From Chlorobiaceae bacterium (GTDB lineage: Bacteria; Bacteroidota; Chlorobiia; Chlorobiales; Chlorobiaceae), in the NCBI GenBank assembly GCA_013334925.1, contig JAAXWP010000001.1:1-64000 (forward strand): a DNA stretch of 64,000 nt. Direction: 5' to 3'. Below are positions 1-64,000 of the stretch, one piece after another. Under the pieces are notes generated by a model. It saw only the letters and a program-made list of their open reading frames with translations. It searched no databases and had not been told where the DNA came from. Numbering within the stretch: position 1 is the stretch's first letter; every line of letters begins with the position of its first letter. Made by a program: the position numbers and the translations under genes.

Positions 1-428
1 TGGCCGCGATCCACTCCAACGTGGTCGTCAAGTGCCCGCTGACCGTGGACGGTCTCAAAGCCATCCGGCACTTTTCGCAGCACGGCATCAGGACCAACGC
101 CACGCTCGTCTTCTCGCCGAACCAGGCGCTGCTTGCCGCCAAGGCCGGGGCCGATTATGTCAGCCCGTTCGTAGGCCGTCTGGATGACATCAGCACCTCA
201 GGTATGGCGCTGGTCGAGCAGATCGTCACCATGTATGACAACTACGGTTACCTCACCGAGGTGATCGTGGCCAGTGTCCGCCACCCGGAGCACGTCGTCG
301 AAGCGTCGCTCATCGGAGCCGACATTGCCACCATCCCGTATTCGGTAATCAAACAGCTGGCCAACCACCCGCTGACCGATATCGGCCTGAAAAAGTTCAT
401 GGAAGATGCCGCTGTGATGAAACGGTAG
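1..428 (+). CDS. tal: Transaldolase / fructose-6-phosphate aldolase-like protein, 5' end outside window
   Basis: Reading frame is open from the window edge; [53 protein letters not shown] is typical of small transaldolases. Confidence 0.9.
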
Positions 429-435
429 GGGGGGG

Positions 436-492
436 ATGAATGATGAGTTATGAGTTATGAATGATGAGTTATGAGTTATGAATGATGAGTTC
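436..492. repeat. Short tandem repeat, about 2.7 copies of 21-bp unit ATGAATGATGAGTTATGAGTT
   Basis: Direct reading: two identical 21-bp units, then 14 bp of a third, followed by degenerate GATGA-rich DNA. Confidence 0.8.
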
Positions 493-550
493 TGGGGGAT
501 GTATGATGAATGCTGAGGGATGAGTTGTTATTTGTGAGTGATCGATTGTG

Positions 551-595
551 TGAGAGCCAGGTAGTGAATCGAATCGATTCACTACCTGGCTCTCA
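551..595. repeat. 45-bp near-perfect palindrome (22-bp arms, 1-nt centre)
   Basis: TGAGAGCCAGGTAGTGAATCGA-A-TCGATTCACTACCTGGCTCTCA read directly; overlaps the stop codon of the minus-strand four-helix-bundle gene. Confidence 0.85.
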
Positions 596-952
596 GTGTT
601 TCTGGGCGGATTTTACGATGCTGGTCAGAATGCGAATCCGTTGCTCCGATTCCTCAAGGAGGTTTTCAAGTTCAGATATATGGGTGATCTGTGCCCCTTT
701 CAGTAACCGTAACCAGTAATTCGCTTCCCGCGCTTCTTTACGGGCTATGGACATTTTGGCGGTAAAATCAGCTTTACTATGCCCTGCCTGAGCCTCTTCC
801 ACATTTGCGCCAATCGAAGTACCGGATTTCAACAGCTGAGTTCAAAGCACTCTGGGCGTATGGCCCTCATGTTCCAGTTGCTGACAAAATGCCACAACCA
901 TTATGGCGAAATGAAACGTTCGTTCGGTTATTTTCAGGGCATTGACTTCCAT
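593..952 (-). pseudogene. Four-helix-bundle protein (23S rRNA intervening-sequence protein family) interrupted by an in-frame TGA
   Basis: Same-frame conceptual translation MEVNALKITERTFHFAIMVVAFCQQLEHEGHTPRVL*TQLLKSGTSIGANVEEAQAGHSKADFTAKMSIARKEAREANYWLRLLK...; single TGA at 842-844. Confidence 0.75.
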
Positions 953-1065
953 CACGCTCATGTGACAGGTGAATTCTGAAAATCTTTCAACGCCTCACTC
1001 CTCACATCTGATTATTCATGTCGCCGTTCTCACTCATCATTCAGCACTCATCATTCAGCATTCAT

Positions 1066-1578
1066 TCAGTGGAAAACTGACTCGACTTTGACCCGTGCGG
1101 TGCCTTTTTCGAAATAGCCCAGCTTCCTGGCGGCTTCTGCGCTGAGGTCGATGACCCGGTCATCGACAAATGGGCCGCGGTCGTTGACCCTGACAACGAT
1201 GGATTTGTTGTTTTCGAGGTTGGTGACTCTGACCAGCATGGGCAGGGGCAGATACTTGTGTGCAGCGCTTGGCTGATCGGGATCGAAGGCCTCTCCATAA
1301 GCCGTCGGCTGCCCGTTATGCTGGTCAAGCGTCTCCTGACCGTACCATGAAGCGATACCGGTCTCCTCATACGAGTAAACCTGGTCAAAGCTCATGGGCA
1401 CGTAGACTTTCCCTCTGATGATATAGGGATCGTTCTTGAGCTTTCCAAGGCGGTAGGCCTCTTCGGGTGAGAGCCCCAGGCGGCTCTTTGAAGAGATCGG
1501 GCCTCTGGATGATGTGCAGGCTCCGAGGCTCACGAGGATGAGCGCAAATGTGGCGAGAAGGAGATTTCTGATAGTCAT
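1066..1578 (-). CDS. rlpA: RlpA-like septal ring lytic transglycosylase, lipoprotein
   Basis: Lipobox LGAC; ETGIASWYGQETLDQHNGQPTAYGEAFDP and VRVNDRGPFVDDRVIDLSAEAARKLG are diagnostic of the RlpA double-psi barrel. Confidence 0.9.
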   Translation of the reverse strand: MTIRNLLLATFALILVSLGACTSSRGPISSKSRLGLSPEEAYRLGKLKNDPYIIRGKVYVPMSFDQVYSYEETGIASWYGQETLDQHNGQPTAYGEAFDPDQPSAAHKYLPLPMLVRVTNLENNKSIVVRVNDRGPFVDDRVIDLSAEAARKLGYFEKGTARVKVESVFH

Positions 1579-1791
1579 GGTGCATTCGGTGCTTCGGGAA
1601 GGAGCTTGTTCCGGAGATCCCGGTATCCCGTGTTCCACAGGGCGTAATTCAGATCACTCTGCTAACCGAAAAAATAGCCAATTCACGAAAATTTTCACGC
1701 ACTCCTCGTATATTTGCTGTTCAACCTTTCAAGAACAGGGGAGTGAGTGTGGCAGTACGCGCATCTTTCGTAACAACCGCATGCATCCGGA

Positions 1792-2586
1792 ATGACCATC
1801 GATGGTGTTGACCGCCGGAGTGACCGGCAACTGACAGGAGTGATGATCCTTCACGGCTTCACGGCGAATCTCGAAAGCGTACGTACGCTGTTCGAGCCTG
1901 TTGCGAAGACCGGTCTCAAGCTGATCACTCCATTGCTCCGGGGTCACGGAGAACAATCCCCCGAGGATCTTCGGGGAGTGACCTGGCAGGACTGGTTCAG
2001 CGATGCTGAATCCGCTCTTATGGATGCCGCAGGAAACCATGGCAAGGTGATCGTGATCGGACACAGCATGGGCGCCCTTCTGACCCTGCAGCTTGCCGCA
2101 CGTCATCCCGAGCTGGTCGACTCGATCGTTCTGGCCACGCCGGCGCTCCGTCTCGCATCGCTGCTCGCTCCGGACCGCCCGCTTAATTTTCTCGCTCCGC
2201 TGCTCAGCATGCTGATCGACCGGTGGGAGTTCGAACCCTGTTTTGCAGACCCTGAAAACGCTATCATCCCCAGGCAATACTCATGGGCACCTACCAGGAC
2301 TATTCTGTCGATGTTCGACCTCGTGCATTCGACGCGGTCGATCCTGTCCCGCGTCAGCACTCCGGTACTGATCATTCATGGCCGGAACGAACGTATCGTT
2401 CTTCCTGAAAGCGCGGACATCGTGCTGCGGGAGATTTCGACACCACAGTCAGAGAAATCGGTATTCTGGTTTGACAAAACCGATCACCAGATTTTCTGTG
2501 ACTGTGAACGTGATGCTGCCGTGAGTGCGGTCATGGACTACGTCTCGAGACGTATTGACGTGTCCACGCTCTCCATTCCGGCATAG
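1792..2586 (+). CDS. Alpha/beta hydrolase (carboxylesterase / monoacylglycerol lipase-like)
   Basis: ILHGFTANLESVRTL, nucleophile elbow GHSMG, C-terminal FDKTDHQIFCDCER. Confidence 0.85.
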   Translation: MTIDGVDRRSDRQLTGVMILHGFTANLESVRTLFEPVAKTGLKLITPLLRGHGEQSPEDLRGVTWQDWFSDAESALMDAAGNHGKVIVIGHSMGALLTLQLAARHPELVDSIVLATPALRLASLLAPDRPLNFLAPLLSMLIDRWEFEPCFADPENAIIPRQYSWAPTRTILSMFDLVHSTRSILSRVSTPVLIIHGRNERIVLPESADIVLREISTPQSEKSVFWFDKTDHQIFCDCERDAAVSAVMDYVSRRIDVSTLSIPA

Positions 2587-2649
2587 ATCCTGTTCGATTT
2601 TCTCACGATCAACAGTTGCCTTTTTTTTTCAACCATAGACCTCCATACT

Positions 2650-3279
2650 ATGAACAGACCTGCCCGGCTTCTGCCAATGCTCCTTTTTGCCCTGACGCTT
2701 TGTCTTCCATCAACAACACTCGCTCGCGAGTCATCAGCTGGTGACGATGCCCCTGCATCTTCAGAATCGTCCCGGCGGGGTGTCCATCTCGATGAGGTCG
2801 GTATCGGTTCCGGTTACGCATGGGGCCATCTGAAGCACACTGACGCTTCTTTTTCGGCGATTCCGGCGTTTGTCCGGGTGGGTTTCGACATGAACACCCT
2901 GTTCGGTATGCGTGAAAGCGGATCGACCCTGCAGTTTGCACTCGAGCCGTTCGTCAATACCGTTACCAAGCCTGACAGCGGTGTCGAGGCAGGTCTGGAT
3001 TTCTTTATCCGCTATCTCCATCCACTCTCCCCATCGGTCAAACTGGTCTCCGAGATAGGGTCGGGCCCTATGTATCTGAGTATCGATACCGAAGAGCAGG
3101 GTGACGCGGGTTTCAATTTTCTGAACCAGTTCGGTCTGGGTGCCCAGGTCGCTGTTGGCGAAAAGAGTGCTCTGACCCTGGGGTACCGTTTCCGCCATCT
3201 TTCCAATGCCGGTACCAGCCAGCCGAACAGTGGCATAAACTCCAATGCGTTCGTGATCAGTTACTCACTGCTCTATTGA
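2650..3279 (+). CDS. pagL: PagL-like lipid A 3-O-deacylase (acyloxyacyl hydrolase family)
   Basis: N-terminal signal peptide; C-terminal LGYRFRHLSNAGTSQPNSGINSNAFVISYSLLY with the HxSN motif of the PagL family. Confidence 0.8.
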   Translation: MNRPARLLPMLLFALTLCLPSTTLARESSAGDDAPASSESSRRGVHLDEVGIGSGYAWGHLKHTDASFSAIPAFVRVGFDMNTLFGMRESGSTLQFALEPFVNTVTKPDSGVEAGLDFFIRYLHPLSPSVKLVSEIGSGPMYLSIDTEEQGDAGFNFLNQFGLGAQVAVGEKSALTLGYRFRHLSNAGTSQPNSGINSNAFVISYSLLY

Positions 3280-3435
3280 TATGATACGCCGGGCTGCAGC
3301 GTCAGCTGCGGTCCGGTATCTCTCCCGCCAGGACATCCCACTCATTCACTCCTGTTGTTATCAGGAATTTTTTTTCAAAAAAATACTCACAGAGCCGGTG
3401 ACGTATTTGCATTTTTGATGATTCTTTTATAATGT

Positions 3436-3451
3436 ATAACCATATAGTTAT
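3436..3451. promoter_or_regulatory. Candidate operator palindrome ATAAC-CATATA-GTTAT in AT-rich DNA upstream of sox
   Basis: Perfect 5-bp arms; flanked by TATAAT at 3428-3433 and 3454-3459. Confidence 0.3.
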
Positions 3452-3770
3452 CCTATAATCGGTTGCCGGTAAACAGTCAGACCAAAAGTTCCTGCAGTCT
3501 GTTTCCGGAGCCGAAGACCGCAGTGCCGTTTTGTGACCACTTTCTTACAAGGAAGGGTCATGACGAGCCATCTCCCAGATAATTACGACAGTGTTTCCAT
3601 CGTTCGAGGCATGACCCATGACGGGCATGCTGTCTGAACCCATGCGCCTGAACAATTTTGGCTGGAACAGGTACGCCCTTTTGCAGCTGACATGGTGTGG
3701 CATGTAACGTCCCTTGCCGGCAACCCTTGCCGGATGGTCACAAGATTTCAGAACAATACCGAGGAGGTCG

Positions 3771-5075
3771 ATGATGAGCAGTTCACTTTCGAGAAGAGCG
3801 TTCAACAAATTCGTCCTTTCTGCTGTTGCCGGTTCCGCATTCGGGCTCATGGGCCTGCCGTCCCGTGTAATGTCGGCAAGCCCGGCAGCCAGGCGCGTAG
3901 TGGTTATCGGTGGTGGATTCGGCGGCGCTACAGCTGCCAGACATCTGAAACTGCTGGACCCATCCATCTCGGTTGACCTGGTCGAACCAAAAGCGGTATA
4001 TCACACCTGCCCATTCAGCAACTGGGTGCTCGGCGGTCTGAAGACCATGAACGACATCGCACACGATTACAAGGTCTTGCAGCAGCGATACGGTGTGCAT
4101 GTGATTGCCGATATGGCCGTGTCGATCGATCCGGTGTCGAGGAAGGTGAGGCTGAAGGGGGGGCGGGTTCTCGCTTATGACCGGCTGATAGTCGCTCCCG
4201 GCGTCGATTTCAGATGGGACGCCATTCCCGGTTACAGCCAGAAGATCGCGGAGAGCGCAATCCCGCATGCCTACGAGGCAGGTCCTCAGACCACGCTGCT
4301 CCAGAGGCAGTTGGTCGCCATGAAAGACGGGGGTTCAGTTATCATCGTTTCGCCACCCAACCAGTTCCGCTGCCCGGCAGCCCCATATGAAAGAGCCAGC
4401 ATGATCGCCTGGTACCTCAGAGAGCACAAGCCAAAGTCGAAGGTGATCATTCTCGATGCCAAGGATGGATTCACCAAACAGGATCTCTTCATGCAGGGCT
4501 GGGACAGGAAGTATCCAGGCAGGATCGAGTGGCGCTCCGCTTCCGGCGGCGGAAAGGTTGACCGTCTGGATGCGGCTACCATGACCATCTCGACCGAATT
4601 CGGCGACGAAAAGGGGGCAGTCATCAATGTCATACCTCCCCAGAGAGCCGGAAAAATAGCTGTAGACAATGGCCTTGCAGACGCGTCCGGATGGTGTCCG
4701 GTAAATCCGCTCACCTTTGAATCGACCCTTCACGCAGGCATTCACGTCATCGGGGATGCCATACAGGGGAGTCCCATGCCCAAGTCGGGAACTGCCGCGA
4801 ACACGCAGGGTCAGGCTGTTGCAAGGGTGATAGCAGATCTGTTCAACGGCCGTTCCTCACCTGCACAACGCCTTGAAAGTCTCTGCTACAGTCTCATCGC
4901 GCCTGGCTACGCCGTATCTGTCAGGGGAACCTACCAGTTGACACCCCTGGGGTTTGCGGAGAACCGCGGGGATATCTCCATGACCTCAATGGAGGCAAGT
5001 CCAGAACAGCTCGCCGCTGAGGCGAACCTGGCATTGAGCTGGTACCGGCAGATCAGCGAAGATGTATGGGGATGA
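3771..5075 (+). CDS. soxF: Flavocytochrome c sulfide dehydrogenase flavoprotein-like, SoxF type; Tat signal
   Basis: MMSSSLSRRAFNKFVLSAVAGSAFG, then RRVVVIGGGFGGATAARHLKLLDPSI; first gene of the sox cluster. Confidence 0.9.
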   Translation: MMSSSLSRRAFNKFVLSAVAGSAFGLMGLPSRVMSASPAARRVVVIGGGFGGATAARHLKLLDPSISVDLVEPKAVYHTCPFSNWVLGGLKTMNDIAHDYKVLQQRYGVHVIADMAVSIDPVSRKVRLKGGRVLAYDRLIVAPGVDFRWDAIPGYSQKIAESAIPHAYEAGPQTTLLQRQLVAMKDGGSVIIVSPPNQFRCPAAPYERASMIAWYLREHKPKSKVIILDAKDGFTKQDLFMQGWDRKYPGRIEWRSASGGGKVDRLDAATMTISTEFGDEKGAVINVIPPQRAGKIAVDNGLADASGWCPVNPLTFESTLHAGIHVIGDAIQGSPMPKSGTAANTQGQAVARVIADLFNGRSSPAQRLESLCYSLIAPGYAVSVRGTYQLTPLGFAENRGDISMTSMEASPEQLAAEANLALSWYRQISEDVWG

Positions 5076-5204
5076 CACGCCACCTTGACGCTTGAGGCGC
5101 GTACAGGTAAGGCAGGAAGCGCCGGCTGGCTCCTTGGCCGGCCCATCCCCGATTTTTGCCTCGTCAAGAGGCCTCTAACAACAACACCTAAACAGGGATT
5201 GAAC

Positions 5205-5558
5205 ATGAAGCGTTCTGGTTTGTGTGCGGTTGCAGGTTTGCTCCTGTTGCCTTCCATCGGCCTTGCCGATCTCCAGGGAGGTGATCCGAATCTGGCCAAG
5301 GGCAAGGCGATCGCTTTCGACATGAACAAAGGGAACTGCCTTGCCTGCCACATGATGGCCGGTGGAGACGATCCGGGCAATTTCGGTCCGCCGCTGATAC
5401 AGATGAAGGATCGTTACCCAGACAAGACCGTGCTGCGCAAGCAGATCTGGGATGCCACGGAAAAGAACCCGAGCAGTGTCATGCCTCCGTTCGGCAAGCA
5501 TGGCATCATGAGTGAGAGCGAGATCGATCAGGTCGTCGACTACGTCTACACGCTCTGA
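5205..5558 (+). CDS. soxX: Sulfur oxidation c-type cytochrome SoxX
   Basis: Signal peptide, NCLACHMMAGGDDPGNFGPPL heme motif, SVMPPFGKHGIMSESEIDQVVDYVYTL; synteny with soxYZAKB. Confidence 0.93.
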   Translation: MKRSGLCAVAGLLLLPSIGLADLQGGDPNLAKGKAIAFDMNKGNCLACHMMAGGDDPGNFGPPLIQMKDRYPDKTVLRKQIWDATEKNPSSVMPPFGKHGIMSESEIDQVVDYVYTL

Positions 5559-5633
5559 TCGCGACACCATTTTTCAATTGTGGGGCCATAGTCCGGCCCT
5601 GACTGACCAACATCCATTACCGAGGAGGTTATC

Positions 5634-6095
5634 ATGGGGATTTCCCGTCGAGATTTCTGTAAAACACTTGCCGGATCTGCAGCTTCCCTGGCTGTTCTGG
5701 CGGTAATTCCGGGCAGGGCACTGGCAAGCTGGAGCGAAAAGGCGTTCATGGCCGACAAGCTCGATGATGCTATTGCCGCAAAATATGGAGGCCTGCCGAT
5801 CGAGGACTCTTCGGCCATCGAGATCAAGGCTCCAGAGATTGCCGAGAACGGTGCCTTCGTGCCGGTAACGGTTTCGACCACCATCCCGGGAGTGACCAGC
5901 ATCAGCATTTTCGTGCCGGTCAATTTTTCCCCGCTCGTCACGTCGATCGATGTGCTGCCTCGTATGAAGCCGGATGTATCGATGCGCATCAGGATGGCCA
6001 AGACCTCGAATATGGTGGTCATCGTCAAAGCCGGCAACAAGTTGTACCGGACTGTCCGCGAAGTCAAGGTCACCATCGGCGGCTGCGGAGGATAA
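5634..6095 (+). CDS. soxY: Thiosulfate oxidation carrier protein SoxY
   Basis: Tat signal ISRRDFCKTL and C-terminal substrate-carrying GGCGG. Confidence 0.97.
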   Translation: MGISRRDFCKTLAGSAASLAVLAVIPGRALASWSEKAFMADKLDDAIAAKYGGLPIEDSSAIEIKAPEIAENGAFVPVTVSTTIPGVTSISIFVPVNFSPLVTSIDVLPRMKPDVSMRIRMAKTSNMVVIVKAGNKLYRTVREVKVTIGGCGG

Positions 6096-6129
6096 TCTCA
6101 ACCATTCAAACCAATTCCGGAGTGAACAC

Positions 6130-6435
6130 ATGAAAATCAAAGCAGTAGTCCAGGACAATGCAATATCCGTCAAGGTACTGATCAATCATCCCATGGAGAC
6201 CGGGCGAGCCAAGGATCAGAGCGGGGCGATCATTCCTGCCCATTACATCACCGAAGTGACCGCAACCTGCAAAGGGGAAACCGTATTTCATGCGGAACTT
6301 GGCCCGGGTGTCTCCAAGGATCCTTACATCGCCTTCCAGTTCACGGGTGCAAAGGCCGGTGATGTCATCAAAATCAGCTGGATCGATAACAGGAAGGGTA
6401 CAGAAACCATGGAAAGCGCCATCACGGCGATGTAA
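6130..6435 (+). CDS. soxZ: Thiosulfate oxidation carrier complex protein SoxZ
   Basis: MKIKAVVQDNAISVKVLINHPMETGRAKD...PAHYITEVTATCKGETVFHAELGPGVSKDPY. Confidence 0.96.
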   Translation: MKIKAVVQDNAISVKVLINHPMETGRAKDQSGAIIPAHYITEVTATCKGETVFHAELGPGVSKDPYIAFQFTGAKAGDVIKISWIDNRKGTETMESAITAM

Positions 6436-6460
6436 TCCGAAATCCAAAGGAGAGCAAGCC

Positions 6461-7318
6461 ATGTCAAGATTATCTGTGGCGCGACTGCTTCAGGCAGTGT
6501 TTCTCATCGTTCTGACGATGGTGTCGAATTCCGCTCTGGCAGTCAATTACCAGGCGCTTGTCGATGCCGATGTCAGGAAGTTCCAGGCATATATCCACAA
6601 GGAGTTTCCGGATGTCAGAACGGCAGATTTCGCCGACGGTGTCTACGCTATCGATTCCCAGGCCCGCAAGCAGTGGAAAGAGGTTGAAGAGTTCCCGCCT
6701 TACGACCTGGCTGTCGATGAAGGCAAGGCACTGTTCAACAAACCATTCGCCAACGGAAAGTCCCTGGCGGGCTGTTTCCCGAACGGTGGGGCTGTCCGTA
6801 ACAAATATCCCTATTTCGACGAGAAACGCGGTCAGGTCGTCACGCTTGAGATGGCCATCAACGACTGCCTTACTGCCAATGGAGAGAAGCCGCTCAACGG
6901 GATGAAGGGCGATCTGGCAAAAATATCTGCCTATATCGCATTCATCAGCAGAGGGCAGCCCATCCATGTCAAGGTTGAGAGCGCTGCCGCATACAAAGCC
7001 TACCTGAAAGGCAAGCAGTTCTTTTACGCAAAACGCGGACAGCTCAACATGTCCTGTGCGGGATGCCACATGGAGTATGCAGGAAGGCAGCTGCGCTCGG
7101 AGATCATCAGCCCGGCATTGGGGCACACGACTCACTTTCCCGTGTTTCGTCTGAAATGGGGTGAGATCGGAACTCTGCACCGGAGGTATGCCGGCTGTAA
7201 CGAGAACATCGGAGCGAAGCCGCTTGCCGCGCAGAGCGAAGAGTACCGCGATCTCGAGTTTTTCCAGACAGCCATGTGCAATGGCCTGAGTTTCAACGGT
7301 CCGGCATCAAGAAAATAA
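6461..7318 (+). CDS. soxA: Sulfur oxidation c-type cytochrome SoxA (single CxxCH)
   Basis: Signal peptide, MSCAGCHMEYAG heme site, RYAGCNENIGAKPL ligand cysteine region. Confidence 0.95.
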   Translation: MSRLSVARLLQAVFLIVLTMVSNSALAVNYQALVDADVRKFQAYIHKEFPDVRTADFADGVYAIDSQARKQWKEVEEFPPYDLAVDEGKALFNKPFANGKSLAGCFPNGGAVRNKYPYFDEKRGQVVTLEMAINDCLTANGEKPLNGMKGDLAKISAYIAFISRGQPIHVKVESAAAYKAYLKGKQFFYAKRGQLNMSCAGCHMEYAGRQLRSEIISPALGHTTHFPVFRLKWGEIGTLHRRYAGCNENIGAKPLAAQSEEYRDLEFFQTAMCNGLSFNGPASRK

Positions 7319-7330
7319 GTGGGAGGAACC

Positions 7331-7639
7331 ATGAAAAGAATGATAGCACTGGTGAGCCTTCTTGGCATCATGCCGGTCAGCACGGCGCTCTCTGCCGATC
7401 AGAACCAGGGCTCCAGCCTGATCGACCAGGCGGAGGCTGCCCGGAAGGAGGCCTCCTCACTCGGGTATGAGTGGCGCGACACGGCAAAACTGATCGCATC
7501 AGCCCGGGACGCGCAAGCGAAAGGTCAGCAGGAGGAGTCAGATCGCTTTGCGAAAGAGGCGCTGCTGCAGGGCCGTGAAGCCGTTGCCCAGGCAAAATAC
7601 ATGGACAGGAACTGGCAGCAGATGATTCCGAAGCAGTGA
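7331..7639 (+). CDS. soxK: SoxAX-binding protein SoxK
   Basis: Small secreted helical protein SSLIDQAEAARKEASSLGYEWRDTAKLIASARDAQAKGQQEESDRFAKEAL between soxA and soxB. Confidence 0.88.
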   Translation: MKRMIALVSLLGIMPVSTALSADQNQGSSLIDQAEAARKEASSLGYEWRDTAKLIASARDAQAKGQQEESDRFAKEALLQGREAVAQAKYMDRNWQQMIPKQ

Positions 7640-7718
7640 ATGTCGACGGCGCAGGCATTAAAGTCTGCGCCCGGTTATCGCCTTTTTATCCATAGGGAAC
7701 CCCAAATGAGCACATCAC

Positions 7719-9476
7719 ATGCAGTTATCCCGTCGTGAATTCCTTCGTATTCTCGGAATGGCCGGAGCAGCCGGTATGTTGCCAGGTTTCACTTCAGCAG
7801 CCTCCCGTCAGGGCTCGGACATCTACCAGCTCGAGCGTTTCGGCGATGTCCGGCTGATGCACCTGACCGATACCCATGCACAGCTTATGCCGATCTATTA
7901 CCGCGAGCCCAGCGTGAACCTGGGACTCGGCACGGCCGCCGGACGTCCGCCCCATCTGGTTACCCGGTCCTTTCTCGATTACTACCATATCACTCAGGGC
8001 TCTTCGCTGGCGTATGCCTTCACTCCGGTCAATTTTATCGATCTGGCAAAGAAGTATGGCCGCCTGGGCGGGTATGCCCATATCAAGACGCTTGCCGATC
8101 GGCTTCGTGGTGAATTCGGAAGCGAAAAGACCCTGCTGCTCGACTCTGGTGATACCTGGCAGGGATCGGGTACGGCGTTCTGGAGCCGCGGGTCAGACAT
8201 GGTGGAGATCTGCAACCTGCTCGGTGTCGATGTCATGACCGGTCACTGGGAGTTCACCTACCTGGAAGCGGAGATCCGTAAAAATCTGGCGGCCTTCAAG
8301 GGCGATTTTGTCGCCCAGAACGTCAAGGTCAAAGAGGACGCCCTGTTCAACGGGGCGAAGGCTTATGATGAACAGTCCGGGCATGTATTCAAACCCTACG
8401 TCATACGGACCCTCGGGAGCCACCGTGTCGCGGTCATCGGGCAGGCGTTCCCCTATACGCCTATCGCCAACCCTGCGCGTTTCATTCCCGACTGGACCTT
8501 CGGCATCAACAGCGCCGATCTCCAGAAACTGGTCGATACGATACGCAGCAAAGAAAAACCTGACGCCGTGGTGCTGATCTCGCACAACGGTATGGATGTC
8601 GATATCAAGCTTGCCGGGCAGGTCAGCGGTATCGACGTGATCTTCGGAGGCCACACCCACGACGCCGTCCCGCAACCATTCGAGGTGCGCAACCCTGGCG
8701 GGCGGACCCTCGTGACCAATGCCGGTTCGAACGGCAAGTTTCTCGGCGTGATCGACCTGAAATTCTCCGGAGGGAAGGTATCCGGCTATCGCTATCACCT
8801 GTTGCCGGTCTTTTCGGAGGAACTTCCGGCGCATCCGGAAATGCAGGCGTTGATCGATCGCATCCGAGCTCCGTACCTCTCGAAACTTCAGGAGCCGCTT
8901 GCGACGGCAGGTTCACTGCTCTACCGGCGCGGCAACTTCGATGGCCCGTTCGACCAGCTGATCTGCGACGCGCTCCGGCAGCGGAACGATGCCCAGATTG
9001 CGCTCTCTCCCGGATTCCGCTGGGGCACCACCATCCTTCCCGGCCAGCAGATCACGATGGAGCAGGTGCTCGAGCAGACCTGCATGACCTACCCGGAGAC
9101 CTATGTCCGTGACATGACCGGCCAGCAGATCAAGGCGGTGCTCGAAGATGTGGCTGACAACCTCTTCAACCCGGACCCGTTCTATCAGCAGGGAGGAGAC
9201 ATGGTGCGTGTCGGCGGTATGAACTACCGGATCGATCCGGGCGCATCGATGGGCAACCGGATCGACGAGATGCGGCTGGATAACGGTACGCTTATCGACG
9301 CGTCCAGGAGTTATCGTGTGGCAGGATGGGCTACAGTCGGCTCGAAATCGCCGGGAGAACCGGTTTGGGACACCGTTGCAGCCTATCTCCGTGACAGGAA
9401 ACAGGTCGAGATACGTAAGCTCAACATGCCATTGCTGAAAAACGTCTCAGCCAACCAGGGGATGGATCTGTCCTGA
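7719..9476 (+). CDS. soxB: Thiosulfohydrolase SoxB (dimanganese 5'-nucleotidase family)
   Basis: Tat-like signal SRREFLRILG, LMHLTDTHAQL, VLISHNGMDVD, DVIFGGHTHDAVP. Confidence 0.97.
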   Translation: MQLSRREFLRILGMAGAAGMLPGFTSAASRQGSDIYQLERFGDVRLMHLTDTHAQLMPIYYREPSVNLGLGTAAGRPPHLVTRSFLDYYHITQGSSLAYAFTPVNFIDLAKKYGRLGGYAHIKTLADRLRGEFGSEKTLLLDSGDTWQGSGTAFWSRGSDMVEICNLLGVDVMTGHWEFTYLEAEIRKNLAAFKGDFVAQNVKVKEDALFNGAKAYDEQSGHVFKPYVIRTLGSHRVAVIGQAFPYTPIANPARFIPDWTFGINSADLQKLVDTIRSKEKPDAVVLISHNGMDVDIKLAGQVSGIDVIFGGHTHDAVPQPFEVRNPGGRTLVTNAGSNGKFLGVIDLKFSGGKVSGYRYHLLPVFSEELPAHPEMQALIDRIRAPYLSKLQEPLATAGSLLYRRGNFDGPFDQLICDALRQRNDAQIALSPGFRWGTTILPGQQITMEQVLEQTCMTYPETYVRDMTGQQIKAVLEDVADNLFNPDPFYQQGGDMVRVGGMNYRIDPGASMGNRIDEMRLDNGTLIDASRSYRVAGWATVGSKSPGEPVWDTVAAYLRDRKQVEIRKLNMPLLKNVSANQGMDLS

Positions 9477-9536
9477 ATTTTCCCGGGAAATCAGGATGTT
9501 ACTCCTGAAACAGCGTATAATTGAAAAAAGATAGCC

Positions 9537-10082
9537 ATGTCATCGATCGGAAAAACTCTTGTTGCCACCCTGCTTGTTCTGCTGACCTCTGGTGCCGGAG
9601 CTGCACAGCCAGCTTCGGCCGCCGAGCGCGTCGTCCAGAGGGCGGCAGCTACTGCGAAAGGCCCGGTATTCAGGGTAAAGACCCTGGACGGCAAAACGGT
9701 TTCCAGTGAGCAGCTTGCCGGCAGACCATATATCGTCAATTTTTTTGCTTCATGGTGCCCTCCATGCCGAAAAGAGCTGCCTGATATGGTTCAGTTGCAG
9801 AAAAAGTACGCGAAGCAGGGCTTTACCTTCATCGGGTTTGCGGTGCGGGACAATGAGGTGGCTCTTCCCGATTTTCTGTGGGAGCTTGGCATCGACTTTC
9901 CGGTGGCCATGGCCGATCCTGCATTGTCCGCCGAATTCGGCAGGTATCTGCCCGGGGGGCTTCGGGGAATTCCTGCGACCTTCGTGATCGGACGTGACGG
10001 CCGTGTGATCAACGCCTTCTCAGGGGCGCTGGGCAAGTCCGACTTCGAGGAGCTTATCCTCAAGGCGATCAGGACGAAGTGA
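9537..10082 (+). CDS. soxW: Thioredoxin-like protein SoxW (TlpA family)
   Basis: YIVNFFASWCPPCRKELPDMVQLQKKYAKQGFTFIGFAV; last gene of the sox cluster. Confidence 0.9.
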   Translation: MSSIGKTLVATLLVLLTSGAGAAQPASAAERVVQRAAATAKGPVFRVKTLDGKTVSSEQLAGRPYIVNFFASWCPPCRKELPDMVQLQKKYAKQGFTFIGFAVRDNEVALPDFLWELGIDFPVAMADPALSAEFGRYLPGGLRGIPATFVIGRDGRVINAFSGALGKSDFEELILKAIRTK

Positions 10083-10203
10083 GGAATCCGGAACTCGTAT
10101 TTTAATTATAAGATGAGGTCTTTTTTTCGCTACGCACCATTCAGCATGACAGACTTTTCGACGTGAATTTATTGCGACTTGCTATGGCTGGAGCATAACC
10201 TGG

Positions 10204-10848
10204 ATGATGAGTGTGAACATTATCGATCTGAGTCACCCGATAACTCCGGATATGCCGGTCTGGCCCGGAACTGATGGCCCGCAATTCCTGTCGCTCGCCT
10301 CGATAGCGACGGACGGATATGCCGAGCTCTCACTGTGCATGTCGTCGCATACGGGCACCCATATCGATGCCCCCGCCCACATGATCGATGGTGCTGCCAC
10401 ACTCGACCGCTTTCCGGCGGATCACTTCTTTGGCCGAGCTCTTGTGGTGACCGTTCCTGAGCGCCCTGACCGTCGCATCGGACTCGACCTGCTCGAACCT
10501 CTGGCTGAGGAGATCGAGTCGGCGGAGTACCTCCTGCTGCATACCAACTGGTCGAGGTTCTGGGGGCTGGCGGGATATGATCAGGGATATCCGGTGCTTG
10601 ACGAGTCATCATCCGAATGGCTCGCAGGCTTTTCGCTCAAGGGGATCGGCGTCGACGCTCCGTCGTTCGATCTTCCTGAATCGCATGACTATCCGGTTCA
10701 CCGGCGGTTGCTCTCGACCGGGATGATTCTTATCGAAAACCTCGCCAATCTCCAGCATCTGCCACCTGCAGGAAGCCGTATAGCGCTGTTTCCCCTCCCC
10801 ATCGACCGTGCCGAAGCCTGTCCCGTAAGGGGCGTTGCACTCCTCTGA
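10204..10848 (+). CDS. Cyclase family protein (kynurenine formamidase-like metal-dependent hydrolase)
   Basis: IIDLSHPITPDMPVWPG and SSHTGTHIDAPAHMIDGAATLD. Confidence 0.85.
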   Translation: MMSVNIIDLSHPITPDMPVWPGTDGPQFLSLASIATDGYAELSLCMSSHTGTHIDAPAHMIDGAATLDRFPADHFFGRALVVTVPERPDRRIGLDLLEPLAEEIESAEYLLLHTNWSRFWGLAGYDQGYPVLDESSSEWLAGFSLKGIGVDAPSFDLPESHDYPVHRRLLSTGMILIENLANLQHLPPAGSRIALFPLPIDRAEACPVRGVALL

Positions 10849-10950
10849 GAGATAAATTTTTTATACAGGGCACGGGTTGGCGGGTTTATCCCTCTCGCAT
10901 ATCATGGCCGCGGAGCACAGCGGGCTACCCCCATTATCTTTTCATTGTCG

Positions 10951-10964
10951 ATAACAATTGTTAT
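10951..10964. promoter_or_regulatory. Candidate operator: perfect 14-bp palindrome ATAACAATTGTTAT upstream of sdhC
   Basis: Direct reading, about 100 bp 5' of the sdhC start. Confidence 0.3.
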
Positions 10965-11064
10965 TGCTCCCTCCTTGCATGTTTCCTCGCGAGGCGTTAC
11001 ATTTTGCGTCATATTTTTCGATTTCTGCGAGAACTGTTCTTTCCCTATCGAAACCAAAAGGATT

Positions 11065-11733
11065 ATGGACAGCTCCACGCGCAAACGCTTATCATCCATA
11101 ACCAGCAAGGTAATCATGGCTCTGGCCGGATTGTTTCTGGTTGTGTTTCTTGTCGTACATCTCGGCATCAACCTGCTTCTGCTCGCTGACGATGGCGGGA
11201 GAGCCTTCTCGGCAGCAGCGGAGTTCATGGGCACCAATCCGGTGATCAGGGTCTTCGAGGTGGTTCTCTTCGGCGGCTTCCTGCTGCACATGGCTTTCGG
11301 AGTCATGGTCAGCTTCCAGAACCGCGCATCGAGGCCGGTCCGTTATCAGCACAAGAACCGGTCTGAAACCTCGCCCCTCTCCAGGTACATGTTCCATTCC
11401 GGCATCATCGTCTTCATCTTTCTCGTTCTCCACTTCATCGATTACTACTTCATCAAGATCGGTCTGGTAGCTCCACCGGCAGGTATCGCCCCTCACGATT
11501 TTTACCATCGGTCGCTTGTCCTGTTTGCCAACAAGGGCTATTCCGGTGTATACCTGATCAGCTTCCTGTTTCTTGGCTTCCATCTGAATCACGCCGTTCA
11601 GGCCGCGTTCCAGACGATCGGTCTGAACCACAGCAAATACATGGATGCCATCAAGGTTGGCAGCACCCTCTATGCCATTGTCGTGGCTGGCGGGTTCATG
11701 GTCATACCGTTCTGGTTCATTCTTTTCAGGTAA
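11065..11733 (+). CDS. sdhC: Succinate dehydrogenase/fumarate reductase cytochrome b subunit
   Basis: Multi-TM protein [28 protein letters not shown]...; directly upstream of sdhA/sdhB. Confidence 0.92.
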
Positions 11734-11785
11734 TCACTATCTGTTTTCCGTTCTGCATGAACGTCACCGCAAACATCCATCGTCC

Positions 11786-13726
11786 ATGATCAACCTGAAA
11801 GCAGGTTCACCCCAGGTGCCGCTGCCCGAGCAATGGGACTCCTACAAGGCCGGTTGCAAGCTGGTCAATCCCAACAACAAGAGAAAACTCGACATCATCG
11901 TGGTCGGTACCGGTCTTGCAGGCGCTTCGGCGGCAGCAACGCTCGGACAGCTTGGCTACAATGTCAAGTCCTTCTGCTACCAGGATACGCCCCGTCGTGC
12001 ACACAGCATTGCAGCCCAGGGCGGTATCAACGCGGCCAAGAACTACCAGAACGATGGTGACAACGTGTTTCGCCTGTTCTACGACACGATCAAGGGTGGC
12101 GACTACCGAGCCCGCGAATCGAACGTGTATCGTCTCGCTTCGATCAGCCCGGAGATCATCGATCTCTGTGTCGCCCAGGGCGTGCCTTTTGCCCGTGAGT
12201 ACGGCGGCCTCCTGGCCAACCGCTCCTTTGGCGGCACCCAGGTTTCGAGGACCTTTTACGCTCGTGGCCAGACTGGCCAGCAGCTGCTGATCGGCGCTTA
12301 CAGCGCGCTGAGCCGCCAGATCTCGGAAGGTACCGTCAAACTGTACAATCGCAGGGATGTTCTGGACATTGTGATCGTTGACGGAAAAGCCCGCGGCGTG
12401 ATCGCACGTAACCTGGTGACCGGCGAGATCGAGCGCCATTCGGCCCATGCCGTGGTGCTTGCGACAGGCGGTTACGGCAACGTGTTTTTCCTGTCCACGA
12501 ATGCCATGGGCTCGAACGTCACCCCGGCATGGAGTGCTTACAAGCGGGGCGCACTGTTTTCCAATCCCTGCTTCACCCAGATCCACCCGACCTGTATTCC
12601 GGTACACGGCGAGTTCCAGTCCAAGCTTACCCTGATGAGCGAGAGCCTTCGTAACGACGGCCGCATCTGGGTTCCGCTCGACAAGGCCGACGCCGAAAAA
12701 CTCAGGAAAAAGGAGATCACCCCGGAGCAGATCCACGAATCGAAGCGTGACTATTATCTCGAGCGTCGCTACCCGGCGTTCGGCAACCTGGTGCCCAGGG
12801 ACGTCGCTTCAAGGGCCGCCAAGGAGCGTTGCGATGCCGGTTACGGTGTCGGTTCTACCGGCCGTGCGGTATTCCTCGATTTCAGCGATGCCATCAAGCG
12901 TCTTGGCCGTGAGGCCATCGCTGCCCGTTATGGCAACCTGTTCCAGATGTACGAGCAGATCGTCGCCGACGATCCCTATCAGACCCCGATGATGATCTAT
13001 CCCGCGGTGCACTACACCATGGGTGGCCTCTGGGTCGATTATGAGCTGATGACCACCGTGCCCGGCCTGTACGCGATCGGCGAGTGCAACTTCTCGGATC
13101 ACGGAGCCAACCGTCTCGGCGCATCGGCGCTCATGCAGGGACTTGCCGATGGCTATTTCGTCCTGCCGTACACGATCTCCGGCTATCTCTCCAACGAGAT
13201 TCACACGCCGCCGATTCCGACGACCCTGCCTGAATTCCATACGGCGGTCCAGGGTGTCACCGATCGTCTGACCCGTCTGAAAAACACCAACGGCAAACAG
13301 TCGGTAGACCATTTCCACCGCAATCTCGGCAAGATCATGTGGGAGTACTGCGGTATGGCCAGAAACGAGGCCGGACTCCAGAAAGCTCTCGGTCTGATCT
13401 CCGACCTGAAAGATGAGTTCTCGACAGGCGTCAGGATTCCCGGTGGCCTGAAAGAGTACAATCCCGAGCTGGAAAAAGCCTGGCGCGTTCAGGACTTTAT
13501 CGAGCTTGGTGACCTTATGGTTCGTGACGCGCTCGAGAGAAAGGAGTCGTGCGGAGGTCACTTCCGCGAAGAGTACCAGACCCCTGACGGCGAGGCGCTC
13601 CGTAACGACGAGGAGTTCGCTTTTGTTTCAGCCTGGGAGTACAAGGGCGGAACGGCAACTCCTGAATTGCATAAGGAAGAACTTGAGTTCAACGTGGTGA
13701 CACCATCTCAACGCTCCTATAAATAA
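11786..13726 (+). CDS. sdhA: Succinate dehydrogenase/fumarate reductase flavoprotein subunit
   Basis: [70 protein letters not shown]. Confidence 0.97.
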
Positions 13727-13735
13727 CCAGCGATC

Positions 13736-14509
13736 ATGAATTTCACTCTGAAGATATGGCGTCAGAAAAACGCCACGGACAAGGGGGGGCTGGTCACCTA
13801 CAATGTCGAGAACATCTCTCCGGACAGCTCCTTTTTCGAAATGCTCGACGTCCTCAACCAGCAGCTTATCGCCAAGGGCGAGGACCCGGTCTCGTTTGAC
13901 CATGACTGCCGCGAGGGTATCTGCGGTACCTGCAGCCTCTACATCAATGGCCGTCCTCATGGTCCGCTGAAAGGCACGACCACCTGCCAGCTCCATATGC
14001 GCTCGTTCAGGAACGGTGAGACCATCTTCGTCGAGCCCTGGCGTTGCGGCGCATTCCCGGTCATCAAGGATCTGATCGTGGATCGCAGCGCATTCGACAA
14101 GATTATCCAGGCTGGAGGCTATGTGTCGGTCAACTCCGGCGGTATTCCCGATGCCAATACCATTCCGGTCCCGAAGTCAGATGCCGACGCGTCATTCGAT
14201 GCAGCGGCCTGTATCGGCTGTGGCGCCTGTGTGGCCTCCTGCCCGAATGCCTCTGCCATGCTGTTCGTGTCAGCCAAGGTTTCGCATCTGGCCCTGCTTC
14301 CCCAGGGACGCGTGGAGGCCGAGCGTCGCGTACAGAACATGGTTGCTGCCATGGACAGCCTCGGGTTCGGCAACTGCAGCAACACCTACGCCTGCGAGGC
14401 CGAGTGCCCCAAGGAGATCACGGTTGCGAACATCGCCCGCATGAATCGCGAGTTCCTCGCAGCCAAACTGTTTGCAGAGAAAGAGAAGCAGATCAGCTTC
14501 TCCCTCTGA
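13736..14509 (+). CDS. sdhB: Succinate dehydrogenase/fumarate reductase iron-sulfur subunit
   Basis: [24 protein letters not shown] and [18 protein letters not shown]. Confidence 0.97.
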
Positions 14510-14531
14510 TTCCCGCTTTCTCACATCGTTA

Positions 14532-14562
14532 CTGCAGGCCGGATGCGTCTCCGGACCTGCAG
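14532..14562. terminator. Stem-loop between convergent sdhB and the FISUMP gene
   Basis: CTGCAGGCCGGA...TCCGGACCTGCAG inverted repeat with a one-base bulge; weak U-tract. Confidence 0.45.
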
Positions 14563-14570
14563 GTCGATGG

Positions 14571-15248
14571 TCAGTCCTTCACACACCGCACCGAAAAGCC
14601 GTTCTCCATCTTCACCTCGCCGCTCCGTACGGCATCGTCGTAAAAACCCATAGCCCGGGCGATCGCTTTCGCTTCGCCAGCTGCCGTAGATGTCCAGAAT
14701 CGGGCGAACTGACCGATCATAAGGAAGCTGCCGTCGGTATCACGTCTGGCTCCTGCGGGCAGGGCATCGAAACCAGCCGGTTGACTATTCGAAGCTCCAC
14801 TCCATTTGCCGGCCGCTTTGAGCGATGCGCCGGCCTGCTGCTCGCCGCCGGTAGCTTCGACGAGAGCCGACCACTCTTTTTCGCTGGCCACATGCCAGCC
14901 CTGCGGAGCGAGGCCTCTGGGGTCGTTGACGGCATGCCAGTTGTACAGATTGCCATATTTTTTCCCATTATCCTCGCTGAGATCGTACGTACTCCATGCG
15001 CCGCTCTTCAGCGTTCCCCAGGCTTGCTGGTCACGCACTTCAGGAATCGGATCACCGTTCCGGTAATGGCTCACCCTGAGGTTTTCAGACATCCATGTTT
15101 TGTCGCCGATCGTTACGGTTCTGTAGGTGTTCCCGTCGATATCGTTCACCGATCCTGTCCGGTTACCGCCGGGATTGCATGCGACAAGGAGCACGGGTAA
15201 AAGGACGAGGGCTGCTGTACGCAGTCGGGTGGTTAGCGGTCGTTTCAT
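14571..15248 (-). CDS. FISUMP-domain (fibrobacter succinogenes major paralogous domain) lipoprotein
   Basis: Lipobox LLVAC; DIDGNTYRTVTIGDKTWMSENLRVSHYRNGDPIPEV...WSTYDLSEDNGKKYGNLYNWHAVNDPRGLAPQGWHVAS...ENGFSVRCVKD. Confidence 0.85.
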   Translation of the reverse strand: MKRPLTTRLRTAALVLLPVLLVACNPGGNRTGSVNDIDGNTYRTVTIGDKTWMSENLRVSHYRNGDPIPEVRDQQAWGTLKSGAWSTYDLSEDNGKKYGNLYNWHAVNDPRGLAPQGWHVASEKEWSALVEATGGEQQAGASLKAAGKWSGASNSQPAGFDALPAGARRDTDGSFLMIGQFARFWTSTAAGEAKAIARAMGFYDDAVRSGEVKMENGFSVRCVKD

Positions 15249-15412
15249 GTCGTTTTTTGTGTTTAGAATTGGCATATGCCAATAATATGAAAAAAACCTC
15301 GCATGGAGGAACGGTGTGGAACTGAAACCGGTATGCTCAGAAAAGAGCGCTGGCTCCGTGTGGTCTGGATCGGAGATGAGGGCGGAAACGTCGTCAACTA
15401 TCGGAGGCGTCG

Positions 15413-16630
15413 ATGGAAAAAGGTGCAGCTGAACCCGGAAAATTTTCACGTCTGCCGGCAGGCGTCTGGATACTGGGTTTCGTGTCGATGCTCATGGACA
15501 TGTCATCGGAGCTCATCCTGAGTCTCTTGCCGGTGTTCATGACGACCCTGCTCGGTGCCGGTATGATCAGTGTCGGTATTGTCGAGGGATTTTCCGAGGG
15601 GGCGGCATCGATGATGAAGCTCTTATCGGGTTACTGGAGCGACCGCTTCAGACGCCGCAAGCCCCTGGCTGTTGTCGGGTATGGACTGAGTGCGCTCACC
15701 AAGCCATTGTTTCCCCTTGCCGGTACGGTCGGCATGCTGTTTCTGGCCAGGTTCGTCGATCGGGTAGGCAAAGGGATCAGGGGGGCCCCACGGGACGCCC
15801 TGATCGCCGAGATCACGCCATCCGGGATGCGAGGTGCTGCGTACGGACTCCGTCAGGCGCTCGATTCAGCCGGGGCGTTTCTCGGTCCGCTTCTTGCCGT
15901 CATGCTGATGCTGCTCTTTTCGAACGACCTGAGGAGAGTGCTCTGGGCCGCCACCATTCCCGCCGCCCTCTGCATCCTGCTTCTGGTTATCGCACTGCGT
16001 GAACCACAACCTTCCGCGACCGTCCCCGACGCTGAAAGCCATCCGGTCAACCTGCGAGGGTTCGCAGAGCTTCCCGTCGGGTTCTGGCTTGTCGTACTTA
16101 CCGGTACGCTGTTCACCATGGCGAGGTTCAGCGACGCATTCCTGGTACTGCGAGCCCTGAATACCGGGATGATGACCGCTTATGTTCCATTGGTTATGGT
16201 GGTCATGAACATCGTCTATTCTGCGGTATCCTACCCGGCTGGTGTGATGTCGGACCGGTATGGATCGACACGTCAGCTCGCTTTCGGGATCGCCATGCTC
16301 GTTTTCGCAAACCTGATACTCGCTGCCGCGGGTGAACCGCTGATCGTCATGGGGGGCGTCGTGCTGTGGGGCTGCCATCTCGGATTCACCCAGGGAATAC
16401 TCTCGAAGCTTGTAGCGGCAACCGCTCCGCCGGAACTGCTGGCCACGGCTTTCGGTATCTTCAACCTCGTTACCGGTATTGCCGTGTTGCTGTCGAGCCT
16501 GCTGGCGGGTCTCCTCTGGCAGCTGGTGGGGCCATCGTCAACCTTTCTGGCTGGAGCCCTGTTTGCCGTGGTCGCTTCGGTCGCGCTGGTTGCAGCAGGA
16601 AGAAACGGGGCGCTCCAGGGGGGAGCGTGA
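15413..16630 (+). CDS. MFS transporter
   Basis: About 12 TM segments; GYWSDRFRRRKPLAVVGYGLSALTKPL and DRVGKGIRGAPRDALIAE. Confidence 0.85.
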   Translation: MEKGAAEPGKFSRLPAGVWILGFVSMLMDMSSELILSLLPVFMTTLLGAGMISVGIVEGFSEGAASMMKLLSGYWSDRFRRRKPLAVVGYGLSALTKPLFPLAGTVGMLFLARFVDRVGKGIRGAPRDALIAEITPSGMRGAAYGLRQALDSAGAFLGPLLAVMLMLLFSNDLRRVLWAATIPAALCILLLVIALREPQPSATVPDAESHPVNLRGFAELPVGFWLVVLTGTLFTMARFSDAFLVLRALNTGMMTAYVPLVMVVMNIVYSAVSYPAGVMSDRYGSTRQLAFGIAMLVFANLILAAAGEPLIVMGGVVLWGCHLGFTQGILSKLVAATAPPELLATAFGIFNLVTGIAVLLSSLLAGLLWQLVGPSSTFLAGALFAVVASVALVAAGRNGALQGGA

Positions 16631-16706
16631 ATCAGAACGATTAATTTATGTACATTGATTAATACGTAACTGAAGCTTTCTGATAATGTTATCCTCAAGA
16701 GACATC

Positions 16707-17204
16707 ATGACGTCAACCAGGAGGGGGGGGCACCTGCCAGGGCTGCTCATCATGCTGCCGGCGGCGTTTGTACTGCTTCAGGGGTGCAGTCGGGGAAACG
16801 AAGGTCGCCACACCAAACCCGGGGTCAACACCGAACGCAGCCAGAGTGGCTCAGCTGCCGAGAGCGTTACGATAGAGACCGCAAACCGGACGGTCGAGAT
16901 CATGGCCGGGGGAGTGGGATGGCCATCCGGAATTCCCGCGGATGTTCCGCCCTTTCCGTACGGAACGATCAGCTCCGTTGCGAAAACGGAAAGCGCCGAG
17001 GGGCTGAGCTGGTCGATCTCGGTCACCAGCCTCTCCCCTGAAGCCGTCAGGCAGTATGAAAAGGAGCTCCGGAATCATGGATTTCAGACTTCGTCGATGA
17101 TCGTCGGCAGCGGTGGCAGCGTGACGGGGCAGAACGGGAACATTTCGATCGCCGTCGTGGTCGGTGCCGATACCGCAACCATCTCGGTCGCCATAAAAAA
17201 ATAA
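16707..17204 (+). CDS. Hypothetical lipoprotein
   Basis: Signal peptide with lipobox LLQGCS; no family recognised. Confidence 0.6.
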   Translation: MTSTRRGGHLPGLLIMLPAAFVLLQGCSRGNEGRHTKPGVNTERSQSGSAAESVTIETANRTVEIMAGGVGWPSGIPADVPPFPYGTISSVAKTESAEGLSWSISVTSLSPEAVRQYEKELRNHGFQTSSMIVGSGGSVTGQNGNISIAVVVGADTATISVAIKK

Positions 17205-17222
17205 CCATCAACCATCTCCAGT

Positions 17223-17603
17223 ATGCCCAGAATCGAATCCGACTGCATTTTCTGCAAAATCGTTGCCGGACAGATTCCGGCTACGGTCGTGTATCGTAAC
17301 GAACACGTCATGGCTTTCCGGGATGTGAACCCGACGGCACCTACCCATGTGCTGATCATTCCGATCGAGCACATTCCGTCTCTGAGCCACCTGTCGCCGA
17401 CCGACGAAACCATCGCCGGCCATATACTGCTCGCAGCCCGGACGGTTGCCGAGATAACCGGGGTGCTCGAATCGGGCTATCGTCTGGTGTTCAACAACGG
17501 CCCCGATGCCCTGCAGAGCGTCGGTCATATCCATGCCCACCTCATCGGCGGAAAATCGATGGGTTGGCCTCCTTTTCCCGGAGCGTCGGTTCATCACGGC
17601 TGA
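17223..17603 (+). CDS. HIT (histidine triad) family protein
   Basis: CIFCKIVAGQIPATVVY...HIHAHLIGGKSMGWPP. Confidence 0.92.
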   Translation: MPRIESDCIFCKIVAGQIPATVVYRNEHVMAFRDVNPTAPTHVLIIPIEHIPSLSHLSPTDETIAGHILLAARTVAEITGVLESGYRLVFNNGPDALQSVGHIHAHLIGGKSMGWPPFPGASVHHG

Positions 17604-17758
17604 ACTCATTCAGCGGTGCCTGGTCATCAATCCTTTGGTGCGACGGTCTCGGAAAAAAACTTTACCGATATCCGGAGAGCGGAAAACTTTTCCTTTGGAA
17701 GCTCTGTTATTTATATTAATTCTAATTATGCCCGTTATTCATCTTTGCAGTGAACCAT

Positions 17759-18052
17759 ATGAAGTTGTCAGAACTCAAGGTCGGCGACCGTGCTGAGGTC
17801 GTTTCCATGCAGACCGATCCACTGGTCAGGAGGCGTCTCATGGATCTCGGCCTCATCAGGGGCACCGAGCTCAAGGTGCTTCGGGTCGCTCCGCTCGGCG
17901 ATCCCATAGAGATCGTCTATAAAGGTCTTTACCTGACGTTGCGGAAGTCGGAGGCCGAAGGTGTAGGGGTGAGGCTCATCGACACGGCAGGGGTTCCCGG
18001 GAACGCCATGGGGCAGAAGAGGCATCGCATGCGTTTCGGGCGGGCGTCATGA
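17759..18052 (+). CDS. feoA: Ferrous iron transport protein A
   Basis: MKLSELKVGDRAEVVSMQTDPLVRRRLMDLGLIRGTELKVLRVAPLGDPIEI; overlaps feoB start. Confidence 0.92.
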   Translation: MKLSELKVGDRAEVVSMQTDPLVRRRLMDLGLIRGTELKVLRVAPLGDPIEIVYKGLYLTLRKSEAEGVGVRLIDTAGVPGNAMGQKRHRMRFGRAS

Positions 18053-20184
18053 ACAGGCGACGTGACATTACGGTTGCTCTGACGGGCAATCCCAACGCGG
18101 GGAAGTCCTCGCTGTTCAATGTTATGACCGGTGCTCACCAGCGTGTGGGCAACTTTCCCGGGGTCACCATCGAAAAACACGAAGGGTACGTCGATTATCA
18201 GGGCCGCCGCATCACGGTGGTGGACCTTCCAGGTACCTACTCACTCACCCCCTTCTCGCCCGAAGAGATCGTCACGCGTCATTTCATTATCGAAGAGAAG
18301 CCGGACGTCGTTGTCAATGTGGTCGAAGGGGCCAACCTCGAACGGAATCTGCTGCTGACGGTCCAGCTCATGGAGATGGAGGTCGATCTGCTCGTTGCCC
18401 TCAATATGATCGACGAGGTAGAGGAGAAGGGGATTTCGATCGACCAGAAGCAGCTTCAGAAGCTCCTTGGTTCTCATATCGTGCCGACATCGGCCAGACA
18501 GAAGCGGGGTATCGACATTCTGCTCGATCATATCGTCAGAGTGGCCGATGGCCGGATCGAAATAGGCAAGAACAAGCTCGTGTTCAGCGCTGAAGTGGAA
18601 GCTGCGGTCACGAAGATCGCCACCCTGCTCTCACATGAACGTGCGCTGGAGGGCGCCAATCATCGCTGGCTTGCCATCAAGCTGCTCGAGAACGACTCTG
18701 AAGCCTATCACCAGGTGCAGCAGCATCCGGTATGGGTCAAGGTCGAGCTCGCCTTGCAGGAGGCCATTACGGAGTGCGAACGCCTTCATCGCACCGACCC
18801 TGAAGCGCTCATCACGGAGGATCGTCACTCCTTCATCCGGGGGGCGATGCAGGAGTGTGTCCGTCAGCCGCATGCCGAGAGGGCTACCATGACCGACTAT
18901 ATCGACATGGTGGTGCTCAACAGGGTGCTTGGCATCCCGGTATTCCTTGCCGTGGTCTGGGGGATCTTCCAGCTCACCTTTTCGCTCGGAGAACCCCTGA
19001 CCAAGGGTCTCGAATACCTGTTCAGCCTTGCCGGCGCGACGCTGGAACCGATGCTGCCGGATCCGCTGCTCAAATCGATCCTGATCGACGGCATTCTTGC
19101 CGGTGTTGGCGGGGTCGTGGTCTTTCTCCCCAACATCGTGCTGCTGTTCATCGGGCTGTCATTTCTCGAGGCATCCGGATACATGGCGCGTGCCGCCTTC
19201 GTGATCGACAAGGTGATGCATCGTTTCGGGCTGCACGGCAAGTCCTTCATCCCGATGGTCACCGGCTTCGGCTGTTCGATTCCGGCCATCATGGCGACCA
19301 GGACCCTCAAGAGCCGCTCCGACCGCCTTGCAACCATTATGGCAATTCCGTTCATGAGCTGCGGAGCGAAGCTGCCTCTGTATGTCCTGCTGGCAGGAGC
19401 GTTCTTTCCTCCGGGCATCGCCGCAAACGTTATGTTCGGCATCTACCTGCTGGGCATCGCCGTCGGGCTGTGGACAGCGTGGATGCTCAAATCGACGGTG
19501 CTGAAAAGCGATTCCGAGCCTTTCGTGATGGAGCTGCCCCCCTATCGATGGCCTACTCTGGCTTCCGTGGTCTTCCAGGCCAGAATGAAGGCAGTGATGT
19601 ACCTGAAGAAAGCCGGCACGCTCATTCTTGCGGCTGTGCTGCTGATCTGGGCGGCGAGCAACTTCCCGAGAAACCGGGAGATCGACGCGCGGCTTGCGGT
19701 CGAAAAGGCCCGTATCGAAGTTTCGGACTCTTCGACTGAACAGAAAGCCGAGACTCTGCGTGTGGTGGAGGCAAAAGCCCAGGCCGCCCAGCTTGAATAT
19801 TCGGTTGCCGGTCGTGCGGGCAAGCTGCTCGAGCCGCTCATCAGGCCTCTTGGTTTCGACTGGAGGATCGGCATCGCCCTGGTGACGGGACTAGCTGCCA
19901 AAGAGGTCGTTGTTTCGACCCTTGGTACGATCGTCTCGATCGGCCACTCCGGGCAGGCCTCCGATCTCACCACGATCCTGAGGAGCGATCCGGGATTCTC
20001 AAGGGCAACCGCGCTCAGCCTGATGGTGTTCACGTTGCTCTATGTGCCGTGTGTAGCCTCGCTTGGCATCATGAAGAAGGAGGTCGGGTCATGGAAGCCC
20101 GTGATCGTTTTCACGGGCTATGTGCTCCTGATTGCGTGGGTTGCGTCGTTCGTGACCTACCACGCAGCGTTGTTCATGCAGTGA
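18049..20184 (+). CDS. feoB: Ferrous iron transport protein B
   Basis: GNPNAGKSSLFNVMTGAHQRVGNFPGVTIEKHEG G1 motif; FeoB membrane domain MVTGFGCSIPAIMATRTLKS. Confidence 0.97.
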   Translation: MNRRRDITVALTGNPNAGKSSLFNVMTGAHQRVGNFPGVTIEKHEGYVDYQGRRITVVDLPGTYSLTPFSPEEIVTRHFIIEEKPDVVVNVVEGANLERNLLLTVQLMEMEVDLLVALNMIDEVEEKGISIDQKQLQKLLGSHIVPTSARQKRGIDILLDHIVRVADGRIEIGKNKLVFSAEVEAAVTKIATLLSHERALEGANHRWLAIKLLENDSEAYHQVQQHPVWVKVELALQEAITECERLHRTDPEALITEDRHSFIRGAMQECVRQPHAERATMTDYIDMVVLNRVLGIPVFLAVVWGIFQLTFSLGEPLTKGLEYLFSLAGATLEPMLPDPLLKSILIDGILAGVGGVVVFLPNIVLLFIGLSFLEASGYMARAAFVIDKVMHRFGLHGKSFIPMVTGFGCSIPAIMATRTLKSRSDRLATIMAIPFMSCGAKLPLYVLLAGAFFPPGIAANVMFGIYLLGIAVGLWTAWMLKSTVLKSDSEPFVMELPPYRWPTLASVVFQARMKAVMYLKKAGTLILAAVLLIWAASNFPRNREIDARLAVEKARIEVSDSSTEQKAETLRVVEAKAQAAQLEYSVAGRAGKLLEPLIRPLGFDWRIGIALVTGLAAKEVVVSTLGTIVSIGHSGQASDLTTILRSDPGFSRATALSLMVFTLLYVPCVASLGIMKKEVGSWKPVIVFTGYVLLIAWVASFVTYHAALFMQ

Positions 20185-22570
20185 CTTCGGTCTCCTGGCC
20201 GCTCTGGCTGCTGATCAGGCCGGCCTCTTCGGCTTTCATGATGATGTCCTCGATCGGAAGGGTCATCGGAACCGGTGTGCCATCGGACATGCGGATCGTG
20301 ATGACGGGATGAGCGGCGAGGTGGTCATGCATGACCGATTCCCAGTGTTCCCGAGCCTCTTTTTCGATGGCGTTCCATGAGAGCCTTCCGCGGCATTTGG
20401 GGAAGGTTGAGCAGCCCAGCCAGGGGCCACGCTTGCCCGATCGGAGGTACATCGGTGAGCCGCATTTCGGGCAGGCAAGGTCGGTCTTGATCGGCGGTGC
20501 CTTGATGGGCTCGATATGCCGCTGCTTGTTCAGGTTGAGCAGCGTGTTGCACTTGGGATAGTTCGAGCAGGCCAGGAATGGGCCAAGACGGCCGTTCCTG
20601 AGCAGCATGTGCCCTTCACCGCAGGTCGGGCAGGCAATGCCGGTCTCTTTCGGCTTCACCTTCGTGGTGGCGATGGACTTGATGTTCTTGCACTTCGGAT
20701 AGTCGGAGCAGCCGAGGAACTTGCCGCTCGTTGTCCATTTGACGATCATGTGTCCTGTTCCGCACTTTTCGCAGAGCACCGCGTCCCGGTTCTGGGGAAT
20801 GACCGGATCTGCCTTTCTGCTGCTCAGGGCCGCTTCGAGCGGGCGGTAGAATGCATCGAGGACCTTCTCGTAATCGTCGTCACCCTGGGCGACCTTGTCG
20901 AGTTCGTCCTCCATCTGGGCAGTGAACTTCACGTTGAAGAGCTCCGGGAAGTTGGCCACAAGAATGGTCGAGACGTCTTTGCCGAGTTCGGTCGGAATGA
21001 TCTTCTTTTTCTGCAGTTCGACGTAGCGTCGCTCCTGAAGGGTAGAAAAGATGGATGCATAGGTCGACGGGCGACCGATGCCATAATTGTCGAGCTCCTT
21101 GACAAGGCTCGCCTCGGAGTAGCGTGCGGCGGGTCTGGTGAAGCTCTGGCGGCGGTCGAGTTCCAGAAGCGAGAGCGCATCGCTCAGTGAAAGGCGCTCG
21201 GGGAGTTTGACGATCTGCTCCTTTTCCACCTCGTCACGTGTCGATTTCTGGGCCTCGTAATCCAGCTCCTGCTGGTCGTCGTAGACCCTGAAGAAGCCCG
21301 GGAAGAGGGTGCGGTTGCCGGTTGCGCGGAACACGAACTCCTTTTCATGGTCTTCGACATCGACCCTGGTCTGCTCGATCTTCGCCGGGGCCATCATCGA
21401 TGCCATGAAGCGTTTCCAGATGAGCTCATAGAGTTTGAACTGGTCTGCGGAGAGGTGCTTTTTGAGCGATTCCGGTGTTCTTGTGACGGTTGTCGGGCGG
21501 ATCGCTTCATGAGCGTCCTGGCTGTTCTTGCCGGCTTTTCCTGGGCTTCCGGGACCGATGTACTCTTCGCCGAACTGACGGGTGATATATTCGCGGGCCT
21601 GGCCGACAGCCTCACCGCTGATGCGGGTGGAGTCGGTCCTCATGTAGGTGATCAGACCGGTTGCTCCTTCAGGTCCAAGCTCGATACCTTCATACAGCTG
21701 CTGGGCGACACGCATCGTTTTCTGCGAACCGAAGCCGAGCTGGTTCGACGCGGCCTGCTGCAGGAGCGAGGTGGTGAAGGGCAGCGGCTGACGGCGCTGG
21801 ATCACCTTCGGTACGATATCGCTCACACCGAACAGGCGGCCCTGGATGGCATTGGCGATCTTTTCGGCCTGCTCGCTGTTGGTGATCTCCGGTTTTTCTC
21901 CACTGATTTTCACCAGCTTGGCGCGGAAGGTCTCTTTTCCCGGTGTGACGAAATCTCCGGAGATGGTCCAGTACTCCTGTGGAGTGAAGGCGTCGATCTC
22001 GGCTTCACGTTCGCAGATCAGGCGAAGCGCTACGGACTGTACCCTTCCGGCTGAAAGTCCACGGTAGACGACGTTCCACAGGAACGGACTGATCCGGTAG
22101 CCGACGATCTTGTCGAGTCCCTGGCGGGTCTGCTGTGAGCGGACGAGATTGTAATCGATCTGGCGCGGATGGCCGATCGCCTCGATGATGGCGTTCTTGG
22201 TGATCTCGTTGAAGAGCACCCGGAAAACCGGTTTTTCTGCAAATTCGATCTCGTTGGAGATGTGCCAGGCGATAGCCTCGCCTTCGCGGTCAGGGTCAGT
22301 CGCGATCAGCACCCGGTCAGCTTCTCCCGCCAGCTTTTTCATCTGCCGGACCACTTTTTCCTTGCCGGCGATGATCTCGTAACGGGGTTCGTAGTGGTTG
22401 TCGAAATCGATGCCGATCTCTTTCTTGGGGAGGTCTTTGATGTGACCTATCGAGGCGTAGACGGTATAGTTGTCCCCGAGGTATTTGTTGATGGTCTTTG
22501 CCTTGGAAGGGGACTCGACCACGATGAGTGTCCTGTTCCTGGCTGATGGCGTTGTGCTTTTTGAAGCCAT
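20174..22570 (-). CDS. topA: DNA topoisomerase I
   Basis: TLIVVESPSKAKTINKYLGDNYTVYASIGHIKDLP, TDPDREGEAIAWHI, MRTDSTRIS, C-terminal CxxC zinc fingers. Confidence 0.97.
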   Translation of the reverse strand: MASKSTTPSARNRTLIVVESPSKAKTINKYLGDNYTVYASIGHIKDLPKKEIGIDFDNHYEPRYEIIAGKEKVVRQMKKLAGEADRVLIATDPDREGEAIAWHISNEIEFAEKPVFRVLFNEITKNAIIEAIGHPRQIDYNLVRSQQTRQGLDKIVGYRISPFLWNVVYRGLSAGRVQSVALRLICEREAEIDAFTPQEYWTISGDFVTPGKETFRAKLVKISGEKPEITNSEQAEKIANAIQGRLFGVSDIVPKVIQRRQPLPFTTSLLQQAASNQLGFGSQKTMRVAQQLYEGIELGPEGATGLITYMRTDSTRISGEAVGQAREYITRQFGEEYIGPGSPGKAGKNSQDAHEAIRPTTVTRTPESLKKHLSADQFKLYELIWKRFMASMMAPAKIEQTRVDVEDHEKEFVFRATGNRTLFPGFFRVYDDQQELDYEAQKSTRDEVEKEQIVKLPERLSLSDALSLLELDRRQSFTRPAARYSEASLVKELDNYGIGRPSTYASIFSTLQERRYVELQKKKIIPTELGKDVSTILVANFPELFNVKFTAQMEDELDKVAQGDDDYEKVLDAFYRPLEAALSSRKADPVIPQNRDAVLCEKCGTGHMIVKWTTSGKFLGCSDYPKCKNIKSIATTKVKPKETGIACPTCGEGHMLLRNGRLGPFLACSNYPKCNTLLNLNKQRHIEPIKAPPIKTDLACPKCGSPMYLRSGKRGPWLGCSTFPKCRGRLSWNAIEKEAREHWESVMHDHLAAHPVITIRMSDGTPVPMTLPIEDIIMKAEEAGLISSQSGQETEVTA

Positions 22571-22822
22571 TTGGTGATCCCTGATGCTTTGGGATTGATC
22601 GGCACGAACAACGCTCGAAACTGCGACGCAGAGGTGCCTTCAGAATGATGTCCGAAAAGATAGGCGTTGCTTCCCAAAAAACAAACTTGGCATTCTCGGA
22701 GTGCTCCCTCACCGTAACCTTAGTTCTTGTCTCAAAAAAAGCGCTGCGCAGTACCGGGTGCAGTAAAACAATATTTATTATTATTAAATTTGAAACGACG
22801 AACACCCCAAGCCGAGACCTCA

Positions 22823-24568
22823 ATGTCAGATCGAATTCAATCCCCGTCTATTCGCCTGGTGGGAGCCCTCTCCATCCTGCTCCTGCTCACCTTCCGGCCA
22901 CTCCTTGCCGAGCCGGTATCCGCATCGGCATTCATGCAGGTAACTGCCGGCAATGGTCAGGGGTACACGATCAAGGTATTAGGCATCAGGGAAAATGGCG
23001 TTTTTCTTGTCGATGTCGGCTCGATGGCTCGCGCACTGCGGCTCAGGACTCTTTTCGACGGCATGCAGATGCAGATCGACGAGGAGTTCGGTACACCGTC
23101 CACGAGCTGCATCCTGACTGCCGGCAACAGCTTTTCGCTGGTTGTTCCGGCCGATGGCAGTTCCGAAAAGCGGCTGCTCCAGCTTTCCGCGGCACCCTCG
23201 GTTCGACAGGGGCGCCTGTACCTCCCTGCGGGTCAGGCTTGCAGGATGTTTTCACTCTGGCTGGATCGTGATCTTGTCTTCGATGGTTCATCGGGCCAGA
23301 TCCGGGCCTCCATCAATCCCAGAAGGCAGGGCTCCTCATACCATTCAATCGGCGTGATCGCGCCCGAGACGCCGGTGTCACCGGAAATTCCGCAAACTGA
23401 GCAGCCTGAAGGCGGCACCATCGAACGCCCGAGGACAGGGCCAACCCAGATCGAAGATGTCCGGGTGGAGACCCTTGCCAACGGATGTGTCGTTCGTCTG
23501 GTGGCTTCAGGTGGTCAGAGCGTAGCCTCCTTCCTGAGGCCCGACGAGAAAGGAACGGCTTACCTGACGATCGAAAAAGCCACCGGCAACCTCCTGCGAC
23601 TTTCCCGGAGATATCCTGACGGTGCGGTGCGCTCGATCACACCGACGCAACTGCCAGGCGGCGGCCTCCAGTTCACGGTTTCCCTCAACACCGACGCCTT
23701 CAGCCTCAAATCCTCCTCCTTCCAGTACGATTCCAGGACCAACAGCTACCAGCTCTACGTGATGAGCAATGTCGACGTCGAGGCGCTGCGCCGAAGCGAG
23801 AAGGAGCGTATGATCCAGCAGCAGCTCAGCCGTGATGTGAACAAATGGAAGCTGGATGCGGTGGTTATCGACGCCGGACATGGAGGCAAAGATCCCGGGG
23901 CCCTGGGAACGAGAGGCACAAGGGAAAAGGATGTCGCGCTCAATATCGCCAGCGATCTCGGCATGTTCATCAAGCAGAAATGGCCCGATGTCAAGGTTAT
24001 CTACACCCGCAGGGATGACCGGTTCATCCAGCTGAACGAACGGGGCAGGATCGCCAACCGTTATGCAGGCAAACTGTTCATCAGCATACACTGCAACTCC
24101 ACGCCGACCGTCACCCGTGCCCGCGGTGCCGAGGTCTATATCCTGGGTACACACAAGACCCCGGCTGCACTCAACGTCGCTATGCGTGAAAACTCGGTCA
24201 TATCAGGAGAGGAGAACTACCGTGAGAATTACAAGGGTTTCTCGGATGAGTATCTGATCATGAGCAGTATGGCGCAGAGCGCATTTGCCATGCAATCCAC
24301 CGAACTGGCACAGGACGTGCTCAGGAAGCTTGACCGGTACGGGAACTACAATGGCCTCGGCGTCAGGCAGGCCGGATTCATGGTGCTCTGGACGCCCTCG
24401 ATGCCGAGTGTCCTCGTGGAGACAGGCTATCTCTCCAATCCCGAGGAGGAGAAGCTCCTTCGCAACAGAGAGCAGCAGACCAAGATCGCCTACGGTATTT
24501 TTCAGGGACTCCAGCAGTACCGCTCGAGGTACGAAACGCGACAGCTCGCTGCGGGAAACGGGGAGTGA
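22823..24568 (+). CDS. N-acetylmuramoyl-L-alanine amidase (AmiC-like)
   Basis: VVIDAGHGGKDPGALGTRGTREKDVALNIASDLG and SVLVETGYLSNPEEEKLL. Confidence 0.93.
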   Translation: MSDRIQSPSIRLVGALSILLLLTFRPLLAEPVSASAFMQVTAGNGQGYTIKVLGIRENGVFLVDVGSMARALRLRTLFDGMQMQIDEEFGTPSTSCILTAGNSFSLVVPADGSSEKRLLQLSAAPSVRQGRLYLPAGQACRMFSLWLDRDLVFDGSSGQIRASINPRRQGSSYHSIGVIAPETPVSPEIPQTEQPEGGTIERPRTGPTQIEDVRVETLANGCVVRLVASGGQSVASFLRPDEKGTAYLTIEKATGNLLRLSRRYPDGAVRSITPTQLPGGGLQFTVSLNTDAFSLKSSSFQYDSRTNSYQLYVMSNVDVEALRRSEKERMIQQQLSRDVNKWKLDAVVIDAGHGGKDPGALGTRGTREKDVALNIASDLGMFIKQKWPDVKVIYTRRDDRFIQLNERGRIANRYAGKLFISIHCNSTPTVTRARGAEVYILGTHKTPAALNVAMRENSVISGEENYRENYKGFSDEYLIMSSMAQSAFAMQSTELAQDVLRKLDRYGNYNGLGVRQAGFMVLWTPSMPSVLVETGYLSNPEEEKLLRNREQQTKIAYGIFQGLQQYRSRYETRQLAAGNGE

Positions 24569-24642
24569 CTCATTCCCCCCATTCATCCCCTCGTCCCTCC
24601 ATCCCCCTTATTTTTCCTCATTACCACCTTTCGTTTGCCTTG

Positions 24643-24674
24643 TTGTCAACCGGATGCTAAATTCGGGTTTACGA
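24643..24674 (+). promoter_or_regulatory. Candidate BirA operator over the birA-bio promoter
   Basis: TTGTCAACC-N14-GGTTTACGA; adjacent promoter-like TTGCCT (24635)-N17-TAAATT (24658). Confidence 0.6.
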
Positions 24675-24701
24675 TTTCAGCCTGAACCCTGTCGAATCCT
24701 G

Positions 24702-25703
24702 ATGCATCCGGTCACCTCGAAGATCCTTCATACACTTGTCAGCGAAAATGGTTTCGTTTCCGGAGGGCGCCTCTGCCGCGAGCTGCAGATGACCCGAAGC
24801 GCGATCTGGAAGCACGTCTCTCAGCTCAGGGAGGCGGGTTATGACGTCGAAGCGGTGAGCGGTCGCGGGTACCGCCTTGCCGGTCTCACCGGTGCTCCCG
24901 TTGCCGAAGAGGTTCAGCCGTTCCTTGCGACGGAGAGCTTCGGACGGCAATTCGTCCATCTCGCCACTACGGATTCGACGAATCTTCATGCCCGATCGCT
25001 CGCCCGCGAGGGTGCTCCCGAAGGAACCGTCGTGGTCGCCGAAAGCCAGACCGGTGGCCGTGGCCGGATGCGCCGTCCCTGGGTTTCTCCGTCAGGTGTC
25101 AACCTGTATGTCTCGATCGTGCTCCGTCCGCCACTGCCATCGATTCGGGTTCCGGAAATTCCTCTGGTAGCGGCAGCAGCCATACATGCGGCGCTCGTTG
25201 AGGTCTGCCCGGCGCTCAGGGCGTTCATCAAGTGGCCGAACGACATTCTTGCCGGTGGCCGCAAGCTGTGCGGGATTCTCTGCGAAATGGAGTCCGAGCC
25301 CGATTGCACCCATTTCGTCGTGGTCGGGTTCGGCGTGAACGTCAACCTCGATCCCGTACCGGAGGAGCTGCAGGGCATCGCCACCTCCGTTGCCATCGAA
25401 ACCGGTGAACACGGTTCCCGTGCCCGCATCCTTGCCGCAGTGCTCAACCGTTTCGAAAGGCTCTACACCGAATGGCTTGCCGGCGAGGATCTCGGATTCC
25501 TGCTGCCGGTGCTCGAACGAAACGCCTGGCTCCAGGGCCGTGACGTGCGCATCGAGCAGTTCAACCGGATTCTTTCCGGCAAGGTAACGGGCCTTTCGCC
25601 GCAGGGCCATCTCCTGCTCCGGGACGCCGACGGATCGGTCATCGCCGTAAACTCGGGCGAAGCCCATCTCCAATCCATCAACGACAAAACGACTACCGAA
25701 TGA
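24702..25703 (+). CDS. birA: Bifunctional biotin operon repressor / biotin-[acetyl-CoA-carboxylase] ligase
   Basis: N-terminal [88 protein letters not shown]. Confidence 0.95.
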
Positions 25704-26701
25704 CCTCCCGACTGCATCCCGATATCGAACGAGCCTACAGCGTCCTGGACACCGGCACACCGATCGATTTTGAACTCGCTTCGGCGCTCGGCCGGCTTCC
25801 GGACGGTGACGTGCTCGACCTGGTCTCCCTGTCGAACAAGGTCAAGCACCGCCATGCCATGAACCGCGGCGCCATCCACGCCTGTTCGATCATGAACGCC
25901 AAGTCGGGCGTGTGCGGGGAGAACTGCCGTTTCTGCGCACAGTCGAAGCACAACAACGCCTCCATCGACGTGTATGGGCTGGTCGACGAGTCGGCCGTGC
26001 TGGAGCAGGCCCGGAGCACCTTCGCACAGGGCGTGTCGCATTTCGGCATCGTTACGAGCGGTTACGGCTACCTGAAGCCGACCCCGGAGTTCGAGCGCAT
26101 CCTGGCGATGATCGATCTCTTGCATCGCGAGCTGCCGGAGCTGCATGTCTGCGCCTCCCTCGGTGTGCTCGGTAACGAGACGGCCGCTGCGCTTGCCCGG
26201 CATGGCATAGCGCACTACAACATCAACATCCAGGTCGATCCCCATCGATACGGTGAACTGATCGCCGACACCCATACGGTCGAGGAGCGCATGGAGACCA
26301 TCAGGCTGCTTCGCGCCAACGGTATTTCGGTCTGCTGCGGCGGCATCATCGGTACCGGCGAGTCCATGCAGGAGCGCATCGCCATGATGTTCGCGCTCCG
26401 GGAGCTCGACGTGACCGTGATTCCCCTCAACGTGCTGGTGCCGATCGACGGAACCCCTCTGGAGGGGGCCATGCCGGTGCCGGTTCCCGAGATCGCCAAA
26501 ACCTTTGCCATCTGCCGTCTGGTGCATCCTGACCGGATCATCAAGTTTGCGGCCGGTCGCGAAACCGTGATGAAGGACTTCCAGGGGCTGCTGCTGCTCT
26601 CGGGTGCCGACGGGTTCCTGACCGGAGGGTACCTGACCACCAGGGGGCGCGATACCGCTGCGGATCGCAACCTTGCCGAACAGGTTTCGCTGTTCTCATG
26701 A
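25700..26701 (+). CDS. bioB: Biotin synthase
   Basis: [24 protein letters not shown] radical SAM motif. Confidence 0.97.
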
Positions 26702-27906
26702 GCCATACGGAACCCGGCGGCGCGCCCGCAACGATGCCCATCGAATTGCAGATAGGACGGGAGCTCGAAGCACTGAAGGCTAAGCAGCGCTACCGGGTGC
26801 TGCCCGAAGTCGGCGGCGGCGGACGGAAGATCGAAGTCGATGGCCGGCTGCTGCTCAATCTCTCCTCGAACGATTACCTGGGGCTCGGCGCCGACCGGGA
26901 GCTGCTCTGTTCGTGGCTTCACGAGATGGCTTCGGGAGAGGCGGGGTGTCCTGCGTTCACCAGCTCCTCTTCGAGGCTGCTGACCGGCAATCATCCTTTT
27001 TATGCAGCGCTCGAGTCTGCGTTAGCCAGCGAGTACGGCAGCGAGTCGGCGCTTGTCTTCAACAGCGGTTATCATGCCAATACCGGTATACTGCCGGCCC
27101 TGAGCACCAGGCACGACCTGATTCTGTGCGATCGCCTGAACCATGCGAGCATCATCGACGGTATCCGGATCGCCGAAGCCGAGTACAAACGTTACCGCCA
27201 TGCCGACCTCGACCATCTCGAGGAGCTGCTCGAATCGGCGATGGGGCGATACCGGCAGGTGTTCATCGTCACCGAATCGGTGTTCAGCATGGATGGCGAC
27301 CTGGTCGATCTCCAGCGACTGGCACAGCTCAAGAAGCGTTACGGGGCGATGCTGATCGTCGACGAAGCCCATGGGGTGGGAGTTTTTGGCGATCGGGGAC
27401 TTGGGCTGGCCGAGGCCGCAGGCGTCCTCGACGACATCGATATCCTGATCGGTACTTTCGGCAAGGCCTTCGCTTCGACCGGCGCCTATGCGGTCATGCG
27501 GAGCCTCTTCAGGGAGTATCTGGTCAATACGATGCGTACCCTGATCTTCACCACGGCGCTGCCTCCGGTCGTACTTGGCTGGAGCCTGCTGGTGTTCATG
27601 AAACAGCTTGGCATGAAGGAGGAACGGAACCATCTGCTTGGGCTTTCGGCGAAACTCCGGGGGGATCTCCGGTCGGCCGGTTTCGATGTGCCCGGAGAGA
27701 GCCAGATCGTGCCGGTGGTGCTCGGTGAGGACCGGAATGCAGTTTCCATGGCTGCGGCGTTACGCGAAGAGGGATTCCATGTGCTGCCGGTCCGGCCGCC
27801 GACCGTACCGGAGAACAGTGCCCGATTGAGGTTCTCGCTCCGGGCGGACCTGCTCGATGGTGATATCGCGTCGCTCGTCGAAAACCTGAAAGGGAGGCGG
27901 CCGTGA
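26698..27906 (+). CDS. bioF: 8-amino-7-oxononanoate synthase
   Basis: [45 protein letters not shown]. Confidence 0.93.
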
Positions 27907-28580
27907 AGGCAGAGTGGATCGTGCGGGACGGCCGCGATGAGCTGCTGCTGTTTTTCAACGGATGGGGGATGGACCGGATGCTCGCGGAGTGGTTGCGATC
28001 GGAAAAGCCGGGCCTTGCAAGTCATGATCTCGTCGTGCTGTACGACTATTCCGACCTGACGCTTCCGGAAGAGCTGCGCCAAGCTTTTGCAGGTTACCGT
28101 GAGATCGATCTCGTCGCATGGTCGCTCGGGGTTTGGGCGGCGCTGCATGCCGGTCTTGATCGTGTCCGCCGGGCAGTAGCCCTGAACGGCACCCCGTTTC
28201 CGATCGACGATGCCCGTGGAATTCCTCCCGCGGTCTTCAACGGAACGCTCGAAAACTGGTCCGATGCAACGCGCAGCCGTTTCGAGCGCCGGATGTTTGC
28301 CGGTTTCGAGAGGGACCCTCGCGTCGGGCGGGTCCGCTCGGCTCGCAGGTCGCAGGAGCAGCAGGATGAGTTGCGATCCATCGCTGCCGCCGCGATGTCG
28401 GCTGAGGTTGTGCTGCCGGCTCCCTGGGAATTCTCCAGAGCCGTGATCGGGAGCCGCGACCTCATTTTTCTTCCGGAACACCAGCGGGCCGCGTGGCAGG
28501 GGATCGAGACCATGATCGTCGACGATATGCCCCACTTTCCGTTTTTCCATCTGCACGGATGGCAGGAGGCGCTCGCATGA
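27903..28580 (+). CDS. bioG: Pimeloyl-ACP methyl ester esterase BioG (DUF452 family)
   Basis: DELLLFFNGWGMDRM, VAWSLGVWAA, placed immediately upstream of bioC. Confidence 0.88.
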   Translation: MKAEWIVRDGRDELLLFFNGWGMDRMLAEWLRSEKPGLASHDLVVLYDYSDLTLPEELRQAFAGYREIDLVAWSLGVWAALHAGLDRVRRAVALNGTPFPIDDARGIPPAVFNGTLENWSDATRSRFERRMFAGFERDPRVGRVRSARRSQEQQDELRSIAAAAMSAEVVLPAPWEFSRAVIGSRDLIFLPEHQRAAWQGIETMIVDDMPHFPFFHLHGWQEALA

Positions 28581-29359
28581 CTCCGTTTCCAGACAAACAG
28601 CTCGTCTGCAGCCGGTTCGGGCGCGCACTGCAGACCTATCGGCGGAGCGCGGTCATCCAGCGACGGATGGCCATGACTCTCGTCGACATGGTCGGGCGTG
28701 CCGGTGCGCCGGATCATCTCAGCCGGGTGCTCGAAGTGGGCGCCGGCTCGGGGATTCTCACCTCCGCATTGCTCGCGAACCGTTCGGTGGAGAGCTATTT
28801 CGCAAACGACCTGGTGCCCGGAAGCCGTGAGTTCGTCATGAGGGCCGCCGAAGGCGCATCCGTCGGGGAGTGCCATTTCCTCGAAGGGGACATCGAAAAG
28901 CTCGAACCGCTGCCGGAAGAGCTCGACCTGATCGTGTCGAACGCGACCGTACAGTGGCTGCACGACCTCGGGGCGTTTTTCTCACGAATGGCCTTGGCGC
29001 TCCGTCCCGGTGGACTGCTCGTGTTCAGCACCTTCGGTACCGGCAACATGCAGGAGATCTCCAGTCTCGAAGGGGTGTCGTTGCCCTACCTGGCGCCTGT
29101 CGAAATCGAAACGCTCGCCGGACAGGATTTCGACACGGTTTTCCTTACCGAAGAGGAGCGCAAACTCGAATTCCCTTCGCCGGAGGCTGTCCTTCGCCAT
29201 ATCCGGGAGACCGGCGTCAACGGGGTTGCCGGCCGTGCCTGGACCAGAGCTCGCTACCAGCAGTTCCTGCAACGTTACCGCGAGTCGTTTTCGACCGACG
29301 CTGGCGTCACCCTGACCTATCACCCGATTTACTGCTGCTTCAGGAGGAGGAACTCATGA
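28577..29359 (+). CDS. bioC: Malonyl-ACP O-methyltransferase
   Basis: SAM-binding VLEVGAGSGILT; LDLIVSNATVQWLHDLGAFFSRMALALRPGGLLVFSTFG. Confidence 0.9.
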   Translation: MTPFPDKQLVCSRFGRALQTYRRSAVIQRRMAMTLVDMVGRAGAPDHLSRVLEVGAGSGILTSALLANRSVESYFANDLVPGSREFVMRAAEGASVGECHFLEGDIEKLEPLPEELDLIVSNATVQWLHDLGAFFSRMALALRPGGLLVFSTFGTGNMQEISSLEGVSLPYLAPVEIETLAGQDFDTVFLTEEERKLEFPSPEAVLRHIRETGVNGVAGRAWTRARYQQFLQRYRESFSTDAGVTLTYHPIYCCFRRRNS

Positions 29360-30033
29360 GAGGACGCGTGCTCGCCATTTCGGGCATCGACACCGGCATC
29401 GGCAAGACCGTGGCCACCGGCTGGCTTGCCCGGGCCTTCGCCGATTCGGGAGTCCGGACCATCACCCAGAAGATCGCCCAGACCGGATGTGCGGGCGTAT
29501 CCGAAGACATCGCCGCCCATCGGGAGATCATGGGCATCGGCCTGCAGGAGGTCGATCTCGACGGCACCACCTGCCCCTACATTTTCGGCTTTCCGGCCTC
29601 TCCCCACATGGCGGCAGCCCGGGAGGGGCGCGAGATCGACGTCATGACCATCCGCCGGGCCACCTTCATGCTGCAGAAACGGTTTGAGCTGGTGCTGCTC
29701 GAGGGCGCCGGCGGTCTTCTGGTACCCCTGACCTCCGGGTTGCTCTTTGCCGACTATGTCCGCGACGCAGGCTACGGCCTGGTGCTTGTCTCATCTCCAA
29801 GGCTTGGCAGCATCAACCATACCCTCCTGTCGCTCGAAGCCTGCATTTCCCGGGGTATCGAGCTCCGGGCACTCATCTACAACCGATATGGTGAAGCAGA
29901 CCGCGAGATCGCGGATGACACCCGGCAGGTGATCGAACACAGCCTGAAGCACTACGGCCTTGGCTCCGTGCCGCTCGTCGATCTCGATTCGAACGGTTTC
30001 GTCCCCGACGCCAGAGCCCTCCTGAACATCTGA
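29356..30033 (+). CDS. bioD: Dethiobiotin synthetase
   Basis: [39 protein letters not shown]. Confidence 0.93.
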
Positions 30034-30053
30034 ATTCCGAAGCGTTTCCATCC

Positions 30054-31340
30054 ATGATTGACCTCCAGTTCGACCGCGACCATCTCTGGCATCCCTACAC
30101 CTCCATGGCCGATCCGCTTCCGGTCTACCCGGTTGCCAGGGCCGAAGGGGCGACAATCATGCTCGAGGACGGCAGATCTCTTGTCGACGGCATGTCGTCA
30201 TGGTGGGCGGCCATCCACGGCTATAACCACCCCGTGCTCAACCGGGCCGTGACGGAACAGCTCGGCAGGATGAGCCACGTCATGTTCGGCGGATTCACGC
30301 ACGAGCCGGCCGTCGAACTCGGCAAGCGCCTTGTCGACCTGCTTCCTGCTCCGCTCGACCGGGTGTTTCTGTGCGATTCGGGATCGGTCTCCGTCGAGGT
30401 CTCCGTCAAGATGGCCCTGCAGTACTGGCAGGCAGCAGGCAGGCCGGAGAAGCAGCGCCTGCTCACGGTGCGATCGGGTTATCACGGGGACACCTTCATG
30501 GCCATGTCGGCCTGCGATCCGGTGACGGGCATGCACAGCCTGTTCAGCGGAGTTCTGGCGGAACAGCTCTTCGCCGAGGCTCCATCCTGCGGTTTTTCCG
30601 AGCCCTGGCGGGAAGAGGCCATCGACGACCTTCGAGTGCTCCTTGAAGAACACGCGGCACGGATCGCGGCGGTGATCATCGAACCGGTCGTGCAGGGGGC
30701 GGGCGGGATGCGCTTTTACTCGCCTCGTTATCTGCAGCGTCTCCGGGAGCTCTGTTCCGAACATGGGGTGCTGCTCATCTTCGACGAGATCGCCACCGGG
30801 TTCGGGCGAACCGGGGAGCTGTTCGCCATGCACCATGCCGGCGTCGTGCCGGACATCGTCTGTATCGGCAAGGCCCTGACCGGCGGTTACCTGACCCTTG
30901 CCGCCACCATCGCTTCAGGTGCTGTTGCGGACACCATCTCCGGCGGCGATCCGGGCGTGTTCATGCATGGACCGACCTTCATGGCAAACCCGCTGGCCTG
31001 TGCGGTGGCTGTAGCAAGCATTGACCTGCTGCTCTCGCGCGACTGGCGCTCCGAGGTGCAGGGCATAGAACGGCAACTCAGGGCCGGGCTGGCGCCATGC
31101 GCTTCGATGGCGGGGGTCCGGGAGGTCCGGGTGCTTGGAGCTATCGGTGTGGTCGAACTGGAACGACCGGTCGACATGGGACGCATCCAGAAACGGTTCG
31201 TCGATCGTGGGGTATGGGTTCGGCCATTCGGACGCCTCGTTTATCTCATGCCTCCGTTCATCATCAGCGAGAGTGAGCTCGCGCGACTGACCTCTGCGGT
31301 AAGCGATGTGGTCCGCGAGGAGGTTGTTCACGCCAGCTGA
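30054..31340 (+). CDS. bioA: Adenosylmethionine-8-amino-7-oxononanoate aminotransferase
   Basis: [46 protein letters not shown]. Confidence 0.95.
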
Positions 31341-31459
31341 CCAGAAGAAATCTCTGGTGCAAAAGGCGGTGAAGTCGTAAAGTCAAGTCAGGGAATGAGT
31401 ATATTGCACCCTGTCGTTTTTCCTGTTTTTTCATGTGTATCCTATGTCCCTGTTGACCA

Positions 31460-33154
31460 ATGACTGAAAGACCATGGTTCAGCCATTATGACAAGGGGGT
31501 GCCTTGCTCCCTCAAGCCGTATCCGGAGAAAACGCTGATCGATGTCCTCCGGGACGCTGTGCGTAAAGGCCCTGACCGGCCCGCTCTTCTCTTCAAAGGC
31601 GCAAAGATCACCTACGTCGATCTCGATCGACAGAGCGATGCGTTCGCGTCTGCCCTGGTGTCGATGGGGGTGAAAAAGGGGGATCGGGTAGCGCTTCTGC
31701 TGCCAAACTCACCACAGATGCTCATTGCCGAGTTCGGAGTATGGAAAGCCGGCGCCATCGTTGTTCCGCTCAATCCGCTGTATACCGAACATGAGCTTGT
31801 ACACGCCTTTGTCGAGTGTGGTGCTGAAATTGCGGTCGTTCTGACGCCGTTTTACCAGAAGGTGCGTGAACTCAGGAGCAGAACGCCGTTGAAACAGCTG
31901 ATCACGACCAATATCAAGGAGTATCTGCCGCCGGTCAAACGTGTGCTGTTTACGCTGTTCAGGGAGTCAAAGGATGGGCATCGTGTCCGGACAGGTTCCG
32001 GCGACCTGACGATGCAGGGCCTGATAGCAGCCCATCTCGGACAGGCGCCTGTCGGTATTTCCGTGACGCATAAGGATCCGGCCGTGTTCATGTTTTCGGG
32101 AGGCACGACCGGCAAGCCGAAATGTGCTATCGGCCGGCATCACTCCCTGATCATCTCCGGCTTGCAGATCGGTACCTGGTTCGGCGTCATTCTCGACGGC
32201 AGCGCCAACATCGTCATTCTCAATCTTCCCCTGTTCCATGTCTACGCTCAGCTCGGCATCATGACGGCGGGCCTGCAATGGAACTACCCGCTCGCGCTGG
32301 TTCCGAATCCTCGTGATCTGGATGATCTGATCGATACAATCCGAACACTCAGGCCGACCGTGCTGCCCGGTGTGCCGACGCTGTTCAATGCCCTTGCCGT
32401 TCATCCCCGGCTGCAGCGGGATCCTTCGCTGCTCAAGTCGGTCAGGCTGGTGGTTTCCGGCGCTTCGTCGTTGCATCTCGATACCCGTCAGCGTTTCGAG
32501 CAGCTGATCGGCGGGCGGATTGTTGAAGCTTATGCACTGACCGAATCGATGATCGCCTCGGTCTGCACTCCGGTTCATGGCATTCGTAAAACCGGTTCCG
32601 TCGGCGTACCGGCACCCGATGTCGATATCAGGATCGTGGACCACGAAGAGGGGCTTCGAGAGCTGCATTCTGGCGAGATCGGTGAAATCGTCATGCAGGC
32701 CCCGCAGCTGATGGAAGGTTACTGGAACAACCCGGACGAGAGTGCCGGCATGTTGCGGGATGGCTGGCTCTATACCGGCGATCTCGGCTATCTCGACGAG
32801 GACGGCTATCTCTTTATCGTCGATCGAAAGAAGGATCTGATCAAGCCGAGCGGATTCCAGGTCTGGCCACGGGAGGTGGAAGAGGTGATCACCATGCATC
32901 CGTCGGTGCTCGAAGCCGGTGTCGCCGGTGTTCCCGACGCCAGTCAGGGGGAGGCTGTCAAAGCATGGGTGGTCCTGCATGAAGGGAGCTCGCTTGCCGT
33001 CGAGGAGCTGAAAAGCCATTGCCGGAAAGAGCTTGCCGCCTACAAAGTGCCGAAACACATCGAATTCCGCTCTTCGCTGCCCAAGTCGACCATCGGTAAA
33101 GTGCTTCGTCGGGCGCTGGTCGAGGAACATATTGCAGCCAATGACCCTCGATGA
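31460..33154 (+). CDS. Long-chain-fatty-acid--CoA ligase (AMP-binding enzyme)
   Basis: VFMFSGGTTGKPKCAIGRH, GWLYTGDLGYLDEDGYLFIVDRKKDLIKPSGFQVWPREVEEV. Confidence 0.92.
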   Translation: MTERPWFSHYDKGVPCSLKPYPEKTLIDVLRDAVRKGPDRPALLFKGAKITYVDLDRQSDAFASALVSMGVKKGDRVALLLPNSPQMLIAEFGVWKAGAIVVPLNPLYTEHELVHAFVECGAEIAVVLTPFYQKVRELRSRTPLKQLITTNIKEYLPPVKRVLFTLFRESKDGHRVRTGSGDLTMQGLIAAHLGQAPVGISVTHKDPAVFMFSGGTTGKPKCAIGRHHSLIISGLQIGTWFGVILDGSANIVILNLPLFHVYAQLGIMTAGLQWNYPLALVPNPRDLDDLIDTIRTLRPTVLPGVPTLFNALAVHPRLQRDPSLLKSVRLVVSGASSLHLDTRQRFEQLIGGRIVEAYALTESMIASVCTPVHGIRKTGSVGVPAPDVDIRIVDHEEGLRELHSGEIGEIVMQAPQLMEGYWNNPDESAGMLRDGWLYTGDLGYLDEDGYLFIVDRKKDLIKPSGFQVWPREVEEVITMHPSVLEAGVAGVPDASQGEAVKAWVVLHEGSSLAVEELKSHCRKELAAYKVPKHIEFRSSLPKSTIGKVLRRALVEEHIAANDPR

Positions 33155-34355
33155 ACTCCGTGCACTCCAGGACCCGGAAGTCCTATCGCTGATTGCCGGG
33201 CACGTCCATGATGATCCTGCTGCATTTGCCATGCGGTTCCATGGGCGTAAAGAGCTGCCGGTCAGGGCCATGGCCGAGCAGATCGCCTGCCGGCGGAAAG
33301 CGAGCGCCAAACTTCCTTCGCTTTCACGACATCCGCTTCTCTATACCCAACTCGCACTCGAGCAGGCTTCGGGTGAACGGGCTGCCCGGTGGAAGTCGGG
33401 GCTCATGCAGGGGCGGAGCCTCGTCGATCTGACGGGTGGGCTCGGGATCGATTCGATCTTTTTCTCTTCAAGGTTCGATCGTGTCGTGTATTGCGAGCGC
33501 GATGAAACTCTGGCCAGGATAGCCGAATACAACCGTCAGATTCTCGGGATCACCAACGTCGAAACGCGGACAGGCGACAGCGTCGAACTGCTCGGAAGCT
33601 TTTCCGACGATACCTTCGACTGGCTTTACGTCGATCCGGCACGACGTGAGGAGGGGCGGCGGTCGGTCGGTCTGGAAGCGACAAGTCCCGATGTGGTGGC
33701 CTTGCATGACCAGATGCTTCGCAAGGCCCGCAGGGTCTGCATTAAGGCTTCTCCAGCACTCGAGATCAGCGGGCTCCGGGAAAAACTGCCGGGTCTTGTC
33801 GAAGTGATTGTGGTGTCGGTCGATCGAGAGTGCAAGGAGATTCTGCTGCTGCTCGAACGTGGCGTCACCGGGGAACATCCGGTTACGGTCAGGGCCGTTT
33901 GCCTCGATGACCGGGAGTTCGAGGTGGTTTCATCAACGGGAGCGCCGGGTGACCGGGTTGTCGCGCTACATGCAGGTCAGTGGCTGTACGAACCGGATGC
34001 GGCCATCATCAAGGCTCGCCTTGCCGCGGAACTGGCTACCAGACTTGGCCTGGAGTTCCTGAACCATACGGTCGATTACCTTACCTCAGATCGATTCATC
34101 GGGAAGTTTCCCGGCCGGACATTCCACATTGTCGAATCGCTGCCATTCAAACCGAAAAACTTTCGAAAGGATCTCGCCAGGAGGGGGGTGACCGGCGCAT
34201 CTATCCAGCGGCGTGATTTCCCGCTTTCTCCCGAGCAGCTGAGAAAGCAGTACCGGCTGGGGGAGAGCAGCGAGGTATTCCTGTTTTTCACCAGAGATGC
34301 CCGCGGGGAACTTGTCTATCTCATCTGCCGGAAGCCGGGCCGTGCTGCTCAATAG
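33141..34355 (+). CDS. Class I SAM-dependent methyltransferase (THUMP-like/RNA methyltransferase-type fold)
   Basis: GRSLVDLTGGLGIDSIFFSSRFDRVVYCERDE and DWLYVDPARREEGRRSVGLE; overlaps the upstream ligase by 14 bp. Confidence 0.75.
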   Translation: MTLDELRALQDPEVLSLIAGHVHDDPAAFAMRFHGRKELPVRAMAEQIACRRKASAKLPSLSRHPLLYTQLALEQASGERAARWKSGLMQGRSLVDLTGGLGIDSIFFSSRFDRVVYCERDETLARIAEYNRQILGITNVETRTGDSVELLGSFSDDTFDWLYVDPARREEGRRSVGLEATSPDVVALHDQMLRKARRVCIKASPALEISGLREKLPGLVEVIVVSVDRECKEILLLLERGVTGEHPVTVRAVCLDDREFEVVSSTGAPGDRVVALHAGQWLYEPDAAIIKARLAAELATRLGLEFLNHTVDYLTSDRFIGKFPGRTFHIVESLPFKPKNFRKDLARRGVTGASIQRRDFPLSPEQLRKQYRLGESSEVFLFFTRDARGELVYLICRKPGRAAQ

Positions 34356-34960
34356 ACATTGATCAATCCATCTTCAAGCCTGGTTATATAAGGCGTGGTC
34401 GTTCCGGGGATGTCGAGAGCAGCCTGGACTTCAAATCTGTACGTGCCTGACTGCAGTGCTTTTCCGACAAGACAGGCCTGAACGCATTCATCCTCCATGA
34501 CGTTCGCGTCTATTTCTCCGATGATCATTCGGCTTCCACCGGCAAGCTGTTTGGCGAAAACCGACAGTCGCCAAGGTAAGGGGGGGGCATTCCGGTCCTT
34601 TGGTCGGGGAAGAGTAATCATCATACAAAGCTTGAATGGTCTGTCACATGGTATGGCAATGCTCGGGCGGGTATATTCAAGTGGAGTGACCTTTAAATCC
34701 ACAAGCACAGCATCGCCTTCCATGAACTCTATGGGTTCAACAGCACTCTTGTCATCACTTGTCGTTTTTTGTCTAAATGCTACAATATCGTTCTCGAGCT
34801 CGACGATTCTGTCGAGTGCTTGCGCCAGCTCGTTCTTATAGCTCGAAAGTTCTGTTCTCTGGAGATCGATGGTTTTTTGTAATGACTCGAGATCGGAGTT
34901 TTTCTGCTCTTTTTTTTGCCGGGCAGACCCGGAGTCCTCTTTTGAATCGGCTGACGTCAT
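34349..34960 (-). CDS. Uncharacterised protein: N-terminal coiled coil plus C-terminal beta-rich domain
   Basis: LESLQKTIDLQRTELSSYKNELAQALDRIVELENDI coiled coil; SGTYRFEVQAALDIPGTTTPYITRLEDGLINVY resembles the end of the 142-aa neighbour. Confidence 0.65.
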   Translation of the reverse strand: MTSADSKEDSGSARQKKEQKNSDLESLQKTIDLQRTELSSYKNELAQALDRIVELENDIVAFRQKTTSDDKSAVEPIEFMEGDAVLVDLKVTPLEYTRPSIAIPCDRPFKLCMMITLPRPKDRNAPPLPWRLSVFAKQLAGGSRMIIGEIDANVMEDECVQACLVGKALQSGTYRFEVQAALDIPGTTTPYITRLEDGLINVY

Positions 34961-35036
34961 GACAGTTCATTTCAAAGGTTGCACAAAGATGATAGTGGTC
35001 TGCAAATGAATTGGAGGCAGCTCGTCAGCAGGGTAA

Positions 35037-35061
35037 CCCCGGTGGTATTCAGCCACCGGGG
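35037..35061. terminator. GC-rich hairpin between the 142-aa and 203-aa genes (coordinates approximate)
   Basis: CCCCGGTGG-TATTCAG-CCACCGGGG perfect 9-bp stem. Confidence 0.5.
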
Positions 35062-35080
35062 AGCCCAGAATCCGATACGG

Positions 35081-35509
35081 TCAGTTTTCTGCAGTATAGA
35101 ACTGGATAAGCCCTGCATCTCCGAAGCAGACAACAGGACCTGGGTTGCCTTTGGGGCCAGTGAACGTGATGGTAGTGACAAGGCGGTAAACACCATCCTC
35201 GACTATTCCGGCAGGGAACTCGATGATTTCCTTGTACGAAACATTCGAGCCCTGAATGAATGCAACATCTTTCTGATTGGGAAGGTCTTTTTCACCTGGC
35301 CCCATTTTTTCGAGGTAGACATTCAGGTTCCATGTACCGCAAAGTATCCAGCCAAGGGGACCTGTCTGAGTCCATTCGAATATGACGCCCCATTTCTGGT
35401 CATGTTCAATAATCGTGCTTGCGCCGTATTCGGGAGATTCGAATACGGTACCGGTGCCGCTAATTTTAAAAAGTGGTACCAGATCTTCGAAAACGAGCGG
35501 AAAACTCAT
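35081..35509 (-). CDS. Uncharacterised 142-aa beta-rich protein
   Basis: ATG at 35509 preceded by AAAGGAGG 5 nt upstream; preceded by a sigma54-like promoter. Confidence 0.75.
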   Translation of the reverse strand: MSFPLVFEDLVPLFKISGTGTVFESPEYGASTIIEHDQKWGVIFEWTQTGPLGWILCGTWNLNVYLEKMGPGEKDLPNQKDVAFIQGSNVSYKEIIEFPAGIVEDGVYRLVTTITFTGPKGNPGPVVCFGDAGLIQFYTAEN

Positions 35510-35578
35510 AACGTCCTCCTTTGAGTTTGGATTGATAGTCGCCTGTGAGGTACGGATCATTGCTCACGATCATAAAGG

Positions 35579-35594
35579 TTCAACAAGCGTGCCA
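35579..35594 (-). promoter_or_regulatory. Candidate sigma54 (-24/-12) promoter for the 142-aa gene
   Basis: Minus strand TGGCACG-CTTG-TTGAA against consensus TGGCACG-N4-TTGCA; correct GG to G spacing; about 70 nt 5' of the start codon. Confidence 0.65.
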
Positions 35595-35766
35595 GACGAT
35601 CGGATTGATCGAGTGCTTTCTGCAACTCATATTTTTATTGATGATTAGCGACAGTTTGCGGAGACTGTCTCTGTTGGTGGGTGGGCCTGATGCTGGTATG
35701 GTTACCAAAGAGTGCTGGTGTTTCGACCAAGGTCTTCAACCTGGAGACCGGTTATTAGACCAAGGT

Positions 35767-37410
35767 TCAATGGGGCTTGAACTCACGGGGATCGATGCCG
35801 TATCGGGTCATCTTGGTGTGGAAGTTCTTGATGTCAATTCCGGATGAGTTGGCCGCAGCGGTGATATTGCCATGCGAAGTGCGGAGCCGTTCGACGATGA
35901 ACTGTCTTTCGAAGTTCTCGATAGCCAGCTGTTTCGCTTCGCGAAACGTTTGCTCCTTGGCCTCAGGCGTTCCTGCTGCCTGCAGGGAGGCGAGCTGCTT
36001 TGACAGATGGAACGGTTCGACGGTTCCGGTATCGCACATGATGACTGCCCGGTGCATGATGTTTTCCAGCTCCCGGATATTTCCCGGGAACCGGTAGCCG
36101 TTGAGCAGTGCCGCGGCCTCGCGGGAAACACGCACTTCATGTTTGTGGTATTGTTCTCCGAATTTCCGGACAAACTCATCGGCAAGCACGAGAATGTCAG
36201 CTCTTCTCTCCCGCAAGGGGGGAAGTTCGATCTCAATGATGTTCAGCCGGTAGTACAGGTCCTGACGAAATGCTCCGGTTTCGATTCGTTGGTTCAGATC
36301 GACGTTGGTCGCAGCCAGAACCCTGACATCACAGTATCGGATTTCGGTGCTGCCAACCTTGCAGAACTCTCCGTTCTGGAGCACTCTGAGAAGTTTGGCC
36401 TGCAGCGCTGGCACCATGTCGCCGATTTCGTCGAGGAAGAGGGTTCCGTTTTCTGCACATTCGATCAGCCCTTTTTTGTCTTTGACCGCGCCCGTGAAGG
36501 CGCCTTTTGCATAACCAAACAGTTCTGATTCGAGCAGAGATTCCGGGATTGCAGCACAGTTGATAGGTATGAAGGGCTGTTCACATCTCGGACTTGCTGC
36601 ATGAATGGCTCGCGCGGTCAGCTCTTTTCCGGTTCCGCTCTCTCCGAGAATCAGTACCGGAACCCGGGTTCCCGCCGCTTTTGACATGAGTAACGTTACC
36701 TGCGCCATGGCGTGATGACGACTGTTGGCGAAAAGCTCGAGATCGGGGTTACGCATTATTTTGTTCTGCGCTTCGCGACCTCCCCCGTTAAGTGGGGAGA
36801 CGGTTTTTTTTCCCTCATGTTCCGGATGCGCTATGGCGTCGACCGGCAGACTCCGGCTTGCAGAATGCCTCGATTTGACCAGCTCACTGTCGATGCTGTT
36901 GAGCAGTTCGATGAGATGTCCGGTATCAAGGTCTCTGGTTCTTGTGCGGACCTGCCCGATGAAGGTCTCCTTTTCGTGGATATCGAAAAACTGCGGATCA
37001 TCGAAATGAAGGGACAATCCGCAGGCAGGGCATTTTTGCAACTCCAAGTGCCTGGGTTTGCCGCAGAAGTTGCATGACGAAGATCGGGTGAGTCGGGGTT
37101 TTACATAATCCCAGATTGCAGACTTGATTTGTCTGGTGAGGAACAGAAATCGGAGGCCGGTGCCATCGGGACCGTTTCGTACGATTTCACCGACAAGGTC
37201 AAGTATGGTATTGCCGGAAAGCCGAAGTTGAACATAGAGTGTACTGTTCTCCTGCAGTACTGGCTTATGGCGAGGACTGAGCAGGTCGAACAGCACACCT
37301 CCCGGGCTCAGATTTCTTATGACTGCCAATTCCTCGATGACAACGCCACCTGATACGAAAAAAATTTTTGCCGGGAGTTGCGTTGTGATTCTCGGCTCGA
37401 GACGGGACAT
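35767..37410 (-). CDS. Sigma54-dependent transcriptional activator with N-terminal PilZ domain and zinc ribbon, AAA+ core and Fis-type HTH
   Basis: RLEPR (RxxxR) and NLSPGG (D/NxSxxG) PilZ motifs; CNFCG...CPACG; Walker A GESGTGKE; GAFTGA; C-terminal NITAAANSSGIDIKNFHTKMTRYGI. Confidence 0.88.
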   Translation of the reverse strand: MSRLEPRITTQLPAKIFFVSGGVVIEELAVIRNLSPGGVLFDLLSPRHKPVLQENSTLYVQLRLSGNTILDLVGEIVRNGPDGTGLRFLFLTRQIKSAIWDYVKPRLTRSSSCNFCGKPRHLELQKCPACGLSLHFDDPQFFDIHEKETFIGQVRTRTRDLDTGHLIELLNSIDSELVKSRHSASRSLPVDAIAHPEHEGKKTVSPLNGGGREAQNKIMRNPDLELFANSRHHAMAQVTLLMSKAAGTRVPVLILGESGTGKELTARAIHAASPRCEQPFIPINCAAIPESLLESELFGYAKGAFTGAVKDKKGLIECAENGTLFLDEIGDMVPALQAKLLRVLQNGEFCKVGSTEIRYCDVRVLAATNVDLNQRIETGAFRQDLYYRLNIIEIELPPLRERRADILVLADEFVRKFGEQYHKHEVRVSREAAALLNGYRFPGNIRELENIMHRAVIMCDTGTVEPFHLSKQLASLQAAGTPEAKEQTFREAKQLAIENFERQFIVERLRTSHGNITAAANSSGIDIKNFHTKMTRYGIDPREFKPH

Positions 37411-37781
37411 GATCCACGTTTCAGTAGAGTTTTGACCAGGTGTCGGTGGTTATCAGTCGATCGTAATGGTTTTCCTGCGGCAAGTTCAGATACCTGGAAC
37501 GGAAAATGGAATACCGGTAATGGGTACAACAACCGGATGAGACTCCGGTTCTGGTACTGATGTACTGAGGTACTGAACTCGACAGGGGGTGGGATCTGCT
37601 GCTGTCCGCTTTCCCGGGGATGCATTGGTCCAGGATTATGCGGTGTTTTGTGCGTTGTTTTTGCTACTGCGGCTGTAATAGGATGCGTACCCTCTGAGCA
37701 AAGCGCTGCTTGGCTTTCGGGTTGGGAAAAAGGATTTGTTGCGTAATTGAAAAGTACTAAAAATAGGGGCTCATCGTCAAG

Positions 37782-38726
37782 TCATACCCTGAAATTTTCC
37801 TGTCGCAGTCGCATCAGTTCCTGCTGCGCCATGCCGAAGCGCAGCCCCTGAATGCTGACGGTTACGGTGTCGATTCCAAGTTGTCGCATGAACTGATGCA
37901 GAATCAGCGTTCCCATGAGGATGACGTCCGCTCTGCCCTCGGGAATGCCAAGGGTAACGATGTCATGCAAGGGCATCGAACGGAGTCGTTCGAGGAGACG
38001 ATGCACATGAGCGTATTCGAGCCTGAAGCCGTGCACCTTTCCGGGGTTGAAGCGCCGGTCTCCCATGCTTACCTGGGCGATGGTGGTCAGAGTTCCTGCC
38101 ACGCCGAACACCTCCGTTTTCGAGGTGAAAAAGGGTGAGAGATTGGCAGAGAGCTGGCGGTTGATTTCGTCTATGGCGGCGTCGATCTGTGCAGGTGCCG
38201 GTGGGAGGCCGGTGAAAAAACGTTCGCTCAGGCGCACCGATCCGATGTCGATGCTTACGGAAAGCTCCACGCTGGTTGTGGTGCCCATGATGATCTCGGT
38301 GCTGCCTCCGCCGATATCGATGACCGTGAATGGTTCCGGAACGTTGGCCATGCCTGCCACGGCGCCGAAAAAGGTGAGTTCTGCCTCCACCTTGCCGCTG
38401 ATACAGCGAAGTTCAATACCGGTTGCGTCCCGTACCGCATCGATGATCTCCTCACGGTTCCCGGCATCCCTGAGTGCACTGGTGCCAGCAGCCAGGATGC
38501 GGTTCACACCGAGTTGCCGGCAAAGCCCGGCATACTCGTTCATGCAGGCGACGAGGCGGTTGAGGGCCTCGCTGCAGATGACCCGCCCCTCATCGACCTT
38601 CTGGCCGAGCCGGACAATGGTCTGCCGGTGTTCGACCGGGATGATCCGACCGGTGGCCGGATCGAGATCGGCGACGAGGAGCAGTGCCGTGTTCGTGCCC
38701 ACGTCGATGCATGCTGTTCTTGCCAT
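37782..38726 (-). CDS. ppx: Ppx/GppA family exopolyphosphatase
   Basis: ACIDVGTNTALLLVADLD; VIDIGGGSTEIIMG. Confidence 0.9.
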   Translation of the reverse strand: MARTACIDVGTNTALLLVADLDPATGRIIPVEHRQTIVRLGQKVDEGRVICSEALNRLVACMNEYAGLCRQLGVNRILAAGTSALRDAGNREEIIDAVRDATGIELRCISGKVEAELTFFGAVAGMANVPEPFTVIDIGGGSTEIIMGTTTSVELSVSIDIGSVRLSERFFTGLPPAPAQIDAAIDEINRQLSANLSPFFTSKTEVFGVAGTLTTIAQVSMGDRRFNPGKVHGFRLEYAHVHRLLERLRSMPLHDIVTLGIPEGRADVILMGTLILHQFMRQLGIDTVTVSIQGLRFGMAQQELMRLRQENFRV

Positions 38727-38737
38727 GTCGGAGCCGT

Positions 38738-39607
38738 TTATTTTTTCGGGTCGATCAGGCAGGAGAGCCACTCGTCCTCGTAAATGGTTTTTTTTGCGGT
38801 ATACCCCAGCCGTTTGATCAGCTTCTTGAGCCAGGGTTCGTCGTAAACGAGGATGCCCGAGAGCAGCACTTCGGCTGCAGGGGCGTGCTTGCGGATGACC
38901 GGGAGGATGCGGTCGATGACATTCTTGTTGATGTTGGCGATGATGAAGTCATAGCCCTCCTCGAGATTTGCGGCGAGCTCCTCTTCGGCATCGAGCAGCT
39001 CTACCCGGATGTCGGGCGCCTGGTTCTCCTCGACATTCTCAACCGCGTTCTCCGCCGCCCATGCGTTGTTGTCGAAGGCCAGGATCGGATTTCTGTTGCC
39101 GAGCTTCCTGGCGGCGATTGCCAGCACGCCGGTGCCGGTGCCGATGTCCATGATTTTGCGGTCGGTGAGGTCGATCTCCTCCATCTGGCGCAGCATGAGG
39201 CGCGTCGTGGCATGGTAGCCGGTTCCGAACGACATTTTCGGGTTGATGGCGATGACGATCTGTCCAGGTTTTACCTCGTACTCCTTCTGCTGCTGGACGA
39301 TCAGGAACCGGTCAGAAACCTGGACGGGTTTCAGATGTGCTTCCCATTCAGCGTTCCAGTTCCGGTCTGCCATGAGCGACACGGTGTAGTGCGGGACCGA
39401 TCCGAAGCTCTGCTGCAGGAGGTCCCTGATCGACTGCTCCTTCCCGGCGTTCCAGTCATTTTCAGGCAGATAGGCGAGAAGCTTCCTGTCCTCTTCGAGG
39501 AAATATTCGATGCCTTGCTGTGATAGCACGGCTATATAGACTTCGAACAGGTCGCTGTCGATCTCGAAAGACAGCTCGATATGGTTGTGGGTTTTCGGCG
39601 GCTGCAT
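38738..39607 (-). CDS. prmA: Ribosomal protein L11 methyltransferase
   Basis: NPKMSFGTGYHATTRLMLRQMEE; IMDIGTGTGVLAIAARKLG; IIANINKNVI. Confidence 0.92.
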   Translation of the reverse strand: MQPPKTHNHIELSFEIDSDLFEVYIAVLSQQGIEYFLEEDRKLLAYLPENDWNAGKEQSIRDLLQQSFGSVPHYTVSLMADRNWNAEWEAHLKPVQVSDRFLIVQQQKEYEVKPGQIVIAINPKMSFGTGYHATTRLMLRQMEEIDLTDRKIMDIGTGTGVLAIAARKLGNRNPILAFDNNAWAAENAVENVEENQAPDIRVELLDAEEELAANLEEGYDFIIANINKNVIDRILPVIRKHAPAAEVLLSGILVYDEPWLKKLIKRLGYTAKKTIYEDEWLSCLIDPKK

Positions 39608-39687
39608 TGACGCGGGTCCCTGAAGTTGTTGCTGATAGCTATTCCGGTCGTGAAGATACAAATTTAACCTTTCGCATTACCTGTCGC

Positions 39688-40248
39688 TCATTCGACTTTT
39701 ATGACCCTGGTCCCGAACGCGAAATGGGCGCTGTACCAGGTCTGGCGAAGCGAGCTGACCGTGACGCCGGCTTTCGATGCCGAATGGGCGAACCTGCCGT
39801 CGCCGATGAATATGCCGACATGGTCCACCAGATCCCCTCCGGAGCTGAAAAAAACCAGGTCACCGCGCCTGAGGTCATCGAGCCGAACGATCGATCCGAG
39901 CAGTGCCAGATCTCCGGAGGTCCGTGGCAGCGCCACCTGATAGGAGAGGCTGTAGAGGTACTGCACGAATCCGGAGCAGTCGAACCCGTCCGGAACCGTC
40001 CCGCCATAGTGATATTTCGTGCCTTTGGCGGCATCGATCCACCGGAGCATCTGCTGGTAGGAATTTTCAGATACCCTGACAGGAAGCGGACAACCTGAAA
40101 TGCCCTCCGGACGGGAGCAGGAGATATATGATTTTCTCTTTTTTAAACTATATTTGCTCTCCATGCGATCGGAGAGGGAGCGCGAGCTCTGACAGGCGCC
40201 GAGCGAGAGCATGATGGCGGAGAGCAGCAGGATTACGAAGGGTTGCAT
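39688..40248 (-). CDS. NlpC/P60 family lipoprotein peptidase
   Basis: Lipobox LGAC; YHYGGTVPDGFDCSGFVQYLYSLS; DHVGIFIGDGRFAHSAS. Confidence 0.9.
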   Translation of the reverse strand: MQPFVILLLSAIMLSLGACQSSRSLSDRMESKYSLKKRKSYISCSRPEGISGCPLPVRVSENSYQQMLRWIDAAKGTKYHYGGTVPDGFDCSGFVQYLYSLSYQVALPRTSGDLALLGSIVRLDDLRRGDLVFFSSGGDLVDHVGIFIGDGRFAHSASKAGVTVSSLRQTWYSAHFAFGTRVIKVE

Positions 40249-40417
40249 GGTGCTGCGCCATTCCGGTTTCGACGTAAGGCGGAATCGGTGATGCTCGTTC
40301 ATGGGGGTATGCCGGAATCCCGGTATTCTGGGTTCAGGAAAAACTCTCCATTTTCGCAGTATAAGAAATCCGTACCGTAAAAACGATCGCGAAACTTATT
40401 CATCCGATTGAAGTTAT

Positions 40418-41827
40418 ATGGCAGTCATGAAATTTGGCGGAACATCTGTCGGCACGGCAAGCGCCATGCAGCAGGCGATCGCCATTGTCGCTGAGAAGAG
40501 GAAGGCGGGCGTGCCGCTCGTCGTACTGAGTGCCTGTAGTGGCATTACCAACAAACTTATCCAGATTGCCGATGCCGCCGGTAGCGGACGGCTCGATGAG
40601 GCTCTTGCCAAGGTCGCCGAAGTCAGGAAGCACCACGTCGACCTTGTTGGCGAGATGGTCGGGGACGAGGCGCTGAGGGAAGAGCTTGCCGAAAAGATCG
40701 ACGGCTACGTATCCCGTCTTGAAATGCTCGTCAAGGGCATCGAGATTGTCGGCGAACTCACCGAGCGTTCGAAGGATACCTTCTGCTCCTTCGGCGAGCT
40801 GCTTTCGACCACCGTGTTCGCGGCGGCCATGGCCGAGCAGGGGCAGCGCTGCCAGTGGCTCGATGTCCGTCAGGTGATGATCACTGACGACAACTTCGGT
40901 TTCGCCCGTCCGATCGACGAGGTGTGCGAAGCGAAGGTTGCCGAACTGATCCGTCCGGTGCTCGAATCCGGCGTGATCGTCGTGACTCAGGGCTATATCG
41001 GTTCGACCACCGCAGGCAAGACCACGACGCTCGGTCGCGGAGGCTCCGACCTTTCGGCCGCTTTGCTTGGCGCCTGGCTGCATGACGACTCCATCGAGAT
41101 CTGGACAGACGTCGACGGTGTGATGACCTGCGATCCGCGTCTCGTTCCCGATGCCAGGAGCATCAGGATCATGACCTTCTCCGAGGCGGCCGAGCTTGCC
41201 TACCTTGGCGCGAAGGTGCTGCATCCCGATACGATCGCCCCGGCAGTCAGAAAGAACATTCCGGTGTATGTGCTCAATACATGGCATCCCGATTCGAAAG
41301 GCACCCTGATCACCGACGACCCGGCACTGCTTTCGGGCATGAGCTATGAAGGGCTCGTCAAGTCGATCGCGGTCAAGAAAGGTCAGGCGATCGTGAACGT
41401 TCGTTCCAATCGCATGCTCGGCCGCCATGGTTTCATGAACGAGCTGTTCGGCGTCTTCGAGCGTTTCGGCGTGTCGGTCGAGATGATCTCGACCAGCGAG
41501 GTGTCGGTGTCGGTCACCGTCGATGACACGACCGTCAGCGAACCGCTCATCCAGGCACTTTCGGCTCTTGGTGACGTGGAGCTCGAACACAAGGTGGCTA
41601 CGGTCAGCGTTGTGGGTGACAACCTGCGCATGTCGAGAGGCGTCGCGGGCAGGATATTCGGCTCGCTTCGTAACGTCAACCTGCGGATGATCTCCCAGGG
41701 CGCGTCGGAGATCAACGTCGGCGTTGTCGTCGAAGAGCATGATGTTCCCTCCGCCGTTCTTGCATTGCATTGCGAGTTCTTCTCCGGAGAGCAGTGCGGC
41801 ATTTTCGAGAAACCGGCAGGCAGCTGA
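40418..41827 (+). CDS. lysC: Aspartate kinase with ACT domains
   Basis: [56 protein letters not shown]. Confidence 0.96.
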
Positions 41828-41895
41828 TTTCGGAACGGATCGAACAGGATTTATTTACAGGATCAGAATTACAGGATCAGAAAACAAAGAAGAAG

Positions 41896-42885
41896 ATGGA
41901 TTACAAGAAAGCTGGAGTCGATATTTCCGCGGGCGAGGAGTTCGTTCGCCTCATCAAGCCGCAGGTCCGCCAGACCTTCACAACCCAGGTGATGACCGAT
42001 ATTGGCGCATTCGGGGGATTTTTCCAGCCTGACTTCACCAGCATGACGCAGCCGGTGCTGGTGAGCAGCATCGATGGTGTCGGCACCAAGCTGAAGATCG
42101 CTGTCGAGCTCGGCAAGTACGACACGGTCGGCTCCTGCCTGGTGAACCATTGTATCAACGACATTCTTGTCTGTGGCGCCAGACCGCTCTTCTTCCTGGA
42201 TTACTACGCCTGCGGCAAGCTGAAACCCGAAATCGCCGCGTCGGTCGTCACCGGCATGGTCAATGCATGCCGTGAGAACGGTTGTGCCCTCATCGGTGGA
42301 GAGACCGCCGAGATGCCGGGTATCTACGAAGCCGAAGATTTTGACCTTGCCGGCACGATCGTTGGCGTGGTCGACAAGCCCAATATCGTCAACGGTTCGA
42401 GACTCGAAGCTGGCGACGTCATGATCGGCCTTCCTTCGACCGGCCTGCACACCAACGGCTACTCGCTTGCCCGCAAAGTGTTCGAGGGCAGAATGCACGA
42501 GAAGGTTGCCGGACTCGACGGATCGATCGGCGAGGAGCTCCTGAAGGTGCACCGTTCCTACCTCTCGGTCATCCAGCCACTCATCGGCTCGCCTGACCTC
42601 AAGGGTATGTCGCATATCACCGGTGGCGGACTTATGGGGAACACCATGCGTATCGTCCCGGACGGCCTCACCCTTTCGGTGGACTGGTCCTCCTGGCCGG
42701 AACCGCTGATCTTCGATCTGATCCGACGCGAAGGCTCCGTACCCGAAGAGGACATGCGCCGCACCTTCAACCTGGGCCTCGGCCTGGTGATGATCGTAGC
42801 GAAGGATCGTGTCGATCACATCATGGGCTATTTGAAGTCAAGACAGGAAAATGCATACATTATAGGATCGGTCGCCAAGGCATGA
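41896..42885 (+). CDS. purM: Phosphoribosylformylglycinamidine cyclo-ligase
   Basis: [48 protein letters not shown]. Confidence 0.97.
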
Positions 42886-42932
42886 GCCTCGAGTGAACGG
42901 ACTCCAGTCGAACACCTTATAATGGTATCTGT

Positions 42933-43640
42933 ATGCTTACCTTGCTTGCCATCGTTTTCATGTCTTACCTCATCGGTTCGATCCCGAGCAGCATCATTGC
43001 CGGAAAGCTGCTCAAGGGGATCGATATCCGCCAGTTCGGCAGCGGTAATGCCGGAGGCACCAACGCGTTCCGGGTGCTCGGCTGGAAGGTGGGGCTCACC
43101 GTGACGCTGATCGATATTCTCAAGGGGACGATTGCCGCAGTGTATGTCGTGGCGTTTTTCAAGGCGCATCCACTTGGGGCCTTTCCCGACATGAACGAAG
43201 TTGCCGTCAGCCTGATTGCCGGCATGGCAGCCGTCATCGGTCATGTTTTTACCGTATTTGCCGGATTCAAGGGTGGCAAGGGGGTCAGCACGGCCGCCGG
43301 TATGCTGATCGGTATCGCGCCGGTGAGCATGCTGATGGTGATCGGCATATTCCTGCTTGCCGTCTGGATCTCCCGGTACGTTTCGCTCGGTTCGATTCTT
43401 GCTGCGCTGGCGTTTCCGCTTATCATCGCGATACGCAAGTATATCTTTGAGCTTGGTGGCGGACTCGATTACTACATAAAGGTGTTCGGCTCCAGATGGT
43501 TCGTACATGACAGCCTCGATTATCATCTCCTGATCTTCGGGGTCATCGTGGCCGCCGCGATCATTTACACCCACCGCGCCAATATCAAAAGGCTGCTGTC
43601 GGGAACTGAAAACCGTGTGACCTTCGGTCGCCGCTCCTGA
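42933..43640 (+). CDS. plsY: Glycerol-3-phosphate acyltransferase PlsY
   Basis: [54 protein letters not shown]. Confidence 0.95.
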
Positions 43641-43656
43641 TTCCGGAACCCTGCTG

Positions 43657-44658
43657 ATGAAGATTGCCGTTCTTGGTGCCGGAAGCTGGGGCACCACCCT
43701 TGCCGTGTTGCTTGCTTGCAATGGCCACGAGGTGCGCCTCTGGGCACATCGCCCGGAATTTGCCAGGGCACTGGAAGCTGAACGTGAGAACAAGCGCTAC
43801 CTCCGGGGCGTCGTCTTTCCGCCTTCACTTCATGTGTATGAAAACCTTCAGGAGACGGTCGGTCAAGCCGGGATGATCGTGACCGCCGTGCCTTCCCAGG
43901 CTCTGCGCGAGACGGCATCGGCCTGCTCCGGAATACCTCTCGATGGCAAGATCATCGTCAATGTGGCCAAAGGTATCGAACTCGGGACCGGCAAGCGCAT
44001 GTCCGAGGTGCTGCAGGAATCACTGCCCGGCCTCACTCCGTCGCAGATCGCCGTGCTCTATGGCCCGAGCCATGCCGAGGAGGTCGCCCACGAGCAGCCG
44101 ACGACCGTCGTGGCCTGCTCCACCTGCGAGGAGACGGCTCGAAAGGTTCAGGAGGCTTTCCATACCCGCTTCTTCCGCGTCTACATCAATACTGACCTGG
44201 TCGGGGTGGAGATAGCCGGTTCAGTCAAGAATATCATCGCCATTGCCGCCGGCATTTCTGATGGCCTGGGTTTTGGTGACAACGCCAAAGCCGCGATCAT
44301 CACCCGCGGGCTCGCTGAAATTTCACGGTTGAGCGCCTGTCTCGGAGCCGATCCGATGACCATGTCGGGGCTGTCGGGAATTGGTGACCTGGTGGTTACC
44401 TGCCTGTCGAAGCACAGTCGAAACCGTTATGTCGGGGAGCAGATCGGCAAGGGGCGCAAGCTCGATGAGGTGATCAGCGAGATGAACATGATCGCCGAAG
44501 GTGTGCTCACCTCGAAAGCGGTCGTCGAGCTCTCATCGAGGCTTGGCGTCGAGATGCCGATCACCAGAGCGGTCTACGAGATGCTGTTCGAGGACAAGCC
44601 GGCCCAGCAGGCGATCCTCGAGCTCATGAATCGTGAGCCCAAATCCGAAAACTATTGA
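43657..44658 (+). CDS. gpsA: NAD(P)H-dependent glycerol-3-phosphate dehydrogenase
   Basis: [60 protein letters not shown]. Confidence 0.97.
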
Positions 44659-45146
44659 CGCCGTTTAGGCTGCTGATACCAGACGGCCTTTGCCGATCCT
44701 TTCCTGGCATCCTTCCATTTTTTCTTTTCCAGCGCGAGCCTCAGCACACCGCAGGTCTCCATCTGTCCGATATGTCGCCCTGAGAGCCACGATGCGTAGA
44801 GGCTGATGGTCGGGTTATGACCGAAGATCATCACACTGTCGAGCTCCTTGGGCAGCTCTTTGACGATGCCCTCCAGCGTATCGATATCTCCACTGTAAAT
44901 GGCGGCTTCACGGCGTATGTTCTCCGGCTCGTAGCCGAACATTTCAGCGAAAATCTCAGCAGTTTCCAGCGCTCTCGCAGCCGGGCTCGAAACGATCAGG
45001 TCCGGGCGGCTTTCGTTCACGACAAAGCGCCGGGCCATCTCGTCGGCTTCCATTCGACCACGTTCGCTGAGCGTTCGTTCGAAGTCGGACGTGTTGCTGT
45101 TGCTCCAGCCGGCATTGGCGTGGCGTACGAGGTAAATACTTTTCAT
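44652..45146 (-). CDS. sixA: Histidine phosphatase family protein (SixA-like)
   Basis: [46 protein letters not shown]. Confidence 0.88.
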
Positions 45147-46273
45147 TGACGGGGATAGAGCGTGCGTTGTTTCAATGCCATGATACGTCGGTACGAGTCG
45201 TCGATTCTTTGCTGAGGGATAGCCCCCTGTTCGACGAGCTTTCGGATGATTCCCGAGGCTTTTTCTGCGATTTCCGGATCGTATGCGGTCGTGTTGTTGC
45301 CGAAAAGCATGATGTCGACGCCAGCATCGATGGCCAGGCGGATCGCTGTTTCAAGGCCATACAGACCGGAGATGGCTTTCATCTGCATGTCGTCGCTGAT
45401 CACCACGCCAGTGAAGTGGAGTTCCTGACGGAGCAGGCCGTCGACGACCGCTTTTGAAAGGGTTGCTGGATGGAGGCTGTCAAGGCCGGCATTGAAGACA
45501 TGAGCGGTCATGACCGGATCGTTATAACCATTGCGGATCAGTTTCCGGTAAGGCTCCAGCTCTTTCTTCGACCAGGTGGCGGTGATGTCGGTGAAGTCTT
45601 TGTGCGTATCGGTTGTCGAGCTGCCATGACCGGGGAAATGTTTGAGTGCCGGTATGATGCCTGCGGCATGGAACTCGTCGACAAAGATACCGGCGATGCG
45701 GGTCACCTTGTCAGGATTTTTCGAGAAGCTGCGCCCAAGGCGACCGATGACCGGATTTTCCGGGTTGGTGTTCAGGTCGACAACCGGAGCAAGGTTCATG
45801 TTGATCTTCAGGCTTCTGAGCAGGGCGGCGGTGTTGGCAGCAGCCATTTTCGTGCTGTCCCTGTTGTCTATTTTACCCAGGTGCGCAGCCGATACGGTTG
45901 GCGGAAAACCACGGCTGGTCTTGAGCCTGCAGACCTTGCCGCCCTCCTGGTCGATGGCGATGAACAGCGGTATTGAGGAGATGCTCTGCAGCCCCGTGGT
46001 CAGATTGAGGAGCTGCGCCGGAGATTCGATGTTCCGTACCGGAGAAGAGGAGAGGACATCGTAATCGAACAGCACGACGCCTCCGATGCCCCGTTTCTGG
46101 ATATCCGCCCTGAGTCGTGGCTCGCTGTTCACGTCGAGTCCCCGGAACCCGATCATCAGCATCTGGCCGATCTTGATCGAAAGGCTGTCGGGCTGCCTCG
46201 ACGCCGCGTCTGCGCGACAGACGACAAGCAGTGGAAGAATGGTCAGTATGAATGCGAACCGGAGGTGTTTCAT
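45143..46273 (-). CDS. nagZ: Beta-N-acetylhexosaminidase (GH3, NagZ-like)
   Basis: IAIDQEGGKVCRLK; ALKHFPGHGSSTTDTHKDF; GVVISDDMQMKAISGLYG. Confidence 0.92.
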   Translation of the reverse strand: MKHLRFAFILTILPLLVVCRADAASRQPDSLSIKIGQMLMIGFRGLDVNSEPRLRADIQKRGIGGVVLFDYDVLSSSPVRNIESPAQLLNLTTGLQSISSIPLFIAIDQEGGKVCRLKTSRGFPPTVSAAHLGKIDNRDSTKMAAANTAALLRSLKINMNLAPVVDLNTNPENPVIGRLGRSFSKNPDKVTRIAGIFVDEFHAAGIIPALKHFPGHGSSTTDTHKDFTDITATWSKKELEPYRKLIRNGYNDPVMTAHVFNAGLDSLHPATLSKAVVDGLLRQELHFTGVVISDDMQMKAISGLYGLETAIRLAIDAGVDIMLFGNNTTAYDPEIAEKASGIIRKLVEQGAIPQQRIDDSYRRIMALKQRTLYPRQ

Positions 46274-46414
46274 GGGTTCAGGGGATTATGGGACAACAGG
46301 GACGTTCAGTGACTACAAGGACATCAGGGCGTGCAGGACAAAAAAAGAAATATCTTCCATTTTTCACCATCCATCCCCGCTGTCCCCGCAGTCTCTTCAG
46401 GGCCATTTTGGTTA

Positions 46415-47734
46415 TCACTCTTTTTTTCTCAGCAGAATACCCTCTTCTCCGGCGGTGATCTCGACGGTATCGCCCTCGTCGACCTGGCCGGCCAGGATCA
46501 TCTCCGACAGTCGGTTGGTGATCTGGCGCTGCATGACCCGTTTCAGCGGACGTGCGCCGAATGCCGGGTCGAAACCGGTTTTCGACAGCCACATGATCGC
46601 TTCTTCGGAGATGTTGAGCGCGATCCGCTGCCGCATGGCGAGCTCCCGGATGCGGTTGAACTGAATGGTGACGATCTCCTTCAGGTTGTCACGCGTGAGC
46701 GGCGTAAAGAGGATGATTTCGTCGATACGGTTCAGGAACTCCGGGCGCACCTGCTGCTTGAGCAGCTGGAACAGCTTGTCCTGCAGGCCGGAAAGCACGG
46801 CTTCGGAAGGGTTGCCGTCGATCTTCTCCATCTCGCTCTGGATCAGCTGCGCACCGATGTTGCTGGTCATGATGATGATGGTGTTCTTGAAGTTCACCGT
46901 ATGGCCTTTGCTGTCGGTCAGGCGTCCGTCGTCCAGGATCTGCAGGAGAATATTGAACACATCGGGATGTGCCTTTTCGATCTCGTCGAGCAGGACCACC
47001 GAGAAGGGTTTACGTCTCACCGCCTCGGTGAGCTGGCCGCCCTCTTCGTAGCCGACATAGCCGGGAGGCGCCCCGACGAGGCGGCTGACGGTGTGTGATT
47101 CCATGTATTCGCTCATGTCGATGCGGATCATGGCCTCTTCGTCGTCGAACAGGTATTCGGCCAGGGTCCTGGCAAGCTCGGTTTTGCCGACGCCGGTGGG
47201 GCCAAGGAAGATGAAGGAGCCGATCGGTCGTTTCTCGTCGCCCATGCCTGCACGCGAGCGCTTGACGGCCTCGCTGACGGCCCTGACGGCTTCGTCCTGA
47301 CCGATGACCCTGCGGTGCAGCTCTGCTTCGATGCCGAGCAGTTTCTGGCGTTCCGACTGGAGCATCTTGTTTACCGGTATGCCGGTCCAGCGGGAGACGA
47401 TATCCGCAATGTCACCTGCATCGATCTCCTCTTTCATGATCAGGTCGCCCGATGCCTGTTTGGCCTCGATTTTCCGTGCGTTCTCCTCGAGATCGCGTTC
47501 GAGCTGGGCGATCTTGCCATACCTGATCTCGGCTACCTTTCCGTAGTCGCCGCTGCGTTCATAGTTTTCGGCCTGGACGCGAAGCTCCTCGAGCTCCGAT
47601 TTCAGGCGACGAGAAGCGTGAATAAGCTCCTTTTCCGCCTCCCATTGCGCCTTGACCGTTGCCTGCTCCTCACGAAGGCTGGCTATCTGTTTTTCGATAT
47701 CCTGAAGCCTCTGTCTGGTGTCTGCGGTGTTCAT
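46415..47734 (-). CDS. clpB: ClpB-like protein containing only the C-terminal part of the middle domain plus NBD2
   Basis: Starts in the M-domain coiled coil; [16 protein letters not shown]...[33 protein letters not shown]; no NBD1 in frame or adjacent. Confidence 0.9.
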
Positions 47735-47866
47735 AGTGCGTTATGGGCTTGTTGTCGAACTGTGAGAGTGAAAAGATAAATTAATGTGTAAATTAAAGGC
47801 TTGAAAAACCAACTTTAACCCGCCGGCAGCCTTATGTACCGGCTGTTTTGACTAACGGGAAAACCC

Positions 47867-48697
47867 ATGCAAAAGTTCTCGATCGGAAATGTGAATCTGC
47901 CCGGCCCGAAAGGCCTGTTTCTCATTGCGGGTCCATGCCTTGTCGAAGGGCGGCAGATGGCCATGGAGGTGGCTGCCGAACTCGATCGAATCCGCGAAGA
48001 GATGGATATTCCGGTCATTTTCAAGGGTTCGTATCGCAAGGCAAACCGCTCTTCGGCCTCCTCTTTTACCGGTATCGGCGATCGTGAAGCCCTGGAGATC
48101 CTGACCGAGGTCAGGTCAACCTATGGGATGCCCGTTCTGACCGATGTTCATGAGACGGGAGAGGTGGAGCTTGCTGCGCAATATGTCGATGTGCTGCAGA
48201 TTCCCGCGTTTCTTTGCCGACAGACCGATCTGCTCGTTGCCGCGGCAGCGACCGGCCTGACGGTAAACATCAAGAAAGGGCAGTTCCTGGCGCCTGGAGA
48301 CATGGCTTATGCGGCCGAAAAGGCCGCCTCCACCGGAAACAGGAAGATCATGCTGACCGAGCGGGGTACTACATTCGGCTATCACAATCTCGTGGTCGAT
48401 TTCAGGGCGTTGCCGATCATGGGCGAGTCGGGCTGGCCGGTGGTGTTCGACGCCACCCACAGCGTCCAGTTGCCCGGTGCGGCTTCCGGAGTGTCCGGCG
48501 GCGACCGCCGCTTCCTGCTTCCGCTCGCCCGAGCTGCGGTGGCTACCGGTGTCGACGGCCTCTTTTTCGAAGTTCATCCCGATCCTTCGAGTGCACGGTC
48601 GGATGCGGCTACACAGGTCCGCCTCGACGAGTTCGCTCCGATGGTCAGGGAGCTGCTGCAGCTTCAGGCCTGCGTGCAGTCGATTCATTCACGGTAA
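47867..48697 (+). CDS. kdsA: 3-deoxy-8-phosphooctulonate synthase
   Basis: [50 protein letters not shown]. Confidence 0.97.
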
Positions 48698-48709
48698 ATC
48701 ATCACTGAA

Positions 48710-49285
48710 TTGAGCTCATTCCAGTTTTTCGGCATGCAGCCGTTCCAGGCTGACCCCTCTTCGCAGGTCGGTACTGCGCTTGACGGCATCAAGGCGCTGG
48801 TTTTTCCCATCGACGGCGTTCTCAATAACGGGACCATCACGCTGGACAGCGAGGGGCGGGAGCTTCCCGGCCTCTACGCACGTGACGCGGTGGCCATTCG
48901 CGAGGCTCTGCGATGCGGGCTTCATGTTGCGGTCGTTTCGGGACGCAACGCCAGTGTTTACCGGCCGTTGCTCGAAGCCGCAGGCCCGATCGACCTGTTT
49001 CTCGAAGGCGGCAACCGTCTCGAGGCCTATGAAACGTTCAAACAGCGACACGGCCTTCGGGACGAGGAGTGCGCGTGCATCGCAGACGATATCGAGGAGC
49101 TCGATATTCTGAAAATGTGCGGTCTTCCGGTCACGACGATCAACGGGGTAGAGTATCTGAGAAATCGTGTTGCCTACATTTCGGTCTACGAAGGTGGACG
49201 CGGCTGCATCCGGGAGATCGTCGAAATGATTCTGGAGCACCAGGGAAAGTGGGCCTACGGTGACAAACCGGCTCCGGCGCACTGA
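48710..49285 (+). CDS. kdsC: KdsC-like HAD-IIIA phosphatase (3-deoxy-D-manno-octulosonate 8-phosphate phosphatase family)
   Basis: IKALVFPIDGVLNNGTITLDSEGRELPGLYARDAVAIREALRCGLHVAVVSGR; directly 3' of kdsA; start codon uncertain. Confidence 0.8.
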   Translation: MSSFQFFGMQPFQADPSSQVGTALDGIKALVFPIDGVLNNGTITLDSEGRELPGLYARDAVAIREALRCGLHVAVVSGRNASVYRPLLEAAGPIDLFLEGGNRLEAYETFKQRHGLRDEECACIADDIEELDILKMCGLPVTTINGVEYLRNRVAYISVYEGGRGCIREIVEMILEHQGKWAYGDKPAPAH

Positions 49286-49312
49286 ACTCCGGTTGGTCTG
49301 CTGTTTCAGGAG

Positions 49313-49368
49313 GTGCAGGGTACCGATCTTCTCCACAGGGTAGAGGTCGATTCCCTGCACTTTTTTTT
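49313..49368 (+). terminator. Rho-independent-like terminator after kdsC
   Basis: GTGCAGGG ... CCCTGCAC followed by a T run. Confidence 0.6.
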
Positions 49369-49377
49369 ACCTCCGGA

Positions 49378-50847
49378 TCATCCGTGAGCAATTCGCTGTT
49401 CCGGTGCCTCTGCTCCGTTCACTTTCGAACCATTCATCATTTTCGCGATTTCGGCCAGTGACCGGACTCCTACCAGGTTGGTCCCATGTCCGGGTTCGAA
49501 ATGTGCGTCACCCAGATACTCCACCCCCTCCCCAAGAGCCATTTCAAGGGCATCGAGCTTGCCGATGAGGCTGTACACCGCCGATTGCGGCGTGGAACAC
49601 GAGACCGGCGGATTGACTTTTCCATGGATTATGTAGCCTTCGGGCAGCGTGTCGTCATCGGGATAGTGGTGCCAGTGGGTCATTGCCGCGCCAGAATCCG
49701 CGAGCAGCGATGCGAATCGATCCTCGGGCCTCAAGGTCTGCAGGATGCTCGATACCAAGGCATTGCCCAACGCATGGGCGACAATGGTCAGTGTGTCGAA
49801 CGATGGGCGGACGGCTGATTCTGCGGACAGTGCCGCAGCGGTGGCAATCCGGATACGGCCGTCGGCGAGCGATGTTTCGATAAGGTCGCGATGGCGGTCG
49901 ACAGCGGTTTTCCGGCATCCCGAACGGGTCGTTACGACGCGGACCTCTGGTATAGGCACAAAGAATCGTTTGCCGGCGATCCCGATTTCAACGGACGATG
50001 TATCCGGGGCGCGCCGGTTCGAGCAGGCATCGACTGCCGGCGAAATGCTGACCGGTAACTGGCGGGCAAGGAATCCGTAGCTCATGCCGGTCCGCTCGTC
50101 GAGATAGCGGGCCACGATTTTCCGGTAGAACGCATTCCTGTAGGCAAGTCCCTCCGTCGAAGTGTGGTTCATCAGGAGCGGGTTGCCGTCCCAGATGCGG
50201 CCGCTCTCTTCGAAGTCCCGGGCGATCGTCCTGAACCAGGGGAGAGAGGTGTCGAGCTCTCCATGACGGATCTCGATGTCGCCCGCCCGGGGAGGCACGA
50301 CCTGGGCGGTCAGTTTCGGCACCAGGACCCGCAGGACATCCTGCTGCAGGGGCATTGCCGTCTGGAAGGTCGTGACACCACCGTTCATGCTGCATATGGT
50401 CCAGGAGTCCCCGGTCAGGTAGATGACCAGATGCACCATGTCCCATGCCAGACGTCCCACGACGGCGTCCAGCGTCTCCTGCGGTGTGTCGCTGGCAGAT
50501 ACCGGTGGAGGTTCGTCGTAAATGCCGACGATGATGTTGTTGTACAGAGTCGAGACGCGGTTGATCGGAAGCAGGTGATCGGGAAAGGATCCGGGCGCGA
50601 TGACGACCGTACCCGCAGCGAAACGCGAGTCACTGTTCCTGGCATCATGTTCTTCAGTCACCGACGCACCGCATGAGCGCAAACACTCCAGGAGCGCTGA
50701 TGCAAAACCTGCCAGCCGCGGATTCAATCCTGGAGCGGGGCAGGCGGTGACACGAAGGGCGCGGCCCATGGATGGCGGGTCCAGCGGGGTCGTGGGAGGT
50801 ATTCCAAGAATGCGTTGCAGCGATTCGGGACTGATATGCACGGTCAT
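49378..50847 (-). CDS. Uncharacterised 489-aa protein
   Basis: Long intact ORF on the strand opposite kdsA/kdsC, same strand as nadK; no family recognised. Confidence 0.75.
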   Translation of the reverse strand: MTVHISPESLQRILGIPPTTPLDPPSMGRALRVTACPAPGLNPRLAGFASALLECLRSCGASVTEEHDARNSDSRFAAGTVVIAPGSFPDHLLPINRVSTLYNNIIVGIYDEPPPVSASDTPQETLDAVVGRLAWDMVHLVIYLTGDSWTICSMNGGVTTFQTAMPLQQDVLRVLVPKLTAQVVPPRAGDIEIRHGELDTSLPWFRTIARDFEESGRIWDGNPLLMNHTSTEGLAYRNAFYRKIVARYLDERTGMSYGFLARQLPVSISPAVDACSNRRAPDTSSVEIGIAGKRFFVPIPEVRVVTTRSGCRKTAVDRHRDLIETSLADGRIRIATAAALSAESAVRPSFDTLTIVAHALGNALVSSILQTLRPEDRFASLLADSGAAMTHWHHYPDDDTLPEGYIIHGKVNPPVSCSTPQSAVYSLIGKLDALEMALGEGVEYLGDAHFEPGHGTNLVGVRSLAEIAKMMNGSKVNGAEAPEQRIAHG

Positions 50848-50882
50848 GTGGCCGGAGAGGGATCGGGTTACTGATCAGGCGG

Positions 50883-51740
50883 CTACTGGCCTGTGGGGTG
50901 TTCACGGCCCCAGAGCAGTTTGGAGCGGAGGATATCGCAGTAGCTTCGTTTTTCATTTGCTACGAGATTGATGGCCTGCGGCGATTTGCGGACCATGACG
51001 ATCTCGTTCGGGGCAAGCATCTTGCACAGGTGGCCGTCGAGGTTGAGCGGAAACCCTCCGTCGGGAGCGTCAACCGAAACACGGATGATCTTTTCATCGC
51101 TGATCACGATCGGCCTGACGGTCAGCATGTGCGGGCAGATGGGCGTGATGACGAAGACGTTCGATTTCGGTGCGATGATCGGGCCTCCGGCTGACAGCGA
51201 GTAGGCCGTCGAACCGGTCGATGTGGCGATGATGATCCCGTCGGCGCGGTAAGACCCAAGCACCTCGTCGTCGAGACGGATTACGAAGGTCGGTATCCGC
51301 GAATAGGTTCCCTTTTCGATCACCACGTCGTTCAGTGCGTTCAATCGCTGTGTCGTGCCATTGGTTTCAACGCTGGCTTCGAGTTGCGAACGGGTATGGA
51401 TCGAATAGTTTCCGGTCAGGACATGTTCCAGAGCCGTGAACATCTCGGTCGGGGTGAACTCGGTAAGGAATCCGAGGTTGCCTACGTTGATGCCGAGCAC
51501 CGGCTTTGCGAGCGAATAGTGAGAGGTGAACAGGAGGGTTCCATCTCCGCCCAGGGCAATGAATACGTCACAGATGCGGTTCAGTGACTCGACATCGACC
51601 GAATTCGGACTGTCGAGAGCTTTGGCCGATTCAGGGTCGAAACAGTATTCGTGCCCTCTCCGGTCAAGCCAGTCGGCGAGTTCCCGGGACAGTTGCAGGG
51701 CCTGGTGACGCATGACATTGACGATGATGGCGAACTTCAT
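50883..51740 (-). CDS. nadK: NAD kinase
   Basis: [54 protein letters not shown]. Confidence 0.95.
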
Positions 51741-52603
51741 GGCCGGCTTCCTTGCTGAAGGGATTGATAGAGGCGGTTCGCTTCACCGAAGTATTCGGAG
51801 ATGGCTTCCAGGTTCTTTTCACGAATGGCCGCAGCCAGTTGCGAAAGGCTCGCCGAAAAGGTTTCGAGCTCTTCGGCGATGTTGTCGCTGTTGGTTTCGA
51901 TGATGTCCCGCCATATTGGCCATGGGCTGCCGGCCAACCGGGTTACCGAAGCGAATCCCGGTCCCGAACGGCTGATGTTCTCCTGGCAGTGCGTCATCAG
52001 GACGGTCGATATCAGCTGTGGCAGGTGGCTTATGTTCGCATAGATCCGGTCGTGCTCCTCGGGTGACATGACCACCGGAATGCATCCCGCAGCTTCGAGC
52101 AGGGAGAAGAACTCTCCTGCAAGGCCGCTTTCCGGCAAGGTATCGCCTGAACAGACGATCAGGAGTCGTCCCGAGAGCAACTCGGGAGACGCTGCCAGGT
52201 ACCCCTGCTGTTCACGACCGGCGATCGGGTGCATACCGATGAACTCGAGATCCAGGGCCGCTGCTTTTTCTGCAATCAGCTTTTTGGTGCTCGAAACGTC
52301 GGTTATGAGCGCACCTTCCGGTGCATAGTCCCTGATCTGATCGAGCAGGGCGATGTTGGTCTTTACCGGGGCGCAAAGCACGATCACGTTGGCATCATAG
52401 AGCCGTGCGGGGTTCGCTTCGAACCGGTCGAGGCCCAGCGTGGAGGTGACGCAGGCGATGTCGTCGGTATCGAAACCAGGGTCCCACCCGACGAGCTCGA
52501 TCTTCCGGCCACACTCTTCAGCGCCGCGCCGGACTGCCTGCATGAGCGAGGCCCCGATGAGCCCCAGGCCGACAAACGAAATCCTGTCGATATGCTGCCG
52601 CAT
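51737..52603 (-). CDS. tyrA: Prephenate dehydrogenase
   Basis: [50 protein letters not shown]; overlaps nadK by 4 bp. Confidence 0.92.
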
Positions 52604-52611
52604 CGGCGTGA

Positions 52612-53193
52612 TCAACCTTGAGGGTTCGTGCGGCTGCCGGGGGCGTAGATCGGAACGCCCGCCTTGCAGAGCGGGCACTCCTCGGGCGTATAGCTCACCA
52701 CTTCGAGGGAGAGCAGCGAGAACTGGTTCTCCGAAAGCCTTACCCTGCCATTGCTGCGATCGACCACCGATCCGACACCGGAAACCGTGGCTCCGGCGGC
52801 TTTCACCAGTTCGATCACTTCGGCCACGGAACCTCCTGTCGTGATGACGTCCTCGACCACCAGCACCTTTTCGGAGGGATCGATCTCAAAGCCCCTGCGG
52901 ATGGTCATCACGCCGTCTTTCCGTTCGGCGAAGATGGTTTTCACTCCCAGCTGGCGTCCCACTTCGGTACCGACGACGATGCCTCCGATGGCCGGAGAGA
53001 TGACCGTCGTGATGCCGCTCTCCCTGAAATGGCCGGCAATCGCCGAGCAGATCGTCGTAAGGTGTTCCGGGTGCTGCAGCACCTTGGCGCACTGAAAATA
53101 GGAGTCGCTGTGGCGGCCGGAGGTGAGTCTGAAGTGACCGTCGAGCAGCGCTCCGGTCGATTTGAACATCGCGAGGGTATCAGAGTTGGTCAT
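52612..53193 (-). CDS. pyrE: Orotate phosphoribosyltransferase
   Basis: [59 protein letters not shown]. Confidence 0.95.
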
Positions 53194-53297
53194 GCGGGAA
53201 AAGACGGGATTGGGTAAACAATGATGTTATTGATCATTCAAGATACAGAAGCCCTTCCGAAAAGCTAAACGCAAAATGGGCGAGGGTGGCTGCCGGG

Positions 53298-53729
53298 TCA
53301 TCGTGACGCATCGAGATACCCCTGCAGGATGACACACGCGGCGGCGGTGTCGACACGCCCCCCCTTGACGCTTCGCTGCTTCCGGCTCTGCCCTGAATCT
53401 ACCAGGATCCTTCGGGCATCCTTCGAGGAGCGATGCTCGTCGACGGTTTCAACGGGAATCGCCGGGAATCGCTCGCGCAGCTCCACGACGAACCTGTCGA
53501 TCACCCCGGTCATGCGGTTGGTCTCTCCGCTGTCGCTCAGGGGGTAGCCGACGATGAACAGTTTGATGCCATCTTCACGCAGTATGGCGTCGAGGACTTT
53601 GAACAGCCCCTCCTCGTCGAAGGTGCCGACCGGCTGGGCGAACATGCAGAGCGGATCGCTCTTGGCGACGCCGATCCTTTTGGTGCCGTAGTCGATGGCG
53701 ACGATTCGTTTATAGGACGATGATGACAT
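53298..53729 (-). CDS. ruvX: Holliday junction resolvase RuvX/YqgF
   Basis: RIVAIDYGTKRIGVAKSDPLCMFAQPVGTF; VDEHRSSKDARRIL; VDTAAACVILQGYLD. Confidence 0.93.
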   Translation of the reverse strand: MSSSSYKRIVAIDYGTKRIGVAKSDPLCMFAQPVGTFDEEGLFKVLDAILREDGIKLFIVGYPLSDSGETNRMTGVIDRFVVELRERFPAIPVETVDEHRSSKDARRILVDSGQSRKQRSVKGGRVDTAAACVILQGYLDASR

Positions 53730-53893
53730 TGAAATCGGTCGAAAGCGGAGGGTTGCTGAAAGAGGCTATCGCCGTTAAAGGTAAACGGCAATACCGGAGA
53801 GGCTTCTGGCGCATACAGCCATAAACCTCTCCGGATTGTGAACTATCTGCCAGCCACTGGCGTTGGGTGGGATGAAAGATTCAGACAGGAAGT

Positions 53894-54070
53894 TCAGGCC
53901 TGAATCTCTTTCATCTTCTGTTCCTGCACCAGCATGATCGAGGCCGCGACGACACCCGGGACCCAGCCCAGAAGGGTCAGAAGACCGGTAAGCATGATCG
54001 TTCCAGCTTCTTTGTTCATAACGGCTGCGGGTGGCATGATGAATGCCAGAATCCAGCGGCGAATGTCCAT
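53894..54070 (-). CDS. YqaE/Pmp3 family small membrane protein (58 aa, below the ORF-track cutoff)
   Basis: MDIRRWILAFIMPPAAVMNKEAGTIMLTGLLTLLGWVPGVVAASIMLVQEQKMKEIQA, two TM helices, LLTLLGWVPG. Confidence 0.8.
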   Translation of the reverse strand: MDIRRWILAFIMPPAAVMNKEAGTIMLTGLLTLLGWVPGVVAASIMLVQEQKMKEIQA

Positions 54071-54319
54071 AGTGTGAATCTCCGGGTTAAGGGTTCATTT
54101 GAATCGTATTGGAAAATGTAACAATTGAACGGTTAACAGTCAATTGAAAACCCGAAACCACAGGGCTCACCAGTCTTTTTAGGAACGGTGCGATGTTTTG
54201 TGCCGTGCCTTAGATGAATAGTGTTCTTGCTTTTTCTGGTTAAAGTTTTAAATTAATAACCCCATTCCCGGAGAGATCCCGAGTTAAGTAATGCCCGAGA
54301 TTCTCCGCAACAAAAACGT

Positions 54320-54646
54320 TTGATCAACTTGCAGAACAAGATTCATCCTGACGTGGTCCTGGATGATGTTTACGAGGTTGTTGATGAGCCCAACTACAAC
54401 AATTTCAACACCTCGCCAGACCCTCCCAGTCCTTACGCCGACCTCGAGAAGAAGTATCGCAGGAACAAATTCAACCGTGCACGCAAAAACGGCTCCTCCA
54501 CCACCACGTCTCTCTTCGGTACCCATGGATTGCCTCAGTCCAACGGGACGAAAGCCGCCGGCAACAAAGTCCACAAGAAAAAGAACAGGAAAGCCCCGAC
54601 AGCCAAGCCATCTCGGCCGTCAAATGGCAGCAGGCGTGCATCCTGA
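54320..54646 (+). CDS. Small basic hypothetical protein
   Basis: 108-aa ORF with probable TTG start, Lys/Arg/Asn/Ser-rich; low-complexity, weak support. Confidence 0.35.
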   Translation: MINLQNKIHPDVVLDDVYEVVDEPNYNNFNTSPDPPSPYADLEKKYRRNKFNRARKNGSSTTTSLFGTHGLPQSNGTKAAGNKVHKKKNRKAPTAKPSRPSNGSRRAS

Positions 54647-54798
54647 AGCAGATGGCCTCTTGCCGTAGTCCGGCAGGCAGATTCGAATAGTTCCACCGCT
54701 GTCCGCGCCGCCGGGTTATCTGCACGGCGCCGCATGAAGTCCGGTGTCAGTCTCGGGTTATTGAGGGATCACTTTCCTCTTGTCCACTCAAAACGGTT

Positions 54799-55596
54799 AT
54801 GACATTCGAAATCCAGGCCCACAGAGGGGCACGGGCTTTTTATCCTGAAAACACCATTCCCGCCTTCTGCATGGCGGCCGATCTCGGATGCCGGGTGATC
54901 GAGCTCGACCTGGTCGTATCCCGTGATCACCGTATCGTCATCTCTCATGACCCCTGGATTATCGGGCATCCGGGAGACCTCTCTTTGAAGCGATATCTCT
55001 ACTCGATGCCATACGAGACCATATCTCGTTTCGATTGCGGGACGCCGTCGCCGGCATTTCCCGGCCAGAAGCAGATCGTCGCCTCGAGGCCGACGCTCGC
55101 CGATATGCTCCGAGAGGTGGACGCGCATGTCGAACGCTCCGGGAGAGCGGGGGAGATGATCTACAATCTCGAAGTCAAATCAAGCCCCGGCCTCGAGGGT
55201 ATCGCTTTTCCTGAGCCGTCCGTGTATGCCGCTCTGGTTGTCCGGGAAATTCTGCAGTCCGGTATCGCTCACCGGATTCGTCTCCAGTCGTTCGATGCCC
55301 GGATCGTGGCTGAAGCGCACCGGCTGGCACCGGATCTGTGTTACGGGTTTCTTGTCGAAGACAGGATGGCTCTGGAGCAGTTTCCGGATTGTCTCGGCTT
55401 CGTTCCGGACTATGTCAATCCGCACTATTCACTCGTCGACCGCCAGCTCGTCGAAAAACTGCATGGATATGGCGTTCGGGTTATCGTCTGGACAGTCAAT
55501 CCGTCAGAAGAGATGATTCGAATGAAGCTCATGGGTGTGGATGGTATCATCACCGATCATCCGGAGATCGCCATCGGGATGCCGGAACTCGCCTGA
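54799..55596 (+). CDS. Glycerophosphodiester phosphodiesterase
   Basis: EIQAHRGARAFYPENTIPAFCMAADLGCRVIELDLVVSRDHRIVISHDP; VDGIITDHPEIA. Confidence 0.94.
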   Translation: MTFEIQAHRGARAFYPENTIPAFCMAADLGCRVIELDLVVSRDHRIVISHDPWIIGHPGDLSLKRYLYSMPYETISRFDCGTPSPAFPGQKQIVASRPTLADMLREVDAHVERSGRAGEMIYNLEVKSSPGLEGIAFPEPSVYAALVVREILQSGIAHRIRLQSFDARIVAEAHRLAPDLCYGFLVEDRMALEQFPDCLGFVPDYVNPHYSLVDRQLVEKLHGYGVRVIVWTVNPSEEMIRMKLMGVDGIITDHPEIAIGMPELA

Positions 55597-55619
55597 GCGG
55601 GATCCGGCATCAGGCCCGG

Positions 55620-56957
55620 TTATGAAGCCCGGCGCTTCGACAGGGATTCGATGACCGCATGCGCTTTTCTGTTGAGCTTCTCGATCGATTCCTTTGAGGT
55701 TTTCCCTGGAGTGTAGACCGCATGGTCGATCATTTTCAGAAGCTCGAGCAAAGCTTCCGCACTTTCAGGTTTGATGCTGCGAACCGTCAGCGCCTTTTTG
55801 ATCTGGAGTGAGGTCATTCCCGCAGGATTGGGAATCCCTATAGAGCGCAGCGCTTCGTAAATTCTCTTCCGTAAGGTCTCTGCAGAGTCCAGTGCCGGCT
55901 TTGGCATCGACGGTTCAGGCTCTTTGGGAGCACTTGCGGGAACCTGCTTGCGCTGCCGCGAGCCGACCAGGTAGAGGATGGCGATCAGCACCAGGACGCC
56001 TGCGGCCATTGCGATCATGACAGCAGGAGGAATCCAGCCGGTCTTTTCAGGTTGCGGGACCGGGATGGAGTCCTGGACAGCCTGTTTCGGTAAGGTCACT
56101 CCGGGAAGTACCCTGACGGTTATGTCGCCTGTAGAGACGGTCTCGTAACGGGCTTTCCAGGGATTGAACGCCGTGAGCCTGACCGGTGTGAACCGATAGG
56201 TGCCCGGTTTTTCTGGCCTGAGCGTGATTCTGGACGTGACCGCTTCATCGGTGTTGTCCGCATCTTCCTGAATGACGGTTGGAACGGCTGGCGCTTCCTG
56301 TCTGAAGCCTGCTGGATAGTTGACCGTTACCGGTGGGAATGTCTTGAGATTTCCTTTTCCATCGATTTTGATGGAGAGGTTCAGCGCCTCTCCTGCGTGT
56401 AACTGGTAATGGTCGGTTGCCAGGGTAACCGCAAATGCTCCGACGGCGCCGCTGAATCCTTCAGGTGTCGGTTTTGGGAGTGGTTTTGCATCGATGGTGG
56501 TCGTCGGTGCGATGATGACCTTCTCGATATCCTTGCTGTTTTCCAGGCTCAACCCGCTGTCCTGTGGCAGAAAGCAACGCAGACGATAGTTGGAGACCGT
56601 GAGGCGGCCAGCCTGAATCGGCACGAGACGGATCTTTTTGACGACAGCCTTTCGATACTCCTGTCCGGACACCGTGGCGGGGATGCTCCTGATGTATCGT
56701 TCAGGTGTCACCTCCTGGCCCCAAAGCCCGGGATGTTCGGCTTTGCCGGTATCGGAAATTCTTGGCGCGATGGTTCTGAAATAGAGGTTATAGGTGAGCA
56801 GCACCTCCTGGCCCACGTACGGTGTCCGATTGTCGATGGAGGCATCGATGAACAGCGTATCGCGAGGGGCTGTTTTGCCCACGCTTTTTGCTTGCGTCGA
56901 TGCTGCCGGTAACAGAAGCGAAATCACCAGCAGACAGAACATCAGGCTTTTGTGCAT
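55620..56957 (-). CDS. BatD-like protein (aerotolerance family)
   Basis: Signal peptide; DASIDNRTPYVGQEVLLTYNLYFR; repeated beta-sandwich pattern, one C-terminal TM helix. Confidence 0.75.
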   Translation of the reverse strand: MHKSLMFCLLVISLLLPAASTQAKSVGKTAPRDTLFIDASIDNRTPYVGQEVLLTYNLYFRTIAPRISDTGKAEHPGLWGQEVTPERYIRSIPATVSGQEYRKAVVKKIRLVPIQAGRLTVSNYRLRCFLPQDSGLSLENSKDIEKVIIAPTTTIDAKPLPKPTPEGFSGAVGAFAVTLATDHYQLHAGEALNLSIKIDGKGNLKTFPPVTVNYPAGFRQEAPAVPTVIQEDADNTDEAVTSRITLRPEKPGTYRFTPVRLTAFNPWKARYETVSTGDITVRVLPGVTLPKQAVQDSIPVPQPEKTGWIPPAVMIAMAAGVLVLIAILYLVGSRQRKQVPASAPKEPEPSMPKPALDSAETLRKRIYEALRSIGIPNPAGMTSLQIKKALTVRSIKPESAEALLELLKMIDHAVYTPGKTSKESIEKLNRKAHAVIESLSKRRAS

Positions 56958-56964
56958 AACAGGA

Positions 56965-57765
56965 CTATTTCATGAGTTCCCTTGATCGTGCCGCCGCCGC
57001 TCTGACAGTTTCTGCAAGCGCGGCACTGACGCCATGTCGATCCATCTCCTTCAGGCCGGCTTCAGTCGTCCCTCCCGGTGTCGTGACCTCCCTGACCAGC
57101 TCTTCCGGGCTTTTCGGGTTCTCGAGCACCATGGTTGCCGCGCCGAGCATGGTCTGCGCCGCCAGCAGCAGCGCGGTCTCCCTGTCCAGTCCGCAGGCGA
57201 CTCCGCCTTCGGCAATGGCATCGATGATGCGGAACATGTATGCCGGTCCGCTGCCCGAAACGGCCGTCGCACCGTCCATTCCCGATTCGTCGACAACGGC
57301 TGTCCGGCCGATGGCGCTGAAAAGCTCCTCGGCGAGGGTGAGATCACTGTCGGTGGCAAATGCGCCCCTGCAAAGGGCGGTCATGCCCTTGCCGACGAAT
57401 GCCGGTGTGTTCGGCATCACCCGGATGATTCTTGTCCCTTCCGGACAGCTGGCACCGATGAACTCTGTGGAAATGCCCGCGGCAACGCTTACGAGGAGAT
57501 GATCTGCACCCAGAGCCGGTTTGAGTTCACCCAGAACATCGGCAACCTGGTATGGCTTGACGGCGATGACGAGAATGGAGCTTCTGGCTGCGAGCTCAGG
57601 TATCGAATGTACCGGCAGGATTCCGAAACGTTCGGCAACAGCCTGCAGTGCCATGGCATCTTTGTCAAAACCTGCAATTTCACAGCCGGGTGTCTTTACG
57701 AGACCCGATATCAGGGCCTGGGCGATTCTTCCTGTTCCGATAAATCCAATGGCTGGTCTCTTCAT
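56965..57765 (-). CDS. proC: Pyrroline-5-carboxylate reductase
   Basis: IGFIGTGRIAQALISGL; RIIRVMPNTPAFVGKGMTAL; SGSGPAYMFRIIDAIAEGGVACGL; TTPGGTTEAGLKEMD. Confidence 0.96.
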   Translation of the reverse strand: MKRPAIGFIGTGRIAQALISGLVKTPGCEIAGFDKDAMALQAVAERFGILPVHSIPELAARSSILVIAVKPYQVADVLGELKPALGADHLLVSVAAGISTEFIGASCPEGTRIIRVMPNTPAFVGKGMTALCRGAFATDSDLTLAEELFSAIGRTAVVDESGMDGATAVSGSGPAYMFRIIDAIAEGGVACGLDRETALLLAAQTMLGAATMVLENPKSPEELVREVTTPGGTTEAGLKEMDRHGVSAALAETVRAAAARSRELMK

Positions 57766-57802
57766 ATTCGGTACTGATGGAGTTTATGGTTTGCCAAAGC
57801 GT

Positions 57803-58054
57803 TCAGCTGTGACGGATTTTCAATGCCAGGATAATGCTGAGAAGCACGAGGGAGATACCGTTTGCGGCGATCATGGGGAGGCTTTCCCGGGCAATTCCGT
57901 AGCAAAGCCAGAGCAGCGATCCTGTAGTCATGGCAACTGCCCACGAAAGACTGATGTCCCGAACCTGACGGGTCCGGATCATTCGATATGCCTGGGGAAC
58001 GAAAGCGAAGGTGGTCAGCAAACCAGCTGCGTATCCCAGGTATTCAGTCTCCAT
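57803..58054 (-). CDS. SemiSWEET/PQ-loop transporter
   Basis: LGYAAGLLTTFAFVPQAYRMIRTRQVRDISLSWAVAMTTGSLLWLCYGI, three TM helices. Confidence 0.88.
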   Translation of the reverse strand: METEYLGYAAGLLTTFAFVPQAYRMIRTRQVRDISLSWAVAMTTGSLLWLCYGIARESLPMIAANGISLVLLSIILALKIRHS

Positions 58055-58153
58055 GTTCCTGCATCTCGTGCTCTGTTCAGAAGGGGATTCGTAAGACCAA
58101 AGATAGCAAATTGTTGCAACTTGCGAGGGGCTGCGTCCATGAATAGGAACCGC

Positions 58154-58187
58154 AAAAAAAAACGGGAGTCTGGCTCCCGTTTTTTTT
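58154..58187 (-). terminator. Rho-independent terminator for the downstream cytochrome c gene
   Basis: ACGGGAG-loop-CTCCCGT with A/T tracts on both sides. Confidence 0.85.
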
Positions 58188-58201
58188 GCAGCGTAAAAAG
58201 C

Positions 58202-58531
58202 TTACTTGCTCAGGCCGACCATATAGGCGACGGCGTCACCGACCTGCTGGTTGGTCAGCTTGGCGTTGCCGCCCTTTGCAGGCATCATGCCCTTGGTGCC
58301 TTTGAAGCCGGCGACCGACTTGGCAGCCATCTTGTCGATGCCCTGACCAATGCGGGGAGCCCATGCGGCCTTGTCGCCGGTCTTGGGAGCGCCCATGATG
58401 CCGGCTTTGTGGCAGGTTGCGCAGCTTGCATCATAGGTGGCCTTGCCAGCGGCAGCGTTGTAAGCGGCAAAAGCATTGCCGGAAACGAGCATCGCAGCGC
58501 CGATCAGGGCAGCGGAAACGAAACGGGACAT
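58202..58531 (-). CDS. c555-like cytochrome c (cytochrome c5 family)
   Basis: Signal peptide, CATCHKAGIMGAPKTGDKAAWAPRIGQG, GMMPAKGGNAKLTNQQVGDAVAYMV. Confidence 0.92.
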   Translation of the reverse strand: MSRFVSAALIGAAMLVSGNAFAAYNAAAGKATYDASCATCHKAGIMGAPKTGDKAAWAPRIGQGIDKMAAKSVAGFKGTKGMMPAKGGNAKLTNQQVGDAVAYMVGLSK

Positions 58532-58652
58532 AGTTATTTCTCCCTTGAAGGTTGTGGTGTTGAGTGGTGTGGACGCTAATAAATGACTTTAGCTCGGTAT
58601 TTTACCAATTTGTGCGTTGTCCTCCAAATCTTTTGTCCTTCAGCATGGTGAC

Positions 58653-58695
58653 CGAAAAACGTAAAGGCCGGTTCAACCGGCCTTTACGTTTTTCG
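58653..58695 (-). terminator. Strong terminator: 20-bp perfect palindromic arms with TCA loop
   Basis: CGAAAAACGTAAAGGCCGGT-TCA-ACCGGCCTTTACGTTTTTCG. Confidence 0.85.
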
Positions 58696-58711
58696 ATGTC
58701 TGCCGTGGCAG

Positions 58712-59137
58712 TTATTTCGAAATGCTGATCAGGTATTTGGCTGCATTGGTGAGCTGCTCGTCGGTCAGAGCAGTGTTGCCACCTTTTGCGGGCATGCCGT
58801 TGATGCCGTTGATCGTGTTCTTGATAACGGATTCTTCACCTTTCGCGATGCGGGGAGCCCATGCGGCCTTGTCGCCAGGCTTCGGTGCATTCATCATGCC
58901 GGCGTCATGGCAGGCATTGCAACCGCCTTCATAAACCGTTTTGCCTTCGGCGAGTTTAGGATCGGCCGGAGTTGCTGCCGGTGCTGCAGGCGCAGCAGCT
59001 GCCGGTGCTGCAGCCGGGGCCTCAGCAGGCTTATCGGCATTTTTCAGCTCTTCGGCAAGTTTGGCCGGGGGTTTTTCGAGTCCGCATCCGCCAAGGACGA
59101 TCAGTCCGACGGTAAGCAGAGGCAGGAAGCGTTTCAT
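58712..59137 (-). CDS. Lipoprotein cytochrome c with Ala/Pro-rich linker (c5 family)
   Basis: Lipobox LGGC; A/P-rich linker; CNACHDAGMMNAPKPGDKAAWAPRIAKGEE. Confidence 0.9.
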   Translation of the reverse strand: MKRFLPLLTVGLIVLGGCGLEKPPAKLAEELKNADKPAEAPAAAPAAAAPAAPAATPADPKLAEGKTVYEGGCNACHDAGMMNAPKPGDKAAWAPRIAKGEESVIKNTINGINGMPAKGGNTALTDEQLTNAAKYLISISK

Positions 59138-59247
59138 GGTCTTCTCCTTTGTATTTGAGCTCTCGTTAGTTGGGTGCTGATGATGTATAAAATTATACGA
59201 ACCTGATTTTAATGATTAATAGCGTTCTCTCAAAATCAAAATGGATT

Positions 59248-60678
59248 TTATCCCTCGCCGAGAAGCTGGAGCTGTCGCTGCAGATCATGTCGCGAAAGGC
59301 TGTACAGGTGGGCGTAAAAAAGATTGAAGAGCAGAACGGCCGGTTTGATGCTCGGTGCCTCCAGGCCGCGCCGGATGGCATTTGAGGTATTGAACACCTT
59401 TCTGGTGAGTGTCGAGTAGCTTTCGATGAAATCGGGAAGCGGAATGTTTTTCGGACGGTAGAGCATCTCCTGCCCGAAGGTGAAACGGAACGAGTCCAGG
59501 TCGTCAGGGTTGAACAGGAGTCGCCCCTCTTCCCTGAGCCGGTCAAATACTTTTGTCCCCGGATTAGGCCTCAGGATATTGATTCCCGGCACATCGAGAC
59601 GCGTGTCGGCGATGAAGTCGAGAATGGCCGATGGTGTGCCGAGGGTATCTCCGTCGAGGCCGTAGATGAAACTGCCGTAGAGACTTATGCCGCTGTTCCT
59701 GATGGCTTTGATATTGCCTGCGAGCTCTTCGGTACGGCTCTGTGTTTTACGGTGCGCATCGCGGCTGGATGGTTCGATACTTTCGATACCTACGAGCAAG
59801 GCCTGGCAACCGGAGCGGGCGAAAGCATCGAGCAGTTTCGGTTGCTGGCCGAGCGCGGTCGTCGCCTGACCGAACCAGCGGATGCCGAGCGGTTCGAGAC
59901 GGGAGAAGAGTTCCAGCGCGAAAGAGGGGTCGGCATTGATGGAGTCGTCCACGAAAAAGAAGATTCTGTGGTCGTCCTCCCTGAATCGCTGCACCTCTTC
60001 GACCAGGTCTCCGATACGGCGCTGACGCAAGGCGTGGCCGTTCAGGACGTGGACGTTGCAGAAGTCGCAACGGTAGGGGCACCCTCGCCCGGTCTGTATC
60101 AGATTGGTGGTGAAATACCGGTTCTTTTTGAGTGACGATCTGAATACCGGGCGCGGAATGGACAGATCCGGCGGATTTTCAGCACGGTACTCGGGCCTTA
60201 TGGTTCCCCTGACCAGGTCGGTCAGCAGCTCTTTCCAGAGGTCATCCGCTTCCCCGATGGCGAGGATGTCGGCATGCTGGCGGCAGGTCTCGGGAAACAG
60301 GGTGACATGCGGTCCTCCAAGTACGACCGGAATGCCTCTCGAGCGGAGTTCCCCGGCAAGGGCGAAGGCTTTCGATGCCATACCGGTCTGGACGCTGATG
60401 CCCACCAGATCCCATTGCCTGTCGAACGGAAACGGTTCGAACCGAAGATCGCAGATCTGCTGTTCTACGCCAGGCACCTCAACCGAGGAGAGGATCATGA
60501 GCGCCAGGGGAGGGATGGCAAACTGCGTTTTCTTGATAAGGTTCCGGACCGTATCGTTGAACCACCTGAGTGGTCCGGGCACGGAGTTTTCCCCGTAAAT
60601 GGAGCGGGCTCCGTCCACACCGCTGTCGGATGGCAGAAATACCAGGGCGACCTGCCTGTTCATGCTTGTGGCCGTCAC
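59248..60678 (-). CDS. B12-binding-domain radical SAM protein (BchE/BchQ-like superfamily)
   Basis: GRGCPYRCDFCNVHV CxxxCxxC cluster motif; N-terminal VVLGGPHVTLFPE B12-binding-like domain. Confidence 0.88.
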   Translation of the reverse strand: MTATSMNRQVALVFLPSDSGVDGARSIYGENSVPGPLRWFNDTVRNLIKKTQFAIPPLALMILSSVEVPGVEQQICDLRFEPFPFDRQWDLVGISVQTGMASKAFALAGELRSRGIPVVLGGPHVTLFPETCRQHADILAIGEADDLWKELLTDLVRGTIRPEYRAENPPDLSIPRPVFRSSLKKNRYFTTNLIQTGRGCPYRCDFCNVHVLNGHALRQRRIGDLVEEVQRFREDDHRIFFFVDDSINADPSFALELFSRLEPLGIRWFGQATTALGQQPKLLDAFARSGCQALLVGIESIEPSSRDAHRKTQSRTEELAGNIKAIRNSGISLYGSFIYGLDGDTLGTPSAILDFIADTRLDVPGINILRPNPGTKVFDRLREEGRLLFNPDDLDSFRFTFGQEMLYRPKNIPLPDFIESYSTLTRKVFNTSNAIRRGLEAPSIKPAVLLFNLFYAHLYSLSRHDLQRQLQLLGEG

Positions 60679-61340
60679 CAGTCCTCTGCTTCTTTGGCGT
60701 TCTGCCGCGGAGGCGCAGGTTTGAAATATTTGCGCATCATCTGCCCCTCCTGGAGACGGGCGTTGTCGAGGATCATGTTCGATATGTCGACACTGAGCCC
60801 CTGTTGCCTTGTCTGACGGTTACCTCCGCCCGCGCCTCCACTGCCGCCTCCTGATGGTGACGGTGGCGGGTTGAGGCGACGCAGCGCTCTCAGCACAATT
60901 TCGTAATTGATCCTGGCATCGGTATGGTTCGGGTCGGCAATGAGCGCCTGACGATAGCAGACCAGTGATGCACGAAGCTGGTTCTGGTAGTCGCGAGCTC
61001 CGGGATCGGCGAATGCAACCTGTGCCAGTGAGTTGCCTCGGTTATAGGCAGCGTTGACGCCGATCGGGCCTTTGGTGGTCTGCAGTCCGGAATTGAGTGT
61101 GGCAGCCCGGCTGAAACGGTTCTGGGAGTATTCGGCAACTGCCAGGTTGAACAGCGCTTCCCGTCGGATGAAGCTGTCCGGATAGCGGGAGAGCAGATCT
61201 GCATAGATTTTTCCGGCACCGGCATGATCACCGGATTGCTGTCGCTGATATGCGTCAAGAAACATCTGGTACTGCCTGATGGCGTTCGGGATGGTGCTGA
61301 ACGAAAACAGCACGATCATGGCAGTGAGCAGTTGCAGCAT
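60675..61340 (-). CDS. TPR-repeat protein (BatC/BatE-like)
   Basis: Repeated TPR helices; AAYNRGNSLAQ; Gly-rich linker; one N-terminal TM segment. Confidence 0.65.
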   Translation of the reverse strand: MLQLLTAMIVLFSFSTIPNAIRQYQMFLDAYQRQQSGDHAGAGKIYADLLSRYPDSFIRREALFNLAVAEYSQNRFSRAATLNSGLQTTKGPIGVNAAYNRGNSLAQVAFADPGARDYQNQLRASLVCYRQALIADPNHTDARINYEIVLRALRRLNPPPSPSGGGSGGAGGGNRQTRQQGLSVDISNMILDNARLQEGQMMRKYFKPAPPRQNAKEAEDW

Positions 61341-61414
61341 GACGATTTTTCAGGAAATATAAGTCCTTCAGCCCGGCATTGAAACACCGGGCTGAGGAAA
61401 TGGTATGATTGCGG

Positions 61415-62557
61415 TCATTCCGCGAGGAACGCGCGCTGCACGGCGGCGACGCCAGAACCGATCTCGAACGGGACGCCCATGCTTCTGAGCGTGAACTCCA
61501 GGCCACCGATGACGGAGAGCATGTCAAGTTCATCGTAGTAGCCGAGGTGTGAGATCCTGAAGATCCTGCCGGCGAAATCGTCCTGCCCTGCAGCTACCGT
61601 GATGCCGTTGCCGACCTTGAGAATCTTGTTGAAGGCCTTCCAGTCGACCCCCTCGGGCAGCCAGACAGGAGTGACGGCAAATGACGGGGAGTTGCTGAAC
61701 AGCTTCATGCCGAGTGCTTCGCATCCCTGACGGCAAGCTGACGCAAGGCGTTCATGTCGCTTCCAGACGTTCTCGATCCCCTCTTCGCGGAGCATCCTGA
61801 GGGCTTCGGCAAGGCCGATGATGAGCGTCACCGCCGGAGTGAACGGTGTATCGTTGGCGGCATGGGCTTTCAGCGCTTTTTTGAGGCTCAGGTAATACTG
61901 TGGTCTGCCGGAGGCATGTGCGTTGATGATATCCTGGGCGCGTTCGGATACGGCGATGAGTGCCAGGCCGGGAGGCATCATGAGCCCTTTCTGGGAACCG
62001 GTGATACAGATGTCCGCGCCCCAGTCGTCGAAATGGAACTCGTGGGCGCCAATCGCCGTGATGCCGTCGACGAGGATGAGCGCATCGGACTCTTCCCTGA
62101 TGGCCGCGCAGAGAGCTCTGATGTCGGACGCCGTTCCAGTCGATGTTTCGGAGTGCGTGAGGCAGACGCCACGTGCATCCGGGTTGGCGCGAAGCAGCTC
62201 GACGAGGCGTTCCGGCTGCAGAGCCGATCCCCATTCGACCTTTTCCTCTACGCAGTTGCCGGTGAAGATGCGTACCAGTTCTCCCCAGCGTTCACCAAAC
62301 TTGCCGCCGTTGATCGTAATCACCTTGTCACCAGGGCCGAACAGGCTTGAAATCGAGGCCTCCATGCCGCCGGTGCCGGAGCAGGTCATGACCACAACAG
62401 GCTGGGTTGTCCTGAACAGGTACTGGAGGTCTTCGTGCACCTGCTCCAGGATCTCCATGAATTCAGGGTTCCGGTGATGGATAATCGGAGCCGCCATGCT
62501 GAGCATGACATTCTCGGGTACGGGGGTCGGGCCGGGGGTGAAAAGTCTTTTTTTCAT
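61415..62557 (-). CDS. Alanine-glyoxylate aminotransferase family (class V aminotransferase)
   Basis: RLFTPGPTPVPENVMLSMAAPIIHHRNPEF; VDGITAIGAHEFHFDDWGADICITGSQKGLMMPPGLA. Confidence 0.92.
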   Translation of the reverse strand: MKKRLFTPGPTPVPENVMLSMAAPIIHHRNPEFMEILEQVHEDLQYLFRTTQPVVVMTCSGTGGMEASISSLFGPGDKVITINGGKFGERWGELVRIFTGNCVEEKVEWGSALQPERLVELLRANPDARGVCLTHSETSTGTASDIRALCAAIREESDALILVDGITAIGAHEFHFDDWGADICITGSQKGLMMPPGLALIAVSERAQDIINAHASGRPQYYLSLKKALKAHAANDTPFTPAVTLIIGLAEALRMLREEGIENVWKRHERLASACRQGCEALGMKLFSNSPSFAVTPVWLPEGVDWKAFNKILKVGNGITVAAGQDDFAGRIFRISHLGYYDELDMLSVIGGLEFTLRSMGVPFEIGSGVAAVQRAFLAE

Positions 62558-62894
62558 GAACGGGCCTTGGTTGTAGGCTTCTGTGGATACGACGTTACTG
62601 TTCGACGCTTCCGGCCACACGGCCGGCCGGGGGGACAATATAAGCATTTCGGAAACGCAGTAAAGGGCTTTACGGTGCAAAACGGTCACAACTTGCCCGG
62701 TATCGGGCTGTTCGAACCCATGTCGGGCACCGGAGCTGTCTTTCTGTTTTGTCGGTGTGCTTTTTGACTGCAGGAAGAGTGGGCTTCATTCGCTGTTTTC
62801 AGTCAGCAACGGCGTAAGTCATAATCCCGTGGCAGCCAGTTATTTTCTTATTGCTTCGGTAACATTGAGTCGCAAATGAATGCCGCTCCAAATC

Positions 62895-62982
62895 TGTCAT
62901 CCTGAACGAAGTGAAGGATCCATCTTCATTTTAAAAAGAGAGTTATGGATTCTTCTTCCGACAAGCCGGGATCAGAATGACA
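62895..62982. repeat. Degenerate interspersed palindromic repeat with TGTCATCCTGA...TCAGAATGACA ends
   Basis: Terminal arms match 10/11; internal GGATCCA/TGGATTC partial symmetry; non-coding. Confidence 0.6.
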
Positions 62983-63127
62983 TTGTCTGTTGAGGTGAGT
63001 TGTGCCCTTTAATTACCGGAACAATAACAGAGATGGATTTTTCGATATGGTTCAGTGCCCCGGGCGGCAGGTACTGATCGACGAAAGGGATAAAGCCGGT
63101 TGGTCTGGAGTGGGCGGGACGAAACTG

Positions 63128-63156
63128 AATCGGGGTGGCGGTGAGGCCACCCCGAT
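63128..63156 (-). terminator. Stem-loop 3' of carA
   Basis: AATCGGGGTGGC ... GCCACCCCGATT. Confidence 0.65.
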
Positions 63157-63166
63157 TGCGGACAGG

Positions 63167-64000
63167 TCAGTTCTGCGCGTGGGCCATCAGTTCGACGAAC
63201 TCCTTGAAGAGGTAGTGCGAATCGTGAGGGCCAGGGGCAGCTTCAGGGTGATACTGCACGGAGAAGCAGGGCAGTTCGCGGTGCCTCACGCCCTCGACCG
63301 TCTGGTCGTAAAGGTTCCGGTGGGTGAGCTGAAGCACATCCGGAAGCGAGCATTCGTTGACGGCGAAACCGTGGTTCTGCGAGGTGATCTCGATCCGGTT
63401 GTCCAGCAGGTTCTTGACCGGGTGGTTCGCACCGTGGTGACCGAACTTGAGCTTGTAGGTCTTCGCGCCGAAGGCGAGCGAGAGCAGCTGGTGTCCGAGG
63501 CAGATACCGAAGATCGGCAGGCGACGGGTGGTCCGGTTGTATTCGGCGAGTTCCCTGATCGTCTCGATAGCGTAAGTCACGGCAAACGGGTCGCCGGGGC
63601 CGTTGGAAAGGAAGACGCCATCAGGGTTCATGGCAATCACTTCGCTTGCCGGGGTGTTGGCGCTCACGACGGTCACTTTGCACCCTTCGCCCTGGAGCTG
63701 GCGGACGATATTGGTTTTGATGCCATAGTCGAAGGCGACGACGTGGTATTTCGCTTCAGGGGCGTCACAGACATAGGACGATGAGGTGGTGACCCGCTTG
63801 ACCAGATCGAGGCCGGTCATCTCTGGAATGTCGGCGGCCTGCTGTTTCAGCGTCTCGACGTCGGTGCATGCTGTCGAGATGACACCCCGCATCGCGCCTT
63901 TCTGGCGGATCTCGCGGACGAGCTTGCGGGTATCGATGCCGGCAAGTCCCATCACTCCGGCCTCTTTCAGCGTGTCGTCGAGGCTCCGGGTAGATTCGTA
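63167..64000 (-). CDS. carA: Carbamoyl-phosphate synthase small subunit, 5' end outside window
   Basis: [59 protein letters not shown]; frame remains open to the window end. Confidence 0.96.

Follow-up and report, generated by a model that had tools for sequence, protein, structure and literature searches.

The nearest tested parallel to the locus analyzed here is BerB of Burkholderia cenocepacia, an enhancer-binding protein (EBP) which depends on RpoN and c-di-GMP and is encoded near its target berA (PMC5552954). As with BerB and berA, our locus combines an EBP carrying the GAFTGA motif, encoded near its putative target, with a predicted RpoN promoter, while dependence on c-di-GMP is in our case a proposal. 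The EBP described here carries a PilZ domain and a Cys4 ribbon, whereas no N-terminal sensor domain is present in BerB (PMC5552954). The targets of BerB are, moreover, unrelated to the 142-aa and 203-aa proteins considered below, and binding of c-di-GMP is here only inferred. The locus also resembles type Ib EBPs (PMC3162934), which are built from an N-terminal sensor, an AAA+ domain with GAFTGA, and a C-terminal Fis-type helix-turn-helix (HTH) domain and which use sites 100 to 200 bp upstream of a -24/-12 promoter adjacent to the EBP gene. Unlike that class, it features a PilZ-ribbon sensor, for which 394 further genomes of the phylum gave no match at the sensitivity used, and a putative enhancer made of a phased triple repeat. 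Compared with the classical sigma54 consensus TGGCACN5-7TTGCT (PMC12316311), the -24 element, the spacing, and the TTG are exact, and the -12 element has A instead of C. Circuits of this kind are well known, and what sets this one apart is its sensor architecture, the self-contained nature of the cassette, and the preference of the lineage at -12.

According to our analysis of the window, a 64-kb stretch of DNA from a green sulfur bacterium, the site at 35594-35579 is likely to be a working sigma54 promoter from which the adjacent PilZ-type EBP, acting on phased repeats, drives the 142-aa gene and probably the 203-aa gene. The features on which this reading is built are the following.

34356-37781, no strand assigned: lineage-specific low-GC cassette, between convergent methyltransferase and Ppx/GppA genes
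35767-37410, minus strand: sigma54 enhancer-binding protein of 547 aa (Pfam and motif check)
35748-35764, minus strand: putative enhancer (UAS) copy 1, CTTGGTCTAATAACCGG, centered at about -188, directly after the activator stop codon
35715-35731, minus strand: putative enhancer (UAS) copy 2, CTTGGTCGAAACACCAG, centered at about -155
35693-35709, minus strand: putative enhancer (UAS) copy 3, TTTGGTAACCATACCAG, centered at about -133
35579-35594, minus strand: predicted sigma54 (-24/-12) promoter, TGGCACG-CTTG-TTGAA (classical scan, genome pattern, and family PWM)
About 35567-35570, minus strand: predicted transcription start, from the sigma54 promoter match
35081-35509, minus strand: 142-aa orphan protein, predicted beta-rich, the proposed direct target (ribosome-binding site and codon statistics)
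35032-35061, minus strand: strong hairpin CCCCGGTGG-N7-CCACCGGGG between the target genes, without a U run
34349-34960, minus strand: 203-aa orphan protein with an N-terminal coiled coil and a beta-rich C-terminal part

The activator consists, in this order, of a PilZ domain (residues 3 to 103; 30.4 bits against a Pfam cut-off of 22.5), a CxxC-CxxC ribbon, a sigma54-interaction AAA+ domain (Pfam, E 2.5e-68), and a C-terminal Fis-type HTH (HTH_8, 26 bits against a Pfam cut-off of 22). The motif check found GAFTGA intact in the AAA+ domain, as well as both c-di-GMP motifs of PilZ, RxxxR (RLEPR, residues 3 to 7) and NxSxxG (NLSPGG, residues 33 to 38). Since these motifs are intact, the protein should be able to contact sigma54 and may bind c-di-GMP. 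Judging from the motifs, c-di-GMP is probably its ligand, and this is the weakest step of the mechanism proposed below; no diguanylate cyclase motif was seen within the 64-kb window. Neither genome contigs nor plasmids nor the 394 further phylum genomes contained a match to residues 1 to 230 at the sensitivity used; one of the searches for relatives of the activator addressed close full-length matches only. An identity as RtcR, suggested by PADLOC matches, was rejected since these covered the AAA+ and HTH domains alone. No sigma54 site upstream of the activator, as autoregulation would involve, is among the top matches in the window.

Between the stop codon of the activator and the promoter lie three direct copies of YTTGGT-N6-ACCRG, missed by the earlier note, each of which forms a GGT-N6-ACC dyad. 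With centers reckoned from a start near 35568, copies 1 and 2 are 33 bp apart (three helical turns) and copies 2 and 3 are 22 bp apart (two turns). Genome-wide, TTGGT-N6-ACC is not in excess (71 occurrences versus 99 for the reversed control), and the three copies are its sole cluster in the genome. Because the motif was read off the same region, the shuffle tests ranged over all motifs: when the 257-bp region was shuffled, a 5+3 dyad of whatever sequence appeared threefold in 0 of 1,000 versions and a 3+3 dyad in 4 of 300. Tandem EBP sites have such an appearance. The repeats, putative upstream activator sites by their sequence pattern of three phased dyads, look like the enhancer of the adjacent activator. 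A further dyad, AGAGACAGT-N8-ACTGTCGCT at 35647-35672, was set aside as an enhancer candidate because dyads of this size are frequent by chance.

An alternative, to which we give a low probability, is that the sigma54 promoter is real and responds mainly to a different one of the roughly 10 EBPs of the genome, with the PilZ-type EBP chiefly controlling other genes and something else binding the repeats. EBPs are able to act in trans, which lends this alternative some ground, as do the at least 10 AAA+ activator matches in the genome and the extra dyad at 35647-35672. Against it, the phased repeats cluster solely beside the gene of the PilZ-type EBP, and activator, repeats, promoter, and targets share one cassette that is missing from relatives.

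Turning to the promoter, the minus strand reads TGGCACGCTTGTTGAA at 35594-35579, directly preceded by C, with the -24 and -12 elements at their fixed spacing. Sequence, strand, and coordinates are thus as previously claimed, and so is the setting: the site follows the stop codon of the same-strand sigma54 activator gene by about 172 bp and lies 69 nt (formerly given as about 70) from the ATG of the 142-aa gene at 35509, which is indeed preceded by the ribosome-binding site AAAGGAGG. When the window was scanned with the classical consensus, allowing up to two mismatches, three matches were obtained, and only this one had a single mismatch. An independent position weight matrix (PWM), trained solely on the promoters of 30 hsp20 orthologues in the Chlorobiaceae-type family, gives the site 20.1 bits, with the runner-up in the window at 11.0; in 40 dinucleotide-shuffled windows the best scores have a mean of 13.9 and do not exceed 19.2, so that none of the 40 reaches 20.1. 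Across the genome, in which rpoN was found, TGGCACGN4TTGNW matches 11 times versus once for the reversed control. None of the 11 matches falls inside a long same-strand ORF, and the majority closely precede a start codon or a known sRNA. To the question raised in the earlier note, whether this would be the top hit of the genome, the answer is that it is one of about 11 excellent sites.

The hexamer TATGAT at 35574-35569, which resembles a -10 element and overlaps the predicted sigma54 start, is one base off TATAAT, and the 142-aa gene could accordingly be transcribed mainly from a primary-sigma promoter using it as -10, the sigma54 match being incidental. We deem this improbable, even more so than control by another EBP: no sigma70-type pair passes the scan here on the minus strand (the phylum consensus may differ from the one scanned), and the sigma54 match beats all shuffled windows and adjoins both the activator gene and the phased repeats.

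Under the sigma54 reading, the base at -12 called for particular attention, the C to A change having been regarded as a mismatch. The A is present, in place of the classical C; it is no defect, since A is the most frequent base there in the family. Among 114 TGGCACGN4TTGNW sites in 23 family genomes, a sample that requires an exact -24 element and includes background (the reversed control yields 43 sites in the same genomes), -12 is A in 52, T in 29, C in 28, and G in 5. A check free of the -24 condition is provided by the hsp20 orthologues, where a sigma54 site occurs 71 to 92 bp before the ATG in 30 of 30 genomes, the source genome included: here -12 is A in 14, T in 9, and C in 7, that is, A or T in 23 of the 30 orthologous promoters. 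Being in the minority in both sets (28/114 and 7/30), C at -12 does not define sigma54 sites in this lineage. As a separate observation, the occurrence of the hsp20 site in all 30 family genomes (L116-L145) points to a conserved sigma54 branch of the heat-shock or envelope-stress response.

Of the two putative target genes, the 142-aa frame is preferred over an antisense ORF by codon statistics, which fit the 203-aa frame weakly. The structure model of the 142-aa protein (pLDDT 45) predicts beta structure and is unfit for a fold search. In the model of the 203-aa protein the N-terminal coiled coil is confident and the C-terminal part is beta-rich; an Ig-like fold for the sheet region was discarded, the matches being generic with low TM-scores. 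Neither protein could be assigned to a family, as no match to Pfam, NCBIfam, PHROGs, PADLOC, or PDB sequences rose above the noise. No relatives were found for the 142-aa protein in 61 whole genomes, genome contigs, plasmids, and viral contigs, nor for the 203-aa protein in 41 whole genomes, viral contigs, and phages. The two proteins are possibly distantly related to each other: their local alignment scores 54, the mean for shuffled sequences being 29, and a score this high came up in 1 of 3,000 shuffles (7 of 3,000 under stricter gap costs); BLASTP and single-sequence profile comparison returned no match between them. We infer that the 203-aa gene is probably cotranscribed with the 142-aa gene, and the hairpin between them is a possible 3' stabilizer or attenuator.

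The activator, the 142-aa gene, and the 203-aa gene make up the cassette. The flanking Ppx/GppA and methyltransferase genes have 3' ends that abut or slightly overlap in about 20 congeners and two sister-genus genomes; here 3.4 kb of clearly lower GC separates them. The cassette genes were found nowhere else in the collections searched, sampled relatives included, and no repeats marking a mobile element were found at the cassette ends. This lineage probably acquired or assembled the cassette, and because the unit has no relatives, promoter and repeats lie beyond a conservation check. That it is decaying foreign DNA, whose promoter looks right yet is silent in this host, would agree with the lack of relatives in any searched collection, the GC below that of the surroundings, and the weak codon fit of the 203-aa gene, but is very unlikely given that the activator motifs, the three repeats, the promoter, and the ribosome-binding site are all intact and that the -12 element is of a type common in the family.

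Elsewhere in the genome, a second locus on contig C74 (L024) presents, in order, a response-regulator EBP (1790-3151), a perfect palindrome (TTCGACCA-AC-TGGTCGAA), a sigma54 site whose -12 base is again A (TGGCACGCAAATTGAA), and a secreted-protein gene. Since the order of EBP, dyad, sigma54 site, and target is repeated there, this layout is used at least twice in the genome. Most other EBP loci have no adjacent top sigma54 site, and adjacency is therefore not a rule in this genome. In the surrounding region (C74:111500-123500), a histidine kinase precedes the response-regulator EBP, more than one secreted-protein gene follows the sigma54 site, and a second sigma54 site occurs 4.4 kb further on, before the gene of a 456-aa membrane protein. 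Strong sigma54 sites at C63:8241 (L016) and C99:109904 (L022) precede genes for similar secreted proteins (MFKNPLLRTVALGAALIAA... and MFKSPHLRPIALAAAMLAA...), which would seem to belong to a paralogous family controlled by sigma54.

Other sites accompany a small RNA and a conserved protein. On contig C22, a Chlorobi-1 sRNA (Rfam RF01696, 70.8 bits; L033:4042-4144), followed 3' by a terminator-like hairpin, begins 21 nt past a perfect sigma54 site, TGGCACGCATATTGCA, and a second copy (L033:4637-4702) follows TGGCAAGCTTCTTGCC, which matches at 9 of 10 positions, again with a 21-nt gap. Both arrangements suggest transcription of Chlorobi-1 RNA by sigma54; other copies, including two in the relative G005 (L109), have no sigma54 site directly upstream. 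A conserved 310-aa protein (MTDFKTIYGELKGVEFRTLYSNGKTDGC...) has TGGCACGGTTATTGAT 47 nt upstream of its gene in the congeners G001 and G015 (L111, L112) and TGGCACGTTTGTTGTT 49 nt upstream in G005 (L110).

The prediction of the earlier note that the activator controls its neighbor is supported by the presence of rpoN, the intact GAFTGA and HTH, the site that outscores shuffled windows, the phased repeats, and the second locus. In the mechanism that we propose, the PilZ-type EBP would bind as dimers at the three helically phased TTGGT-N6-ACC sites, about 133 to 188 bp upstream. Engagement of the N-terminal PilZ-ribbon sensor, most likely by c-di-GMP on PilZ, would lead to assembly of the AAA+ ring, which would open the sigma54-RNA polymerase complex via DNA looping. 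Synthesis of the 142-aa protein, and probably of the 203-aa protein too, would follow. More tentatively, and with somewhat less than an even chance in our estimation, the whole may represent a horizontally acquired, self-contained switch from c-di-GMP to sigma54, comprising an EBP of new architecture, its own enhancer, and two possibly related beta-sandwich targets, in a lineage whose sigma54 has ceased to require C at -12.

The circuit is compact, with sensor, enhancer, promoter, and two targets, and a single reporter together with a single purified protein would suffice to test every step. For both orphan proteins it offers a first regulatory clue. For the family as a whole, a sigma54 prediction requiring TTGC at -12 would lose most of the sites.
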